This document shows, one piece after another, positions 1 through 64,000 of a stretch of 64,000 bases of DNA. The position numbers and the translations under genes were made by a program. The notes beneath the pieces were generated by a model. The model was not told where the DNA came from. It searched no databases and saw nothing but the letters and a program-made list of their open reading frames with translations. The first letter of the stretch is position 1; every line of letters starts with the position of its first letter. The stretch is from Paraeggerthella hongkongensis (GTDB lineage Bacteria > Actinomycetota > Coriobacteriia > Coriobacteriales > Eggerthellaceae): assembly GCF_003340345.1 (NCBI RefSeq), contig NZ_PPTQ01000010.1:1-64000 (forward strand), read 5' to 3'.

Positions 1-130
1 AGCAGGAGGCGCCCGGACGCCCCAGCTCAGCCCGGACGCCCCGGCGCCTCCTGCTCCGCCCAGCGCGCCCAGCCCGGACGCTCCGGCGCCTCCCGCCCCG
101 TTCGCGCTCTCGGTCTTGCCCAGCGTGCCC
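1..130. repeat. GC-rich imperfect direct repeats, no gene
   Basis: Two 31-bp copies at 28-58 and 70-100 agree at 28 positions and share the core CCCGGACGC. A third partial copy of the core lies at 11-23, and CAGCG(C/T)GCCC occurs at 61-70 and 121-130. One frame reads as Pro/Ala-rich protein, but it continues without domain character to a stop well downstream. I see no gene here. The region lies upstream of the rpsL promoter and may be the spacer after a gene outside the window. Confidence 0.5.
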
Positions 131-261
131 GCATGCTTGTCAAGAATTCTTCGCGATTATTTGGAAAACAATGGACATTTTGTAGTTCGCTTGCCTTCGA
201 TATTTGTTTTACCTGCGCAAACGTATGTCAATACCTATGGATACTCCCGGATGCGTGGCGT

Positions 262-290
262 TTGACAACCCTGATAGCGGGTGGTAGAGT
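262..290 (+). promoter_or_regulatory. Promoter of the rpsL operon
   Basis: TTGACA at 262-267, a 17-bp spacer and TAGAGT at 285-290 form a near-consensus housekeeping promoter. Transcription would start near 297 and leave a leader of about 125 nt before rpsL. No other feature explains the gap 131-422. Confidence 0.75.
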
Positions 291-422
291 TCTCGTTCGC
301 GTCTTAATGACGTGCGTTTTCCTGTGTGAATCAGCTGAGCACACAGGAAGGCGATGCGACAAGCGATTCCTTATTTCAGTATAAAGGCAATCGGACAAGT
401 AAGAGGTAAAAGGAGAGAAGCT

Positions 423-794
423 TTGCCTACTATCAACCAGTTGGTCCGCAAGGGCCGCAAGCAGTCGGTCGACAAGAAGAAGACACCGGCTCTGAAGGGC
501 AACCCGCAGAAGCGCGGCGTGTGCACCCGTGTGTACACGACCACGCCGAAGAAGCCGAACTCGGCTCTGCGTAAGGTCTGCCGCGTGCGCCTGGTGAACG
601 GCATGGAGGTTACGGCCTACATCCCGGGCATCGGCCACAACCTGCAGGAGCACTCGATGGTGCTCATCCGCGGCGGTCGTGTTAAGGACCTCCCCGGTGT
701 GCGCTACAAGGTCATCCGCGCAGCGCTCGACTGCTCTGCGGTGGACAACCGCAAGCAGGCTCGCAGCCGCTATGGTGCCAAGCGCCCGAAGTAA
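423..794 (+). CDS. rpsL: 30S ribosomal protein S12
   Basis: S12 sits at the decoding centre of the 30S subunit. The 123-aa product begins [12 protein letters not shown] and has the usual family length. The start is a TTG at 423 placed just after AAAGGAGAGAAG; an in-frame ATG at 354 would add 23 residues unlike any S12. Lysine 43 in TTTPKKPNS and the VKDLPGVRY loop are wild type, so the sequence gives no sign of streptomycin resistance. It is the first gene of a str-type operon and is followed by rpsG after 117 nt. Confidence 0.97.
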
Positions 795-911
795 GTAACC
801 ATTAAGTCGCGCGGGCCGCGAAACCGCAGCTTCCCAAAGGGGGAGGCGACGGGGGCCTAATGGACGGAAAGAATGCCGTCTCGAAGCGCGCAGGAACAAG
901 AAGGAGAACAC

Positions 912-1382
912 ATGCCGCGTCGTGCAGCAGCAGTCCGCCGTGAAGTACAGCCGGACGCCCAGTACAACAACCGCCTTGTCACGCAGTTGATCAACAAGAT
1001 CCTGCTTGACGGCAAGAAGGCCACCGCCGAAGGCATCGTCTACGGCGCTTTCGCCATCATCGAGGAGAAGACCGGCGGCGACCCGCTGGCCGTCTTCAAG
1101 AAGGCTATGGACAACGTCCGCCCCACGCTCGAGGTCAAGCCGAAGCGTGTCGGTGGCGCTACCTACCAGGTGCCGATGGAGGTCAACTCCCGCCGCGCCA
1201 CTACGCTTGCGATCCGCTGGATCGTCGACTTCTCTCGTAAGCGCAAGGAGCACACCATGAAGGCCCGCCTGGCCGCCGAGATCATGGACGCCGCCGAGAA
1301 CACCGGCGCGTCGGTGAAGAAGCGCGAGGATCTGTACAAAATGGCCGAGTCCAACCGTGCGTTCTCGCACTACCGCTTCTAA
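912..1382 (+). CDS. rpsG: 30S ribosomal protein S7
   Basis: S7 nucleates assembly of the 30S head by binding the 3' domain of 16S rRNA. The 156-aa product beginning [13 protein letters not shown] matches the usual family length. An upstream in-frame ATG at 873 is rejected because the Shine-Dalgarno AAGGAGAA lies directly before 912. The gene lies between rpsL and fusA, the standard str order. The 117-nt gap after rpsL holds no clear terminator, so cotranscription is likely. Confidence 0.97.
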
Positions 1383-1396
1383 GGGGGCACGCGCTC

Positions 1397-3502
1397 ATGG
1401 CTAAATCCCCTCTGAACCAAACGCGCAACTTCGGCATCATGGCCCACATCGACGCGGGCAAGACGACGACGACCGAGCGCATCCTGTACTACACCGGCAA
1501 GACCCACAAGATCGGCGAGGTGCATGACGGCGCCGCGACGATGGACTGGATGGTGCAGGAGCAGGAGCGCGGCGTGACCATCACCGCCGCCGCTACCACC
1601 TGCTTCTGGGAGAAGGACGGTGCTGAGTACCGCTTCCAGATCATCGACACCCCGGGCCACGTTGACTTCACCGCCGAGGTCGAGCGCTCCCTGCGCGTTC
1701 TCGACGGCACCGTTGCGGTGTTCGACGCCGTTGCCGGCGTGCAGCCGCAGTCCGAGACCGTGTGGCGTCAGGCCGAGCGTTACGGCGTGCCCCGCATCGC
1801 GTTCATCAACAAGTACGACCGCGTGGGCGCCGACTTCTTCCACGCCATCGAAACCATGAAGGACCGTCTGGGCGCTGCCGCTATCGCCGCTCAGATGCCC
1901 ATGGGTGCCGAGGACAACTTCTGGGGCGTCATCGACCTGGTCACCATGACCGCATGGGACTTCAAGGCCGACGACAAAGGCATGACCTACCCCGAGCCCA
2001 TGGACGCCATTCCGGCCGAGTTCGCCGAGGAGGCTGAGCTGCGCCGTCAGGAGCTGATGGAGGCCGCCGCCGACTGCGACGACGCTCTTATGGAAAAGGT
2101 GCTCATGGAGGAAGAGGTGACGGTCGAGGAACTGAAGACCGCCATCCGCAAGGGCGTCATCAACTGCCAGATGAACCCCGTGTTCGTGGGCTCCGCCTAC
2201 AAGAACAAGGGCGTTCAGGAACTGCTCGACGCCGTGGTGGACTACCTGCCGAGCCCGCTCGACATCCCTGCCATCAAGGGCACGAACCCCGATACGGGTG
2301 CCGAGGAAGAGCGTCCCGCCGACCTGAAGGCGCCGTTCAGCGCGCTGGCCTTCAAGATCATGACGGACCCGTTCGTGGGCAAGCTCACCTACCTGCGCGT
2401 GTACTCGGGCAAGCTGGATTCCGGCTCCTACGTGATCAACGCGTCCAAGGACAAGAAAGAGCGCATCGGCCGTCTGCTGCAGATGCACTCCAACCAGCGT
2501 GTTGACATCGACTCCTGCGGCGCAGGCGACATCGTTGCCGTCGTGGGTCTGAAGGCTACGTCCACGGGCGACACCCTGTGCGACGACAGCGCTCCGGTCA
2601 TCCTCGAGTCCATGGAATTCGCCGAGCCGGTTATCGACATCGCCGTCGAGCCGAAGACGAAGGCCGAGCAGGACAAGATGGGCGTCGCGCTGCAGAAGCT
2701 GGCTGAAGAGGATCCGACGTTCCGCGTGTCCACCAACCAGGAGACCGGCCAGACCATCATCGCCGGCATGGGCGAGCTGCACCTCGAGATCATCGTCGAC
2801 CGCTTGCTGCGCGAGTTCAAGGTCGAGGCGAACGTCGGCAAGCCGCAGGTTGCTTACCGTGAGACGGCTACCAAGCCGGTCATGGGCGCCGAGGGCAAGT
2901 TCGTTCGCCAGTCCGGCGGTCGCGGCCAGTACGGCCATGCGGTTATCAACATGTATCCGCAGGAAGAGGTCGGCAAGGGCTACGAGTTCGAGAACAAGAT
3001 CGTGGGCGGCGTCGTGCCGAAGGAGTACATCACCCCGATCGACAAGGGCATCCAGGAAGCGCTGAACTCCGGCGTGCTGGCGGGCTACCCCGTCGTGGAC
3101 ATCCGCGTCGAGCTGGTTGACGGTTCCTACCACGATGTCGACTCCTCCGAAGCTGCGTTTAAGGTGGCCGGCTCCATGGCTATCAAGGACGCGCTGCGCA
3201 AGGGCGGCTCGGTCATCCTCGAGCCGATGATGGCCGTCGAGGTCGAGACCCCCGAGGAGTACATGGGCGACGTTATGGGCAACCTGTCCAGCCGTCGTGG
3301 CCAGATCCAGGGCATGGGCGACCGCGGTAACGCCAAGACCATCAAGGCGAAGGTTCCGCTGTCCGAGATGTTCGGTTACGCCACCGACCTGCGTTCTGCG
3401 ACGCAGGGCCGCGCTTCGTACACGATGCAGTTTGATTCGTACGATCCGGTGCCGAAGAACGTGGCGGAAGAAATTATCAGCAAGGCCGGCGGCAACGCCT
3501 AG
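1397..3502 (+). CDS. fusA: Elongation factor G
   Basis: EF-G is the GTPase that drives ribosomal translocation and, with ribosome recycling factor, subunit splitting. The 701-aa product has the full domain set. The G1 motif AHIDAGKT is at residues 16-23, DTPGH near 83-87 and NKYD at 138-141. The start is an ATG 14 nt after rpsG. It is followed directly by rpsJ rather than tuf; tuf is at 59.7 kb. Nothing in the sequence suggests a truncated or duplicated paralogue. Confidence 0.98.
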
Positions 3503-3535
3503 GGCGTGCGCGCGAGCATAACGGAGGTAAAGTAA

Positions 3536-3844
3536 GTGGCTAATCAGAAGATTCGCATCCGCTTGAAGGGGTACGATCATGAGATCGTGGATCAGTCCAC
3601 GAAGCTCATCGTCGATACCGCGCAGAAGACGGGTGCCAAAGTATCCGGTCCCATTCCGCTGCCGACGGAGCGCAACCTGTACTGCGTCGTCAAGGGCCCG
3701 CACGTCGACAAAGATTCGCGCGAGCAGTTCGAGATGCGCACGCACAAGCGCCTGATCGACATCCTGGAGCCGACCCCCAACACGGTCGATTCCCTGATGC
3801 GTCTCGATCTCCCCGCCGGCGTCGACATCGAGATCAAGCTGTAA
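3536..3844 (+). CDS. rpsJ: 30S ribosomal protein S10
   Basis: S10 is a 30S head protein that also serves as NusE in antitermination complexes with NusB. The 102-aa product has normal length and begins [16 protein letters not shown]. The start is GTG at 3536, preceded by GGAGGTAAAG. It follows fusA by 33 nt with no terminator, so the str and S10 operons look fused into one transcription unit. Confidence 0.97.
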
Positions 3845-3859
3845 AGGGGGATGTGCGAT

Positions 3860-4480
3860 ATGATCAACGCCATCTATGGTAAGAAAATCGGCATGACCCA
3901 GATCTTCGGCGAGGACGACCGCGTCATCCCCGTGACCGTGATCCAGGCTGAGCCGAACAAGGTGTGCCAGGTGAAGACGAAGGACAGCGACGGCTACGAA
4001 GCTGTGCAGCTGGGCTTCGGCACCATCAAGGAGAAGAAGGTCAACAAGCCTATGGCTGGCCACTTCGCCAAGCAGGGCACGGAGCCCACGCGCTACCTGC
4101 GCGAGGTTCGCGTCGAGAACGCCGGCGAGTACAAGGTGGGCGACGAGCAGACGGTTGCCGCTTTCGCCGAGACGAAGAAGGTCGACGTCACGGGTACGTC
4201 CAAGGGTAAGGGCTTCGCCGGCGTTATGAAGCGCTGGGGCTTCCGCGGCGGTCCGGGCGGCCATGGTGCGCACTTCCATCGCGCTCCGGGTTCGGTCGGC
4301 CAGTGCGCTACGCCGTCCCGCGTGTTCAAGGGGCTCAAGCTCCCGGGTCACATGGGCGTCGACACCGTCACCGTGCGGAACCTCGAAGTGGTGCGCATCG
4401 ACGAGGAGCAGAACCTGATCCTCGTGAAGGGTGCCATCCCCGGCAGCAAGAACGGCATCGTTCGCGTCCGCATGGCGTAG
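3860..4480 (+). CDS. rplC: 50S ribosomal protein L3
   Basis: L3 is an early 50S assembly protein close to the peptidyl transferase centre. I place the start at 3860, giving 206 aa beginning [16 protein letters not shown]. The ATG at 3851 is possible but lies directly against the Shine-Dalgarno AAAGGGGG, leaving no spacer. The conserved glycine-rich segment around [16 protein letters not shown] is intact. It is 15 nt downstream of rpsJ in canonical S10 order. Confidence 0.96.
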
Positions 4481-4511
4481 AGCGCGAATTGAAATAAGGA
4501 GCTTGAACAAC

Positions 4512-5135
4512 ATGACGACTATCGACATCAAAGACGCGAAGGGGAACAAGGCCGGTTCTGCCGACCTGGCCCCCTCCGTGTTCGGCATCGAGCCGAACGT
4601 GCCCGTCATGCACCAGGTTGTGCGCGCTCAGCGTGCGTCCTGGCGCCAGGGTACGCATGACACGAAGACCCGTGGCGAGGTCCGCGGCGGCGGCAAGAAG
4701 CCGTGGCGCCAGAAGGGCACCGGTCGCGCCCGTCAGGGTACCATCCGCGCTCCTCAGTGGGCTGGCGGCGGTACCGTGTTCGGTCCGCATCCCCGCAGCT
4801 ACGCCTTCCGCGTGAACAACAAGGAGGTCAAGCTGGCGATGCGTTCCGCGCTGTCCGCCAAGCTGGCCGACGGCGAGCTGCACGTGATCGACGGCTTCAA
4901 CTTCGAGAAGCCCTGCACCAAGGACGCCGTTGCCATCCTGAAGGCCTTCGGTCTTGAGGGTCGCACGACCATCGTGATCTCCGATGACGACGTGAACGCC
5001 TACTTGTCGTTCCGCAACATCCCCACGGTGAACATCCTGCCTGTTGGCGCTGCTAACACGTACGAGATCATCGACAACAAGGCGATCGTGTTCACGGCTG
5101 CCGCTCTGAAGCGCATCGAGGAGGTGCTTGCATAA
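4512..5135 (+). CDS. rplD: 50S ribosomal protein L4
   Basis: L4 lines the peptide exit tunnel, and in some bacteria it represses the S10 operon. The 207-aa product begins [12 protein letters not shown] after an AAGGAG Shine-Dalgarno at 4496-4501. The tunnel-loop segment with [19 protein letters not shown] is conserved. Its stop codon overlaps the rplW start (TAATG), so the two are translationally coupled. No hairpin before rpsJ obviously matches the enterobacterial L4 regulatory leader. Confidence 0.96.
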
Positions 5136-5419
5136 TGAAGGATCCCCGCGAGGTTATCATCCGCCCCGTTATCACGGAGCACAGCTACGACCAGATGGAG
5201 AAGAACACCTACACGTTCGAGGTGGCCAAGGACTCCAACAAGGTCGAGATCCGTCAGGCCATCGAGGCTATCTTCGACGTGACGGTGGTCAAGGTGAACA
5301 CCCTGAACGTGAAGTCGAAGCCGAAGCGCGTGCGTTACCAGCTTGGTAAGACCCGCACGTGGAAGAAGGCCATGGTTACGCTCAAGGAAGGTGACACCAT
5401 CGAGCTGTTCGCTTCGTAG
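5135..5419 (+). CDS. rplW: 50S ribosomal protein L23
   Basis: L23 surrounds the tunnel exit and is the docking point for trigger factor and signal recognition particle. The 94-aa product is normal in length. Its ATG overlaps the rplD stop by one base. The canonical partner rplB does not follow. After a 3' duplication and a terminator the S10 operon breaks off here and resumes with rplB about 9.4 kb downstream. Confidence 0.96.
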   Translation: MKDPREVIIRPVITEHSYDQMEKNTYTFEVAKDSNKVEIRQAIEAIFDVTVVKVNTLNVKSKPKRVRYQLGKTRTWKKAMVTLKEGDTIELFAS

Positions 5420-5478
5420 ACTAGTCGTTAAGCAACTTAAGGACTAGCACATCGAACGAACATCGAGCTGTTCGCTTC
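5398..5478. repeat. 18-bp duplication of the rplW 3' end
   Basis: The 18 bases CATCGAGCTGTTCGCTTC, which encode the last residues of L23 before its stop, occur at 5398-5415 and again at 5461-5478, 63 bp apart and identical. The second copy is non-coding and lies just before the terminator. This looks like a scar of a duplication or insertion exactly where the S10 operon is broken (inference). Confidence 0.8.
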
Positions 5479-5506
5479 CTAAGCCGTTTCACCATACGGT
5501 TTGCCG

Positions 5507-5537
5507 AAAGCGCCCCGCACACGCGGGGCGCTTTTTT
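5507..5537 (+). terminator. Terminator after rplW
   Basis: A perfect 9-bp stem GCGCCCCGC/GCGGGGCGC (5510-5518 and 5523-5531) with ACAC loop is flanked by AAA and followed by six T. This is a textbook intrinsic terminator that ends the rpsL-rplW unit. Confidence 0.9.
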
Positions 5538-6322
5538 AGATGCGAGAGACAGGGCGGCCGCCGCCTTGGTGATCCCGGTCGGGCGGCACGAGCGAAAGAT
5601 ACGGCGGCCTGGTTCTTTTCGATCCCGGCCGGGCGGCGCGCTTCGCGCCCGCATCGTGAGTTGCTTTCGGGCGACGCCCGGCGCCGACGATGCCCGACGT
5701 TGATGTCGGCGGCTCGGCTTCTGGCTTCCTGAGCGCTCTGCGGTTCCCTTGTTCAGAGCGTTCGTCTGCTCGAGGGGAGGCGTGCGCACGAAAAACCGCC
5801 TTCGCTGGCAGGTTTTGACGGTTTGAGGTCGTTGGATCAGACCCTGGTCGAGCCGTCGCTTTGCGCGCTTTTCGTTTTGCCTGGTCACAGCGTCGAGCTG
5901 TTGCGGCGCCCTTCCGCAGGCGTGCGTCCGAGCGGATTCGACGACCTCAAACCGCAAGAACCTGCCAGCGAAGGCGGTTTTTCGTGCGCTAGCGTGCTTG
6001 CGGGGATGCAGCCCCGACGGCAGGACGTGCGCTGTTGGCTTGCCGATCGGGTTGCCTGCGCCGCTACGCGCCTGCCCCTCCCTTCCCGCATTTCGCCTGC
6101 GCCCGTCCTGCCGCCTGGACAGCGTCGCTAGCGCCCGTCCGCACCTTGCGCCTCGACATGCCACCTGCTCCGGCTCTTCTACTTGCCCGCCCGCGCTGCG
6201 CGCAGGGCGCGCAGGGTGCCGTGTGGTTGTCGAATTGGTTCGGAAGCGCGTCCGCAGCTGGTACGGGCAGGGTCGTTGGTGTATCGTGAGGGTTCGGAAC
6301 AATTGCAAGGGAAGGGGCCGCC
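5538..6322. other. 785-bp non-coding gap containing hairpin element A
   Basis: Nothing in this stretch resembles a real gene. Open frames on both strands run through it, but none has a plausible Shine-Dalgarno and domain. The central part is hairpin element A at 5784-5989, described separately. The rest is GC-rich sequence with no promoter I can call firmly. The ABC operon promoter must lie in the last 300 bases or overlap element A. Confidence 0.6.
5784..5989. repeat. Long inverted-repeat element A
   Basis: Left arm 5784-5832 and right arm 5941-5989 are 49-nt inverted repeats matching at 46 positions, separated by 108 nt. The arms contain GAAAAACCGCC and GGCGGTTTTTC. The centre at 5874-5893 reads GTTTTGCCTGGTCACAGCGT and is identical to the centre of element B at 24095-24114. 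The spacing from the arm core GCAC to the right-arm ACGAC is 155 nt in both copies. No open frame with a start and Shine-Dalgarno is evident. It is a dispersed structured element of unknown function. Confidence 0.85.
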
Positions 6323-7024
6323 GTGGCATTCGTTGAGTTTCGCGATGTGCGCAAGGTGTACCGCATGGGCGAGGTCGAAGTGGCTGCCGTCGACGGCATG
6401 ACCTTCGACATCGAACGCGGTGAGCTTGTGGTGGTGGTCGGTCCTTCCGGCGCCGGCAAGACGACGCTTTTGAACATGCTCGGTGGCATGGACGGGTGCT
6501 CGTCGGGCACCATCATGCTGGACGGCCGCGAGATCAGCGCCTTCTCCGAAAAGGAACTCACGTACTATCGGCGTTACGACATTGGCTTCGTGTTCCAATT
6601 CTACAACCTGGTGCAAAACCTGACGGCACTTGAAAACGTGGAGCTTGCCAGCCAGATTTGCAAGGATCCTCTTGACGCGGCTACGGTGCTTGCGCAGGTG
6701 GGGCTGGGGCATCGATTGGACAACTTTCCGGCGCAGCTTTCCGGTGGCGAACAGCAGCGCGTGGCCATCGCGCGCGCCCTGGCGAAGAACCCGAAGCTGC
6801 TTTTGTGCGACGAGCCCACGGGGGCGCTCGACTATCAAACGGGCAAGGCTATTCTGAAGCTGCTGCAGGACACGTGCTACAACACCGGCAAAACCGTCGT
6901 GCTCATCACGCATAACTCGGCGTTCACCAGCATCGCTGATCGCGTCATCCATATCCGCGAGGGTCGCGTAGCCAGCGCGCAGGTGAACGAATCGCCCGTA
7001 TCCGCCGAATGCCTCGAGTGGTAG
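6323..7024 (+). CDS. MacB/LolD-type ABC transporter ATPase
   Basis: This is an ATP-binding subunit of the MacB/LolD class, which powers mechanotransmission or export rather than solute channels. The 233-aa protein has Walker A GPSGAGKT near residues 41-48, signature [15 protein letters not shown], Walker [13 protein letters not shown] and the H-loop VVLITHNS. The start is GTG at 6323, preceded by AAGGGG. It is 10 nt upstream of its permease gene, so the pair forms one operon. The substrate is unknown. Confidence 0.9.
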
Positions 7025-7034
7025 TCGGTTCGTT

Positions 7035-10000
7035 ATGAAAAGCGCGTTCGCTAAAGAAACGGTTCGCTCGATCACCCATTCGCTCGGGCGCTTTTTGGCC
7101 ATTGCGGCAATCGTGGCCTTAGGGACGGGGTTCTACGCCGGCCTTCGCATGACGGCTCCGGACATGAAGCTGGCTGCCGACGAGTTCTTCGACGGCACGG
7201 CGTTGATGGACGTGCGCGTTCTCTCGACGCTGGGCCTCACCGATGCCGACATCGCCGCGTTGCGCCAGGTGGACGGCGTGGAGTCCGTCATGCCCGCGTA
7301 CGAAACCGACGTCATGGTTCGCGTTGGCGACGAGCAATACGCTACGCGCGTGCATTCGCTGCCTGCGTCCGCGTCCGAAAGCGACACGTCCGACGGCGTG
7401 CATGCGCGCTCTGACGATCCCGACTACCTCAACCGTCCCATCCTGGTGGAGGGCTCGTGGCCGGAACGCGCGGGCGAGTGCGTGCTGTCGGCAAACCTTG
7501 TGGTGAACTCGGGCGTGCGCGTCGGCGATACCGTTACCGTTCTCGAGGGCGTTCAAAACGTGGACGAGACTTTGGCAACGCGCACGTACAAAGTGGTCGG
7601 ACTCGTGAACGCTCCGTACTACGCCACGTCGTCGAGCATGGGCTCGACCACGCTGGGAACCGGCTCCATTCAGCAGTTCATGTACGTTCCGGAAAGCGAT
7701 TTCTCGGCGGACCTCCCCTTTACGGAAGCGTTCGTCACCGTAAAGGGCGCTGCGGACGAGCGTGCCTCGAGCAAGGCGTACGACGCGTGCGTGACCGCGG
7801 TGGAGGATCGCATCAAGGAGATAGCCCCCGAGCGCGAGCAGGCGCGCGTGGACGGCCTGAAGGAGGAAGCTCAGAAGCAGCTCGATCAGAAGCGCGCGGA
7901 ATACGAATCGCAGAAGACGGAAGCGCAATCGCAGCTTGACCAGGCGAAGCAGCAGCTCGACGACGCGGCTGCGACCATCGCCCAAAGCGAGCAGCAGCTT
8001 TCCGACGGTCAGGTCGAGTACGATCGCGGCGCGGCGCAGCTTGCCGAACAGCAAGAGAGCGCGCGGCAGCAGCTTTCGAGCGCCGAGCAGCAGATAGCCG
8101 ACGGCCAAGCGCAGGTCGACGAAGCTCGCCCGCGCATCGAGGCGGCGTCTGCGCAGCTGCAGGATGCGTGGGCCCAGTGGCAGCAGGGCGCGGATGCGCT
8201 GGCTGACGCACGGGCTCGGTGGCAGCAGCAGTCCGACGCGCTCGATGCGGGCGTGCATCAGGCCGAGCAGTCGATCGCCGACCTGAACGCCCGCATCGCC
8301 TTCCTGGAGGAACAGCTGCAGACCGCAACCGATCCGGTCGAAATCGAGAAGCTTCAGGCTGAAAAGGCAGCCGCCCAGACGGCGCTTGCAAGCGCCCAGG
8401 CCACGCTCGACGCCTTGAACGCGCAGAAGCCCGCGCTCGATCAGGCGCGCGAGCAGCTTGAGGCGCAGCAGCGCCAGGTCGACGCCGCGCAATCGGTTCT
8501 CGCGGGGCAGCAAGCCGCTTTCGACCAGCAAAAAGCGCAGTTCGACGCAAGCGTGCAGCAGCTCGATCAGGCGCGATCGGAGCTGTCAGCCGCGCGCGTG
8601 CAGGCGGATGCCCAGATAGCCGCTGCGCAGCGGCAGCTTGAGGCGGCTGCCGCCCAGCTGGAAAGCGGTCGCAGCCAGCTTGAGCAGGGCAAAGCTGATT
8701 ACCAGAGCGGCCTTGCCGAGTACGAACGACAGAAAACCGAGGCGAGCGACAAGCTGGCCGATGCCGAGAGCCAGCTGAACAAGGCCCAAAAGCAGATCGA
8801 CGACCTGGCTGCTCCCGAGTGGATGGTCATGGATCGCGACGCGAACTACGGCGTTGCCAGCTTCGAAGCCGACGCGAACCGCGTGGACAGCATCGCGCAG
8901 GTGTTCCCCTTCATCTTCTTCTTGGTGGCTGCGCTGGTGGCCCTTACCACCATGACGCGCATGGTGGAGGAGGAGCGCACGCTGATCGGCACGTTCAAGG
9001 CGCTGGGGTACCGGCGAACGCGAATCGCGGGGAAGTACCTGGTCTATGCGGCGGTGGCCAGCGGCGCGGGCAGCCTCGTGGGCATCGCGGTGCTGTCGCA
9101 GGTGCTGCCGGCGGTCATCATGAGGGCTTACGGCATCATCTACTTCGTGCCCAACCTGCCGTTCCCGCTTCCGATCGACCCCTTCTTTGCGCTGCTGTCC
9201 GCCGGCATGGGCGTTGGAGTCACGCTGCTGGCTACGCTGGCGGCTGCGGCCGCGACGCTGCGCGAGCGCCCCGCTTTGCTCATGTTGCCGCGCGCTCCGA
9301 AGGCCGGCAAGCGCATCCTGCTTGAACGGGCGACTCCGCTGTGGAAGCGCCTTTCGTTTACGTGGAAGGTGACGTTCCGCAACCTTTTCCGCTACAAGAA
9401 ACGCTTCATCATGACGGTGATCGGCATTGCGGGATGCACGGCGCTCCTGTTGACGGGCCTGGGCTTGTCCGATGCCATCAACGACATCATCGACAAGCAG
9501 TTCCGCGATCTGACCAAGTACAACGTGACCATCACGCTCGATGACGACGCGTCGAAGGAAAGCCTCCAGACCGTAGACGCCGTGCTGGACGATTCGCGCT
9601 TGGCAAGCGGGCACACTGCGGTGGACCGCCAAAACCTGTTGGCAAGCGGGCCCGGTAAGTCCGACGCGCACATAGAGCTGGTAGTCCCTCAAGATCCGGG
9701 CTCGTTCCGGCAGTTCTTCGATCTGCGCACGCGCGTGGGCCATCATCCGGTCGAGCTTGCCGACGACGGCTTGCTGCTGGCCGAGAAGCTGGCGGGCGAA
9801 CTGGGGGTTTCGGTGGGCGATACGGTCACGCTGACCGAGCAGGACGCCATCGGCAACGCTACCAACACGTCGTACGAGGCTACGGTTACCGGCGTGGTGG
9901 AAAACTACGTGTACAACTACGCGTTCATGGGCCCGAAGCTCTACGAGCGCCTGACGGGGGAGGCCCCTGCGTTCTCGACGGTTCTGACCATCGCGTCCAC

Positions 10001-10514
10001 GGATTCTTCGGCGCGCGCGGACCTGGTTGAAACGCTGCAAGCGACCGACGGCGTGAAGACGGTGGCCAGCAACGACGAGACCATCGACGCGTACCACGAC
10101 ATGCTCTCGAGCGTGAACATGATCGTCGTGGTGCTGGTGGTGGCCGCCGCCGCGCTGGCGTTCATCGTGCTGTACAACCTCACGAACATCAACATCACCG
10201 AGCGCATGCGCGAAATCGCCACGCTCAAAGTGCTCGGATTCACCCCGCGCGAAATGAACGCCTACATCTTCCGTGAGACGTTTTTGCTGGCCGCCATCGG
10301 CTGCGCGGTCGGCTTGGTGCTCGGCGTGTGGATGGAGGGCTTCGTCGTGGTGACGGCCGAGGTGGACCAGGTGATGTTCGGGCGCACCATCCATGCGCTG
10401 AGCTTCTTGTGGGCGTTTTTGCTCACCATGCTGTTCACGTTGCTGGTCATGCTGGCTATGCGCGGCAAACTAGCCCGCATCGACATGGTCGAAAGCCTCA
10501 AGTCCAACGAGTAA
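7035..10514 (+). CDS. FtsX-like ABC permease with long coiled-coil domain
   Basis: This 1159-aa permease partners the ATPase just upstream. One N-terminal membrane helix (about residues 12-35) is followed by a MacB-like extracytoplasmic segment. A Gln/Ala-rich coiled coil covers about residues 258-590. Three helices then form the first FtsX domain (from about 617). A second extracytoplasmic segment and three more helices at the C-terminus form the second FtsX domain. The layout fits a single-chain, type VII-like transporter working on cell-surface substrates. The 330-residue coiled coil is its most distinctive part. The ATG at 7035 has only a weak Shine-Dalgarno, so translational coupling to the ATPase gene is likely. 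Confidence 0.88.
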   Translation: MKSAFAKETVRSITHSLGRFLAIAAIVALGTGFYAGLRMTAPDMKLAADEFFDGTALMDVRVLSTLGLTDADIAALRQVDGVESVMPAYETDVMVRVGDEQYATRVHSLPASASESDTSDGVHARSDDPDYLNRPILVEGSWPERAGECVLSANLVVNSGVRVGDTVTVLEGVQNVDETLATRTYKVVGLVNAPYYATSSSMGSTTLGTGSIQQFMYVPESDFSADLPFTEAFVTVKGAADERASSKAYDACVTAVEDRIKEIAPEREQARVDGLKEEAQKQLDQKRAEYESQKTEAQSQLDQAKQQLDDAAATIAQSEQQLSDGQVEYDRGAAQLAEQQESARQQLSSAEQQIADGQAQVDEARPRIEAASAQLQDAWAQWQQGADALADARARWQQQSDALDAGVHQAEQSIADLNARIAFLEEQLQTATDPVEIEKLQAEKAAAQTALASAQATLDALNAQKPALDQAREQLEAQQRQVDAAQSVLAGQQAAFDQQKAQFDASVQQLDQARSELSAARVQADAQIAAAQRQLEAAAAQLESGRSQLEQGKADYQSGLAEYERQKTEASDKLADAESQLNKAQKQIDDLAAPEWMVMDRDANYGVASFEADANRVDSIAQVFPFIFFLVAALVALTTMTRMVEEERTLIGTFKALGYRRTRIAGKYLVYAAVASGAGSLVGIAVLSQVLPAVIMRAYGIIYFVPNLPFPLPIDPFFALLSAGMGVGVTLLATLAAAAATLRERPALLMLPRAPKAGKRILLERATPLWKRLSFTWKVTFRNLFRYKKRFIMTVIGIAGCTALLLTGLGLSDAINDIIDKQFRDLTKYNVTITLDDDASKESLQTVDAVLDDSRLASGHTAVDRQNLLASGPGKSDAHIELVVPQDPGSFRQFFDLRTRVGHHPVELADDGLLLAEKLAGELGVSVGDTVTLTEQDAIGNATNTSYEATVTGVVENYVYNYAFMGPKLYERLTGEAPAFSTVLTIASTDSSARADLVETLQATDGVKTVASNDETIDAYHDMLSSVNMIVVVLVVAAAALAFIVLYNLTNINITERMREIATLKVLGFTPREMNAYIFRETFLLAAIGCAVGLVLGVWMEGFVVVTAEVDQVMFGRTIHALSFLWAFLLTMLFTLLVMLAMRGKLARIDMVESLKSNE

Positions 10515-10560
10515 TGCGCTACAATAACCCATTGACGATCGCTACAGAAGGGGACCCCTT

Positions 10561-11880
10561 ATGAAGGTAACTGAGAAGAAGCTCGAAGACGGGCTTATCC
10601 TGCTCGACGCCGTTGTTTCCACGGCGGAAGTGAGCCATGCGCTTACCATGGCCCAGTACGGTTTCGCCCAGCAGATGGGGATTCAGGCTCAGCCGGGCAA
10701 GCCGGTGGCGCAGGCCGTCGAGGAGCAGATGGGCATCAAGGATCTTGACGCTATCGTGCAGCAGCAGGCTATCGAGTATCTGGTGCCGTTCGCGATCGAC
10801 AAGCGCAACATCATGCCGGCGTATCCGCCTCAGCCGAAAGCAAAAGAGCCGCTCAAGCGGGGCCAGACGTTCTCGTTCGAGCTGCGCGTTGCTCCTAAGC
10901 CGGAGTACGAGCTGACCTCGTACGACCAGGTGACCATCACCGTTCCGCCGCTGGAAGTTCCCGAATCCGAAGTTGACGCGCAGATTGCGCAGATGGCCGA
11001 GAGCTACGCGGAGTTCGTGACCGACGAGCCCCATCCCGTAGGCGCCGGCGACAGCATGATGCTGGCGCTCGAGGCGTTCCAGGGCGGCGAGCGCATAGAA
11101 AACCTGTCGACCGATGGCCGTACGTACCTGATGGGGATGGGCTTGATGCCCGAGGCGTTCGAGAGCAACCTCATGGGCATGGAGGTAGGGGATACCAAGT
11201 CGTTCTCGTTCGAATTCCCCACCGGTGTAGGCGAGCAGGTTGAGACGATGGACTGCACGGTGACGATCAAAGAGATCCAGAAAAAGATCGTGCCGGAGAT
11301 CGACGACGCATGGGTGGAGAAGAACATGCCCATGTACCGCAACGCTGCAGCTTTGCGCGGGGGCATCGCTGATCGCATTCACGCCGATTACATGGCGCAG
11401 TACGAAGGGTTCAAGATGCAGATGGCCGCGGCAGAGCTGGGCAAGCGCTTCCAGGGCCGCATTGCCGACGAAGTGTACGAGTCCATGCGCTCCACGCTCA
11501 TGTCCAACCTGCGCGGCCAGCTTCAGCAGCAGGGCATTCCGCTTGACCAGTTCGTGGAAAGCCAGGGCGGCGAGCAGCAGTTCGGCATGATGACCATGAT
11601 GCAGACGCGCGAAATGCTCGTGCAGGGCTATGCTCTTGACGCTTTGTTCCGCCATGAAAAGATGACGCTGACCGACGAGGACATCGAGGCGGCTTGCCGT
11701 CAGATGAACCCGCAGAATCCGAAGGCCGCCCGTCGCGAAATGGAGGAGAGCGGTCGCGGCTTCGCTCTGCGTGAGGCTGCCGAGCGCATGAAGGCCAATC
11801 GCTGGCTTCTCGAGCACGCTATCGTGAACGTGGAGCAGCCGGCCGCCGCACAGCCGGCCCCTGCAGCCGACGCGGAATAG
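10561..11880 (+). CDS. Divergent trigger-factor-like chaperone
   Basis: The 439-aa protein has trigger-factor layout. An N-terminal domain begins MKVTEKKLEDG, a FKBP-like middle domain covers about residues 140-245 and ends in DCTVTIKEIQKK, and a helical C-terminal arm ends in an Ala/Pro tail. The family's ribosome-docking signature GFRxGKxP is degenerate, reading GIQAQPGKP at residues 40-48. It may therefore bind ribosomes poorly, or act as a free chaperone or prolyl isomerase. It starts with ATG after GAAGGGGACC, 46 nt after the permease. Whether the genome also has a canonical tig cannot be seen here. Confidence 0.8.
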   Translation: MKVTEKKLEDGLILLDAVVSTAEVSHALTMAQYGFAQQMGIQAQPGKPVAQAVEEQMGIKDLDAIVQQQAIEYLVPFAIDKRNIMPAYPPQPKAKEPLKRGQTFSFELRVAPKPEYELTSYDQVTITVPPLEVPESEVDAQIAQMAESYAEFVTDEPHPVGAGDSMMLALEAFQGGERIENLSTDGRTYLMGMGLMPEAFESNLMGMEVGDTKSFSFEFPTGVGEQVETMDCTVTIKEIQKKIVPEIDDAWVEKNMPMYRNAAALRGGIADRIHADYMAQYEGFKMQMAAAELGKRFQGRIADEVYESMRSTLMSNLRGQLQQQGIPLDQFVESQGGEQQFGMMTMMQTREMLVQGYALDALFRHEKMTLTDEDIEAACRQMNPQNPKAARREMEESGRGFALREAAERMKANRWLLEHAIVNVEQPAAAQPAPAADAE

Positions 11881-11916
11881 CGGCTGCGTCCGGCAGGCTC
11901 CCATCCAAGCGGTTTC

Positions 11917-11952
11917 GAGGCCCCCGATCTCCGAAGGGAAATCAGGGGCCTC
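11917..11952. terminator. Hairpin between convergent genes
   Basis: A 12-nt stem (11917-11928 against 11941-11952) pairs with one mismatch and is followed by TCTTG on the plus strand. It lies between the ends of the trigger-factor-like gene and the convergent EAL gene and may terminate the former. The tail is short in T, so the call is moderate. Confidence 0.5.
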
Positions 11953-12036
11953 TTGCTGCCGGCGTGTCTGTTGATTCGTTGCCCTGTCGTTCTGCCGTCT
12001 TGCGGCTCTGCGGCTCTGCGGATTGCTGCTTTGCCG

Positions 12037-13989
12037 TCAGGCGCCCTTGTCGTGCTTTGCGATGATGGCTGCAGCTTCGCTTGGCGGCAGCGGCTTTGAA
12101 AGCAGGTAGCCCTGCATGAGCGTGCAGCCGCATTGCCGGAGCATGCTGCGCTGCTCGGCGGTTTCGACGCCTTCGCACAGCACGTACGACCCCGTAGACG
12201 TGAAGCAGGCAATAAGATGCTCCAGGAACAAGTGGCCCCGGTCGTCTTCTGCAATGGACTTCAGGATGCTCTTGTCAAGCTTCACCACGTCGAACGGAAG
12301 CTCCAGCATCAGCGCGACGTTCGAGTATCCGGTACCGAAATCGTCCAGGTAAAACTTCACTCCCTGCTCGTTCATGGTGTTCATGAACGAGCGTACGGTA
12401 TCCGGGTTCGCAGCGATGGCGCTCTCGGTTATCTCGATGCGCAGAAACGAGGGAGGTATGCCATGCTTTCGCACGATGGCGAGCACGGTTTCCGCCAGGT
12501 CGTTTTGGATGAACTGCACGGCCGAGAAATTGACCGAAACGCCTCGCATCGACGTGTTCGGATGGGCGGCGCGATACGATGCGGCGAACGCGCATGCTTC
12601 TTCAAGCACGATTTCCGTCAAACTTGCGATGAGCCCGGTTTGCTCGGCAGTGGAGATGAACTCGTTGGGCGGAATGGCCCCCAGCTTCTCGTCGTTGAGC
12701 CGGCATAGCACTTCGGCCATGACGAACTCTTCCGTACGCTCGAACCAAATGGGCTGGATCTGCGTTGACAGGCTTCTTTCGGCGATAGCCTTGCGCAAGG
12801 CGTCCGCAATGGCACTGCGGCGATGTATCTCGTCGATCATCTCGGGGGTGCACATGCAGGGCGTTCCCGGCTCGAGCGCTTTGGCGCGGGCTACGGCGTA
12901 TTCGAGCGCTGCGCTTACATCCTGCGGATTGTCGGCGATGTCGGGGTGGGAAACGACTCCCATGACGAACCCGATCGAATACGACTGAGCCCCTATGCTC
13001 CAGGTTCTGCAAAGGCTTTGACGCAGCTGCTCGACAACGTCCGACGCCGCCTCGGATGCATCGCGATCCTTGCAGGCGCGTTCGTCGAACACGAAAGCGA
13101 ACTGGTCGCCGCTGTATCGGTACAGGCTGGCGCATCCTTTGATGGCGGACAAAAAGCTCGCGAATTCCTGCAGGAAGCGGTCTCCGTTCTCGTTGCCGAA
13201 TCGGTCGTTGATGAACTTGAAGTTCGAGATCGACACCAGCACGACCGTGAATCCCTGGCCTCGGTCGTGGAGAAACGACACCATGGACAAGAACTCTTGA
13301 CGGTTCGGTATGCCGGTGAGCAGGTCCACCGAAAGCCGTTTGTTCTGCAGGTACAGGTAGATGATCAAAAGCGCGCAGGCCGCTGCCGCGCCGGACAGCA
13401 GGTGCTGCGGAAACATCTGCTGCGCGAACACCACGGCGAATGCCAAGAGGGGAAACGTCGCCAGGATTCGTCGCGCATCCCGACGTATGGAATCGCGGGA
13501 AAGGGCTACGACGAACAGGCACGCGGCGCAGTAAAAGTATGCAACCAGGTACGCCACGTAATAGAAGGGTCCTCGATGATAGGCGCCCGTCGCGTCGATC
13601 GAGAACAGCCAGCCGGTTGCCGCGCTTGCCGCTACGCAGATCAGATATGCCAGACAAGGCGCGGCGCACAGGGCCAGCGAAGTGCGGTTGAGGGGTCGGG
13701 TTTCGTCTATGACGGCCGAAGTGTAGTAGAAGTAGGTGGCAGCCAGAAGGGGCGTGAGCGCGAAATGGGCTGCGGTTGCAAGCCAGGTGACAGCGGCCAG
13801 CTCCAAAGGGGCGAACATAATGAGATACGACGAGCACAGGCTGGCAATGCTCGCCGCCATGGTCATCGTCAGGCATGCGTGGAACAAGCGGTTCTTAGGG
13901 GATGGGACGCCGTGGCTTCTTCGGGAGTACACCGATATGATGGATACGATGATGAGCGCAACGATCTCGGGCAGGGTGTTCCACGTCAT
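12037..13989 (-). CDS. Membrane GGDEF-EAL protein, likely c-di-GMP phosphodiesterase
   Basis: The 650-aa protein has about seven N-terminal membrane helices (residues 1-210), a GGDEF domain (about 215-380) and an EAL domain (about 390-645). The GGDEF signature reads SGDQF, losing the catalytic glutamate, so cyclase activity is unlikely. The EAL core looks functional: AEVLCRL in place of EALxR, VNFS, ITES, LDDFGTGYS, KLDKS, EGVET and QGY. It probably senses a membrane signal and degrades c-di-GMP. The start chosen is MTWNTLPE; a longer frame extends upstream into GC-rich non-coding DNA. It is the only minus-strand gene in the block splitting the S10 operon. Confidence 0.85.
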   Translation of the reverse strand: MTWNTLPEIVALIIVSIISVYSRRSHGVPSPKNRLFHACLTMTMAASIASLCSSYLIMFAPLELAAVTWLATAAHFALTPLLAATYFYYTSAVIDETRPLNRTSLALCAAPCLAYLICVAASAATGWLFSIDATGAYHRGPFYYVAYLVAYFYCAACLFVVALSRDSIRRDARRILATFPLLAFAVVFAQQMFPQHLLSGAAAACALLIIYLYLQNKRLSVDLLTGIPNRQEFLSMVSFLHDRGQGFTVVLVSISNFKFINDRFGNENGDRFLQEFASFLSAIKGCASLYRYSGDQFAFVFDERACKDRDASEAASDVVEQLRQSLCRTWSIGAQSYSIGFVMGVVSHPDIADNPQDVSAALEYAVARAKALEPGTPCMCTPEMIDEIHRRSAIADALRKAIAERSLSTQIQPIWFERTEEFVMAEVLCRLNDEKLGAIPPNEFISTAEQTGLIASLTEIVLEEACAFAASYRAAHPNTSMRGVSVNFSAVQFIQNDLAETVLAIVRKHGIPPSFLRIEITESAIAANPDTVRSFMNTMNEQGVKFYLDDFGTGYSNVALMLELPFDVVKLDKSILKSIAEDDRGHLFLEHLIACFTSTGSYVLCEGVETAEQRSMLRQCGCTLMQGYLLSKPLPPSEAAAIIAKHDKGA

Positions 13990-14298
13990 GGGTGGCCGAC
14001 TTTCTTCGCGGTGGTGCCGGTCGAACGGTAAAGCTCGCTTCAGTCTTCGCAGTATTGTACCCCTTCGCACGGCGAAGAGCGGACGCCTTTGCCGCATGGT
14101 GCGGCAAAGGACCCAATGCGCTGCTCGCGGGCTTTTGTGCGCGAATTGCCATAGGTGCCCATTCGCCGTTTGCCGCTGTCCGCTGGTTGTCGTGCTTCGT
14201 TGCCCGCCCCTGCCGCTCGCTGGCCGCCACACCTCGCCACCCGCCGCACCTCGCCCCCGTCGCATCTCGCCGCTCGCCACCTGCCGCGCTTCGTCGTG
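13990..14298. other. GC-rich non-coding region upstream of the EAL gene
   Basis: This stretch holds a perfect 11-bp hairpin, CCTTTGCCGCA/TGCGGCAAAGG, at 14086-14110. It also holds a low-complexity C-rich tract of CCGC/CTCGCC-type repeats at about 14205-14290. A minus-strand TACAAT at 14054-14059 could be the -10 box of the EAL gene, but no convincing -35 accompanies it. No gene is seen. Confidence 0.5.
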
Positions 14299-14436
14299 TC
14301 AAAACGAGCGAGTTTTGCGGCGGTTTTTCGCTTCCGAGCCACCGAACTCGGAGAGACGTTTTGCAAAGCACCAGGTCACAAGCTTGCATGACCTCTTTAT
14401 CCTCGTTTGAGGACCAGCAAAACTCGTCCGTTTTGG
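14299..14436. repeat. Multi-hairpin element C
   Basis: Outer arms TCAAAACGAGCGAGTTTTGC (14299-14318) and GCAAAACTCGTCCGTTTTGG (14417-14436) pair along 20 nt with two G-U pairs and one mismatch if read as RNA. Inside are three further hairpins: 14334-14351 (CCGAG/CTCGG), 14373-14394 (AGGTCA/TGACCT) and 14401-14412 (CCTC/GAGG). The layout is a closed multi-branch structure. It shares the 12-mer GGCGGTTTTTCG (14319-14330) and the string GGTCACA with elements A and B. Confidence 0.75.
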
Positions 14437-14620
14437 CAGCGGGCCCAACAAAGGCCCCGCCGCAACCCCGCCAGAGCCCCAGCGCAAGCCGCCGCAACTC
14501 GCAACGCCGTCGATCCCGGCAAATCCCACGCTCCGCGAATCGCGCGCCGTGCCCCGCTTGCTCGCCTTGTGTTCAGGTTGTGTGCGAAGGGGACCTCGAA
14601 TGGCCATCAGGAAATACTTC

Positions 14621-14649
14621 TTGAAACTCCTTTCGATTCTGCGTATAAT
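14621..14649 (+). promoter_or_regulatory. Promoter of the rplB-secY operon
   Basis: TTGAAA at 14621-14626, a 17-bp spacer and TATAAT at 14644-14649 form an almost perfect housekeeping promoter. It gives the split second half of the S10 operon its own transcription start near 14656. Confidence 0.88.
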
Positions 14650-14655
14650 TCTCGG

Positions 14656-14816
14656 TTGCGTCTGGTCTTTGATGGATACACCCGGGCGCGTGGCATACCG
14701 GAGTCACGGGGGCCCAGCCTCCCCAAGGTTCCCGGAGGCAATCGGAGCCACGAAGAGACAAAGGGTTTTCGGTGTACGGAGAGGCGTGCGAGCGATAACC
14801 CGCAGAAAGGAAAGAA
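14656..14816 (+). promoter_or_regulatory. 160-nt 5' leader of rplB
   Basis: The stretch between the promoter and rplB is a long leader rich in short G/C complements. Positions 14672-14694 match 237-259 upstream of rpsL at 20 of 23 bases. It could host feedback control by a ribosomal protein, but no known leader family is recognised. AAAGGAAAGAA before 14817 is the ribosome binding site. Confidence 0.4.
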
Positions 14817-15647
<831 letters not shown>

Positions 15648-15669
15648 CGCAAAGCGTTAAGGAGTAATA

Positions 15670-15945
15670 GTGAGTAGAAGTTTGAAGAAGGGTCCTTTCG
15701 TTGAACCGCGCCTTCTCGGTCGTATCGAGGCAATGAACGCGGCGGGCGAGAAGAACGTCATCAAGACCTGGTCGCGCTCGAGCACCATCTTCCCGGACAT
15801 GGTGGGTCACACCATCGCCGTCCATGATGGCCGCAAGCATGTGCCGGTATACGTTACGGAATCCATGGTCGGCCACAAGCTGGGCGAATTCGCCCCGACC
15901 CGCACGTTCAAGGGTCACTCCGCCGACAAGGGCAAGAAGAAATAG
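15670..15945 (+). CDS. rpsS: 30S ribosomal protein S19
   Basis: S19 is a 30S head protein next to the A site and the B1 bridge. The 91-aa product begins [15 protein letters not shown] and has normal length. The start is GTG at 15670 after AAGGAG. Order rplB-rpsS-rplV is canonical, with a 12-nt gap to rplV. Confidence 0.97.
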
Positions 15946-15957
15946 AAGGGGTGAACA

Positions 15958-16299
15958 ATGGAAGCTAAAGCTACTGCACGCTACGTCCGCGTTTCGCCCC
16001 GTAAGGCGCGCATCGTTATCGATCTGATCCGCGGCAAGTCTGTGCCTGCTGCTCGCGAGATCCTGCTGTTCTCGGACCGCGCTATCGCCGAGGTCGTCGC
16101 CAAGGTGCTCGACTCCGCTGTGGCCAACGCCGAGAACCAGCATCACGTGCGTCCCGAGACGCTCGTCGTGAAGACGGCCTTCGCCGACGAAGGCCCCACG
16201 TACAAGCGCATTCGTCCGCGCGCTAAGGGTTCCGCGTCGCGCATTCGCAAGCGCACGAGCCACATCACCATCATCGTTGCACCGCGAGAGGAGGCATAA
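15958..16299 (+). CDS. rplV: 50S ribosomal protein L22
   Basis: L22 lines the exit tunnel with a long beta hairpin that is a site of macrolide resistance changes. The 113-aa product is typical; the loop around [20 protein letters not shown] is complete, with no visible deletion. ATG at 15958 follows GAAGGGG. The rpsC Shine-Dalgarno lies in its last codons. Confidence 0.97.
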
Positions 16300-16304
16300 G
16301 CCGC

Positions 16305-17018
16305 ATGGGTCAGAAAGTAAGCCCCACCGGGTTCCGCCTTGGCATCACCGAGGAATGGCGTAGCCGCTGGTACGCCGACAAGGATTACGCCAAGAACCTG
16401 GAAAACGACTTGGCCATCAGGAAGTTCCTGGACAAGCACCTCGCTCGTGCCGCCGTCTCCAAGGTTGAGATCGAGCGCGCCGGCGACAAGATCAAGATCA
16501 TCATCACGACCGCTCGTCCGGGCGTTGTGATCGGCAAGAAGGGCGCCGAGATCGATTCTCTGCGCAAGAAGCTGGAGAAGGTTGCCAACGGCCCCGTCAG
16601 CATCGAGGTCATCGAGGTCAAGCGCCCCGAGCTCGACGCCGAGCTGATCGCTCAGTCCGTGGCCGAGCAGCTGGTGGGCCGCGTTGCCTTCCGTCGCGCT
16701 ATGCGCAAGGCTGTTCAGTCCGCCCGCAAGAGCGGCGCCAAGGGCATCCGTATCCAGTGCTCCGGCCGTCTGGGCGGCGCTGAGATGAGCCGTCGCGAGT
16801 GGTATCGCGAGGGTCGCGTGCCGCTGCACACGCTGCGTGCCAAGATCGACTACGGTTTCGCCACCGCTGCTACCACGATGGGCTCCATCGGCGTGCAGGT
16901 GTGGGTGTACCACGGCGAAGTGATGCCTGGCCAGAAGGCGCCGCAGCCGGCGCTCGAGGGCAGCTCCCGTCCGAGCCGTCCCCGTCGCAACGATCGTAAC
17001 GATAGGAGGGCGAAGTAA
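16305..17018 (+). CDS. rpsC: 30S ribosomal protein S3
   Basis: S3 forms part of the mRNA entry channel with helicase activity. The 237-aa product begins [13 protein letters not shown]. It has a KH-type domain with the GKKGAEID loop and a basic tail rich in Arg and Asn. The ribosome binding site GAGAGGAGG lies inside the end of rplV. The stop codon is immediately followed by the rplP ATG. Confidence 0.97.
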
Positions 17019-17441
17019 ATGCTCGTACCTAAGCGCGTTAAGCACCGCAAGGTGCAGCGTGGCTCCATGAAGGGCCAGGCCAAGGGCGGTACCCGCCTGA
17101 ATCACGGCGAATACGGCATCCAGGCGCTTGAGGCTCATTGGATCACCAACCGCCAGATCGAGGCCGCTCGTATCGCCATGACCCGTCACATGAAGCGTGG
17201 CGGTAAGGTTTGGATCACCATCTTCCCGGACAAGCCGATCACGAAGAAGCCGGCTGAAACCCGCATGGGTTCCGGCAAGGGCAACCCCGAGGCGTGGGTC
17301 GCGGTCGTTAAGCCCGGCCGCATCATGTTCGAAATCGCCGGCGTCGACGAGGAAACCGCCAAAGAGGCGCTTCGTCTGGCCATCAACAAGTTGCCCATCA
17401 AGTGCAAGATTGTTTCCAAGGAAACGGAAGGGCAGGAATAA
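17019..17441 (+). CDS. rplP: 50S ribosomal protein L16
   Basis: L16 organises the A-site region of 23S rRNA. The 140-aa protein begins [15 protein letters not shown] and includes [22 protein letters not shown] at 17019 abuts the rpsC stop and uses GGAGGG in the rpsC tail. The rpmC ATG directly follows its stop, so this trio is tightly coupled. Confidence 0.97.
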
Positions 17442-17636
17442 ATGAAAGCAGCAGAGATCCGTGAGCTGTCTGCCGACGATTTGCAGGCGAAACTCAAGGA
17501 AGCGCGCGCGGAGCTTTTCAACCTGCGCTTCCAGATGGCTACGAGCCAGCTTGACAACACCGCCCGCGTGAAGCAGGTCAAAAAGGACATCGCACGCATT
17601 CAGACCGAAATGCGCGCCCGCGAGCTGAACGCTTAG
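17442..17636 (+). CDS. rpmC: 50S ribosomal protein L29
   Basis: L29 is a two-helix protein beside the tunnel exit. The 64-aa product [18 protein letters not shown] has the family's start and length, and the [15 protein letters not shown] segment is conserved. It follows rplP with no gap. The ribosome binding site GGAAGGGCAGG lies in the end of rplP. Confidence 0.96.
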
Positions 17637-17664
17637 GCTTGTCGGTAAGGAAGGTTGGATATAC

Positions 17665-17925
17665 ATGAGCGAAGATCGCAACTCCCGTAAGGTCCGTCAG
17701 GGCGTCGTCGTAAGCGCCGTGAACGACAAGACCTGCGTGGTGCTAGTCAAGGAGCGCAAGCCGCATCCGGTGTACGGCAAGATGATGACGACGACGAAGA
17801 AGTTCCACGCCCACGACGAGAACAACGAGGCTGGCGTCGGCGATACCGTCCAGATCATGGAGACCCGTCCGCTGTCTAAGATGAAGCGCTGGCGTCTGGT
17901 GAAGATCGTCGAGAAGGCCAAGTAG
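17665..17925 (+). CDS. rpsQ: 30S ribosomal protein S17
   Basis: S17 is an OB-fold primary 16S rRNA binder. The 86-aa product begins [17 protein letters not shown] and contains [12 protein letters not shown] at 17665 is preceded by AAGGAAGG. It is the last gene of the classical S10 series, and rplN of the spc series follows after 52 nt without a terminator. Confidence 0.96.
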
Positions 17926-17977
17926 TCAGAGGCGAATATTCGCTTCAGACTACCGAGATGAAAGTTAGGTTAAAGCA

Positions 17978-18346
17978 ATGATTCAGATGCAAACCATGCT
18001 CGCAGTGGCCGACAACTCCGGCGCTCGCAAGGTGCAGTGCATCAAGGTCCTGGGCGGCTCTAAGCGCCGTTACGCAGGACTGGGCGATGTCATCATCTGC
18101 AGCGTCAAAGAAGCGGCGCCGAACACCAACGTCAAAAAGGGCGATGTGGTGCGCTGCGTGGTCGTGCGCGTGAAGAAGGAAGTGCGCCGCAACGACGGTA
18201 GCTATATCAAGTTCGACCAGAACGCCGCCGTGCTCATCGATACGAACGGTGCCCCCCGCGGCACGCGTATCTTCGGGCCCGTTGCTCGCGAGCTGCGCGA
18301 CAAGAAGTACATGAAGATCGTGTCCCTGGCACCTGAGACGCTCTAA
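17978..18346 (+). CDS. rplN: 50S ribosomal protein L14
   Basis: L14 contacts 16S rRNA helix 14 and binds the silencing factor RsfS. The 122-aa product begins [18 protein letters not shown] and is full length. The ATG at 17978 has only a weak AAAG upstream signal. rplX follows after 14 nt with an excellent AAGGAGGTG. Confidence 0.97.
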
Positions 18347-18360
18347 GGAGGTGTGCGCCA

Positions 18361-18681
18361 ATGAATAGCATGAACATCAAAAAGGGCGATAAGGTGAAGG
18401 TCCTGTCCGGCAAGGACAAGGGCAAGGAATCCACGGTTCTTCACGCTCTTCCGCAGAAGCAGCGCGTGGTCGTCGAGAAGGTCGGCGTCGTCAAGAAGGC
18501 GCTGCGTCCGACGCAGCAGAACCCCCAGGGCGGTATCGCGTCCGTCGAGGCTCCCATCCACGTGTCGAACGTGATGCTGGTGTGCCCGGCCTGCAAGCAG
18601 CCCACCCGCGTGTCCAAGCGTGTCACCGACGAGGGCAAGAAAGTCCGCGTCTGCAAGAAGTGCGGCAAGGATATCGACTAG
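18361..18681 (+). CDS. rplX: 50S ribosomal protein L24
   Basis: L24 initiates 50S assembly and lies at the tunnel exit. The 106-aa product has a KOW motif ([17 protein letters not shown]) near the N-terminus. Its C-terminal half holds CPACKQ and CKKCG, a possible four-cysteine zinc site. ATG at 18361 follows AAGGAGGTG. A structured 123-nt gap separates it from rplE. Confidence 0.96.
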
Positions 18682-18804
18682 AATAAGCAACGGAGGAGCC
18701 GCGGCGGCAACGCCGGGCCCCTCCGAGGTTATGGCCCCGGCCGAATTCGGCTAGGGACGCAGGGTCGGAAATCCTGCGTTTAATTCATCGAAAGGATTGA
18801 AAGC
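18682..18804 (+). promoter_or_regulatory. Structured gap upstream of rplE
   Basis: The gap contains three hairpins. GGAGG/CCTCC (18692-18696 with 18720-18724) encloses GGCG-GCAA-CGCC with a GNRA-type loop. GCCGAATTCGGC spans 18740-18751. ACGCAGG/CCTGCGT pairs 18757-18763 with 18773-18779. In E. coli the L24-L5 junction is where S8 represses the spc operon, so a regulatory role is plausible. The S8 consensus itself is not recognised here. Confidence 0.5.
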
Positions 18805-19356
18805 ATGACTGCTCCTCGTTTGAAGGAAAAGTACAACACCGAGATCGTTGCCAAGCTCGAGAAAGAGCTGGGCGTCGACAACATCAACAAGGTTCCGCGT
18901 CTTGAGAAGATCGTCGTGAACATGGGCGTGGGCGCCGCTGCCGGCGACCACAAGCTGCTCGACTCCGCCATGAACGACATGCGCATCATCACGGGCCAGC
19001 AGCCCTGCGTGACGCGTGCCAAGAAGTCCATCGCAGGCTTCCATGTGCGCGAGGGCCAGCCTATCGGTTGCAAGGTCACGCTGCGCGGCGACCGCATGTG
19101 GGAGTTCCTGGATCGTCTGCTGGCGACCGCTCTTCCCCGTGTGCGCGACTTCCGCGGCATTTCCCCGACCAGCTTCGACGGTCGCGGCAACTACACGATG
19201 GGCATCACCGAGCAGCTGATCTTCCCCGAGATCGACTACGACAAGGTCGACCGTACGCGCGGCATGGACATCACGTTCGTGACCACGGCGGAAGAAAACG
19301 ATGCTGCCTTCGCGCTGCTCGACGCGCTGGGCTTCCCGTTCAAGGATAAGGAATAA
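18805..19356 (+). CDS. rplE: 50S ribosomal protein L5
   Basis: L5 binds 5S rRNA in the central protuberance. The 183-aa product begins [14 protein letters not shown] and contains VVNMGVGAA and the [19 protein letters not shown] region. ATG at 18805 is preceded by GAAAGGA. It is flanked on both sides by unusually long, hairpin-rich gaps. Confidence 0.97.
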
Positions 19357-19465
19357 CACTCTCGTTGTCCGTCCTAAGGCCGCTGGTTCGGCGGTCTGCG
19401 TTGAAACGTGCTCTCGAGCCTTCCGATTAAGCCAGGAAGGCTGGATATAAGAAAGAAGGATTTGC
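19357..19465 (+). promoter_or_regulatory. Structured gap upstream of rpsZ
   Basis: This 109-nt gap holds a perfect 8-bp hairpin AGCCTTCC/GGAAGGCT at about 19418-19443 and a smaller CCGC/GCGG hairpin earlier. There is no T-tract, so termination is unlikely. Control of translation or RNA processing is possible. Confidence 0.4.
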
Positions 19466-19651
19466 ATGGCTAAGAAATCGATGGTCGCCAAGGCCAAGCG
19501 CGAGCCGAAGTTCTCGACGCGCCAGCACAATCGCTGCACGCGCTGCGGACGTCCCCGCGCCTACTACCGCAAGTTCGGCCTGTGCCGTGTCTGCTTGCGC
19601 GAGCTGGCCAACAAAGGCGAACTGCCCGGCGTGACCAAAGCTTCGTGGTAA
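19466..19651 (+). CDS. rpsZ: 30S ribosomal protein S14, zinc-binding type
   Basis: This is the short, zinc-binding form of S14, 61 aa, with [20 protein letters not shown] giving a four-cysteine site. In other bacteria this form can be replaced by a zinc-free paralogue under zinc limitation. ATG at 19466 follows AGAAGGA. It lies between rplE and rpsH as in the standard spc operon. Confidence 0.96.
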
Positions 19652-19758
19652 GCCACAGGTAAAGGTACGCATGGGTGTGCCACGGTTCAGGCGGAGGCGT
19701 TATGGGCGCCGACGAACCGAACCGCTCGGCTCATCACGAACCAAAGGAGAAATCAACT
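19652..19758 (+). promoter_or_regulatory. Gap upstream of rpsH
   Basis: A 107-nt gap of no clear coding value separates rpsZ and rpsH. It contains short complements such as GGCGTTATGGGCGCC. AAAGGAG before 19759 serves as the ribosome binding site. No promoter is evident. Confidence 0.3.
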
Positions 19759-20157
19759 ATGACCATGACCGACCCTATCGCAGACATGCTTACGCGCGTG
19801 CGTAACGCAAACTCTGCCGGCAAGACGACGGTTTCCATGCCGTCGAGCAAGAAGCTTGTCGAGATCGCCCGCATCATGCAGGAAGAGGGCTATGTCCAGG
19901 GCTATGACGTGATCGACGGCGAGCCGCGCGCTACGCTCGAGATCACGCTCAAGTACGGTGACAAGAAGGCCAAGACCATCCGCGGCATCAAGCGCATTTC
20001 CAAGCCGGGTCTGCGCATCTACGCCGGCAAGGATGAGCTGCCCCGCGTCCTCGGCGGCCTCGGCACTGCCATCATCTCGACGAGCAACGGCGTGATGACC
20101 GACCGCGATGCCCGCAAAAAGGGCATCGGCGGCGAAGTCGTCGCGTACATCTGGTAG
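19759..20157 (+). CDS. rpsH: 30S ribosomal protein S8
   Basis: S8 is a primary 16S rRNA binder and the known spc operon repressor in E. coli. The 132-aa product begins [20 protein letters not shown] at 19759 has AAAGGAG upstream; a longer in-frame start at 19675 has no support. The conserved C-terminus ending [13 protein letters not shown] is complete. Confidence 0.97.
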
Positions 20158-20173
20158 GAAAGGGAGGTTTGAT

Positions 20174-20713
20174 ATGTCTCGTATCGGCAAACAGCCCGTT
20201 ACCGTTCCTGCCGGCGTCGAAGTGATCATCGACGGCAACGCCGTGACGGTGAAGGGCCCGAAGGGCGAGCTCGCACGCGAGTTCAGCCCCATGATGACCA
20301 TCGTTCAGGAAGGCGAGGAGATCATCGTTTCTCGCCCCAACGACAGCCGCGAAGCGAAGAGCCTGCACGGTCTTACGCGTACGCTCGTCTCCAACATGGT
20401 GGAGGGCGTTTCGAACGGGTATTCCAAGAAGCTGCAGCTCGTCGGCGTTGGCTACCGTGCCGCGCTCAAGGGCAAGGATCTCGAAATGCAGCTGGGATTC
20501 TCCCATCCGGTGCTGGTAGAGGCCCCCGAGAACATCACGTTCGAGGTGCCGAGCCAGACCGAGATCATCGTGTCCGGTATCAGCAAGGAGCAGGTCGGCC
20601 AGGTGGCGGCGAACATCCGCAAGTGGCGTAAGCCGGAACCCTACAAGGGCAAGGGCATTCGCTACGAGGGCGAGCACGTCCGCCGCAAGGTTGGCAAGGC
20701 TGGCAAGGACTAG
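20174..20713 (+). CDS. rplF: 50S ribosomal protein L6
   Basis: L6 binds near the sarcin-ricin loop. The 179-aa product begins [17 protein letters not shown] and ends in the family's [19 protein letters not shown] region. ATG at 20174 follows AGGGAGG. It is 16 nt after rpsH and 32 nt before rplR. Confidence 0.97.
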
Positions 20714-20745
20714 GCGCGCGAGCGTAACTGATCGAAGGGATTATC

Positions 20746-21114
20746 ATGAAGAAGCTTCAGAAAAAGCAAGCTGCGCTGGCTCGCCGCCATCGTCGCGTGC
20801 GCGGGAAGATCTCCGGCACGCCGGTTCGCCCCCGCCTCTGCGTTACGCGCAGCAACAGCAACATCTACGTGCAGTTCGTCGACGACGTCGCCGGCAAGAC
20901 CCTGTGCGGCGTTTCCACGCTCGGTCCGGACTTCAAGGCCACGGGCAAGAGCGGCGCGACCGTCGAGGGCGCTGCTGCCCTGGGCGAGATCGCTGGCAAG
21001 AAGGCACAGGACGCCGGTATTACGGAGGTCGTGTTCGATCGTGGCGGCAACCTGTATCACGGGCGCATCAAGGCTTTGGCCGATGCTGCTCGCGAAGCAG
21101 GCCTGAAATTCTAG
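20746..21114 (+). CDS. rplR: 50S ribosomal protein L18
   Basis: L18 carries 5S rRNA into the central protuberance with L5. The 122-aa product has the basic N-terminus [14 protein letters not shown] and the conserved [26 protein letters not shown] end (shown here only as its key residues F, D, R, G and H). ATG at 20746 follows GAAGGGA. Confidence 0.97.
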
Positions 21115-21130
21115 AAGGGGTAAATGTCTT

Positions 21131-21658
21131 ATGGCTCGTAACAAACAAGACAACGCCGCGGTCCCCGAGCTCCAGGAGCGCGTCGTCTACATCAACCGCG
21201 TGTCCAAGGTCGTCAAGGGTGGCCGCCGCTTCGCGCTGACCGCGCTTGTGGTGGTTGGCGACGGCAACGGTCGCGTCGGCGTGGGCATGGGCAAGTCCCA
21301 GGAAGTGCCCATCGCCATCAAGAAGGGCGTCGAGGACGCGAAGAAGAACATGTTCACCGTGCCTCTGACCGCCGAGAAGACGCTTCCGCACGAGATCATC
21401 GGCGAGTTCGGCGCTGGTCGTGTGCTCATCAAGCCGGCTACGCCCGGTACCGGCGTTATCGCTGGCGGCGCTGCTCGTGCCGTCATGGAGCTGGCTGGCG
21501 TGACCGACGTGCTCACCAAGTCGCTGGGCACTGACAACGTCATGAACGTGGTCAAGGCCACCGCCGAGGGTCTCAAGAACATGGAGAGCCCTCAGGAGGT
21601 TGCTGAGCGTCGCGGCCTGTCCGTTGCTCAGATCTACGGCTGGAAGGAGCAGAAATAA
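21131..21658 (+). CDS. rpsE: 30S ribosomal protein S5
   Basis: S5 lies at the mRNA entry site and affects fidelity. The 175-aa product contains [19 protein letters not shown] and the [15 protein letters not shown] segment, both intact. ATG at 21131 is preceded by GAAGGGG about 12 nt away. Its stop overlaps the rpmD start (TAATG). Confidence 0.97.
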
Positions 21659-21849
21659 TGGCAGAAGCTAAGAAGACGCTGCGCATCACGCAGGTCAAGA
21701 GCGCCATTGGCTACAAGAAGGATCAGGGTGCTACGCTGCGCGCCCTCGGTCTTGGCAAGATCAACCGCTCGGTCGAGCAGGTGGACAATGATTGCGTCCG
21801 CGGCATGATCTTCAAGATCAAGCATCTCGTCGAGGTTGAAGAGATCTAA
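21658..21849 (+). CDS. rpmD: 50S ribosomal protein L30
   Basis: L30 is a small 50S protein absent from some lineages. The 63-aa product [19 protein letters not shown] is typical. It is translationally coupled to rpsE by a TAATG overlap. A 204-nt structured gap, the longest in the operon, separates it from rplO. Confidence 0.96.
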
Positions 21850-22053
21850 ACTACGGTGCGTCGGCTCTTGGCCGGCGCACTTGCATCCTGCGCGAACAAA
21901 TCCTCGCGCAGGATGCTCTGCATTGCGCTACAATGCTTGATTGGCGCTTCGGGAGAATACGAGGCGTCAATCAAGCTGTTATTGGAAGTTTGTTGGCGGC
22001 GAGCTGCCAACACCGGATGAACGATCCGGAAAAGCGACAGAAGGAGAAACAAC
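21850..22053 (+). promoter_or_regulatory. Four-hairpin gap upstream of rplO
   Basis: The gap holds four successive hairpins. GTGCG/CGCAC encloses GGC/GCC at about 21856-21880. A perfect 12-bp stem GCATCCTGCGCG/CGCGCAGGATGC lies at about 21882-21915. CTTGATTG/CAATCAAG pairs 21936-21943 with 21968-21975. GTTGGC/GCCAAC sits at about 21992-22011. A TACAAT at 21929-21934 could be a -10 box but has no -35. None has a terminator T-tract. Confidence 0.5.
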
Positions 22054-22503
22054 ATGGAACTCAAAGATCTTAAGCCGGCAGAAGGCTCCCGCAAGGCCCG
22101 CAAGCGCGTTGGCCGTGGCCCCGCATCCGGTACCGGCAAGACGTCCGGCCGCGGTATGAACGGTCAGAAGTCCCGTGCCGGCGGCGGCAAGGGCGTTGGC
22201 TTCGAGGGTGGCCAGACTCCGCTCGCGCGTCGTCTGCCGAAGCTGCCTGGCTTCAAGAACATCAACCATGTCGAGTACCTGCCCGTCAACGTCAAGCGTC
22301 TCGAGGAAGTCTTCGAGGCTGGCGACGTGGTGGACGGCGAGAGCCTGAAGGCCAAAGGCGTTATCAAGCATGCTGACGCGCTGGTGAAGGTTCTGGGCGA
22401 CGGTGAGATCACGAAGGCCCTGACGATCAAGGTTGACAAGGTGTCTGCTTCCGCCAAGGCGAAGATCGAGGCGGCTGGAGGAAAGGTCGAAGAGCCTTGC
22501 TAA
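22054..22503 (+). CDS. rplO: 50S ribosomal protein L15
   Basis: L15 is a late-assembly 50S protein. The 149-aa product begins [20 protein letters not shown] and has the glycine-rich [16 protein letters not shown] segment. ATG at 22054 follows AGAAGGAG. Its last codons contain the TTG start of secY (TTGCTAA). Confidence 0.97.
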
Positions 22504-23777
22504 GCTCTATCATCGATGCATTCAAGGTACCTGAGCTGCGCAAGAAGATCTTGTTCACGCTCGGCATCCTCGCGCTGTATCGTTTCGGCGCGTATGTGCC
22601 GGTGCCTGGCATCCCCTTCAACGAGTTCGCGCATTCGTTCGCTGATTCGGGTGTGTCCATGACCATGCTCGACCTGTTCACCGGAGGCGCGTTGTCGAAC
22701 TTCTCGGTGTTCTCGTTGGGCATCATGCCTTACATCACTGCATCGATCATCATGCAGTTGATGCAGGGCGTCATTCCTGCCGTAGGGCGTTGGGCGAAGG
22801 AGGGCGAGACCGGTCGTCGCAAGATCACGCAGGTCACGCGTTACCTGACGCTGGGCTTGGGCCTGATCAACGCCATCGGCTACCTGCTGCTGTTCAAGTC
22901 TCCTCAGTACGGCGTGGTGTTCTCGACCGAGATCCCCGAATTCGTGACCGACATTCTGGTTGTGTTCACGCTTGTGGCGGGTACGGCGTTCATCATGTGG
23001 ATGGGCGAGCTTATCACGCAGCGCGGCGTGGGCAACGGCATGTCGCTCATCATCTTCGTGAGCATCGTGAGCCGCGTGCCTTCCGCTATCTTCTCGTCGG
23101 TGAACCTGTCGGCCGATACGGCCATGGGCATCGCGGTAACGGCGCTTATCGTGCTGGTGGTTCTGGCGTGCATTCCTGCGATTATCTTCGTGGAGCGTGC
23201 GCAGCGCCGCATCCCGGTGAACTACGCCAAGCGCGTGCAGGGTCGCAAGATGATGGGCGGACAGTCCACCTACATTCCCTTGAAGGTGAATGCGGCGGGC
23301 GTTATCCCGATCATCTTCGCAAGCTGCTTGATCTACTTCCCGGCTCAGCTGGCGGCGCTCTTCAACGTCGAATGGCTGACCATGGTGGCCGACGCCATCT
23401 CGTCTGGCTGGGTGAACTGGATCCTGACGGTGCTGCTGATCGTGTTCTTCGCGTACTTCTACACCTCGATGGTGTTCAACCCGGACGAGACGGCCGACAA
23501 CCTGCGCAAGCAGGGCGGCTTCATTCCGGGTGTGCGTCCCGGTTCCGCTACGGTTACGTACATTAAGAACGTGCTGCATCGCGTGACGTTGCCGGGCGGC
23601 ATCTTCATCGCGGTCATCGCAGTGGTGCCTACGATTATCTTCCACTTCACGGGCAACACGCTGGTTCAGGCGTTCGGCGGTACGTCGATCCTCATCATGA
23701 TCGGCGTTGCTCTCGACACCATGAACAAGGTGGAGAGTCAGTTGAAGATGCACAACTACGACGGCTTCTTCAAGTAG
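22497..23777 (+). CDS. secY: Protein translocase subunit SecY
   Basis: SecY is the channel of the Sec translocon in the cytoplasmic membrane, with SecE (61.4 kb). The 426-aa protein has ten predicted membrane helices. [11 protein letters not shown] follows helix 1, and the cytosolic loop [20 protein letters not shown] contacts SecA or ribosomes. The start is a TTG overlapping the rplO stop by 7 nt, with GAAAGG 10 nt upstream, so translation is coupled. adk does not follow directly; a 648-nt gap with a terminator intervenes. Confidence 0.97.
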
Positions 23778-23793
23778 TCCGTTCTTGCAAGAT

Positions 23794-23830
23794 AAACGCC
23801 CCGGTCAGATGTTTGGCCGGGGCGTTTTTT
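23794..23830 (+). terminator. Terminator after secY
   Basis: A perfect 11-bp stem AAACGCCCCGG/CCGGGGCGTTT (23794-23804 and 23817-23827) runs into a T-tract. It ends the rplB-secY unit and separates it from adk. Confidence 0.9.
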
Positions 23831-23942
23831 GTTGCAGCCCCTCTCTCGTGTACGGGGTTTGTACAAGATTTCGATGCACGATGCACGATGCTTGTCGCCC
23901 GCTGCAGACAGCTCGCCGCCCGCTGCCAACTGCCGTCGAGTC

Positions 23943-24002
23943 GCATGCGACCGCCCTGCATGCGACCGCCCTGCATGCAACCGTCCCGCATGCAACCGCC
24001 CC
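23943..24002. repeat. Four tandem 15-bp repeats
   Basis: Units start at 23943, 23958, 23973 and 23988. The first two read GCATGCGACCGCCCT; the last two are GCATGCAACCGTCCC and GCATGCAACCGCCCC. Each carries the palindrome GCATGC. The array ends exactly where the left arm of element B begins. It is an obvious site for slipped-strand copy-number change. Confidence 0.85.
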
Positions 24003-24213
24003 TTGTGCACGAAAAACCGCTCCCGCTGGCAGGTTCTGACGGTTTGAGGTCGCTGCAGTGCGCCCTGCTCGCGCTGCCGTTTTCCCTATTTTCTGTTTTG
24101 CCTGGTCACAGCGTTGGGCCGTCGCATCGCACTTCCTCGGGCGTTCGTCTTGTCGGGTCAAACGACCCCAAACCGTCAGAACCTGCCAGCGGGAGCGGTT
24201 TTTCGCGCACAAG
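24002..24213. repeat. Long inverted-repeat element B
   Basis: Left arm 24002-24054 and right arm 24161-24213 are 53-nt inverted repeats matching at 50 positions, with a 106-nt centre. It is homologous along its full length to element A and has the same orientation, the same 155-nt core spacing and an identical 20-nt centre at 24095-24114. Where the two elements differ in the arm (CCGCCTTCG in A, CCGCTCCCG in B) both arms of each copy carry the matching change. Confidence 0.88.
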
Positions 24214-24379
24214 CGTCTTGCGGTTCGACCCGCGAGCACCCGAGCTTCAAGAACGCTCGAAGTTTCGCTGGGGCACGGGTAAAAATGCTCGACAGCCCGA
24301 CGCTGATGACAAGTTGCCAGATTGTTGAGAACCGGCAACCTGTCTTTCTGTTGAAATATGCGCAGCTCTCTAAGCGGTT

Positions 24380-24388
24380 TGGTACAAT
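24380..24388 (+). promoter_or_regulatory. Extended -10 promoter of adk
   Basis: TG at 24380-24381, one base and TACAAT at 24383-24388 form an extended -10 element. No good -35 is spaced correctly. Transcription would begin near 24395, 30 nt before adk. Confidence 0.55.
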
Positions 24389-24425
24389 ACGGCGCATCGA
24401 TTGTAAGTCGAAAGGAAATCACATC

Positions 24426-25052
24426 ATGAACATCGTGTTGTTGGGCGCGCCGGGCGCTGGCAAGGGAACGCAGGCTGCCAAGCTGGTCGAAGAGTTCGGT
24501 ACGCCGCACATCTCGACGGGCGACATGCTGCGCGCGGCCGTGAAGGCCGGCACGCCGTTGGGCAAGAAGGCCAAGTCTTACATGGACGCAGGCGACCTGG
24601 TGCCAGACGAGGTCATCATCGGTCTGGTGACCGAGCGCTTGCAGGATCCCGATACCGAGAAGGGTTTTATCCTGGACGGTTTCCCGCGCACATCCGCGCA
24701 GGCCGTTGCGCTTGACGCCGAGCTTTCCAAGCTGGAGCGCCCGCTTGACGCCGCCCTGCTTATCGACGTCGATTTCGAGGTGATCGTGAAGCGCCTGACC
24801 TCGCGTCGCATGTGCCGCGAGTGCGGCTACATCGGTACGGCTACCGACGCTTCCTGCCCGAAGTGCTCCGGCGAGATGTACCAGCGCGATGACGACAACG
24901 AGGCTACGGTGCGCAACCGCTTGGATGTGTACGAGAAGTCCACGTCTCCGCTCATCGACTACTACCGCGGCTGCGATCTGCTGGTGTCCATCGACGGCGA
25001 TCGCGATGCCGATGTCGTCTACGCTGACGTCAAACAGGCGCTCGAACTGTAA
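24426..25052 (+). CDS. adk: Adenylate kinase
   Basis: Adenylate kinase interconverts ATP, ADP and AMP. The 208-aa protein has the P-loop GAPGAGKGT at residues 7-15 and DGFPRT. Its LID domain carries four cysteines, C130-x2-C133 and C144-x2-C147, the zinc-binding form. The start MNIVLLGAPG at 24426 follows GAAAGGAA. In many bacteria adk follows secY directly and is then followed by map and infA. Here it has its own promoter and a terminator. Confidence 0.97.
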   Translation: MNIVLLGAPGAGKGTQAAKLVEEFGTPHISTGDMLRAAVKAGTPLGKKAKSYMDAGDLVPDEVIIGLVTERLQDPDTEKGFILDGFPRTSAQAVALDAELSKLERPLDAALLIDVDFEVIVKRLTSRRMCRECGYIGTATDASCPKCSGEMYQRDDDNEATVRNRLDVYEKSTSPLIDYYRGCDLLVSIDGDRDADVVYADVKQALEL

Positions 25053-25083
25053 CATCTGCGCGACTTTCTCGTGGTATTGCCGA

Positions 25084-25119
25084 CGGATGGGGCCTGATCT
25101 GCCCCATCCGTTGTTTTTT
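25084..25119 (+). terminator. Terminator after adk
   Basis: A perfect 10-bp stem CGGATGGGGC/GCCCCATCCG (25084-25093 and 25101-25110) is followed by TTGTTTTTT. Confidence 0.9.
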
Positions 25120-25123
25120 CCTC

Positions 25124-25129
25124 TATAAT
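25124..25129 (+). promoter_or_regulatory. -10 box close to the ATG at 25141
   Basis: TATAAT at 25124-25129 lies 11 nt before the ATG at 25141, and no Shine-Dalgarno fits between them. Transcription from it would start within a few bases of the ATG, giving a leaderless or nearly leaderless mRNA. No matching -35 is visible. Confidence 0.5.
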
Positions 25130-25140
25130 CCTGTCTCATC

Positions 25141-27318
25141 ATGCCAACCGTACGAAGCAACATAGCCTACGCTTACGGCACCTTCATGCGCTCTCATCGA
25201 GCGACGGTTCGTCATATAGTGAAAAGCGTGCTGTCCATTCTTGCCATCGCGTTTCTGCTCGAAACGTTTCTGTTCAACATCAACTACTTCACGTCCGCCG
25301 GGTACAACACCATCTCGCTGAACGACAAGCTTCAGCTGCGCGAAACCACGGACGACCAGTACCAGATCACCGCCGTGAACAACGTGTTGGAGTTCTCGAA
25401 CCTCAACACTGAGGTTCACAACATCTGGCTTAACTTCGACTATCGCCAGCCCGCTCAGGAACTGACCGTCAAAATCCAGTTTACCGACGAGGCGCACCAT
25501 ACGTACTTCGATTCGACCGAGTACACGGTGGGCGTTCCCAACGTTGCGGTGTCCACGTTGTCGGATCAGAGCGAATACATCAACTTGAATACCACGGGCC
25601 TCGTGGGCAATTTGCGCATTGAAGTTGTGGGGGATGAGGTTCAGTATCCCATCAAGCTATCCGATCTGTGCTTGAACGCGCATCATCCTTTCGATTTCAA
25701 CACCACGCGCTTCATCATCACTGCGGGGCTGCTGGCTCTTGCATTTGCGTTTCGGCCTCGCTCCGCCATCTACCGCATGCGCATCGTCGACGAGCCGCGC
25801 ACGTCGAAGGCCGTGATCGTCGCCACCGTGGCCATCGAGATATGTCTGCTCAGCTCATTCCTTTTCCTGGGGTCGAATCTGGTCGGCGTGGCTACCAAGG
25901 ACTACAACAGCGGTTCGTGGGACGGCGTGAGCCTGGTAAACTCCTTCGAAGTGGGCGGCGAAAACGCGCAGCAGTATGCAGAGCTTGCGAAGGCCATGGC
26001 GCGCGGTCAGCTGTACCTTGAAGAGGAGCCGCCTCAGTGGCTGCAGGACATGAGCGACCCGTACGACAAGGGCGCGCGCGACGAAGCGCAGAAGGAGACG
26101 GGGGAGAAGTACCTCTTCGACGTTGCCTATCATGACGGGCATTACTACGTGTATTTCGGCGTGGTTCCGGTTCTGCTGTTCTATCTGCCGTTCTATTTGC
26201 TCACCGGTGCCAACTTCCCAACGGCCATTGGTGTGCTTATTGCGGTGATCGCGTTCGTGCTTGGGTGCTCGGCGCTGCTCGATCGCTTTGCGCGCTACCA
26301 TTTCAAGCGGGTGAGCTTGGGCTTGTACCTGCTTCTGCAGATTCCCTTGGTTATGTGCTGCGGGGTGCTCTACCTGCTGAAATTCCCGACGTTCTATTCG
26401 CTGCCCATCGCGCTGGGCTTGGCGTTCTCGGTATGGGGCCTGTACTTCTGGATGAAGGGGCGCGCGTCTGCTCGTCCGGAGAAGTGGTACCTGCTCGGGT
26501 CGCTTTGCATGGCGCTGGTGGCTGGCTGCCGACCGCAGCTGCTGGTGTTGTCTTTGCTGGCGTTTCCGTTGTTCTGGCGTCCGTACATCACGAAGCGCCG
26601 GTTGTTCTCGCCGCAGGGCGCGCGCGAGTTCGCCTGCCTCATAGGGCCTTACCTGGTGGTGGCTGCCGGTCTGATGGGATACAACTACGCGCGGTTCGGA
26701 TCGCTCACCGACTTCGGGGCCAACTACAACCTTACCGTGAACGACATGACCAAGCGCGGTTGGAACATCGGTCGTTTGGCGCCGGCGCTGTTCGCGTATT
26801 TCCTGCAACCCCCTAGCGTGACGGGCGTGTTTCCATATCTGCAAGCTGCGCCGTTCGACACCACGTACATGGGGCAAACCATCAAGGAAGCCACGTTCGG
26901 CGGCATCTTGGCGTGCCTGCCCGTCTTGTGGGTGCTTCCGTTCGCGAAGCGCATCTTGCAGCTGCGCATCAGCCAGCGCTCGACGCGCACCATTGCGGGC
27001 GTGATTATCGTACTGCTTTTCGGCGGCGTCGTCGTAGCGGTTGCCGATGCCCAGATGGCGGGCATCCTGCAGCGTTACTTCGCCGACTTCAGCTTCATGT
27101 TCTTGGCAGCCGTGGTGCTGCTGGTCTTTATCGTGAACGAGAACCTAACCCCGGGCACCACCACGCAGAACCTGCTTATGAAGGTGCTGCTGACGTTGGT
27201 GACCGTTTCGGTTTTGTACAGCGCGCTGCTGTGCTTCGTGCCGGAGACGGGTTGGTACTCCGACGTGTACGATTGGGCGTACCGGAACATCATCGAAACC
27301 GCGCAGTTCTGGACCTAG
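25141..27318 (+). CDS. Polytopic membrane protein, GT-C glycosyltransferase-like
   Basis: This 725-aa protein has a first helix at about residues 32-50, a roughly 170-residue extracytoplasmic domain, then about ten more membrane helices and short loops. The shape resembles GT-C type membrane glycosyltransferases or large cell-envelope membrane proteins. I see no assigned catalytic motif, so function stays open; several acidic residues lie in the extracytoplasmic loop after the third helix. It is a single gene between adk and nagB. It has no Shine-Dalgarno and a -10 box just upstream. A hairpin at 27336-27358 lies after its stop. Confidence 0.6.
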   Translation: MPTVRSNIAYAYGTFMRSHRATVRHIVKSVLSILAIAFLLETFLFNINYFTSAGYNTISLNDKLQLRETTDDQYQITAVNNVLEFSNLNTEVHNIWLNFDYRQPAQELTVKIQFTDEAHHTYFDSTEYTVGVPNVAVSTLSDQSEYINLNTTGLVGNLRIEVVGDEVQYPIKLSDLCLNAHHPFDFNTTRFIITAGLLALAFAFRPRSAIYRMRIVDEPRTSKAVIVATVAIEICLLSSFLFLGSNLVGVATKDYNSGSWDGVSLVNSFEVGGENAQQYAELAKAMARGQLYLEEEPPQWLQDMSDPYDKGARDEAQKETGEKYLFDVAYHDGHYYVYFGVVPVLLFYLPFYLLTGANFPTAIGVLIAVIAFVLGCSALLDRFARYHFKRVSLGLYLLLQIPLVMCCGVLYLLKFPTFYSLPIALGLAFSVWGLYFWMKGRASARPEKWYLLGSLCMALVAGCRPQLLVLSLLAFPLFWRPYITKRRLFSPQGAREFACLIGPYLVVAAGLMGYNYARFGSLTDFGANYNLTVNDMTKRGWNIGRLAPALFAYFLQPPSVTGVFPYLQAAPFDTTYMGQTIKEATFGGILACLPVLWVLPFAKRILQLRISQRSTRTIAGVIIVLLFGGVVVAVADAQMAGILQRYFADFSFMFLAAVVLLVFIVNENLTPGTTTQNLLMKVLLTLVTVSVLYSALLCFVPETGWYSDVYDWAYRNIIETAQFWT

Positions 27319-27386
27319 CGTCCAGTGACGGCAAGCGCGACGACGTGGAGCCGTCGCGACCCTATTGTCCGAGAAGGGAATGCAGA

Positions 27387-28115
27387 GTGAACATCATCAT
27401 CGCCGACACGTACGAAGAAATGAGCCGCAAAGCAGCCGACGTCATTGCCGATTGCCTCGCGAAGGACCCGTCCTGCGTGCTGGGCTTGGCAACCGGTTCC
27501 ACGCCGATCGGGCTGTATGCCGAGCTGGTGCGCGATTGCGAAGCGGGCAAGATCAGCTTTGCTGACGCGACGACGTTCAACTTGGACGAGTATCGCGGGC
27601 TGGATCCTCGGCATGACCAAAGCTACCGGTACTTTATGCAGCAGAACCTGTTCGACCATGTGAACGTAGACGTTGCACGCACGCACGTGCCCGATGGCTC
27701 CAACCCGGACGCCGATGCTGCGTGCGCGGCGTACGAAGAGGCCATCGCCCAGGCGGGCGGCGTCGACTTGCAGCTTCTGGGCCTGGGCCACAACGGCCAT
27801 ATCGGCTTCAACGAGCCGTGCGACTGCTTCCCGGTTGACACGCACGTGGTCGAACTGACGGAAAGCACCATCCAGGCCAACAGCCGCCTGTTCGGTTCCA
27901 TCGACGAGGTTCCGCGCGAGGCGTACACCATGGGCATCGGCACCATCATGCGCGCCGCCAAGGTGCTGGTAGTGGCGAACGGCGAGGGCAAGGCGCAGAT
28001 CGTGCGCGATGCCTTCTTCGGCCCTGTTACGCCGCAGGTTCCGGCTTCGGTGCTGCAGCTGCATCCGGACGTGACGGTGATCGTCGACAAGGAAGCCGGT
28101 GCGCTGCTCGGGTAG
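27387..28115 (+). CDS. nagB: Glucosamine-6-phosphate deaminase
   Basis: NagB converts glucosamine-6-phosphate to fructose-6-phosphate and ammonia. The 242-aa protein has the family's phosphate loop GLATGSTPIGLY, NLDEYRGLD and the catalytic GLGHNGHIGFNEP. I choose the GTG at 27387, giving MNIIIADTYEEMSR, after AGAAGGGA; the frame is open further upstream inside the previous gene. nagA follows after a terminator, so expression may be separate or partly read through. Confidence 0.95.
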   Translation: MNIIIADTYEEMSRKAADVIADCLAKDPSCVLGLATGSTPIGLYAELVRDCEAGKISFADATTFNLDEYRGLDPRHDQSYRYFMQQNLFDHVNVDVARTHVPDGSNPDADAACAAYEEAIAQAGGVDLQLLGLGHNGHIGFNEPCDCFPVDTHVVELTESTIQANSRLFGSIDEVPREAYTMGIGTIMRAAKVLVVANGEGKAQIVRDAFFGPVTPQVPASVLQLHPDVTVIVDKEAGALLG

Positions 28116-28189
28116 GTTGGACTTCGGGCTGCGGGGCGCTCGCGCTTTTGCGCGAAGGGCTTGCGGCGGCTTGCTCAGTGCATGAAACG

Positions 28190-28226
28190 GGATCTCTGCT
28201 TGCTTGGTGGAGATCCTTTTCTTTTA
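28190..28226 (+). terminator. Terminator between nagB and nagA
   Basis: GGATCTC/GAGATCC (28190-28196 and 28210-28216) is followed by TTTTCTTTT. Confidence 0.75.
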
Positions 28227-28269
28227 CCCCGCGGGTGCGAGAATGGGCGAAAACGGAAAGGATGAAGCT

Positions 28270-29388
28270 ATGATCATAACGGGAGGAAAGGTATTCGACG
28301 GGGCTGGGTTCGTCGAACGCGAGGTTGCCGTGGTCGGCGAGCGATTCGCAGACGCTGCCGCTGGCGATGCTTCGGTTGTCGATGCGACGGGCTGCTACGT
28401 GATCCCCGGTTTGGTGGACGTGCATTTCCACGGATGCAAGGGCCACGACTTCTGCGAAGGGACCGAGGAGGCTTTCGACGTTCTGGCGCGCTACGAGGCC
28501 TCGCGCGGCGTAACGGCCATCTGTCCTGCCACGATGACGTACCCGGAAGAGGTGCTGGCTCCCGTGATGGACTGCGCCGCCGCGTACGAGGCGAAGCCCG
28601 ATGGCGCGGCGCTTGTGGGCATCAACATGGAGGGCCCGTACATCTCTCCGGGCAATATCGGCGCGCAGAATCCGGCGTACCTGCATGGACCCGATGTCGC
28701 TATGTTCGGGCGCTTGCAGGATCGTTCGGGCGGTCTGATCAAGCTGGTGGACGTAGCCCCCGAGGTTCCCGGGGCTTTGGAGTTCATCGAGGCGACGGCT
28801 CCGTCGGTGCGCGTGTCGATCGCTCACACGAAAGCGGATTACGAAGTTGCGCGCGCGGCTATCGAGGCGGGCGCGCGTCACATGACGCACCTATGCAACG
28901 CTATGCCCTCGCTGCATCATCGCGAACCGGGTCCCATCGCTGCGGCGTTCGACTGCCCGGACGTGACGCCCGAGCTGATTGCCGACGGCGTGCATATCCA
29001 TCCCGCTATGGTGCGCTTGCTGTTCGCTGCGTTCGGGGACGATCGCATGATCCTGATCAGCGACTCCATGATGGCCGCGGGCATGCCGGACGGCACGTAC
29101 ACCCTGGGGGGCCAGGACGTTACCGTGCGCGGCAACCGCGCTACGCTTGCCGACGGAACGATTGCGGGATCGAATACCGATCTTATGAGCTGCGTTCGCG
29201 TGGCGGTGAAGGACATGGGCGTATCGTTGGCAAGCGCGGTGAAGGCGGCTTCGGTCAATCCGGCGCGTGCTATCGGCATCGATGACGAGCGAGGCGGCAT
29301 TCAGCCGGGAAAGATCGCCGACGCCGTTGTGCTCGACGAAGATCTCAATGTTCGTCACGTCGTGCTGCGGGGCCGCCTGCTTTCGTAG
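28270..29388 (+). CDS. nagA: N-acetylglucosamine-6-phosphate deacetylase
   Basis: NagA removes acetate from GlcNAc-6-phosphate, the step before NagB. The 372-aa amidohydrolase has the metal-binding HFH at residues 52-54, NMEGPYISP, the histidines in HTKADYE and HLCNAMPSLHHREPG, and the catalytic aspartate in ISDSMMAAG. The start MIITGGKVFDG at 28270 follows GGAAAGGA. With nanA, nanK and nanE at 35-38 kb it completes sialic acid breakdown. Confidence 0.95.
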   Translation: MIITGGKVFDGAGFVEREVAVVGERFADAAAGDASVVDATGCYVIPGLVDVHFHGCKGHDFCEGTEEAFDVLARYEASRGVTAICPATMTYPEEVLAPVMDCAAAYEAKPDGAALVGINMEGPYISPGNIGAQNPAYLHGPDVAMFGRLQDRSGGLIKLVDVAPEVPGALEFIEATAPSVRVSIAHTKADYEVARAAIEAGARHMTHLCNAMPSLHHREPGPIAAAFDCPDVTPELIADGVHIHPAMVRLLFAAFGDDRMILISDSMMAAGMPDGTYTLGGQDVTVRGNRATLADGTIAGSNTDLMSCVRVAVKDMGVSLASAVKAASVNPARAIGIDDERGGIQPGKIADAVVLDEDLNVRHVVLRGRLLS

Positions 29389-29547
29389 AGCGGCCAAGGC
29401 GGGGCTGGCGAGGCGGACGGCAGCCGATGAGGCTGCGGCGGTGGGGCGGAGCGCGCGAGGCGAGCGCGTCGGCCCGTTTCCAGGTCTCGCCCCGCCCTGC
29501 CTGCCGCCGCCCCCTGTCTGGCCAAGTTCGACCGGGCCTCGCGAGAT

Positions 29548-30504
29548 CTAGCCGATCACCTCGGCCGAGGGAATGTGCTGGCGGTAGAGCTCGTAGAACG
29601 TGCGGGAGTCGAGCGCGTCGATGAACGATTGGCTGACGGTGAGGCAGGCATCCGCGTCGTCTTGAGTCGACGCGTGCTCGAGCGACTGCTGCGGACATAC
29701 TACAAGGTCGCCGTTGGCCGCGTAGAAGTCGAGCAGTTCCTCGGATAGCAACTCGCGGCATACGCGGCGCGCAACGCTCTCTTCGACTGACGTGCGCGCG
29801 CAAAAGTACGATGGCAGCAATACGGGTCCCTCGTGCGACGCTTCGAAGAACGAGTCGGTCCCGTCAGCCCGCAAGGCGTACAGCGAGGGGACCAAGGCGA
29901 AATCCGCTTCTTTGGTGCGGGCGGCCTTGAACGCTCCGATGGGCATCGCAGTAACGGTGCAGCGTTGCAGCAGCTCTTCCGCAACGGCCTTGCCGTAGCG
30001 CTCCCATACGGATTTCACCAGGATCTTTCCAGCCGAGTTGTCGATTCCCCCGAACGCTACGCGCGCGTTGCGAACCAGGGTGGGCAGAGGATCGTTCGGG
30101 ATGGGCGATCCGCCGTACAGCACAAGCGGAATGGCAACTACGGGAAGCAGCTGGTCGGTGCGCTTTACAGCCTGCACGACGGCAGTGCTTTTGAGCGGGA
30201 GCCAGGTTGCGCAGTCGTGCAGAGGCCCCAGCGCATCGAACACCTTTGCGCACTCGAACACCTCCAGATCGGCCGACACGATAAGGTCGGGCATCTGCGC
30301 TCCGTCGCGTGCGAGGTAGGCGGCCATGTGCTCGTCGTATCCAAGTCCGAAAAAACGCACGACCAGATGTATGCCTTCGCTTCGCAGGCGTTCTTGCAGG
30401 TTCGCAAGGTAGGCTTTCTCGAAGTTGTGCAGAATGCAGATGTGGTTCCAGTACAGCGTAACGGTTACGGGCTCTTTGCTGGAGCGTTCGTTCGATTCGT
30501 TCAT
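29548..30504 (-). CDS. Solute-binding-fold protein without signal peptide
   Basis: The 318-aa protein resembles a type II periplasmic binding protein, with alternating alpha/beta pattern and segments such as MPDLIVSADLEVFE and LPVVAIPLVLYGG. It has no signal peptide or lipobox and begins MNESNERSSKEPVTVTLYWN, so it should stay in the cytosol. It is the third gene of a coupled operon behind the soluble ABC ATPase (ATGA overlap). It has a good AGGAG site 10 nt upstream. Ligand and role are unknown. A metal or cofactor donor is one possibility, based only on the neighbouring GTPase. Confidence 0.6.
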   Translation of the reverse strand: MNESNERSSKEPVTVTLYWNHICILHNFEKAYLANLQERLRSEGIHLVVRFFGLGYDEHMAAYLARDGAQMPDLIVSADLEVFECAKVFDALGPLHDCATWLPLKSTAVVQAVKRTDQLLPVVAIPLVLYGGSPIPNDPLPTLVRNARVAFGGIDNSAGKILVKSVWERYGKAVAEELLQRCTVTAMPIGAFKAARTKEADFALVPSLYALRADGTDSFFEASHEGPVLLPSYFCARTSVEESVARRVCRELLSEELLDFYAANGDLVVCPQQSLEHASTQDDADACLTVSQSFIDALDSRTFYELYRQHIPSAEVIG

Positions 30505-31244
30505 GCGAGTGCTTCTCCTGTTCTCAGGGCGCTTTGGAGCGCCTTGGTTTGACGGTAGGCTTGATGAAGGCGGGCCTCCAGCTGCTCTTCGGCAGTTGTG
30601 CGGGTGCGGACGCAAGAGACGGCTCCACCCGCCATGACGATGCGCGTATCGGCCAGAAGCGCCGTATGCGGGTCATGCGTGACCACCAGCACGAGCTTGC
30701 GCGCATCAAGGAGGGCTTCGAACGCCGCCTCCTTGTCGATTCCTGCATTCTCTATCTCGTCGACCAGGACGACGGGGCTGTTGCAAACAAGCGCGATGTC
30801 GGCAATCATGAGCGCTCTGGTTTGTCCGCCTGATAGCAGGTTGAGGTTGCAGGCGGCGTCGATGCGCTCGGGCGTAATGCGGTTTGCCAGCTCGAGCACT
30901 TCGGGCGCGCTTGCGCTTGAGGCGCGACAGGCGCGATGCAGCTCGATGAACTGGTCAACGGAAACGTCCAAGACGAAGCGCATGTTTTGGCTCAGATGCG
31001 CAATGAGCGATCCGGAGTAGGAGCGACGTTGCTCTTTTCGAGGGGCGTCGCCGTCTACAAGGACGCTTCGCTTGGTGGGGGAGTCTCCTTGGACAAGCTG
31101 TTCGATGTCCTTGATGAAGCGGGTTTTGCCCGATCCGGTGTTGCCGACGATGGCGTACAGCCCGCCTGTGTGCAATTCGATGCGGTCGAACCGTTCGGGC
31201 TTTTCGTGCTTGTCGGTTCCGGGAAGCACGGTTATCTCATGCAT
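30501..31244 (-). CDS. Solo ABC-type ATPase
   Basis: This 247-aa ATPase has Walker A GNTGSGKT (34-41), Q-loop Q86, an altered but recognisable signature LSGGQTRALMI (137-147), Walker B VVLVDE (158-163) and H190. No permease gene is in its operon, and both neighbours are soluble. It may therefore power assembly or conformational work, not transport. It could instead pair with the permease at 33970, but that already has its own ATPase. It overlaps the GTPase gene by 13 nt and the next gene by ATGA. Confidence 0.75.
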   Translation of the reverse strand: MHEITVLPGTDKHEKPERFDRIELHTGGLYAIVGNTGSGKTRFIKDIEQLVQGDSPTKRSVLVDGDAPRKEQRRSYSGSLIAHLSQNMRFVLDVSVDQFIELHRACRASSASAPEVLELANRITPERIDAACNLNLLSGGQTRALMIADIALVCNSPVVLVDEIENAGIDKEAAFEALLDARKLVLVVTHDPHTALLADTRIVMAGGAVSCVRTRTTAEEQLEARLHQAYRQTKALQSALRTGEALA

Positions 31245-32008
31245 GGACTGCCGCCTTCCTGGTAAGCGGCCAGCGGCGCTCTTTGGCATGACGCGCTTTT
31301 GCCCGATGCCGCCGGTTGGTCTTCGAAGGTCATTTTGCCCACGATGCCCTGTTGAAACGCCGATCCCACCCGGCGTTCTCCCACGCAATACGAGCAAACT
31401 CCGGACGGCATCGTGTGGCGCAGCGTGTCTCCCTCAAGCGTTGGCGGAGGTGCTTGCTCCATGATCCAGTCGCACAATTCGTCGACTCCGTAGCCGGCAA
31501 GCCCGTCGATGGCGAACACGGCGGCATGCGGATTGATGCGCGCGATGTTCGCGCAGACGATCTCCCGCTCTGCCTGGGACACCATGTCGGTTTTCGACAC
31601 CACGACGAAGTCCGCCTGCGTAAGCATGGGCCCTAGATGCTCGGGCGCCTTGCAGCTGGCCGTCCCGTCCACCACGCATCCTGCCAACATGTTTCGAGTG
31701 GCAGGGGAGCAGCGGTGGCAAAGGCCGGCGGTTTCTATGAGCAGGCATGAAGCGTTTTGGTTGCGCGACCACTCCCAGAGGTCGGCAAGGTTGGAGACCA
31801 GAAAATGGTCGGGGCATATATCGCCGCTGATTCCCGATACAGCAGGCAAGCCGAGTCCTGCGAACACGTGACGGTCTTCATCCGATATGCAATCGATCTT
31901 GCACAGGGCGGGCGGACAGCCCCGTTGCGCCAACGTGGGCGCCGCCCATCGAAGAACGGCGGTTTTTCCGACTGCCGATGATCCGCTGAACAGAACTACC
32001 TTGTCCAT
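31232..32008 (-). CDS. HypB/UreG-like metallochaperone GTPase
   Basis: The 258-aa protein is a SIMIBI-class GTPase related in layout to the nickel-insertion GTPases HypB and UreG. It has Walker A GSSAVGKT (residues 9-16) and the guanine motif SKTD (138-141) in place of NKxD. Cysteine pairs are many: C36/C40, C97-x2-C100 and C205-x2-C208. These suggest metal binding or transfer. It starts with ATG after GGGAGG and is the first gene of its operon. The target enzyme is not encoded nearby. Confidence 0.72.
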   Translation of the reverse strand: MDKVVLFSGSSAVGKTAVLRWAAPTLAQRGCPPALCKIDCISDEDRHVFAGLGLPAVSGISGDICPDHFLVSNLADLWEWSRNQNASCLLIETAGLCHRCSPATRNMLAGCVVDGTASCKAPEHLGPMLTQADFVVVSKTDMVSQAEREIVCANIARINPHAAVFAIDGLAGYGVDELCDWIMEQAPPPTLEGDTLRHTMPSGVCSYCVGERRVGSAFQQGIVGKMTFEDQPAASGKSASCQRAPLAAYQEGGSPCMR

Positions 32009-32123
32009 GCATCCTCCCGTCTTTCATTGCTCGGTTTCGGTCTAAGGCGCAACGCTTGCGCTCTACGATGGCGGTTTCCTCCAAGATCGTCAGTATCAAG
32101 TGAGACGCTTTCGCTAAAAAAGT

Positions 32124-32153
32124 TTTCCAAAGTTAACTATTTTGTGGTGTAAT
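32124..32153 (+). promoter_or_regulatory. Putative promoter of the Crp/Fnr gene
   Basis: TTTCCA at 32124-32129 and TGTAAT at 32148-32153 with an 18-bp spacer form a weak promoter. The spacer holds the palindrome AGTTAACT at 32131-32138, a possible operator. The 197-nt divergent region 32009-32205 must also drive the GTPase operon. Confidence 0.4.
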
Positions 32154-32205
32154 GAGCCTTGGTAGGTGCCGTTTTGCTGAACGTCGGAAGGAGGTGAGTC
32201 ATACG

Positions 32206-32826
32206 GTGGCTGACATTGCGAAAGCGCTGGAGCACTCCGAGCTGTTGCGCGATGTTCGAATCGATCCGCAGCGCGTGCGTGCGAAACGGTTGCGCACCGG
32301 CCAGATGGTGGTTGATCGAGCGGGCGACGTTTCCTGCGTCGGATTGGTCCTGCGAGGCGTGATCGACGTGTACAGCGTTGCGTTCGACGGGTGCGAAATC
32401 AGACTGTCTTCCCTGTACGAAGGGGAGATGTTCGGAATATGCAATCTGTTTGCCCCTAACGACTTGACAACGGTGCTGCGCAGCCGCAAAGGCTCGGACG
32501 TGCTGTTCATTCCCAAAGAGTACTTGATCGAATTGATGAACAACGACGGCGATCTGATGTCACGCTACCTGGTGCTCTGCAACAGCAAGATTCAGTTCCT
32601 TTTGCGCCGCATCGAAGAGCTGACCATGCAGACGTCGCGCATGAAGCTGCTGAGTTATCTGCGCGATCGCGCGACATGCGACGGACTGGTCATGTTTGAG
32701 GGAACTCGCGAAGAAATGGCTCGTTATCTGGGAATAAGCAGAGCGACGCTCTTTCGCGAAATCGCTCACCTGAAACGCGAGGGAAGCGTGGTTTCCCGCG
32801 GAAACGATCTGTACGTGCGAACGTGA
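32206..32826 (+). CDS. Crp/Fnr-family transcription regulator
   Basis: The 206-aa protein has a cyclic-nucleotide-binding-like beta barrel (about 20-125), a dimer helix and a winged HTH with TREEMARYLGISRATLFREI. No N-terminal Fe-S cysteine cluster as in FNR is seen. The start is GTG at 32206 after a strong AAGGAGGTGA. The position, between a divergent GTPase operon and an ABC importer, suggests it controls one or both. The effector is unknown. Confidence 0.85.
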   Translation: MADIAKALEHSELLRDVRIDPQRVRAKRLRTGQMVVDRAGDVSCVGLVLRGVIDVYSVAFDGCEIRLSSLYEGEMFGICNLFAPNDLTTVLRSRKGSDVLFIPKEYLIELMNNDGDLMSRYLVLCNSKIQFLLRRIEELTMQTSRMKLLSYLRDRATCDGLVMFEGTREEMARYLGISRATLFREIAHLKREGSVVSRGNDLYVRT

Positions 32827-32919
32827 GGTGCAGCCATGCGCGAACTTCCCTTGGCGCGCGGTCGTTCAGGTGATTCCATAGGCGCTTTCGAATCGGAAAA
32901 ACAAGAGAAAGAGGTTTTC

Positions 32920-33960
32920 ATGGTACTGAAGAAGGTTTGGGCGTTTGCGGCCGCTATGGCCCTGAGCGCCTTTATGCTGGCAAGCTGCGCTTCGGGCGGC
33001 GCCTCCGCGCCCTCGGCGGGAACCGAAGAAGGCGCTTCTGCGGAAGCAGCTGCTCCGGTTGACGTGCGCGCGGTTGCGCTGAAGGGCCCCACGGCTATGG
33101 GCTTGGTGAAGTTCATGGACCAGGTTGACAAAAGCGAGGCGACCGACAACAACTATTCGTTCGATATCGCTGCGTCGGTTGACGAGGTAGTTCCCAAGAT
33201 AGCCAAGGGCGAGGTCGACATCGCAGCCGTGCCCGCGAACCTGGCATCGGTTCTGTACAACAACACCAACGGCGAGGTGCGAGTTCTGGCCATCAATACG
33301 CTGGGCATCCTGTACATCTGCGAAACCGGAAACTCCGTGCAGACCGCAGCCGATCTGAAGGGCAAGACCATTTACGCCGCGGGCAAGGGCGCAACGCCGG
33401 AGTACGCTCTTTCCTATATCCTGGAAAGCAATGGGCTTGTGCCTGGTCAAGATGTGACCATCGAATGGAAGAGCGAGCATGCCGAATGCATCGCAGCTAT
33501 GGCTCAGAACCCCGATGCTATCGCCATGCTTCCCCAGCCCTTTGTGGCGGCGGCCCAGGCGAAGAACGCCGACATTCGCGTTGCGCTTGACCTGACCAAG
33601 GAATGGGACGCGCTGCAAAAAGATGCAAGCGCCCCGAGCGCGCTGGTAACCGGCGTAGCGGTTGCGCGTGCGTCGTTCATCGAGGAGAACCCCCAGGCGG
33701 TGCAGGCGTTCATGGAGCATTACCGCGAGTCGGTTGATTTCGTCAACGCCAACGTCGACCAGGCCGCCGCTTTGGTGGGATCGTACGACATCGTCCCCGA
33801 GGGCGTTGCGAAGAAGGCTTTGCCGGGGTGCAACATCGTGTTTTTGAGCGGCTCCGACATGAAGGACAAGCTGTCCGGCTACCTGAACGTGCTGTCCCAG
33901 CAAAACCCCCAGTCGGTTGGCGGCTCGCTTCCCGCTGACGACTTCTACTACGGGGCGTAA
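32920..33960 (+). CDS. NitT/TauT-type ABC substrate-binding lipoprotein
   Basis: The 346-aa protein is an extracytoplasmic solute receptor of the NitT/TauT type. The signal peptide MVLKKVWAFAAAMALSAFML ends in LASC, with the lipidated cysteine at residue 23. The binding domain includes VDIAAVPANLASVLYN. The start at 32920 follows GAAAGAGG; an upstream in-frame ATG at 32836 adds a hydrophilic extension before the signal and is unlikely. Permease and ATPase follow. The ligand is unknown. Confidence 0.85.
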   Translation: MVLKKVWAFAAAMALSAFMLASCASGGASAPSAGTEEGASAEAAAPVDVRAVALKGPTAMGLVKFMDQVDKSEATDNNYSFDIAASVDEVVPKIAKGEVDIAAVPANLASVLYNNTNGEVRVLAINTLGILYICETGNSVQTAADLKGKTIYAAGKGATPEYALSYILESNGLVPGQDVTIEWKSEHAECIAAMAQNPDAIAMLPQPFVAAAQAKNADIRVALDLTKEWDALQKDASAPSALVTGVAVARASFIEENPQAVQAFMEHYRESVDFVNANVDQAAALVGSYDIVPEGVAKKALPGCNIVFLSGSDMKDKLSGYLNVLSQQNPQSVGGSLPADDFYYGA

Positions 33961-33969
33961 GGGGCTTAC

Positions 33970-34722
33970 GTGACGGGCAAAGCGCTCGGTATCGTATTCC
34001 CGGTGGCGTTTTGGCTGATCGTGTGGCAAGTTGCCAGCATGGCGATAGCCCAGGAGGTGCTGTTAGTGTCTCCTGTGGCTGTTGCCATGCGTTTGGCGGA
34101 GCTGGTGCAGACCGTGGATTTCTGGGGCTCGATAGCCGTATCCCTTTCTCGTATTGCCGTAGGGTTTTTGCTGGCTATGGTGCTGGGCACCTTGCTGGCG
34201 GCGCTGTCCTCCCGCTTTCAGTGGGTGCGTCGCTTGCTGGCGCCGCTTGTGCAGGCCGTCAAGGCCGTGCCTGTGGCTTCGTTCGTCATCCTGGTGCTCA
34301 TTTGGGTGTCATCTGCCAACCTGTCGATCGTTATCTCGTTTCTGATGGTGTTTCCCCTGGTGTACGCTAATGTTCTGGAGGGTATCCGGCAGGTTGATCC
34401 GCAGCTTTTGGAAATGGCCCAGGTGTTTGACCTAAGCCCTCTTGCACGGTTGCGCTACCTGTACTGCTCTCAAGTGCTGCCGTACTTTCAGGCAGCAAGC
34501 TCGCTTGCTCTTGGCATGTGTTGGAAGGCGGGTATTGCCGCAGAGGTCATCGGGCTTCCCAGTTTCTCCATCGGCGAGCGTCTCTACGATGCGAAAGTCT
34601 ACCTGAACACCCCTGATCTGTTCGCATGGACGGTTGTCATCGTCCTCATCAGCCTGGTGTTCGAGCGGTCGTTCGCGAAGCTGCTTGCACAGGCCGTGGC
34701 GAAGGTGGAGGAGATGCGATGA
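33970..34722 (+). CDS. ABC importer permease
   Basis: This 250-aa permease has six membrane helices and the cytosolic coupling segment DPQLLEMAQVFDLSPLARLR, matching the EAA loop of the SsuC/TauC class. The start is GTG at 33970, 9 nt after the binding-protein gene, behind AAGGGG. Its stop overlaps the ATPase start (ATGA). Confidence 0.88.
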   Translation: MTGKALGIVFPVAFWLIVWQVASMAIAQEVLLVSPVAVAMRLAELVQTVDFWGSIAVSLSRIAVGFLLAMVLGTLLAALSSRFQWVRRLLAPLVQAVKAVPVASFVILVLIWVSSANLSIVISFLMVFPLVYANVLEGIRQVDPQLLEMAQVFDLSPLARLRYLYCSQVLPYFQAASSLALGMCWKAGIAAEVIGLPSFSIGERLYDAKVYLNTPDLFAWTVVIVLISLVFERSFAKLLAQAVAKVEEMR

Positions 34723-35333
34723 GGTTTGTCGACGTGACGAAGTCCTATGGGAACACCGTTGTCATGCAAGGATTTTCGGCGGATCTTCAAGACGGTGCGG
34801 TTCACTGTATTCTAGGGCCGTCGGGGTGCGGGAAAACCACCTTTCTCAGGTTGGTGCTTGGGCTTGAGCAACCCGATCAAGGGCTTGTCGAGAAGGCGGA
34901 CGATGCTCGATGCGTTGCCGTGTTCCAAGAGGACAGGCTCTGTGAAAACCTCAGCATTTCCGCGAACATACGCTTGCCGCACGGACGGCTTGATCCGCAG
35001 GCGCGGGAGGTGCTGCGTTTCGATATGGAACGTTTGCTGGACAAGGTGGGCTTGGCCGGATTGGCTGGACGTCCGGTGCATGCGCTTTCGGGCGGCATGA
35101 AAAGACGGGTCGCTTTGCTGCGAGCCGTCATGGCGCCAAGCAGCGTTATCGTGTTCGACGAGCCCCTTAAGGGCCTTGACGGCGAAACGAAGCGCCGCGT
35201 TATGGAAGTTCTCGAACCCTTGCTCGAAGCAAAGACCGTGCTTTGGGTGACGCATGATCCGGCTGATCAGGCGTACTTCGAATCCCCTTACGTATGGACC
35301 ATGTCTTCCGGAGCCTTGCGAAGGCGAGGGTGA
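34719..35333 (+). CDS. ABC importer ATPase
   Basis: The 204-aa ATPase of the importer has Walker A GPSGCGKT (33-40), VFQED at the Q-loop, signature LSGGMKRRVALLRA, Walker B VIVFDEP and VTHD. It is a little short for the SsuB/TauB class (usually about 250 aa), lacking the C-terminal extension. It overlaps the permease gene by 4 nt. Confidence 0.88.
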   Translation: MRFVDVTKSYGNTVVMQGFSADLQDGAVHCILGPSGCGKTTFLRLVLGLEQPDQGLVEKADDARCVAVFQEDRLCENLSISANIRLPHGRLDPQAREVLRFDMERLLDKVGLAGLAGRPVHALSGGMKRRVALLRAVMAPSSVIVFDEPLKGLDGETKRRVMEVLEPLLEAKTVLWVTHDPADQAYFESPYVWTMSSGALRRRG

Positions 35334-35368
35334 AACGAAACGGGAAGAAAGCGGTGAAGGGGGAGTGA

Positions 35369-35412
35369 AACGAAATGGGGAGCAGGGCCGTTGCCGTGCT
35401 CCCCATTTCGTT
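35369..35412. terminator. Bidirectional terminator-like hairpin
   Basis: A perfect 16-bp stem AACGAAATGGGGAGCA/TGCTCCCCATTTCGTT (35369-35384 and 35397-35412) lies between the convergent ABC operon and nanE. It could serve both strands. A related string GTGAAACGAAA occurs just before at 35330-35340. Confidence 0.75.
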
Positions 35413-35419
35413 AAGCGGT

Positions 35420-36094
35420 TTACGCGATTGCGTTCGCGAACCAGGTGGTGATGCTTGTCGGGTGCGTGATGGCGGTCCCGACGACGATGGCGAACGCTCC
35501 GGCGTCCATGGCTGCCTTCGCGTCGTCGGTGGTGTGGATGCGGCCTTCGCAGAACACCGGCACGTCGCCTGCCGCGGCAACGGCTTCCTTCAGGAAGTCC
35601 AGATCGGGGCCGTCGGTTTTCGCGAGGCCTCCCGGCACGTATCCGGCAAGCGTGGTGGATACGATGTCACAGCCCGCTTCGAGCGCGCGATGGACGTCTG
35701 CCATGCAGGAGCAATCGGCCATGACCAGCGTTTCCCCGCGCAGGGCTTCGACGGTTTCCTTGAACGTGCGGCCGTCGGGGCGCGGTCGATCGGTTGCGTC
35801 AAGGGCAACCACGTCGGATCCGGCGCTTATGCAGGCGCGCGCATGGCGCAACGTGGGCGTGATGTAGACGCCTTCGTGCCCCTCTTTCCACAGGCCGATC
35901 ACGGGGATCTCGACTCGTCCCTTGATAGCCGCGATGTCGGACAGGCCCTGGCAGCGGATAGCGGCCGCACCGCCCAGTTCGGCGGCGCGGGCGATCTGGG
36001 CCATGGTTTCGGGGTGGCGCATAGGCTCGCCCATATATGCCTGGCAGCTTACGATGAGCTTGCCGCGAAGCGATTCGATAAGCGGATTGATCAC
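35420..36094 (-). CDS. nanE: N-acetylmannosamine-6-phosphate 2-epimerase
   Basis: NanE converts ManNAc-6-phosphate to GlcNAc-6-phosphate. The 224-aa TIM-barrel protein begins LIVSCQAYMGEPMRHPE after a short lead and includes the phosphate-binding FCEGRIHT and VVGTAITHP. The start is GTG, overlapping the nanK stop (GTGA). It is the last gene of the nan operon. Confidence 0.93.
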   Translation of the reverse strand: MINPLIESLRGKLIVSCQAYMGEPMRHPETMAQIARAAELGGAAAIRCQGLSDIAAIKGRVEIPVIGLWKEGHEGVYITPTLRHARACISAGSDVVALDATDRPRPDGRTFKETVEALRGETLVMADCSCMADVHRALEAGCDIVSTTLAGYVPGGLAKTDGPDLDFLKEAVAAAGDVPVFCEGRIHTTDDAKAAMDAGAFAIVVGTAITHPTSITTWFANAIA

Positions 36095-37041
36095 AAACGT
36101 CCTTTCAAGGTGTCCAGCAGGTACTCGGCCGCCCCGATAAGGGGCGCGTTGTCTTTGAGCGTTGCGTCAACGATGGGCAAGGCATGCATCACGGCGGGGG
36201 CCTGTCGCTCGAACGCCGCTTGCACGGCGGCGCGCCACGCGGGCCCGGCGTTGCAGACCGACCCCGAAAGCACCACCAGCTCGGGGTCGAGCAGGTCCGT
36301 CCAGGTGGCGATAGCTTCTCCCAAGGCCGAACCCGCTTCTTCGATGATGCGGCGGGCAAGCTCTTCTCCCTGCAAGGCGCGCTGCGCGATCTCGCCGCCG
36401 GTCACGGGGTCTCCTCCCGCAGCTGCATAGCGGCGCTCGATGCCGCTGCCAGCGGCAATCGATTCCAAATCGCTGGCGTTTCCGCAGGTACGTGGCTCGC
36501 CCGAAGCGTCGGGGCAGGGGGTGCGTCCCAGTTCGCCGGCGAATCCGTGGGCGCCCAGCAGCACGCGCCCATGAGCGACGATGCCGCCGCCCAAGCCGGT
36601 TCCTGCGGCAACCACCAAGCAGGTTTGGGCTCCCCGGGCCGCCCCCCAACGCGCTTCGCCCAAGGCGTGCGCTTTCACATCGTTGAGGACCGCCGTGGGA
36701 AGACCGTGAGCGTGCGCAAGGCGGTCGGCGACGGGCTGTCCGGTCCAGCCGGGCATAAGCTCGTTGGCGTAAGCGATGGATCCGGTGTGCGCATCCACGC
36801 ATCCGGCCGTGCCCACGCCAATGCCCGCAACGGGCCCTGCGGCGCTGGCCAGCACATCGCCGACCAGGTCGCAGAGCGTGTCGAGCACCGCGACGCCTCC
36901 GCGGGCCGCGTTCGTTGGCACGCTGCGGCGTCTTTCGATGACGGGTTCGGCGGCAGGGGAGCTGTAATGTGCAAGCGCCCCTGCCATTTTCGTGCCGCCG
37001 ACGTCGACGACGGCTACGGTGCACGGATACTCGACGTTCAT
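36091..37041 (-). CDS. nanK: ROK-family N-acetylmannosamine kinase
   Basis: NanK phosphorylates ManNAc. The 316-aa ROK protein has the phosphate motif VDVGGTKMAG and AGTGLGGGIV. The family's zinc motif CxCGxxGCxE is degenerate here, reading RTCGNASDLES, and the preceding conserved histidine is phenylalanine (HGFAGELG). It may thus lack zinc. The start MNVEYPC at 37041 follows nanA by 8 nt. Assignment rests on fold and on the nanA and nanE neighbours; a generic sugar kinase is the alternative. Confidence 0.83.
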   Translation of the reverse strand: MNVEYPCTVAVVDVGGTKMAGALAHYSSPAAEPVIERRRSVPTNAARGGVAVLDTLCDLVGDVLASAAGPVAGIGVGTAGCVDAHTGSIAYANELMPGWTGQPVADRLAHAHGLPTAVLNDVKAHALGEARWGAARGAQTCLVVAAGTGLGGGIVAHGRVLLGAHGFAGELGRTPCPDASGEPRTCGNASDLESIAAGSGIERRYAAAGGDPVTGGEIAQRALQGEELARRIIEEAGSALGEAIATWTDLLDPELVVLSGSVCNAGPAWRAAVQAAFERQAPAVMHALPIVDATLKDNAPLIGAAEYLLDTLKGRL

Positions 37042-37049
37042 GCAGCAGC

Positions 37050-37994
37050 CTATTTGCGCACGGGCGCGTCGCCGTCCATAAGGCCGGCGCGCTTGAGCAC
37101 GTTGACGATGGTCTCCACGTCTTCGCCTTCCAGGGGCTGGACGGGCTCGCGCATCTGGTTCGTGTTGAATACTTCCATCTGCCACAAAGCCGTCTTGAAC
37201 GCGCCCACGCCGGCACCGAAGCCCACGGTGGCCTTCACCTGACGGGTCAGGAACATGAGGCGAGCCAGGTGATCCTGCAGCTCCTTCACGCGGTTCCAGT
37301 CGCCAGCCTGAGCGGCGCGCCACTGCTCGACGTAGCTTACCGGGTCGAGGTTCGCCAGGCCCGGCACCGATCCGTCGGCGCCGGCCAGGTACGCGCCGTC
37401 GACGCAGACCTCGTGGCCGGTCAGCAGCTGCAGCGGATGGCCGGCGTCCTCGTTCTCGAGGCACAGCCAGCGGAACGACACGTCGTCGCCGGAGGAGTCC
37501 TTGACGCCCTGCAGCACGCCGTCGGTGCCCAAGCGCACAAGCATCGTGGGATCGAGCTTGGTGTGCACGCATACGGGCAGGTCGTAGGCGAACAGCGGCA
37601 GATCGGTCTGCTCGCGGATGGCGCGGAAGTGACGCTCGACTTCCTTCGGGCCGCCCAGCGCGTAGAAGGGAGCGGTGGCAACCAGCGCATCGACGCCGTA
37701 GCCGGCGGCGCGCTTGGCCTGGTCGACCACGCGCAGGGTTTCCATGTCGATGATGCCCGCCAGCACCGGCACGCGGCCGTGCACCATGGCCACGGCTTCC
37801 TGCAGCACGTGGTAGCGCTGCGCGTCGGTCAGGAAGGCGACCTCGCCCGAGGATCCCAAGAAGAACAGGCCGTCGACGCCTGCCTCGATCATGCGGTTGA
37901 TGGAGCGCTCAAGCGCTTCCAGGTCGAGCTGTCGCTTCTCGGTCAGCGGGATGACGACCGGGGGGATTACGCCGCGAAACGGTGAATCAGTCAT
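37050..37994 (-). CDS. nanA: N-acetylneuraminate lyase
   Basis: NanA splits N-acetylneuraminate into ManNAc and pyruvate. The 314-aa DapA-fold protein has GSSGE, the tyrosine motif AYDLPV and the Schiff-base lysine K165 in GVKDSSGD. Related DapA-family aldolases share these, so the specific call depends on the adjoining nanK and nanE. The start MTDSPFRGVIPP at 37994 follows AGAGG. It is first in the operon, behind the promoter at 38037-38065. Confidence 0.87.
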   Translation of the reverse strand: MTDSPFRGVIPPVVIPLTEKRQLDLEALERSINRMIEAGVDGLFFLGSSGEVAFLTDAQRYHVLQEAVAMVHGRVPVLAGIIDMETLRVVDQAKRAAGYGVDALVATAPFYALGGPKEVERHFRAIREQTDLPLFAYDLPVCVHTKLDPTMLVRLGTDGVLQGVKDSSGDDVSFRWLCLENEDAGHPLQLLTGHEVCVDGAYLAGADGSVPGLANLDPVSYVEQWRAAQAGDWNRVKELQDHLARLMFLTRQVKATVGFGAGVGAFKTALWQMEVFNTNQMREPVQPLEGEDVETIVNVLKRAGLMDGDAPVRK

Positions 37995-38036
37995 GGGTTT
38001 AAAGCCTCTTTTCCGTGTCTGTATGCAAACGGTAAA

Positions 38037-38065
38037 AGAATAGACCGCTCTTGTAGGCACGTCAA
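38037..38065 (-). promoter_or_regulatory. Promoter of the nan operon
   Basis: On the minus strand TTGACG (38060-38065), a 17-bp spacer and TATTCT (38037-38042) form a good housekeeping promoter about 40 nt before nanA. Confidence 0.7.
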
Positions 38066-38098
38066 CGAACAAGGGTTGGTTGCCACAGGAAAATCGCC

Positions 38099-38110
38099 TT
38101 GTTGCAACAA
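38099..38110. promoter_or_regulatory. Palindrome TTGTTGCAACAA
   Basis: A perfect 12-bp palindrome lies about 35 bp upstream of the nan -35 box and just beyond the terminator of the downstream-lying binding-protein gene. It could be an operator for a sugar-responsive regulator. No regulator gene is adjacent, so this is inference. Confidence 0.4.
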
Positions 38111-38112
38111 GA

Positions 38113-38140
38113 AGGCCCGCCTCCTTGTGGAAGCGGGCCT
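38113..38140 (-). terminator. Terminator after the solute-binding protein
   Basis: On the minus strand AGGCCCGC/GCGGGCCT (38133-38140 and 38113-38120) is followed by TCTTGTT. Confidence 0.65.
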
Positions 38141-38172
38141 GTGCGGTGCTTGGTATGGTGCGAAGCGCTTGC

Positions 38173-39780
38173 TTACGCCTTGGCGCTTGCGCCCAGGAAG
38201 ACCAGGCCGGTCGTCGCGATCGGCTGGAAGCCGGTGATCGTGGCGGACTGGTAGCCGGTCGCCAGTGCGCGATGGAACAGCGGGTACAGCGGAACCTGCT
38301 CGGACAGCAGATCGAAGCACTTGTTCCAGATTTCCTGCTGGTCCTTGCCGGTGGCCTCGCGAGCCTGCTGCATCATGGTCTGCAGCTCCTCGAACTTGCC
38401 GTCGCCAGCCTTCTTCCAGCAGGTGCGGCCCTGGGTCCACACGTTGTCGCCGTACCACCAGGACATCAGCAGGTCGGGGTCGTTGCCGAAGCAGGTCGGG
38501 TCGCCCGGGGTCAGCATGACGTCGTAGGGGAGGATGCTGTCGGACTCGGCAAGGGACGCCCAGTCGATCTTCGTCTCGTTGATGGTGCAGTTCAGGCCGA
38601 TGGCGTCCAGGTCGTTCTTGACCTGAGCAGCCAGGTTCTTCACCCAGTTGTTGTTGGTCATGAGCTCGAACTTGAGGTCGGTCACGCCAGCCTCGGCGAG
38701 CAGGCTCTTGGCCTTCTCCGGGTCATAGGTGTACACCGTGGAAGCCTGATGATAGTTCGGATGCTCCTTGGGCAAAAAGCCGGTGACAGCGGATGCGTGG
38801 CCGTCCATCGCGTTGGCGATGAGCTTGTTCGTGTCGATAGCGTAGAAGAACGCCTGGCGCACGCGAGGATCGTTGAACGGCTCCTTCAGCGTGTTGAACA
38901 TGAAGAACGGCTGGTTGAAGCCCTGGATGTACTCGACCGTCGCGCCAGCGCCCACCAGCTGGTCGGCGTTGGCGTCGGGAACGTTCTCCATAACCTGAAC
39001 CGTGGCCTCCTGCAGCGCGGTGGTGCGGGAGGTATCGTCAAGCAGGACGTCCCAGTGCATGGAGTCGGCCGTGGCCGGCAGCGAGCCGTTGTAGTGCTCG
39101 TTGGGAACGAACTCGATCGCACCACCGTCGTCGCCGTTGATGCTGGCGTACGCCCACGGGCCGGAGCCGATCGGCTTGGTCTTCAGGTCGTCCTCGGACA
39201 GGGCGGCGGGGAAGACCTTGACCACGCTCAGACGGCCTTCGAGCAGGCTCTCGAAGGGGTACTTCAGCGTGAAGGCGATGGTCTTGTCGTCCTTCGCGGC
39301 AACGGCGGAGATGAACGACAGGAAGGCGCCGTAGGTGGCGTCGGCCATGTTCTTCTCGAACGCGTTCACCACGTCGGCGGCGGTCACGTCGGTGCCGTCG
39401 GAGAACTTGGCGCCGTCACGCAGGGCGACCTCGTACTCGGTGTCGGAGACCTTCGTCGGCTTGGCGGCGGCCAGCGCGTTGTAGGTCTTGTACGTGTGCA
39501 GGTCGAGGTCGTACAGGCCCTCGAACACGTGCCACGTGGCGCCCAGCATGAGAGCGGAGCTGTTGCCAATCGGGTTGACGTTGGTGGAGCTGTAGGCGCA
39601 AGCACCCGTCAGCTGACCGCCCTTGACCGCAGCGCCGGCGTCGGTGCCAGTGCCTTCGGCCGGCGTTTCGGCGTTGCCGCCGCCGCAGCCGTACAGGCTG
39701 AGGCCTGCTGCCGCTGCTGCGACAGCGCTGCCCGCCAGGAACGTGCGGCGGGACAAAGATGCATTCTTATGCTGTTCCAT
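38173..39780 (-). CDS. Peptide/nickel-type ABC binding protein, Tat lipoprotein
   Basis: The 535-aa protein belongs to the DppA/OppA family (SBP_bac_5). Its signal has twin arginines at residues 11-12 (SLSRRTFLAG) and a lipobox ending in C32 (SLYGC), so it is probably exported folded by Tat and lipidated. Neighbouring nan genes suggest sialic acid or a sialoglycan product as ligand, as in the SatABCD-type systems. Peptide binding remains possible. Start at 39780. Its permease and ATPase genes lie divergently beyond vsr. Confidence 0.88.
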   Translation of the reverse strand: MEQHKNASLSRRTFLAGSAVAAAAAGLSLYGCGGGNAETPAEGTGTDAGAAVKGGQLTGACAYSSTNVNPIGNSSALMLGATWHVFEGLYDLDLHTYKTYNALAAAKPTKVSDTEYEVALRDGAKFSDGTDVTAADVVNAFEKNMADATYGAFLSFISAVAAKDDKTIAFTLKYPFESLLEGRLSVVKVFPAALSEDDLKTKPIGSGPWAYASINGDDGGAIEFVPNEHYNGSLPATADSMHWDVLLDDTSRTTALQEATVQVMENVPDANADQLVGAGATVEYIQGFNQPFFMFNTLKEPFNDPRVRQAFFYAIDTNKLIANAMDGHASAVTGFLPKEHPNYHQASTVYTYDPEKAKSLLAEAGVTDLKFELMTNNNWVKNLAAQVKNDLDAIGLNCTINETKIDWASLAESDSILPYDVMLTPGDPTCFGNDPDLLMSWWYGDNVWTQGRTCWKKAGDGKFEELQTMMQQAREATGKDQQEIWNKCFDLLSEQVPLYPLFHRALATGYQSATITGFQPIATTGLVFLGASAKA

Positions 39781-39950
39781 TGGTTTCCCTCCATTTCGGT
39801 TTCGAGGCATCCGCGCCTCGATTGCACGCGCGTGATTGGGCACGCGCACAACAGCAGTGCCCATTATCGGGGAAAACCTACAGAAAATAAAGGACTTGTG
39901 CTTTTGAAGTTGCGGACAGGTTTGTTATTGCTAGTGAACGATCAGGGAAT
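39781..39950. other. Divergent control region
   Basis: This 170-bp region separates the binding-protein gene (minus) and vsr (plus). It holds hairpins CGAGGC/GCCTCG and GCGCGTG/CACGCGC in what would be the binding-protein leader. A GATAAT on the minus strand near 39866 may be a -10 box. No strong -35 is visible for either direction. Confidence 0.35.
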
Positions 39951-40538
39951 ATGAGTGGTATCATGCGCTCCATGAACTCCACTCTCCATAAAAGTAACGC
40001 GTATGCAACAAACGACGAGATGCCCGCAGAAGGCTTTGCGATGGCGGTGCGCATGCTTTCGCGCCCTGCGCTTCCCGCTCCCGCGCGCCTGAAAGCCCCT
40101 CCGGCTACGAACGAGAACGTGCGCAAGTCCATGTTGGGAAACCGGCGAAGCAACACGAAGCCGGAGCTGCTCGTTCGCCAGCGCTTGCGCGCTGCGGGGT
40201 TGACGGGCTACCGTCTGCAATGGAAGGTTCCCGGGCATCCGGACATCGCGTGGCCGGGCAAGCGCATAGCTATATTTGTTAACGGGTGTTTTTGGCATCG
40301 CTGCCCGCGATGCAAGCCGTCCATGCCCAAAAGCAACGTGGAGTACTGGGTGGTGAAGTTCCAGCGCAACGTGGAGCGGGACGAGCGAAGCCGCGCGGCG
40401 CTCGAGCAGATGGGCTGGACCGTGCACGTCATCTGGGAATGCCAGCTCAAGAAAAAGGAAATCGACGCCACGTTTGCCGCGCTGCTGCCCGTGCTGGCGG
40501 AAGAGCTGGGCAAGCCGCTCAAGTCCGATGGCGCCTAA
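39951..40538 (+). CDS. vsr: Very short patch repair endonuclease
   Basis: Vsr nicks DNA 5' of T:G mismatches made by deamination of 5-methylcytosine. The 195-aa protein has SNTKPELLVRQRL, the metal and zinc segment FVNGCFWHRCPRC and NVERDERSRAALEQMGWTVH, followed by IWECQL. About 55 extra N-terminal residues precede the core, and later ATGs at 39963 or 39972 are possible starts. No cytosine methyltransferase lies near it, so it is an orphan here. It is inserted between the binding protein and its permease genes. Confidence 0.88.
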   Translation: MSGIMRSMNSTLHKSNAYATNDEMPAEGFAMAVRMLSRPALPAPARLKAPPATNENVRKSMLGNRRSNTKPELLVRQRLRAAGLTGYRLQWKVPGHPDIAWPGKRIAIFVNGCFWHRCPRCKPSMPKSNVEYWVVKFQRNVERDERSRAALEQMGWTVHVIWECQLKKKEIDATFAALLPVLAEELGKPLKSDGA

Positions 40539-40595
40539 GCGCGTCCAAAGATTACAAAAAACACTCCGTTTTCCGACAATCTGACCACATATTTC

Positions 40596-40625
40596 TTGTG
40601 CAGCTATACCCAAGATTCATATAGA
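40596..40625 (+). promoter_or_regulatory. Putative promoter of the ABC permease operon
   Basis: TTGTGC at 40596-40601 and TATAGA at 40620-40625 with an 18-bp spacer. A strong leader hairpin follows at 40643-40680. Confidence 0.5.
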
Positions 40626-40642
40626 ATGCCTAATGGATGTTT

Positions 40643-40680
40643 GTGCGCGGGCCGCATTCGGCTGAAAACGGCCCGCGCAC
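40643..40680 (+). promoter_or_regulatory. Leader hairpin before the permease gene
   Basis: A perfect 12-bp GC-rich stem GTGCGCGGGCCG/CGGCCCGCGCAC (40643-40654 and 40669-40680) with a 14-nt loop. No T-tract follows, so it is not a plain terminator. It may stabilise or regulate the mRNA. Confidence 0.5.
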
Positions 40681-40731
40681 AAAGCCAGTAATTGTCAAAG
40701 CGTAAGAGCCGTAAAACGAAAGGAGGACGCG

Positions 40732-41688
40732 GTGAGCAACCTGCTACGACTGATCGGAAGGCGCCTGATAGCGCTGCCGATCATGATCTTCGGCGTGACC
40801 ATTCTCGTGTTCTTCATTATGGCGCTGTCTCCTATTGACCAAGCTTATTCGGTCTTGGGCGAGAACGCCACCGAGGCGCAAGCCGAGCAGTACCGCGAGG
40901 AGCACGGGTTGAACGATCCGGTGCTCGTACAGTATGGAAACTATATGGCCGGCCTGTTCCAGGGGGACATGGGAACGTACGGTGCTAACAAGGCAGCCGT
41001 ATCCGACCGTATCGCCGAAGCGCTGCCGGTCACGTTGCAGCTGACGTTCCTCGGTCTGATCATAGCGGTCTTTTTCGCGGTGATATTGGGCGTTGTTTCA
41101 GCGCTGTACCGCGATCGATGGCCCGACCAGATCATCCGCGTCTTCTCGATCGCCTGCATCGCAACGCCTTCGTTCTGGCTTGCAGTGCTCATGATCCTGC
41201 TGTTCTCTTCGATGCTGCACCTGCTGCCGGCGTCGGGTCCGCTGCCTACGATATCGCAGGATCCGGCAGGGTGGCTCGCTCGCATGGCCATGCCGGCCAT
41301 CGCGTTGGCGGTCCCCGTTACCGGCCAGCTGACGCGCGTTATCCGCACGTCGATGGTCGAGGAGCTGGACAAGGACTACGTGCGCACGGCGCTGGGCGCT
41401 GGCATTCCGAAGAGCGTCGTCGTAGCGCGCAACGTCTTGCGCAACGCGCTCATCACGCCGGTTACGGTTCTGGGCCTGCGCATCGGCTACCTGATCGGCG
41501 GCGCCGTGGTCATCGAGGTTATCTTCAATCTCCCCGGCATGGGCATGGCCATTCTTTCGGGCATCCAGAACAGCTACGTTTTGCTGGTTCAGGGCGTCGT
41601 GCTGGTGGTGGCCATCACCTTCATCGTTATCAACATCATCGTGGATATGCTTTATATCCTGATCGATCCGCGAATCAGGACGGTGTAG
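40732..41688 (+). CDS. Peptide/nickel-type ABC permease, DppB-like
   Basis: The 318-aa permease has six membrane helices and the DppB family coupling loop around DYVRTALGAGIPKSVVVARN. The start is GTG after AAGGAGG. It is the first of three transporter genes. With the Tat-lipoprotein binding protein on the other side of vsr it should form one importer. Confidence 0.92.
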   Translation: MSNLLRLIGRRLIALPIMIFGVTILVFFIMALSPIDQAYSVLGENATEAQAEQYREEHGLNDPVLVQYGNYMAGLFQGDMGTYGANKAAVSDRIAEALPVTLQLTFLGLIIAVFFAVILGVVSALYRDRWPDQIIRVFSIACIATPSFWLAVLMILLFSSMLHLLPASGPLPTISQDPAGWLARMAMPAIALAVPVTGQLTRVIRTSMVEELDKDYVRTALGAGIPKSVVVARNVLRNALITPVTVLGLRIGYLIGGAVVIEVIFNLPGMGMAILSGIQNSYVLLVQGVVLVVAITFIVINIIVDMLYILIDPRIRTV

Positions 41689-41689
41689 C

Positions 41690-43717
41690 ATGGTTCAGTT
41701 ACGAGGAAACCTTACGAAGAAAATGGAGGCCAACCCGGGCAAGGTTCGCTTCCGTCGCTGGAAGGCCATGGGCATCGGCTCGCGCATCTCGCTTGTGGTG
41801 CTGGTGCTGGTCGTTATGATCGCCGCGTTTGCGAATATCGTTGCCCCGCATGATCCGCTGGCTATCTTCACGGCGCGCCAGGCTCCTGATGCGCAGTTCC
41901 TGTTCGGTACCGACGACAAGGGCCGCGACGTTTTGTCGCGCATGATGTACGGTGCGCGTTACTCGCTCATCATCGGCATCGGCGCTACGGGCTTTGCGCT
42001 TGTGTGCGGCTCGATCATCGGCGCTATCGCCGCCGTGTCCCGCAAGTGGGTCAGCGAAGTCATCATGCGCGTGCTCGACGTCATCATGTCGTTTCCGGGC
42101 ATCGCCTTGGCCGCCACGTTCGTCATCGCGTTCGGCAACTCGCTGGCAACGCTGATCTTCGCCATCGGCTTTCTGTACATTCCCCAGATCGCCCGCATCG
42201 TGCGCGCGAACGTGGTTTCGGAGTACAACCAAGATTACGTCCGCGCCGTCGTCGTAAGCGGCGCTCGTGCCCCGTGGATCCTGGTCAAGCACGTTGTGCG
42301 CAACTGCATCGCCCCGGTCATGGTGTTCACCATCGTGCTGGTGGCCGACGCGATCGTGTTCGAGGCGTCGCTGTCCTTTATCTCGGCCGGCATCCCCGAG
42401 CCTACTCCCACCTGGGGCAACATTTTGGCTGACGCCCGCAACGGCGTGCTGTCCGGTCGTTGGTGGCAGGCGCTGTTCCCGGGTCTTGCCATCATGATCA
42501 CGGTTCTGTGCCTGAACATCCTGTCCGAGGGCATCACCGACGCCATGGCCGCCGCTCCCAAGGCTCCGGTCAAGGCTGACGACTCCGCCGTGCTGGCCGA
42601 GCGCGAAGCCGACAAGATGGTTGCCGACCCCACGCTGGCGTACGCCGCTCAGGCCGACATGCTGGAGAAGCGCCTGATGCAGCTGCAGACCATCGAGAAG
42701 ACGCGCACCGATCGCTTTGAGGCTCGCACCGATGTGCCGCCTATTTTGGAAGTCAAGGACCTGTGCATCAAGTTCCCGCGTCACGGCGACGTGAACGTGG
42801 TGGACCACGTGAGTTTCGTGGTGCGCCCGCGCCAGACCATGGGCTTGGTGGGCGAGTCCGGCTGCGGCAAGTCCATTACGTCGCTGACCATCATGGGCCT
42901 GCTCGATCCGAAGGCAACCGTCACGGGCGAGATCCTGTACGACGGTCAGAACCTGCTGGCCATGGACCAGAAGCAGATGAACGCTCTGCGCGGCCGCGAA
43001 ATCGCCATGATCTACCAGGACGCGCTGTCTTCGCTCAACCCGTCCATGCTGATCAGGGCTCAGATGAAGCAGCTGACCAAGCGCGGCGGCACCCGTAGCG
43101 CCGAGGAGCTGCTGGAGCTGGTGGGCCTTGACCCGAAGCGCACGCTCGACTCCTATCCGCACGAGCTGTCGGGCGGCCAGCGTCAGCGCGTGCTCATCGC
43201 CATGGCGCTCACGCGCGACCCAAAGGTCATCATCGCCGACGAGCCCACTACGGCTCTTGATGTGACCGTGCAGAAGCAGGTCATCGACCTTTTGAACAAG
43301 CTGCAGAAGGAACTGGGCTTCGCCATGGTGTTCGTCAGCCACGACCTGGCGCTTGTCGCCGAAGTGGCGAACTCCATCACGGTTATGTACGCCGGTCAGG
43401 TGGTCGAGCAGGGTCCGGTGTCGGACATCCTGTGCCACCCCGTGCACGAGTACACGCGCGGACTGCTGGGCTCGGTGCTTTCCATCGAAGCCGGCGGCGA
43501 CCGCCTGCACCAGGTTCCCGGCAGCGTTCCCAGCCCGAAGGACTTCCCTCAGGGCGACCGCTTCACGCCGCGTTCGAGCCATCCCGACAAGGTGTCGCAG
43601 CTGCGTCCCGTGCTCAAGCGCGTCGAAAGCACCGATCATTACTACGCCGAGCTGCCTGACAGCGAACTCAAGCGCCTTGGCATCAAACCGTACGTTCCCG
43701 GAGGTGTGCTGCTATGA
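41690..43717 (+). CDS. Fused DppC-like permease and DppD-like ATPase
   Basis: This 675-aa protein joins two subunits that are usually separate. Residues about 25-300 are a six-helix DppC-type permease with the coupling loop DYVRAVVVSGARAPWILVKH. Residues about 345-675 are an ATPase with Walker A GESGCGKS (388-395), signature LSGGQRQRV (from 493), Walker B VIIADEPT and a C-terminal oligopeptide-ATPase tail. The ATG is one base after the dppB-like stop. The frame is continuous, so this is a true fusion. Fusions of this sort are reported in some sialic-acid SatABCD-type transporters (from memory). Confidence 0.9.
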   Translation: MVQLRGNLTKKMEANPGKVRFRRWKAMGIGSRISLVVLVLVVMIAAFANIVAPHDPLAIFTARQAPDAQFLFGTDDKGRDVLSRMMYGARYSLIIGIGATGFALVCGSIIGAIAAVSRKWVSEVIMRVLDVIMSFPGIALAATFVIAFGNSLATLIFAIGFLYIPQIARIVRANVVSEYNQDYVRAVVVSGARAPWILVKHVVRNCIAPVMVFTIVLVADAIVFEASLSFISAGIPEPTPTWGNILADARNGVLSGRWWQALFPGLAIMITVLCLNILSEGITDAMAAAPKAPVKADDSAVLAEREADKMVADPTLAYAAQADMLEKRLMQLQTIEKTRTDRFEARTDVPPILEVKDLCIKFPRHGDVNVVDHVSFVVRPRQTMGLVGESGCGKSITSLTIMGLLDPKATVTGEILYDGQNLLAMDQKQMNALRGREIAMIYQDALSSLNPSMLIRAQMKQLTKRGGTRSAEELLELVGLDPKRTLDSYPHELSGGQRQRVLIAMALTRDPKVIIADEPTTALDVTVQKQVIDLLNKLQKELGFAMVFVSHDLALVAEVANSITVMYAGQVVEQGPVSDILCHPVHEYTRGLLGSVLSIEAGGDRLHQVPGSVPSPKDFPQGDRFTPRSSHPDKVSQLRPVLKRVESTDHYYAELPDSELKRLGIKPYVPGGVLL

Positions 43718-44565
43718 GCGAACTCGAAACGAACGTGGCGAACGCTTCCGCCGCCGACGGGCAGACGCCCATCATCTTCCTCGACGACATCCGCGTGACG
43801 TTCAAGACGCGCACCGGCTCCATCCTGCACCCGAACAAGGTGCAGGCCGTCCGCGGCCTGACCCTCAAGCTGATGCCGGGTCAGACCTTGGGCATCGTGG
43901 GCGAGTCCGGCTGCGGCAAGTCCACCACGGCCAACGTGATGTGCGGCTTGCAGCAGCCCACGGAGGGCCGCGTGTTCTTCAAGGGCGAGGACGTTACGAA
44001 GCGCTCCGCCGCCCAGCGCCGCTTGATCGGCCGCGTGATCTCGGTGGTCTTCCAGGACCCCGCCACGGCGCTCAACGCGCGCATGAGCGTGCACGACCAG
44101 CTGCTTGACCCGCTGGTGGTGCACAAGGTGGGCGACAAGACGTCTCGCGAGGCTCGCGTGAACGAGCTGATCGAGATGGTCGGCCTGCCGGGATCGGTGC
44201 TCGACGCGCTGCCGGGCCAGCTGTCCGGCGGCCAGCGCCAGCGCGTGGCTATCGCGCGCGCCCTGTCGCTCAAGCCCGACGCCATCATTGCCGACGAGCC
44301 CACGAGCGCCCTTGACGTGTCCGTGCGCGCACAGATTCTGAACCTGCTCATGGACCTGAAGAAGGAACTCGGCCTGTCCATGGTGTTCATCAGCCACGAT
44401 ATCCAGACGGTGCGCTACATTTCCGACCGCATCATCGTGATGAACGCGGGCGAGGCTGTGGAAAACGGCACCGCCAAAGAGGTGTTCGAGCATCCGAAAG
44501 ACGACTACACGCGCTTGCTCTTGGGGGCTGCGCCCTCGCTGCTGCACCCCGATTTGGGCAAGTAG
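43714..44565 (+). CDS. Peptide/nickel-type ABC ATPase, DppF-like
   Basis: The 283-aa second ATPase has Walker A GESGCGKS near residues 64-71, signature [15 protein letters not shown], Walker B AIIADEPTSALD and the H-loop ISHD. It overlaps the fusion gene by ATGA. It is a little shorter than most DppF proteins at the C-terminus. It heterodimerises with the ATPase half of the fusion. Confidence 0.92.
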   Translation: MSELETNVANASAADGQTPIIFLDDIRVTFKTRTGSILHPNKVQAVRGLTLKLMPGQTLGIVGESGCGKSTTANVMCGLQQPTEGRVFFKGEDVTKRSAAQRRLIGRVISVVFQDPATALNARMSVHDQLLDPLVVHKVGDKTSREARVNELIEMVGLPGSVLDALPGQLSGGQRQRVAIARALSLKPDAIIADEPTSALDVSVRAQILNLLMDLKKELGLSMVFISHDIQTVRYISDRIIVMNAGEAVENGTAKEVFEHPKDDYTRLLLGAAPSLLHPDLGK

Positions 44566-44621
44566 CGTCTCGGTTCTTGGCAAGCGCTGCTTGCGGAACG
44601 CATGCGCGACGAAGCTGGTTC

Positions 44622-44656
44622 GAGCCCGTCTCCTCAGGGAGGCGGGCTCTCTTTTT
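44622..44656 (+). terminator. Terminator after the ABC operon
   Basis: GAGCCCG/CGGGCTC enclosing CTCC/GGAG is followed by TCTTTTT. It ends the transporter operon. Confidence 0.85.
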
Positions 44657-44904
44657 GCAGGCGCTGCTTGCGCGCGAGTCAGGCCGTTTGCCGACGAGTG
44701 CGCCCGCGACATGCCGTCCGGTGCGTCCGCCGCGCTGCGAGGCGAATTCGTACTGGTATTATGAGGGCTGTATAGTCGGATCAGGCGAAGAGTTCTGTGC
44801 GAGAGAAGAGGGTCGGGGCCCGCGCGTGCGATTGCGTCACACGGGGGCTTGCGTTCTCCGTGCGAATTTCCGGTCGGGCCACATCCCCTTCAAAGGAGAG
44901 GAAT
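44657..44904 (+). promoter_or_regulatory. Control region of nifJ with extended -10
   Basis: TG at 44754-44755, one base and TATTAT at 44757-44762 form an extended -10; no good -35 fits. The leader would be about 135 nt, without a recognised riboswitch. With the preceding terminator it accounts for the 339-nt gap. Confidence 0.45.
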
Positions 44905-47900
44905 ATGACGAGAGAATTCAAATCAATGGATGGCAACAATGCCGCGGCGTACGTCTCCTATGCGTTTACCGAGGTCGCAGGCATCTATCCTATTACCCCG
45001 TCGAGCCCTATGGCCGACCTGGTGGACCAGTGGTCCGCTGCAGGAAAGAAGAACATCTTCGGCACCACCGTCAAGGTGTGCGAGATGCAGTCCGAGGGCG
45101 GCGCTGCAGGCGCGGTTCACGGCTCGCTTGCTGCGGGTGCTCTGACCACCACGTACACGGCTTCTCAGGGTCTGCTTCTCATGATCCCCAATATGTATAA
45201 GATTGCCGCCGAGATGCTGCCGACCGTGTTCCACGTAAGCGCGCGCACCGTGGCCACCCAGGCGCTCAGCATCTTCGGCGATCACTCCGACGTCATGGCA
45301 TGCCGCCAGACCGGTTTTGCCATGCTGGCCGAAAGCAACGTCCAGGAAGTCATGGACCTGTCCGCCGTCGCCCATCTGGCCGCCATCAAGGGTCGCATCC
45401 CCTTCATCAACTTCTTCGACGGTTTCCGCACGTCGCACGAGGTGCAGAAGATCGCCGTGTGGGATTTCGACGATCTGGCCGAGATGTGCGATATGGACGC
45501 CGTGCGCGCGTTCCGCGAGCATGCGCTCAACCCTGAGCGCCCCGCCATGCGCGGCAGCCATGAGAACGGCGACATCTTCTTCCAGCACCGCGAGGCGTGC
45601 AACGGCGTGTACGACGCGCTGCCTGCCGTGGTCGAGGACTACATGAACCAAGTCAACGCCAAGCTGGGCACCGATTACCAGCTGTTCAACTACTACGGCG
45701 CTCCCGACGCCGACCGCGTGATCGTGGCCATGGGCTCGTTCTGCGACGTGGTGGAAGAGGTTGTCGACTACCTGAACGCCAACGGCCAGAAGGTGGGTCT
45801 GGTGAAGGTTCGCCTGTACCGTCCCTTCGTGTCCGAGAAGTTCATGGCGGCGCTGCCGTCCACCGTGCAGAAGATCGCGGTCATGGACCGTACCAAGGAG
45901 CCGGGCTCCCTGGGCGAGCCGCTGTACATGGACGTGGTGAACGCGCTTGCGCACGAGGGCCGCACCGATCTTACGGTGGTTGGCGGCCGCTATGGCCTGG
46001 CATCGAAGGACACCCCGCCGTCTTCGGTGTTCGCCATCTACACGGAGCTCGAGAAGGATGCGCCGGCGCGCGAGTTCACGGTCGGCATCGTCGACGACGT
46101 GACGAACCTGTCTTTGCCCGAGGATCCGAACAGCCCCAACACCGCTGCGGCCGGCACCATCGAGTGCAAGTTCTGGGGTCTGGGCGGCGACGGCACGGTG
46201 GGCGCGAACAAGAACTCCATCAAGATCATCGGCGACCACACCGACAAGTACGTGCAGGCGTACTTCCAGTACGACTCGAAGAAGACGGGCGGCGTGACCA
46301 TCAGCCACCTGCGCTTCGGCGATTCTCCCATCAAGAGCACGTATTACGTGAACAAGGCGGACTTCGTGGCGTGCCACAACCCGTCTTACGTCACCAAGGG
46401 CTTCCGCATGGTCAACGACGTGAAGCCCGGTGGTGCGTTCATGATCAACTGCCAGTGGACGCCGGAAGAGCTCGAGCACCACTTGAGCGCCGAGGCCAAG
46501 CGCTATATCGCCAACAACAACATCAAACTGTACACCATCAACGCCATCGACCTTGCTCGCGAGATCGGCATGGGCAAGCGTACGAACACCATCCTGCAGT
46601 CGGCGTTCTTCACGCTGGCGAACGTCATCCCGCAGGACGAGGCTCTTCGGTACATGAAGGACGCGGCTACGAAGTCGTACCTGAAGAAGGGCCAGGAAGT
46701 CGTGGATATGAACCATCGCGCTATCGATGCTGGCGCGACGGCGTTCGTGCGCGTGGACGTGCCGGCCAGCTGGGCTGACGCGAAGGACGAGGGCCAGGGT
46801 GCCGAGCTTGAGGGCCGCCCTGAGCTGGTCAAGATGGTCCGCGACATCATGGAGCCGGTTGGCCGCATGGACGGCGACCGTTTGCCCGTGTCCGCGTTCG
46901 TGGAACATGCTGACGGCCAGTTCGAGCAGGGTGCGGCTGCGTACGAGAAGCGCGGCGTTGCCGTGAGCGTTCCCACGTGGGACGCGGCAAGCTGCATCCA
47001 GTGCAACCAGTGCGCCTTCGTGTGCCCGCACGCCACCATTCGTCCGTTCGCGTTGACCGAAGAGGAAGCCGCCGCTGCTCCGTCCGCCATCGCGCTGGTG
47101 CCGGCGAAGGGCAAGGCCGCCGCAGGCATGCAGTACACGCTGGCCATTTCGCCGCTCGACTGCATGGGCTGCAGCGTGTGCGTGAACGTGTGCCCGAGCG
47201 ATTCGCTCAAGATGGTTGACCAGGAAGCCGAGCTGGCTCAGCAAGACGTGTTCAACTACTGCGTCGACCAGGTGTCCGACAAGCCCGCTTTGGGCGATGC
47301 GACGGTCAAGGGCAGCCAGTTCAAGCAGCCGCTGCTCGAGTTCTCGGGCGCTTGCGCGGGCTGCGCCGAGACGGCGTACGCGAAGCTGGTCACGCAGCTG
47401 TTCGGCGATCGCATGTACGTGGCGAACGCGACGGGCTGCTCGTCTATCTGGGGCGGTCCTGCAGCTACCTCGCCGTACACCATGAACAAGGACGGTCATG
47501 GTCCTGCATGGTCGAACTCGCTGTTCGAGGACAACGCCGAGCACGGCTTGGGTATGCTGCTGGGCCACGAGGCCGTGCGCGACAAGCTGCTGGCCGACAC
47601 GGAGAAGCTGCTCGCCTCCGATGCTGATCAGGCCGTGAAGGATGTGGCGCAAGCTTGGGTCGAGGCGCGCAACGAGGCAGAGGCAAGCAAGGAAGCGGCT
47701 GCTGCGTACGTGGCCAAGCTCCAGGAAATCGCCGAGGGTAACAACATTGCCGCCGACATCCTGGAGAACAGCGAATACCTGACCAAGAAGTCCGTGTGGA
47801 TCTTCGGCGGCGACGGCTGGGCGTACGACATCGGTTACGGCGGCCTTGATCATGTGCTGGCTTCCGGCGAGGACGTGAACGTGTTCGTGTTTGATACCGA

Positions 47901-48441
47901 GGTGTACTCCAACACGGGCGGCCAGGCTTCCAAGGCTACCAACATCGGCCAGGTTGCGCAGTTCGCGGCCGCCGGCAAGGACGTCAAGAAGAAGAGCCTG
48001 ACCGAGATCGCTATGGCATACGGCTACGTGTACGTGGCGCAGGTGGCCATGGGCGCGAAGCCGGCCCAGACCATCAAGGCCATCGCCGAGGCCGAGGCGT
48101 ATCCGGGACCGTCGCTCATCATCGGCTACTCGCCGTGCGAGATGCACTCCATCAAGGGCGGCATGGCCAACTGCCAGGACGAAATGGCGAAGGCGGTCGA
48201 CTGCGGTTACTGGAACCTGTTCCGCTTCAACCCGGCTGCTCCTGCGGGCAAGAAGTTCGTGCTGGATTCCAAGGAGCCCGCGGGCGGCTACCAGGAGTTC
48301 CTCATGAACGAGGCACGCTACAGCCGCCTGACGCGCGAGTTCCCCGAGCGCGCGACCGAGCTGTTCGAACGCAACGAGAAGGCTGCTCTGGAGCGCTACG
48401 AGCACCTGCTCAAGCTCAAGGACGTGTACGCGGAGGCGTAA
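44905..48441 (+). CDS. nifJ: Pyruvate:ferredoxin oxidoreductase
   Basis: PFOR oxidises pyruvate to acetyl-CoA and CO2, reducing ferredoxin, and is central to anaerobic energy metabolism. The 1178-aa single-chain enzyme starts MTREFKSMDGNNAAAYVSYA after AAGGAGAGG. Two ferredoxin-type clusters begin at C697 (CIQCNQCAFVCPH) and C753 (CMGCSVCVNVCPS). The thiamine diphosphate motif GDGWAYDIGYGGLDH starts near residue 970, with NTGGQ after it. Cysteines for the third cluster are in CAGCAE (about 817) and GYSPCEMH (about 1076). All domains are present in the usual order. Confidence 0.97.
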   Translation: MTREFKSMDGNNAAAYVSYAFTEVAGIYPITPSSPMADLVDQWSAAGKKNIFGTTVKVCEMQSEGGAAGAVHGSLAAGALTTTYTASQGLLLMIPNMYKIAAEMLPTVFHVSARTVATQALSIFGDHSDVMACRQTGFAMLAESNVQEVMDLSAVAHLAAIKGRIPFINFFDGFRTSHEVQKIAVWDFDDLAEMCDMDAVRAFREHALNPERPAMRGSHENGDIFFQHREACNGVYDALPAVVEDYMNQVNAKLGTDYQLFNYYGAPDADRVIVAMGSFCDVVEEVVDYLNANGQKVGLVKVRLYRPFVSEKFMAALPSTVQKIAVMDRTKEPGSLGEPLYMDVVNALAHEGRTDLTVVGGRYGLASKDTPPSSVFAIYTELEKDAPAREFTVGIVDDVTNLSLPEDPNSPNTAAAGTIECKFWGLGGDGTVGANKNSIKIIGDHTDKYVQAYFQYDSKKTGGVTISHLRFGDSPIKSTYYVNKADFVACHNPSYVTKGFRMVNDVKPGGAFMINCQWTPEELEHHLSAEAKRYIANNNIKLYTINAIDLAREIGMGKRTNTILQSAFFTLANVIPQDEALRYMKDAATKSYLKKGQEVVDMNHRAIDAGATAFVRVDVPASWADAKDEGQGAELEGRPELVKMVRDIMEPVGRMDGDRLPVSAFVEHADGQFEQGAAAYEKRGVAVSVPTWDAASCIQCNQCAFVCPHATIRPFALTEEEAAAAPSAIALVPAKGKAAAGMQYTLAISPLDCMGCSVCVNVCPSDSLKMVDQEAELAQQDVFNYCVDQVSDKPALGDATVKGSQFKQPLLEFSGACAGCAETAYAKLVTQLFGDRMYVANATGCSSIWGGPAATSPYTMNKDGHGPAWSNSLFEDNAEHGLGMLLGHEAVRDKLLADTEKLLASDADQAVKDVAQAWVEARNEAEASKEAAAAYVAKLQEIAEGNNIAADILENSEYLTKKSVWIFGGDGWAYDIGYGGLDHVLASGEDVNVFVFDTEVYSNTGGQASKATNIGQVAQFAAAGKDVKKKSLTEIAMAYGYVYVAQVAMGAKPAQTIKAIAEAEAYPGPSLIIGYSPCEMHSIKGGMANCQDEMAKAVDCGYWNLFRFNPAAPAGKKFVLDSKEPAGGYQEFLMNEARYSRLTREFPERATELFERNEKAALERYEHLLKLKDVYAEA

Positions 48442-48486
48442 GCGAACGCGCGGACGCAAGCGTGGCGGTGAGTTCCTGAAAGTTGA

Positions 48487-48517
48487 AAGCCCTCGGCATT
48501 GCGCCGAGGGCTTTTTT
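48487..48517 (+). terminator. Terminator after nifJ
   Basis: A perfect 11-bp stem AAGCCCTCGGC/GCCGAGGGCTT (48487-48497 and 48503-48513) with T-tract. Confidence 0.92.
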
Positions 48518-48961
48518 ACGAGCGGCTTGTAGGACGCCGACAGCCGTTTGACGTAGCGGTCGGTGCTTCTGCTCGATTTTACGCGCAATGTTGCGTTTTT
48601 TGGCCGTAGGCCCTCCTTGTCGTCGTCCCTCTAAGGGCTGCATTCTATTAGTCCAGTTCACGGAGATGCGGCTTTTGAGGGAGCGAGTCCGTACGCAACA
48701 TTTGAGTAAAAATCGAGCAGTCAGGGATCACGTGTATGTTGGCGTCGATCTGCCAAGAGCGCGGTTTAGCGTAAAAGGAGCAGCTTCTTGGTCGAATACT
48801 TCAGGTGCGGGAGGTGCGGGACGAAGGTTTTTCGCTGTGAAGCGCCACTATCCCGCGGGCGAATGCGAGGGCGTGCCTCCCGAACGCTTCCGCGCGCGGA
48901 TCCCTCTGCGCATCTCGGAGCCGTCGCTTGATGCGGCGTGCGTCGTTTGCCCGTTAGCCCG
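48518..48961. other. Non-coding gap with hairpin element D
   Basis: No gene is seen between the nifJ terminator and the end of the LuxR-type gene. Element D (48569-48720) occupies the first part. The remaining stretch to 48961 is GC-rich and featureless to me. Confidence 0.5.
48569..48720. repeat. Hairpin element D
   Basis: Left arm 48569-48595 (starts CTGCTCGATTTT, ends AATGTTGCG) and right arm 48694-48720 are inverted repeats matching in two blocks of 12 and 9 bp around a 6-nt internal mismatch. Between them are hairpins GGCC/GGCC at 48602-48612 and CCCT/AGGG at 48627-48637. The layout recalls element C, but the sequence is different. Confidence 0.65.
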
Positions 48962-50368
48962 TTACCCTGCGTTTTCGATGCCCAGCAGGTTGAACAGTTC
49001 TTTGCGAGAATGCACGTCGAGTTTCTGGTAGATGTGCTTCACATGGGTCTTTACGGTACTGTTCGCTACGAACAGTTCGCGTTCGATGTCGGCAGGCTTC
49101 TTCCTTTGCGCAAGCAGCAGAAGGATCTCCTCTTCGCGTTGCGTGAGCGCCGCTCGTTCCGCGAGTTCTTGGCACTTTATTCCCAGGCGATTTCTTTCGG
49201 TTGGCATGTTTTGGTCGTCTTCGAGGGTTTCTTTGAGCACGGCACCCCAGGGCGAAGAGAGTTGTTTTTCCGAAAGCAGTAGCTTTGTTGCGAAAACTAC
49301 CGACAAGGTGACCACGACGCCCAATGCAACATCCACTGCGAAAGGCGATGCAACAAGGCTCGTGAGATCTCTTGTTCCGATTCCCGCTTGCACGGAAACA
49401 AGGCGCACTGCTCGCTCGATCCCGAATAGCCATAGTGCGTTGACGCCGTAGCGGTAGACGAGGTTGCTGAGAATGATCATGATTACAATCAAGCAAAGCG
49501 TGTAGCTGCCAAGAGCGCAGAAACTTGAAATGAAACTTCCTCGCGGGAGGAAATCCCCGAAAGGAACAAGCGAGAACACAATAAGCAACAAGGCTATCTT
49601 GCAAAGCGCGGAGAATTGGAAAGCCGTGCGGCGCAAGCTGATGCAGGCGTATACGAGCACGCCTGCAAACACGCAGCCCAATCCTGAATGGATGCCGAGC
49701 GGCCCTTCGAATACGTGCTCGCACAGTCCGTATGAGAACGAATAAAGCGCAACGACGGCGATTGGCTTCCAGGGAAGCGAAAACGATCCCCAGGTGGCAT
49801 GGGGCCGCTCGGTGTCAGGAAGGTAGGAGTACGCCTGCTTGAGACATGCGAGCGATACCATTGGGACAAGGCAGGTGCAGACGAACAGCCAAGGCAGCGC
49901 CAAACCCTTGAAAAGCCAAAGGATGAGCGATCCGACAACGATTCCTCCGGAGTAGTAGAGGGCTACGCGCAAGGGGTTCAGGCATCCGAAAAGCTCCGAC
50001 CACAGCAAAATAAGAAACGCTATGCCTACTCCTCCCGCAATGACGGCGGGGATACCTAGGTATTGACTGGTTCCGGGGTCGAGTATGGAATAAAAATTAC
50101 AGCATGTTGACGCGATGAGGCAGATGGCAGCAACGGGAGCCGGCCATGACTTGCCGTACAGAGGTGCAATCCTGCTTGCGCCAAGCGCAACGACGACGAG
50201 CGTGATGGCGGTAATCATGTTGAAAGCGGTGAAGTCGGCGAAGGCGTTTGCCTGAATGGGGAACACTATCGAAGTGTTGGCGTACACGGTTTCGGTCCAT
50301 GCGCGAAAAATTCCCATTCCCGCAAAACAGAACGGCATTCCCAACAGTTTTCTTTGTTCGCCCTCCAT
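48962..50368 (-). CDS. Membrane-bound LuxR-type regulator
   Basis: The 468-aa protein has about twelve membrane helices (residues 1-380) resembling a major-facilitator fold and a C-terminal LuxR HTH (about 405-462) with LTQREEEILLLLAQ and NSTVKTHVKHIYQKL. This architecture is common in Eggerthellaceae beside flavoprotein reductase genes and probably senses a substrate at the membrane (family knowledge and inference). The start MEGEQRK at 50368 follows AAGGAGGGG. It is divergent to the flavoprotein gene. Confidence 0.87.
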   Translation of the reverse strand: MEGEQRKLLGMPFCFAGMGIFRAWTETVYANTSIVFPIQANAFADFTAFNMITAITLVVVALGASRIAPLYGKSWPAPVAAICLIASTCCNFYSILDPGTSQYLGIPAVIAGGVGIAFLILLWSELFGCLNPLRVALYYSGGIVVGSLILWLFKGLALPWLFVCTCLVPMVSLACLKQAYSYLPDTERPHATWGSFSLPWKPIAVVALYSFSYGLCEHVFEGPLGIHSGLGCVFAGVLVYACISLRRTAFQFSALCKIALLLIVFSLVPFGDFLPRGSFISSFCALGSYTLCLIVIMIILSNLVYRYGVNALWLFGIERAVRLVSVQAGIGTRDLTSLVASPFAVDVALGVVVTLSVVFATKLLLSEKQLSSPWGAVLKETLEDDQNMPTERNRLGIKCQELAERAALTQREEEILLLLAQRKKPADIERELFVANSTVKTHVKHIYQKLDVHSRKELFNLLGIENAG

Positions 50369-50626
50369 GCGCCCCTCCTTTATACGCCTCCCCAGACGTG
50401 CGGACAATTATACCGACTTGCATGAGCCTGCAGAGCCTCCAATACGCGCATGAGCTGGAAATCCCCCTGTTTTCAGCAAGAAGGGGGAGAAGGGGAGGCG
50501 TTAATTCCCCTGGTTAAAGCAGCTGATGGGTGACGATCCTCCGTTGCTTCCGACGTAAAGTCTTGCCCAGCATCAAGCAGATGCGAGACCGTGCGAAAGC
50601 AAAGAACGAGAAAGGGAGGCGGTTTC
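50369..50626. promoter_or_regulatory. Divergent region between regulator and flavoprotein
   Basis: This 258-bp region must carry both promoters. It has a CCCCCT/AGGGGG hairpin at about 50463-50488 and two GCATGAGC copies near 50422 and 50448, possible regulator sites. No promoter stands out. Confidence 0.35.
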
Positions 50627-52249
50627 ATGAAGGAGTTGTCTCGTAGGGGTTTTCTGACCGCAGCGGCGGTAACGGCTGCGGGTGCGGCTGTTGCAGGTAT
50701 GGCGGGGTGCTCCCCGAAGGACACCGGGGAGCAGAAGAAGGAAGAGGCGGTGCAGACGCGCTGGAGCTGGGAAACGAAACCTGAGCCCATTGCGGACGGA
50801 GACATCGCAGAGACCATCGATACCGAAATCTGCATCATAGGATTGGGTTCTTCGGGCACGACGGCTGCGCTTGCTGCCGCGCAGAGCGGGGCTAAAGTGA
50901 CCGTGCTTCAGAAGATGGAAAAGGTTCAGACGAACGGGTGGTGCGTGGCCGCCTACAATTCCAAGAAGTTCTTGGAAGCAGGCCAGACGTACGATTTGCC
51001 TCAGATTTACGCCGATTTTGCCAACTTGTCCAATGGCCGCGACAATCCGCGTGCGGTCAATCTGTTCCTGCGCCGCAGCGGCGAGGTTATGGACTATATC
51101 ATTCGCCAAACGCCTGAGCATACGCCCGTCATGTTGGAGAGCGGTCATACGTATGGCTGGTTTATCAACAACGACATGGCAACGCGCTACGAGCAGTTCC
51201 GTCTGCTCCTGAATACCATGGTTGAAAAAGCTGTGGCTGCAGGGGCGAACATCATGTACGAAACTCCTGCGGTTCGTCTTGTCCAGGACGAGAGCGGTCG
51301 CGTGACGGGAGTCGTGGGCCAGCGCAAAGACAAGTCGTACGTGAAAATCAACGCCTCCAAGGGCGTTCTCATGGCCACGGGCGATCTGTCCGACGACCCC
51401 GAAATGCTCGAGTGCTTCGCCCCTATGCTGCAAGGCGTGCAGACCATGCACGGCGCACCGTGCAACACGGGCGACGGTCACAAGATGGGCCTTTGGGCCG
51501 GTGCGGCCATGGATGAGGGCCCGCACTGCATCATGATGCACTTCGATCCCACGTGGATGCCCGAAGGCGGCGCTCCGTACTCCGGTATTCCGTGGTTGCG
51601 CGTGAACCTCAAGGGCGAGCGCTTTGCGAACGAGGACCTGGGCTACCAGAGCGTGGTGACGTCCGTCCGTCTCCAGCCGGAGCAGACCGCTTTCCAGATC
51701 ACTGACGCCAATTGGGCCGTGCATGCGGCGAAGGGCGATTACAAGCATCCCAACAGCCACAGCCGTGCCACTACGAACCCGGAAGCCGACTGGCAGGACG
51801 CCATCGAGCGCGGCGCCATTGTGAAGGCCGACACGCTTGAAGAGCTTGCGGACGCTTGCGGGATCGAGAAGGCTGCATTCCTCAAGACCGTTGCCCGGTA
51901 CAACGAACTTGCAGAAAAGGGCGTTGACGAAGACTTCGGCGTAAACGGCCAATTTATGTCCTGGAATGCAATCAAGCAGCCTCCGTTCTACGCGGTCAAG
52001 CGCATGCCCGCCGTTCTCAGCACCGTGAGCGGTTTGAAGATCAATGAAAAGCTTGAAGTGGTGAAGCCCGATGGCGAGCCTCTGGGCGGTCTGTACGCTT
52101 CCGGCAACGTTTCCGGTTCGTACTATGGCGACGACTACCCGCTGTTCATTACGGGCGGATCGCATGGCCGCGCTTGGACGTTCGGCGTGCTTGCCGTGCG
52201 CTCGGCGCTGGGCAAGTTGGACGAGCCTCTTGATACCTTGGGCGCGTAA
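50627..52249 (+). CDS. Tat-exported FAD-binding reductase-like lipoprotein
   Basis: The 540-aa protein belongs to the FAD-binding_2 (fumarate reductase flavoprotein-like) family. Twin arginines at residues 6-7 (LSRRGF) and a lipobox ending in C28 (GMAGC) indicate Tat export and lipidation. The dinucleotide fold IIGLGSSGTTAAL starts near residue 70, and a C-terminal FAD segment is GNVSGSYYGDDYPLFITGGS. It has no fused FMN or haem domain, so electrons must come from a separate donor. The substrate is unknown; related Eggerthellaceae proteins reduce diverse organic compounds. AAAGGGAGG precedes the ATG. Confidence 0.88.
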   Translation: MKELSRRGFLTAAAVTAAGAAVAGMAGCSPKDTGEQKKEEAVQTRWSWETKPEPIADGDIAETIDTEICIIGLGSSGTTAALAAAQSGAKVTVLQKMEKVQTNGWCVAAYNSKKFLEAGQTYDLPQIYADFANLSNGRDNPRAVNLFLRRSGEVMDYIIRQTPEHTPVMLESGHTYGWFINNDMATRYEQFRLLLNTMVEKAVAAGANIMYETPAVRLVQDESGRVTGVVGQRKDKSYVKINASKGVLMATGDLSDDPEMLECFAPMLQGVQTMHGAPCNTGDGHKMGLWAGAAMDEGPHCIMMHFDPTWMPEGGAPYSGIPWLRVNLKGERFANEDLGYQSVVTSVRLQPEQTAFQITDANWAVHAAKGDYKHPNSHSRATTNPEADWQDAIERGAIVKADTLEELADACGIEKAAFLKTVARYNELAEKGVDEDFGVNGQFMSWNAIKQPPFYAVKRMPAVLSTVSGLKINEKLEVVKPDGEPLGGLYASGNVSGSYYGDDYPLFITGGSHGRAWTFGVLAVRSALGKLDEPLDTLGA

Positions 52250-52304
52250 CCTGCGTCTATAGGCCTCGCAGCGTCCCCTCCCTCCCCGGGCGCCTGCGAA
52301 TGCA

Positions 52305-52340
52305 GCCTCCCCGACAACCTCGGTTGTCGGGGAGGCTTTT
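52305..52340 (+). terminator. Terminator after the flavoprotein gene
   Basis: A perfect 15-bp stem (52305-52319 and 52322-52336), starting GCCTCCCCGACAACC, ends in TTTT. Confidence 0.88.
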
Positions 52341-52421
52341 ACGACTTGCGGGCACGTGCTGTTCTCCCCCTGCCGTCTGCGCTGTTTGCGTGTTCGATCT
52401 GGGCAATTCCGAAGCGGCTTC

Positions 52422-52450
52422 TTGTCGCGCTCGTTGATTCGTGCTGTAAT
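52422..52450 (+). promoter_or_regulatory. Putative promoter of the lipase gene
   Basis: TTGTCG at 52422-52427, a 17-bp spacer and TGTAAT at 52445-52450. Confidence 0.5.
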
Positions 52451-52517
52451 CGTTTCCTGTACATAGCAGAAAGCAGCTGGGAGCACCGTTGCGCATCATC
52501 GTTGATTCGGAGCCGTT

Positions 52518-53342
52518 TTGACCGATCTTTCAACTTCGTATCCGTTCGTGTACCTACACGGAATTCTTGCCCATGATCGCAGCGCGATCGAGTCGAACCT
52601 GTGGGGCCGCATTCCTCAGGAGATTCGTCGGCGGGGCGGCATCGCGATGTTCGGAAACCAGGATTCCCTCGGGTCGGTTCAATCGAACGTCTACCAGCTT
52701 GAGCGTACGCTGGATATGGCGTTCAAACTAACCGAAGCCCCCAAGGTCCATATCATCGCCCATTCCAAAGGCGGCCTCGACGCGCGTTGCCTGGCCCATC
52801 GACCGAGCATGCAGGGCCGCATCGCTTCCATTACCACGTTCGCAACGCCGCACGGGGGATTGAGAACCGCCGATCATTTTCTTGGGATGAGCTCGTCGTG
52901 CCTGGAGAGGATTGCGTCTCCCATCAACTGGAAGGCCACGAAAAACGGCGACATGTACGCCGACTGCATCGGCGTGCTGCATGATCTGTCGACGGAGGGC
53001 GCCGCTCGCTTCAACGAAGCGTATCCCGACTTGCCCGACATCGCGTACCGCACGTTCGGAGCCGTCGAGCAGCCGCGCCATCGCTCGCCTAAGGGCGCGT
53101 GGATGCACTGGATGGTGAAACGCTACGACGGCGAAAACGACGGGCTGGTTCCCGCTTCGTCCACAAAGCGCGATCCTTGGCAGGAGCTGCGCGTGCCGGA
53201 AGGGGAGCCTGGGCTTAACCACAACGACGTCATCGATCAGCGCAAACGCGATACGCCCATCATTACGGGCGACGGTAGGACGTGGAGTTCGATCGTCGAA
53301 TTCCACATGAGCCTGGCTGAAGATCTGGCGGCTATCCGATAA
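52518..53342 (+). CDS. Lipase-like alpha/beta hydrolase
   Basis: The 274-aa protein is an alpha/beta hydrolase of the lipase class. It has the oxyanion segment VYLHGILAHD, nucleophile S83 in AHSKGG, a likely acid in GENDGLVP and a late histidine in GLNHND. No signal peptide is seen, so it is cytosolic. The start is TTG at 52518, with a GGAG at 52509; the next ATG would cut off the oxyanion strand. It is a single-gene unit that converges on the aminotransferase gene. Confidence 0.8.
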   Translation: MTDLSTSYPFVYLHGILAHDRSAIESNLWGRIPQEIRRRGGIAMFGNQDSLGSVQSNVYQLERTLDMAFKLTEAPKVHIIAHSKGGLDARCLAHRPSMQGRIASITTFATPHGGLRTADHFLGMSSSCLERIASPINWKATKNGDMYADCIGVLHDLSTEGAARFNEAYPDLPDIAYRTFGAVEQPRHRSPKGAWMHWMVKRYDGENDGLVPASSTKRDPWQELRVPEGEPGLNHNDVIDQRKRDTPIITGDGRTWSSIVEFHMSLAEDLAAIR

Positions 53343-53344
53343 AA

Positions 53345-53393
53345 AGCGGAGCGGGGCGAAGGGTTGACGGCGTTCCCTTCGCCCCGCTCCGCT
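53345..53393. terminator. Bidirectional terminator
   Basis: A perfect 19-bp stem (53345-53363 and 53375-53393), starting AGCGGAGCGGGGCGAAGGG, has A-rich sequence before it and TTCTCT after. It lies between convergent genes and can serve both. Confidence 0.9.
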
Positions 53394-53410
53394 TCTCTGC
53401 TTGCGTTGCG

Positions 53411-54697
53411 TTAGCGCAGCAGCTCTTCCACGTAGGCAAGCTTGACGCAGCAAACGAACACGTCCATAGCCTGGTCAAGCTCTTCAAGCGGCGGCAGGCT
53501 GGGCGCGATGCGAATGTTCGAGTCGCGCGGATCTCGGCCGTAGGGGTACGTGGCTCCTGCTCCGGTCATGGTAACCCCGGCTTCCTTGGCCAGCTCCACG
53601 GCGCGCGCAGCCGTTCCCTCCGGCGCATCGAACGACACGAAGTACCCGCCGCGCGGGTTGCTCCATGTGCATTCGCCCACGCCGGCCAGTCCTTCTTCCA
53701 GTTTGCGAACTACCAGCTGGAACTTCGGGCGCAGGATGGCGGCGTGCTTGCGCATGTGCTCTGCCAGCCCTTCGGCATCGCGCAGGAAGCGTACGTGGCG
53801 CAATTGGTTGAGCTTGTCGTGCCCGATGGTCTGCGCGCCCATGCAGCGCTTGACCTCGGCGATGTTCGCCGGGCTGGCCGCCATGGCAGAAATTCCGGCT
53901 CCCGGGAACGTGACCTTGGAAGTGGAGGCGAACTTGAAGCAGCGGTCGGGATTTCCCGCCTCGGCGCATGCCCGCGCGATGTCAAGCAGTCGGTCCTGCT
54001 CGTCCGCCGCTTCGAACAGGTGGTGCATCCCGTAAGCGTTGTCCCAGAATATGCGGAAGTCGGCGGCGGCGCAGGTCATGTACGCCAAGCGGCGCACCAC
54101 TTCGTCTGAGTACGTGACGCCGCCGGGATTCGAGTACTTCGGCACGCACCAAATTCCCTTGACCGCCGCATCCGACGCAGCGATGCGCTCCACTTCGTCC
54201 ATGTCGGGACCGTCTTCGGTCATGGGAACGGGGATCATCTCGATGCCGAACGCTTCGGTCACGCCGAAGTGCCGGTCGTAGCCCGGCGTCGGGCAGATCC
54301 AGGCAACGCGATCGAGCGAGCACCAGGGAGCCGATCCCAAGGTGCCGAACATCCAGCAGCGCGCCACGGTGTCGTACATGACGTTCAGGCTGGCGTTGCC
54401 GAACACGATCACGTTTTCGGGCTGATCGTCCAGCATGGTTGCCATCAGGGCCTTCGCTTCGGGCAGGCCGTCGAGCACGCCGTAGTTGCGCGCGTCGGTG
54501 CCGTCTAAGGCCGTGCAGGCTTCGAGTGTGGTCAGCGTTTCCAGCAGAGGCATGCTCAGGTCAAGCTGCGCCTTCGAGGGCTTGCCGCGCGCCATGTTGA
54601 GCGCGAGGCCCTGTGCTTTGAATGCGGCATGCTCCCGTTCCAAACTCGCCTTGAGCTCGGATAGCTCCTCGGTTGCTCGCTCTGCGTACGCTGTCAT
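53411..54697 (-). CDS. Aspartate-type aminotransferase
   Basis: The 428-aa pyridoxal-phosphate enzyme begins MTAYAERATEELSEL. It has the family-typical ALNMARGKPSKAQLDLS, a PTPGYDRH segment, SNPGG, WDNAYGMHH and the cofactor lysine K261 in STSKVTFPGAG. It fits the actinobacterial aspartate aminotransferase family (PF12897-type) better than classical AspC. The start at 54697 follows AGGA; a frame extending upstream is open but non-homologous. A minus-strand TATACT at 54738-54743 may be its -10 box. Confidence 0.85.
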   Translation of the reverse strand: MTAYAERATEELSELKASLEREHAAFKAQGLALNMARGKPSKAQLDLSMPLLETLTTLEACTALDGTDARNYGVLDGLPEAKALMATMLDDQPENVIVFGNASLNVMYDTVARCWMFGTLGSAPWCSLDRVAWICPTPGYDRHFGVTEAFGIEMIPVPMTEDGPDMDEVERIAASDAAVKGIWCVPKYSNPGGVTYSDEVVRRLAYMTCAAADFRIFWDNAYGMHHLFEAADEQDRLLDIARACAEAGNPDRCFKFASTSKVTFPGAGISAMAASPANIAEVKRCMGAQTIGHDKLNQLRHVRFLRDAEGLAEHMRKHAAILRPKFQLVVRKLEEGLAGVGECTWSNPRGGYFVSFDAPEGTAARAVELAKEAGVTMTGAGATYPYGRDPRDSNIRIAPSLPPLEELDQAMDVFVCCVKLAYVEELLR

Positions 54698-55035
54698 CGT
54701 GCGTCCTTCCGCCTGATCGTCTTGCTCGTACCGCCACAGTATAAAGTATCCGTTGCCGGCCAACCATGGGCGAAGCCCCGATTGCCCCGATCGGCCCGAT
54801 CGGGCAGCTGCCAGGGGCTTTGCGGGCTTGCCGGATTGCGCAGAGCGTCCATGCGCAGCGCTCCCTGCGCCCCGGCGAACGGGGTTCGCGGAAGGGCCGT
54901 ATTCCCGCGCGATCGGCCGATCCTGTTCGCGGCTTGGCGAATAGTCGACCTTTCGTGGACTGTTATGCCTTATAATCCCATCGTTTCGCACATCTTCCGA
55001 TTTGAATCGGATCACTATGAGGGGAGGGGACGAAC
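54698..55035. promoter_or_regulatory. Divergent region aminotransferase/putP with -10 box
   Basis: TATAAT at 54971-54976 probably serves the symporter gene; its -35 is poor. A hairpin AAGCCCC/GGGGCTT (54773-54779 and 54814-54820) encloses the perfect palindrome GCCCGATCGGGC at 54794-54805. No gene is seen in these 338 bp. Confidence 0.45.
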
Positions 55036-56604
55036 GTGGTCACCAGCGACTTCTGGACCGTACTGGCGATGCTCATCTATTTTATCGTCGTACTGACCAT
55101 CGGCTTCGTGTACGCGAAGCGATCAAACTCGTCGACGGCGGAGTACTTTCTAGGGGGGCGCGGCGTCGGCCCGTGGCTGACGGCACTGTCCGCCGAGGCG
55201 TCCGACATGTCCGGATGGCTGCTGATGGGCTTGCCGGGCGTCGCGTACTTCACCGGCGCTTCCGATGCCATGTGGACGGCTATCGGCTTGGCGATCGGCA
55301 CCTACTTGAACTGGAAATTCGTGGCGAAGCGTTTGCGGAAGTATTCCGTGGTGGCGGGCGACTCCATCACGCTGCCGGAATTCTACAGCAAGCGCTTCCA
55401 TGATACGAAGAACATCGTATCGACGGTGGCTGCGATCATCATCATGGTCTTCTTCTGCGTGTACGTGGGCAGCTGCTTCGTAACGTGCGGCAAGCTGTTC
55501 GCCACGCTGTTCGGCCTGGATTACTCCACCATGATGGTGCTCGGCGCTATCGTCGTGTTTCTGTACACCCTGGTGGGCGGCTACTTGTCCGTTGTTGCTA
55601 CCGACTTCGTGCAGGGCGTGCTCATGTTCTTCGCACTGGCCGTGGTGTTTGTCGGTTCGGTGGCCTGGGCGGGCGGCATCGACAACACGGTGGCCTTCCT
55701 GCAGAGCATCCCCGGCTTCTTGAGCGGCACGGAAATCGCGGTGCCCATCGTGGATGAGGCCGGCAAGCAGATCGTGGAAAACGGCGCGCCGCTGTTCGAC
55801 GTTCCGGCTGACTATCCGCTCATCACCATCGCTTCCATGCTGGCGTGGGGCCTTGGCTACTTCGGCATGCCGCAGGTGCTCGTGCGCTTCATGGGCATCC
55901 GTGACGCCGAGGAAATCAAGAAATCGCGCGTTATCGCCGTGGTGTGGTGCGTCGTGTCGCTGGCGTGCGGCATCTGCATCGGCCTGGTGGGACGTTCCAT
56001 CATCCCCACCGAGTTCGCAACGCAAGCGGCGGCCGAGAACGTGTTCATCGTGCTTTCGCAGATGATCCTGCCGCCTTTCATGTGCGGCGTTGTGGTGTCC
56101 GGCATCTTCGCCGCATCCATGAGTTCGTCGTCCTCGTACCTGCTGATCGCCGGTTCGTCGGTGGCCGAGAACATCTTCCGCGGCGTCATCAAGAAGGACG
56201 CCACTGACCGCCAGGTCATGATCGTCGCGCGTCTCACGCTCATCGCGGTCTTCCTGTTCGGCATATTCGTGGCGTACGACGAGAACTCGTCCATTTTCGG
56301 CGTGGTCAGCTACGCTTGGGCTGGCTTGGGAGCGTCGTTCGGCCCGCTTACGCTGTGCAGCCTGTACTGGCGTCGCACGAACATGCAGGGTGCGCTTGCC
56401 GGCATGATCGCCGGTACGGCAACGGTGCTCATCTGGCATAACCTCATCAAGCCCCTGGGCGGCGTGTTCGGCATCTACGAGCTTTTGCCGGCGTTCATCG
56501 TGTCGCTTCTGGCTATCGTTATCGTGTCGAAGCTTACCGCTGCGCCGTCAGAGGCCGTGCAGCACGAGTTCGATCACTACATGGAGGCCGACGTCTCGAA
56601 GTAA
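55036..56604 (+). CDS. putP: Sodium/proline symporter
   Basis: The 522-aa protein belongs to the sodium:solute symporter family, nearest PutP. About thirteen membrane helices are predicted. The segment ALSAEASDMSGWLLMGLPG matches the PutP sodium/proline-binding helix, and SSSSSYLLIAGSS is in helix 9. The start is GTG after GGGGAGGGG. Proline is the likely substrate (family inference). Confidence 0.88.
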   Translation: MVTSDFWTVLAMLIYFIVVLTIGFVYAKRSNSSTAEYFLGGRGVGPWLTALSAEASDMSGWLLMGLPGVAYFTGASDAMWTAIGLAIGTYLNWKFVAKRLRKYSVVAGDSITLPEFYSKRFHDTKNIVSTVAAIIIMVFFCVYVGSCFVTCGKLFATLFGLDYSTMMVLGAIVVFLYTLVGGYLSVVATDFVQGVLMFFALAVVFVGSVAWAGGIDNTVAFLQSIPGFLSGTEIAVPIVDEAGKQIVENGAPLFDVPADYPLITIASMLAWGLGYFGMPQVLVRFMGIRDAEEIKKSRVIAVVWCVVSLACGICIGLVGRSIIPTEFATQAAAENVFIVLSQMILPPFMCGVVVSGIFAASMSSSSSYLLIAGSSVAENIFRGVIKKDATDRQVMIVARLTLIAVFLFGIFVAYDENSSIFGVVSYAWAGLGASFGPLTLCSLYWRRTNMQGALAGMIAGTATVLIWHNLIKPLGGVFGIYELLPAFIVSLLAIVIVSKLTAAPSEAVQHEFDHYMEADVSK

Positions 56605-56909
56605 AGCGGTTTTGCACCTGCCGAACCGAATGGAAACGGGCTCGATGCGCAAGCGTCGGGCCCGTTCTACTATATATAGAAGTAGGGGCACAAGTGGTTG
56701 TGGTAATGCATTTGCCCAGTTCCCAGGCTCATTAAGTCATTGGGAGCTCGATACGGCGGACGACTTTTCGAACGGTTGCGCAGTCTTTCCTACCTGAGCA
56801 GGGGTTATGAAATGCCTCCACAACGCTTTTTGTTCCACGGCGCAAACATGGTATTATTCGTTCAGCTTTTGCCCATACGTACTACGTGCTCAATCTAGGA
56901 GGCTTTCGC
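56605..56909 (+). promoter_or_regulatory. Terminator and promoter between putP and NlpC/P60 gene
   Basis: AACGGGCTC/GGGCCCGTT (56635-56643 and 56658-56666) is a probable putP terminator with weak tail. The promoter of the next gene is TTGTTC (56830-56835), a 16-bp spacer and an extended -10 TGG-TATTAT (56849-56857). The stretch between shows nothing I can assign. Confidence 0.55.
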
Positions 56910-58073
56910 ATGAGCGAGCATCTAATCGGACTTGACAGGCGAGCATTTATCAGCGGCGCTGCTGCGCTCGGCGCCCTTTCTTTTATGGCTCCGAAGGCCG
57001 CGTTCGCAGAGACGGCTGCTGAGAAGCAAGCCGAAGCTGACGCCGTCCGCAATCAGTTGGTTGGATTGCAGGCTGACCTCGAGGCAGCCGAGATCAACTA
57101 TTATTCCGCGCTGGACAAGCGTGACGCTGCCAAGCAGGCCATGGAGGCCGAGCAGGTGAAGATCGACGACGCCAACGGCAAGATCGCCGATCTTCAGGAC
57201 AAGCTGGGAACGCGTGCGCGCAGCATGTACCGCTCCGGCTCTTCGAGCTTCCTCGATTTCGTCCTGGGCGCTACGTCGTTCGACGAGTTCACGCAGAACT
57301 GGGATCTTCTGAACCAGATGAACGAGAACGACTCGAACATGGTCAACGAGACCAAGACCCTGCGCGAAGAACTGCAGACTGCCAAAGACGAGTATGCTCG
57401 CCAGGAAAAGATCGCGTCGCAGAAGGCTGAAGAGGCCAAGCAGATTCAGGCTGAGGTTCAGGCCAAGGTCGATAACGCGGCCAAACTGGTCAGCACGCTC
57501 GACGCCGAGGCGCAGGAGCTTCTGCTGCAAGAGCAGGCTGCCGCAGCGGCCGCCGCAGCAGCAGCTGCTCAGGCTGCTGCCGAGGAAGAGGCTCGCAAGC
57601 AGAACAACGGCGGCTCTGGCGGCGGCGGTTCCATCGTGTATCCCGGCGGTGGCGGCGGCGGTGGAAACGCTGGCGGCGGCGGTGGCGGCGGTAACATCGG
57701 CGGCGGTGGCGGCGGCGGAAGCGTCGGCGACTACAGCGGCGTGGTGGGCTACGCCATGAGCCGCATCGGCTGCCCGTACGTTTGGGGCGCCGAGGGTCCG
57801 GACGCGTTCGACTGCTCCGGCTTGGTTACGTGGGCGTACCGTCAGGTCGGTCGCTACGTGCCGCACCAGAGCGAGGCCCAGTACGCTGCTGCTTCCAATA
57901 TCGTTCCGGTGTCCCAGGCTCGTCCCGGCGACGTCCTGTGGCGCTACGGCCACGTTGGCATCGCGGTCAGCTACGGCGGCTCGCATTACGTGCACGCACC
58001 AACCTTTAACGCTTACGTGCGTGACACCGACCCCTTGTCGTGGGCGCAATTCACGGCGGCGCTTCAGTTCTAA
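56910..58073 (+). CDS. Secreted NlpC/P60 peptidoglycan hydrolase
   Basis: The 387-aa protein carries a Tat-like signal (LDRRAFISGAAALGALSFMA) cleaved near AFAE and a PcsB-like coiled coil to about residue 230. A Gly-rich linker covers about 235-272. The C-terminal NlpC/P60 domain has C302 in DCSGLV, H348 in GHVGI and a third polar residue at H359 or H362. It should cleave peptide stems of peptidoglycan during growth or division. ATG follows AGGAGG. The runs of Gly and Ala codons make the linker prone to length change. Confidence 0.92.
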   Translation: MSEHLIGLDRRAFISGAAALGALSFMAPKAAFAETAAEKQAEADAVRNQLVGLQADLEAAEINYYSALDKRDAAKQAMEAEQVKIDDANGKIADLQDKLGTRARSMYRSGSSSFLDFVLGATSFDEFTQNWDLLNQMNENDSNMVNETKTLREELQTAKDEYARQEKIASQKAEEAKQIQAEVQAKVDNAAKLVSTLDAEAQELLLQEQAAAAAAAAAAAQAAAEEEARKQNNGGSGGGGSIVYPGGGGGGGNAGGGGGGGNIGGGGGGGSVGDYSGVVGYAMSRIGCPYVWGAEGPDAFDCSGLVTWAYRQVGRYVPHQSEAQYAAASNIVPVSQARPGDVLWRYGHVGIAVSYGGSHYVHAPTFNAYVRDTDPLSWAQFTAALQF

Positions 58074-58090
58074 GTTGGAAAACCATATAC

Positions 58091-58116
58091 GAAAAGAGGG
58101 CTTCGGCCCTTTTTTC
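58091..58116 (+). terminator. Terminator after the NlpC/P60 gene
   Basis: GAAAAGAGGGC, a TTCG loop and GCCCTTTTTTC form an 11-bp stem with built-in T-tract. Confidence 0.9.
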
Positions 58117-58155
58117 GTATCGTGCGCAAGTGCCGGATGTCGAAAGGGGAGAGAA

Positions 58156-58668
58156 ATGCGCGTAACCGTTGAACTCGAGAACGGGCTTTTGCCCGACAGG
58201 TTCGGGAAATACGCCCCGGAGGAATACACGGTGGACGGAAATCCTGTCCGTTCGTTTCCTTTCGAGGTGACGGACGTGCCGGAGGGCGCGCGGTCGCTTG
58301 CGCTTGCGTTCGTCGATTGGGACGCCATTCCCGTGGGCGGATTCTGCTGGATCCATTGGCTTGCCTGCAATATTGCGCCCGACGCAACCCGTATTCCCGA
58401 AAATGCAAGCGCGTCGGGAGCCGTGCCCTGCGTTCAGGGATCCAACAGCAACTGGTCGCCTCTTGCCGGCGGAAGCTCCAACCCGCAGGTGACGCAGCGC
58501 TATTCCGGACCGTACCCTCCAGACAAGACGCATGTCTACACGCTGACCGTCTATGCGCTCGATTGCGAGCTCGACCTTCCCGAGGGGTACTACCTTAACG
58601 AGTTTCGCCGCGCCATCCAGGGTCACGTGTTGGCTCAGGCGTCCGTCGAGTTGCCCAGCCGAGCGTAG
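58156..58668 (+). CDS. PEBP/YbhB-family protein
   Basis: The 170-aa protein belongs to the phosphatidylethanolamine-binding-protein-like family (YbhB/YbcL). It has the anion-pocket motifs DWDAIPVGGFCWIHW, SNSNWSPLAGG and GPYPPDKTHVYTLTVYALD. The bacterial function is unclear. ATG at 58156 follows AAAGGGGAGAG. The next gene starts 14 nt after its stop, so the two are probably cotranscribed. Confidence 0.88.
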   Translation: MRVTVELENGLLPDRFGKYAPEEYTVDGNPVRSFPFEVTDVPEGARSLALAFVDWDAIPVGGFCWIHWLACNIAPDATRIPENASASGAVPCVQGSNSNWSPLAGGSSNPQVTQRYSGPYPPDKTHVYTLTVYALDCELDLPEGYYLNEFRRAIQGHVLAQASVELPSRA

Positions 58669-58682
58669 GGGAGCGCCGCCGC

Positions 58683-59261
58683 ATGGGCCGAGTCGAAAGC
58701 GTCGTTCACCCGATCGAGCCGGTGTTCGACGAGTCTTCGCGCGTACTTGTCTTGGGAACCATGCCTTCGCCGGCTTCGCGCAGGGCGGGCTTTTACTACG
58801 CCCATCCCCAAAATCGCTTCTGGAAGGTCTTGGCGGCTTTGTTCGACGAGGCAGAACCAAAAGGCACCGATGCCCGCGCGCAGTTTGCGCTGCAGCACCA
58901 TATTGCGCTTTGGGACGTGTTGGCCTCGTGCACGATCGAAGGCGCCTCGGATGCAAGCATTGCGAATCCCGTCCCCAACGATCTGGAGCGCATCGTGCGA
59001 ATCGCCTCGATTTCCACGGTGTTCACCACGGGAAGAAAAGCCGAAGAACTTTTCAAGCGCTATGCAAGGAAAATGATCCCGGAAGCAAATTTTGTGCCGC
59101 TTCCTTCGACAAGCGGAGCAAATGCTCGCATGAGCCTGGATGCCCTCATAAGTGCGTATCAGCCGCTGTTACAAGCCGTTTCTCCAGGTGATAGCGGTAT
59201 AGGGGAGAAAAAGCCCGCCGACTCTATATCCATGCAAGAGGGTCAAAGTGAGGAGGAATGA
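58683..59261 (+). CDS. Hypoxanthine/uracil-DNA glycosylase, family 6-like
   Basis: The 192-aa protein resembles DNA-deoxyinosine glycosylase (uracil-DNA glycosylase superfamily family 6). It has VLGTMPSPASRRAGFYYAHP and LPSTSGANA, the two active-site loops of the family. It would remove hypoxanthine left by adenine deamination. About 30 residues beyond the core form a polar tail. It may be cotranscribed with the PEBP gene. Confidence 0.82.
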   Translation: MGRVESVVHPIEPVFDESSRVLVLGTMPSPASRRAGFYYAHPQNRFWKVLAALFDEAEPKGTDARAQFALQHHIALWDVLASCTIEGASDASIANPVPNDLERIVRIASISTVFTTGRKAEELFKRYARKMIPEANFVPLPSTSGANARMSLDALISAYQPLLQAVSPGDSGIGEKKPADSISMQEGQSEEE

Positions 59262-59290
59262 TGGAGACACACCCGGAGGCGTGTAGATGG

Positions 59291-59319
59291 TTGACACGGT
59301 TTGAATCCTAGCGTATTAT
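59291..59319 (+). promoter_or_regulatory. Promoter of the tRNA-tuf operon
   Basis: TTGACA at 59291-59296, a 17-bp spacer and TATTAT at 59314-59319 form a near-consensus promoter. Transcription starts near 59326, some 70 nt before tRNA-Tyr. Confidence 0.85.
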
Positions 59320-59398
59320 TCTCCTGCTCGCTCGTTCGGGACAAACGAAAGAGCGGCAGGCAGCTTGATAAATACACATGAATTGAGCAGCGAATTAT

Positions 59399-59483
59399 GG
59401 GCGTGTGCCCGAGTGGCTAAAGGGGACGGGCTGTAAACCCGTTGGCTATGCCTACCTAGGTTCGAATCCTAGCGCGCCCACCA
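59399..59483 (+). tRNA. tRNA-Tyr(GUA)
   Basis: Acceptor GGGCGTG pairs with CGCGCCC at 59473-59479. The anticodon loop CTGTAAA gives GUA at 59433-59435, and a long variable arm marks the class II tRNA-Tyr. The 3' CCA is encoded. Confidence 0.95.
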
Positions 59484-59489
59484 TCTTTC

Positions 59490-59565
<76 letters not shown>

Positions 59566-59573
59566 TGCTAAAT

Positions 59574-59650
59574 GGCGGTGTAGCTCAGTTGGTCAGAGCA
59601 CACGGTTCATACCCGTGGCGTCACTGGTTCAAATCCAGTCACCGCTACCA
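59574..59650 (+). tRNA. tRNA-Met(CAU), elongator
   Basis: Acceptor GGCGGTG pairs with CACCGCT, and the anticodon stem CACGG/CCGTG encloses TTCATAC, giving CAU. The anticodon stem lacks the three G-C pairs of an initiator tRNA, so it is the elongator form. CCA is encoded. Confidence 0.93.
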
Positions 59651-59663
59651 TTTGCATTATTCC

Positions 59664-59697
59664 GCGTCCGCTTTGTCGGACGCGTCGTTATTTTTTG
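59664..59697 (+). terminator. Terminator or attenuator before tuf
   Basis: GCGTCCG/CGGACGC (59664-59670 and 59677-59683) is followed at 59688-59700 by a T-rich run. It may trim the tRNA transcript and reduce read-through into tuf. Confidence 0.6.
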
Positions 59698-59738
59698 TTT
59701 TGTTTTCGCGAAAGCGAACCCTATAAGGAGGATGACAC

Positions 59739-60941
<1,203 letters not shown>

Positions 60942-60968
60942 CACCCTGTTTCACCGGTTAACCTTATG

Positions 60969-60994
60969 CGGGGCCCGCATCAGCGGGCCCCGTT
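60969..60994 (+). terminator. GC hairpin after tuf
   Basis: A perfect 10-bp stem CGGGGCCCGC/GCGGGCCCCG (60969-60978 and 60983-60992) is followed only by TTC. It is a weak terminator by tail. Confidence 0.55.
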
Positions 60995-61053
60995 CATGAG
61001 AATTCATGTGTATGCGATTCGAGCGCCGTTCGGATTAGGTAAAAGGAGAATTC

Positions 61054-61203
61054 ATGCGTACGTTGGTCACCTTGGCATGCACGGAGTGCAAGCGCCGCAA
61101 TTACACGACCAAGAAGAACAAGCAGAACAATCCCGACCGTATCGAGTTGAAGAAGTACTGCAAGTGGTGCCAGTGCCACACGGTGCATAAAGAGACCCGA
61201 TAG
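61054..61203 (+). CDS. rpmG: 50S ribosomal protein L33
   Basis: This 49-aa gene encodes L33, with [19 protein letters not shown] at the start. Cysteine pairs CTEC and CKWC form the zinc-binding version. AAAAGGAGAA precedes the ATG. It lies between tuf and tRNA-Trp, the common rpmG-trnW-secE-nusG order. Confidence 0.93.
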
Positions 61204-61227
61204 CGCGTCTGAGGTTTGCACGAGCAT

Positions 61228-61304
61228 AGGCCAGTAGCTCCAATTGGTAGAGCGGCGGTCTCCAAAACCGCATGTTGGGGGTTCGAGTCCCTCCTGGCCT
61301 GCCA
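61228..61304 (+). tRNA. tRNA-Trp(CCA)
   Basis: Acceptor AGGCCAG pairs with CTGGCCT, the anticodon stem GCGGT/ACCGC encloses CTCCAAA giving CCA, and 3' CCA is encoded. It precedes secE. Confidence 0.95.
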
Positions 61305-61313
61305 GCTCGAGAT

Positions 61314-61369
61314 ATGAGCAGCTTGCATTCAGGTTGCTTGGATGAGCAGCTTGGAATCAGGCTGCTTGT
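61314..61369. repeat. Tandem 28-bp duplication before secE
   Basis: Two 28-bp copies at 61314-61341 and 61342-61369 match at 24 positions, each starting ATGAGCAGCTTG. They fill much of the gap between tRNA-Trp and secE and contain no useful frame. Confidence 0.8.
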
Positions 61370-61410
61370 TTGGCGTTTAGACGGATAACGATCCCCGGTT
61401 AAGGAATCAG

Positions 61411-61854
61411 ATGGCGAAGAAATCAAAGACACAGCGTGCGAAGGCTTCTGCTGCTCGTGCTGCTCGCAAGGAGCAGGCGCAGCTTCAGGCTGCCGAAGCC
61501 GAGGCGAACAAGGTCGCTGAGGCGGACGCTGTTGAAACTGAAGCGCCCAAGAGGAAGTTCTTCAAGAAATCCCAGAAGAACGAAACGTCCGTGAACGACG
61601 GCAAGCAGGACAAGGCGCAGCGCAAGGAACTTGAGAAGAAGGCTGAGAAGAAGCCGGCGAAGAAGCGCCGCTTCGGTTTTCTCAAGGACGTGCGCTCTGA
61701 GCTGAAGCGCGTTACCTGGCCGACTAAGCAGGACGTGCTCCGTTGGAGCGTTGTCGTGGTTGTTGCCTTGTTGTTCTTCGGCGTGTACGTCGCCGTGCTC
61801 GACAACGTCGTTATCACGCCGTTGTTGGTTGCGATTTCTGGTTTGGGGGCTTAG
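61411..61854 (+). CDS. secE: Protein translocase subunit SecE
   Basis: SecE clamps SecY. The 147-aa protein has a Lys/Ala/Glu-rich N-terminal extension of about 85 residues, then FLKDVRSELKRVTWPTKQDV, the conserved amphipathic helix, and a single membrane helix. The extension is longer than in most bacteria. nusG follows after 3 nt. Confidence 0.94.
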   Translation: MAKKSKTQRAKASAARAARKEQAQLQAAEAEANKVAEADAVETEAPKRKFFKKSQKNETSVNDGKQDKAQRKELEKKAEKKPAKKRRFGFLKDVRSELKRVTWPTKQDVLRWSVVVVVALLFFGVYVAVLDNVVITPLLVAISGLGA

Positions 61855-61857
61855 CAG

Positions 61858-62388
61858 ATGGCTAAGAAGTGGTACGTCCTGCATACGTATTCAGGATACG
61901 AGAACAAGGTTAAGAAGAACCTCGAGACGCGCATCGAAACGATGGGTCTTGAGAACAATGTGTTCGCTATCGAAATCCCGACGGAGACGGTCACCGAGAT
62001 CAAAGAGGGCGGTCGTCGCGTCGAGAGCGAGAAGAAGGTGTTCCCCGGATACGTTCTCGTCCGTATGGACTTGGACGATCGTAGCTGGGCCGCAGTTCGC
62101 AACACGCCGGGCGTAACCGGATTCGTGGGCGCGGACGGCAACCCTGCTCCTCTTACGCGCGAAGAGTACAACAAGATCATGAAGCGCACGGACACGAAGA
62201 AGAAGCCTGCGGTTTCTTCGAGCCTGGAAGTGGGCCAATCGGTCAAGGTTGTGTCGGGTCCCCTCGCCGAGTTCGATGGCGTGGTTTCCGAGGTGTCGCC
62301 TGATGCGGGCAAGGTGAAGGTTATGGTCTCCATCTTCGGCCGCGAAACTCCTGTCGAGCTTTCGTTCGATCAGGTGGCGAAGATCTAA
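61858..62388 (+). CDS. nusG: Transcription antitermination protein NusG
   Basis: NusG couples RNA polymerase to Rho or to ribosomes. The 176-aa protein starts [20 protein letters not shown]. The NGN domain ends near residue 105 and a KOW domain ([17 protein letters not shown]) follows. It overlaps no other gene; a short hairpin gap leads to rplK. Confidence 0.96.
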
Positions 62389-62399
62389 AGGTGCGAACA

Positions 62400-62456
62400 A
62401 AAGCGGCTTCGCGTGCCCGCGTGGACCGGGGCTTCTCACTCGAAACCAGCCGCTTT
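62400..62456 (+). promoter_or_regulatory. Hairpin between nusG and rplK
   Basis: AAAGCGGCT/AGCCGCTTT (62400-62408 and 62448-62456) closes a 39-nt loop. It could be a weak terminator or a leader structure for rplK-rplA. Confidence 0.45.
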
Positions 62457-62514
62457 GTTGATAGAAACAACGTTTAACTTTATGTGTGACAGTCAGCTGA
62501 AAGGATAGTTCACC

Positions 62515-63012
62515 ATGGCTGAAAAGAAGCAAACCGGCTTTATCAAGCTTCAGATCCCCGCGGGTGCCGCGAACCCGGCTCCTCCGGTTGGCCCGGCGCT
62601 CGGCGCTCAGGGCGTCAACATCATGCAGTTCTGCCAGGCGTTCAACGCTCAGACGCAGGACCAGTCCGGCACCATCATCCCGGTTGAGATCACGGTGTAC
62701 GAGGACAAGTCCTTCACCTTCGTGTGCAAGACTCCTCCGGCGGCCGTGCTCATCAAGGAGAAGCTGGGCATCAACAGCGGTTCCGGCATCCCGCAGCTGC
62801 AGTCCGTCGGCACGTTGACCGAGGACCAGCTCCGCGAGATCGCCGAGATCAAGCTCCCGGACCTCAACGCCAACACGGTTGAGGCTGCCATGGAGATCAT
62901 CGCCGGCACGGCGCGCAGCATGGGCGTGCGCATCGAAGGTCGCGAGATGAAGAAGAAGTACGTGCCTTCCAAGAAGGTTGCTGCTATGCTCCAGGGCAAG
63001 ACGATCGACTAA
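62515..63012 (+). CDS. rplK: 50S ribosomal protein L11, C-terminally extended
   Basis: L11 forms the GTPase-associated centre with 23S rRNA. Thiostrepton-site residues around [19 protein letters not shown] are normal. The usual end [10 protein letters not shown] occurs near residue 141, but the protein continues for about 23 more residues ([20 protein letters not shown] followed by TID) to 165 aa. The extension is basic. ATG at 62515 follows GAAAGGA. Confidence 0.95.
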
Positions 63013-63036
63013 CGACGTCTTCTGCAATGCGTGATC

Positions 63037-63063
63037 GCAGCTGCGCATAATGTGCGCAGCTGC
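63037..63063 (+). promoter_or_regulatory. Hairpin between rplK and rplA
   Basis: A perfect 11-bp stem GCAGCTGCGCA/TGCGCAGCTGC with a 5-nt loop lies in the 114-nt gap. It may control rplA, as L1 binds its own mRNA in other bacteria, or tune read-through. Confidence 0.5.
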
Positions 63064-63126
63064 TTTGACGATACAGGAAAGTGGAAGGACGCTTTGCGTC
63101 CGCTACACACCACGAAAGGAAACATC

Positions 63127-63837
63127 ATGAAAATGTCCAAGAACTACCGTGCGGCTCTCGAGAAGATCGGCGAGTCCACCTACGCTCCGCTCGAAGCGTT
63201 CAGCCTTGTGAAGGAGGTTTCGACGGCTAAGTTCGACCAGACCGTTGAGGCTCACTTCCGTTTGGGCATCGACACCCGTCAGGCTGACCAGCAGCTGCGT
63301 GGTACCGTGAGCCTGCCGAACGGCTCGGGCAAGACGGTTCGCGTTGCCGTGTTCGCTGAGGGCGAGGCTGCCCGCGCCGCCGAGGAAGCCGGCGCCGACA
63401 TCGTGGGCACCGACGAGCTGGTTCAGCAGATCCAGGCTGGCGAGTTCAACTTCGACGCCGCTGTTGCGACGCCCGACCAGATGGGCAAAGTTGGTCGTCT
63501 GGGCAAGATCCTGGGCCCCCGCGGCTTGATGCCGAACCCCAAGCTGGGCACGGTGACCAACGACGTCGTCAAGGCCATCAACGAGCTCAAGGGCGGCCGC
63601 GTGGAGTATCGTGCAGACCGCTACGGTATCGCTCACGTTGTCATCGGCAAGGCCAGCTTCACGGCTGAGCAGCTTGCTGAGAACTACGGCGCCGTGTACG
63701 ACGAGATCCTGCGTATGAAGCCGGCTGCGGCCAAGGGCAAGTACGTGAAGTCGATCTCCGTCTCCGCCACCATGACGCCGGGCGTTTCCGTTGACTCGGG
63801 CGTGACCCGCAACTACACGGAAGCCGCTGCCGAATAA
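63127..63837 (+). CDS. rplA: 50S ribosomal protein L1
   Basis: L1 forms the mobile L1 stalk at the E site. The 236-aa protein begins [15 protein letters not shown] and has [20 protein letters not shown] and GTVT. The ATG at 63127 follows GAAAGGA. A strong terminator follows, and rplJ-rplL are not next. Confidence 0.96.
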
Positions 63838-63858
63838 GCTGCACTGTTAGACGTTGAA

Positions 63859-63890
63859 GAAAAGGGGCCTGCGGGTCCCTTTTCTTTTAC
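63859..63890 (+). terminator. Terminator after rplA
   Basis: GAAAAGGGGCC, loop TGCG and GGTCCCTTTTC form an 11-bp stem with one G-U pair, followed by TTTTA. Confidence 0.9.
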
Positions 63891-63910
63891 CCTCTTTTAA
63901 GATCTCAATG

Positions 63911-63919
63911 TGATATCAT
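63911..63919 (+). promoter_or_regulatory. Extended -10 promoter of the edge gene
   Basis: TG at 63911-63912, one base and TATCAT at 63914-63919 lie 33 nt before the ATG at 63952. No clear -35 is seen. Confidence 0.4.
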
Positions 63920-63951
63920 GTTGGTATCGACAATCTGAGAAAGGAACCGTC

Positions 63952-64000
63952 ATGTCCGTTGAAAAGACCGTTCACGTGCGAAGCGGCTGGCCGATGTTGG
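63952..64000 (+). CDS. Truncated gene at window end, possibly SPFH family
   Basis: ATG at 63952 after GAAAGGAA opens a frame reading MSVEKTVHVRSGWPML before the window ends. This resembles the short cytosolic lead of some SPFH/band-7 membrane proteins, but 16 residues are too few for a firm call. Confidence 0.4.
   Translation, partial: MSVEKTVHVRSGWPML

Follow-up and report, generated by a model that had tools for sequence, protein, structure and literature searches.

A conserved GTPase, solo ABC ATPase and leaderless binding protein module, homologous to a vanadium nitrogenase-associated operon, with its own importer and regulator in a gut bacterial clade

Three overlapping genes in Paraeggerthella hongkongensis, coding for a HypB/UreG-class GTPase, a solo ABC ATPase and a leaderless periplasmic-binding-fold protein, constitute a real and deeply conserved module that is already known beside vanadium nitrogenase; the version described here belongs to a distinct clade and has its own importer and regulator (Table 1; the window is the whole stretch of 64,000 nucleotides that was analyzed). 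We see about an even chance that the locus is a metal-acquisition and trafficking unit, in which an importer feeds an intracellular carrier for the delivery of a metal oxyanion or chelate. The gene set has been described only once, as an operon within the vanadium-nitrogenase regulon, and the route taken by vanadium and other rare metals from importer to cofactor assembly is a gap on which the set bears. The gut clade has the set without nitrogenase and with its own importer, regulator and operator, so that both cargo and function could be tested in gut bacteria that can be cultured, independently of nitrogen fixation. Further, as a metallochaperone design, the combination of a cytosolic ferric-binding-fold protein and two NTPases would be out of the ordinary.

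Table 1. Features of the locus in the window and, in the last four lines, hybrid cluster protein genes near the module in other genomes
Feature	Position	Strand	Remarks
HypB/UreG-class GTPase	31232..32008	-	258 aa
Solo ABC ATPase	30501..31244	-	247 aa; all ATPase motifs; no fused permease
Leaderless periplasmic-binding-fold protein	29548..30504	-	318 aa; predicted ferric-binding-protein (FbpA) fold
Operator-like palindrome GTATCAAGTGAGAC	32093..32106	.	consensus GTCTCA-N2-TGAGAC; between the two divergent transcripts
Crp/Fnr-family regulator	32152..32826	+	longest ORF; true start perhaps further downstream
SsuA/NMT1-like lipoprotein substrate-binding protein, signal peptide	32920..33960	+	longest ORF from 32836
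Importer permease, BPD_transp_1, SsuC/SaoP-like	33970..34722	+	
Importer ATPase, SsuB-like	34719..35333	+	longest ORF from 34626
Hybrid cluster protein gene, locus L082	9601..11334		
Hybrid cluster protein gene, locus L087	14242..16023		
Hybrid cluster protein gene, locus L140	4705..6555		
Hybrid cluster protein gene, locus L145	10284..11924		

The three genes are transcribed from the minus strand in the order GTPase, ABC ATPase, binding protein, with an overlap of 13 bases between the first two and of 4 bases (ATGA) between the last two. Relative to a Paraeggerthella hongkongensis genome taken for comparison, the GTPase and the binding protein are 95-96% identical (96% for the GTPase alone), and the dN/dS values of 0.08 for the GTPase, 0.10 for the ABC ATPase and 0.13 for the binding protein indicate that each of them is a genuine gene maintained by purifying selection. 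Gene calls, dN/dS and profiles agree in this respect with the first-pass annotation, which had read this stretch as overlapping genes for a cysteine-rich HypB/UreG-like GTPase, an ABC ATPase with no permease and a binding-fold protein with no leader.

The GTPase is recognized by the CobW/HypB/UreG superfamily model PF02492 with 31.4 bits (Pfam gathering cut-off, 20.7). It scores 40.4 bits against the HypB model TIGR00073 and 14 bits against the UreG model TIGR00101, under their equivalog cut-offs of 121.2 and 204.2, and belongs to neither family; with both models missed this widely, the earlier statement that the set matches no known hydrogenase or urease maturation operon stands. The protein has a P-loop (G9..GKT16) and a TKxD-type motif (residues 138-141); an alignment of 35 GTPase sequences shows the P-loop to be invariant, along with the metal-site-like residues C65-P66-D67-H68, C97-x-R-C100 and C205-x-Y-C208. 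The closest solved structures are those of UreG and HypB, the CPDH of the module GTPase being aligned on the CPH motif of UreG. This CPH motif and the cysteines of HypB bind nickel.

The ABC ATPase belongs to the family defined by PF00005 (E 8e-13) and retains intact Walker A, LSGGQ, Walker B and H-loop motifs. The importers linked to the module carry their own ATPase, and the solo protein is additional to it; by its sequence it might or might not pair with an importer permease. A role in anti-phage defense was considered and rejected: the PADLOC matches are weak and limited to the ABC domain, as expected from any ABC ATPase. In a Coriobacteriales relative, the solo ABC protein bears an unassigned N-terminal extension (L024 3096-4154).

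The binding protein of the window has no Pfam or NCBIfam match, even to SBP_bac_6 (PF13343), the model matched by the sister-clade binding proteins; the two binding-protein families are joined by profile comparison (hhalign; probability 97%, E 1e-11). A sequence search of the window-clade protein against the PDB likewise gave no match, but a fold search with its AlphaFold2 model (pLDDT 90) aligned it with the ferric-binding protein 1mrp (Z 21.6 over 282 residues), and on this predicted structure it is an FbpA-like protein of the type 2 periplasmic binding fold. Thiamin- and PLP-binding proteins were also among the fold matches. The window protein and 41 aligned relatives all lack a signal peptide, in contrast to the adjoining SsuA-like protein with its lipoprotein signal, and the proposal that all three module proteins are cytosolic is borne out. 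A Fusobacterium version of the binding protein is fused to a DUF1858 domain (L027 8820-9998).

A scan of 84,980 species genomes recovered 80 module loci, nearly all of which combine the GTPase with the solo ABC ATPase, mostly together with a leaderless binding protein from one of two related families. The module is conserved in at least six bacterial phyla, among them Actinomycetota, Bacillota, Spirochaetota, Fusobacteriota, Pseudomonadota and Verrucomicrobiota. In one archaeal and one Chloroflexota relative, a FecB-like protein occupies the place of the binding protein. Within the phylum of the window the module is rare, being present in 1 of 296 sampled genomes. The GTPase tree splits with full support into clade A (the window, Slackia, Flavonifractor, Lachnospiraceae, Erysipelotrichaceae, Fusibacter and one spirochaete) and clade B (the vanadium-nitrogenase alphaproteobacteria, Paenibacillus, Verrucomicrobiota, Fusobacteriota, Acetobacterium, Gordonibacter and others). 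A pooled scan of neighbors (55 proteins) revealed no strong further recurrent partner.

The first-pass annotation also held that the set has no transporter, and this has to be abandoned: a complete importer, preceded by a Crp-type regulator, begins about 900 bases from the start of the GTPase gene, across a shared promoter region, and is divergently transcribed. Of the 33 clade-A loci, the window counted, 27 have an importer beside the module (SsuABC-like in 24, FecBCE-like in 3), from which it appears that importer types interchange beside one module. A Crp-type regulator with a lipoprotein SBP, permease and ATPase diverges from the module in 24 of the 33. At L041, L047 and L053, the divergent arm comprises genes for Crp, a NifH-like protein and two nitrogenase-component-1-like proteins, along with FecB/FecC/FecE-type genes. 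Among the remaining clade-A loci without an importer, three stop at a contig edge. One genome, that of Flavonifractor sp. An82, has two module-importer loci (L033 and L035), with the palindrome in each. Amino-sugar genes flank the locus in the window (26913-29388 and 35420-38072); these ORFs, which are glucosamine-6-phosphate-deaminase-like, amidohydrolase (NagA-like), NanE (PF04131), sugar-kinase-like and dihydrodipicolinate-synthase-like, probably form a sialic acid/N-acetylglucosamine pathway.

The palindrome in the divergent intergenic region recurs with at most two mismatches in 22 of 24 clade loci, with a mean of 1.2 mismatches as against 4.6 after shuffling. Both arms are altered in a Slackia relative (GTCCCA-N2-TGGGAC), a paired change that fits the expectation for a protein-binding site. 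Allowing at most one mismatch, the window genome has it only here and at one other site, and this near-uniqueness suggests that the Crp-type regulator probably acts locally. A wider palindrome regulon was rejected, as other genomic sites are overall no commoner than those of a reversed control. Most loci also have a second palindrome (GTTAGC-N4-GCTAAC), which is degenerate in the window.

As to the enzymes that the module might serve, the alphaproteobacterial version adjoins vnfD (972.9 bits; cut-off, 823), vnfK and a NifX-like gene, with a nitroreductase, DUF364 and a PhnD-like importer also nearby. This nitrogenase linkage of the sister clade is a direct observation from gene neighborhoods, and there the module would serve vanadium nitrogenase. 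Nitrogenase-family alpha subunits were found in 31 of 50 module genomes searched, 17 being of the alternative type, including those of all nine alphaproteobacteria, and were absent from the clade-A genomes, the Fusobacteriota and two marine spirochaetes in that set. The vanadium nitrogenase model TIGR01284 was matched by none of the searched clade-A genomes, among them that of P. hongkongensis. About half of the clade-A genomes are devoid of any nitrogenase-type protein, and some others have nitrogenase-like enzymes. In a sample of 299 Lachnospiraceae genomes drawn irrespective of the module, it was present in 4 of 9 diazotrophs versus 10 of 290 others (p 3e-4). Gordonibacter sp. 28C (L097, genome G385) has nitrogenase-family proteins whose scores against the alternative alpha model (326 and 284 bits) are like those of NifD/NifE in other diazotrophs, and is, by these scores, possibly a nitrogen-fixing member of the Eggerthellaceae. 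Downstream of the module in Fusobacterium gastrosuis (L071 11650-16687) are FecB-FecC-FecE-NifH-like genes and one for a protein distantly like nitrogenase component 1.

The window genome lacks nitrogenase and has, on contig C51, a separate operon (G000:C51, L116 6928-13356) coding for FecB, FecC, FecE, two nitrogenase-component-1-like proteins and a NifH-like protein; this operon does not contain the palindrome. Related operons occur in several Coriobacteriia and Lachnospiraceae. The same genome has a hybrid cluster protein on C50, and neither this gene nor the C51 operon is linked to the module. The nitrogenase-like pair was rejected as a strict client: only about half of clade A has it, and its enrichment in Lachnospiraceae is weak (8/14 versus 86/285, p 0.04). 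In four clade-B loci, from two Lachnospiraceae and two spirochaetes, the module is near a hybrid cluster protein (Prismane, E 2e-157) and a Crp-type gene, a setting suggestive of nitrosative stress or Fe-S chemistry; the gene set is not mentioned in the HcpR-regulon papers. A link to selenium was also discarded: NF041053 and the Sao models matched weakly, with NF041053 unmatched in the window's own genome, and the ORF of one relative with an in-frame TGA is complete without it.

Taking together the conserved gene set, the leaderless state and predicted fold of the binding protein, the linked importer and regulator, and the metal-site-like residues, we infer a metal cargo, its hand-over between proteins and a part for the ABC ATPase. 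The Crp-type regulator would locally control the whole unit, and the lipoprotein-permease-ATPase importer would take up a metal oxyanion or metal chelate. In the cytosol, the leaderless FbpA-fold protein would bind the imported species. The GTPase, in which CPDH, CxxC and C-terminal CxxC are invariant, would then accept the metal and hand it on in a GTP-controlled step. As for the solo ABC ATPase, it might work in solution as a conformational motor or scaffold, not as the motor of a transporter. Of the original notion of an undescribed metal- or cofactor-handling machine with an intracellular carrier, the machine and carrier are retained, metal handling being the most plausible version, and the words "undescribed" and "no transporter" are dropped. 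The metal could differ between the clades. Counting against such a unit are the lack of nitrogenase-type proteins in about half of the clade-A genomes and the four loci near a hybrid cluster protein; SsuA-like binding proteins, moreover, often carry organic ligands. It is a long shot that, in the nitrogenase-less gut anaerobes, the chain of import, carrier and GTPase brings vanadium or another rare metal oxyanion to an unrecognized metalloenzyme; if so, the vanadium-nitrogenase module would be one branch of a general trafficking system.

The candidate clients adjacent to the module, i.e., V-nitrogenase, nitrogenase-like pairs with NifH and hybrid cluster protein, together with the modeled ferric-binding fold, would also suit a factor that repairs or assembles complex Fe-S metalloenzymes (nitrogenases, nitrogenase-like reductases and hybrid cluster protein) and that might supply iron or rebuild clusters, for example, after nitric oxide damage. 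This we consider unlikely: most loci are without any such client, and the nitrogenase-like pair is distant from the module in the window genome and missing from about half of the clade.

A small probability attaches to an intracellular sensor, wherein the leaderless binding protein would sense the import substrate and, via the GTPase and ABC ATPase, tune the Crp-type regulator or the importer. The Crp gene and the operator-like palindrome do sit between module and importer, and the leaderless VnfZ with VnfA3 offers a precedent by analogy; however, VnfZ is of a different, PhnD-like family, two NTPases are superfluous for sensing, and many sister-clade loci have no linked regulator. Slimmer still is the prospect of a system that takes up and processes a cofactor or nutrient other than a metal (a pterin, or a thiamine- or sulfonate-like compound), with the cytosolic binding protein as the carrier of this compound. 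To this the SsuA/NMT1 class of the importer SBP, the fold matches to thiamin- and PLP-binding proteins, and the action on pterin- or flavin-like compounds proposed for DUF364 (PMC2954201) would be congenial, but the membership of the GTPase in the metal-binding HypB/UreG class, with invariant Cys/His, and the FecBCE and TonB siderophore-type systems that accompany the module in relatives speak for a metal.

Among known systems, the nickel-delivery GTPases HypB and UreG share the GTPase class and, for UreG, the motif with which CPDH is aligned; the module protein differs in falling far under both models' cut-offs, in its extra CxxC and C-terminal CSYC, and in having no linked hydrogenase or urease genes. 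With FbpA-type ferric-binding proteins, the binding protein has its fold in common over the aligned length, whereas it lacks a signal peptide, is only about 14% identical, has invariant residues of its own (e.g., W19, C23 and D79) and has no Fbp-type permease beside it. VnfZ, a leaderless and probably cytosolic paralog of the vanadate SBP that interacts with the regulator VnfA3, is comparable as a cytosol-kept solute-binding protein tied to metal handling, but is PhnD-like, partners a sigma-54 activator and comes without a GTPase or ABC ATPase (PMC9542535). For the PhnD-like RPA1385, binding of vanadate has been shown (PMC3223731), and DUF364, which is adjacent to the module in several loci, has been linked to the transport of Fe, W, V and Mo (PMC2954201).

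The closest counterpart, and the reason that the set cannot be called undescribed, is the Azotobacter vinelandii operon Avin_02430-02420-02410-02400 (SBP-GTPase-ABC-nitroreductase), reported in 2022 as VnfA1-dependent and conserved with vanadium nitrogenase (PMC9542535); the literature searched yielded no description of a biochemical role for its SBP-GTPase-ABC set (Avin_02430-02410). Like the window, it combines an SBP, a nickel-binding-type GTPase and an ABC ATP-binding protein, and the homology of the three genes is drawn through the alphaproteobacterial relatives, which keep the nitroreductase and lie beside vnfDK. The SBP gene comes first in the Azotobacter operon and last in the window set, and where Azotobacter has sigma-54/VnfA1 control and a vanadium nitrogenase, the window has no nitrogenase, a Crp-type regulator and an importer of its own.
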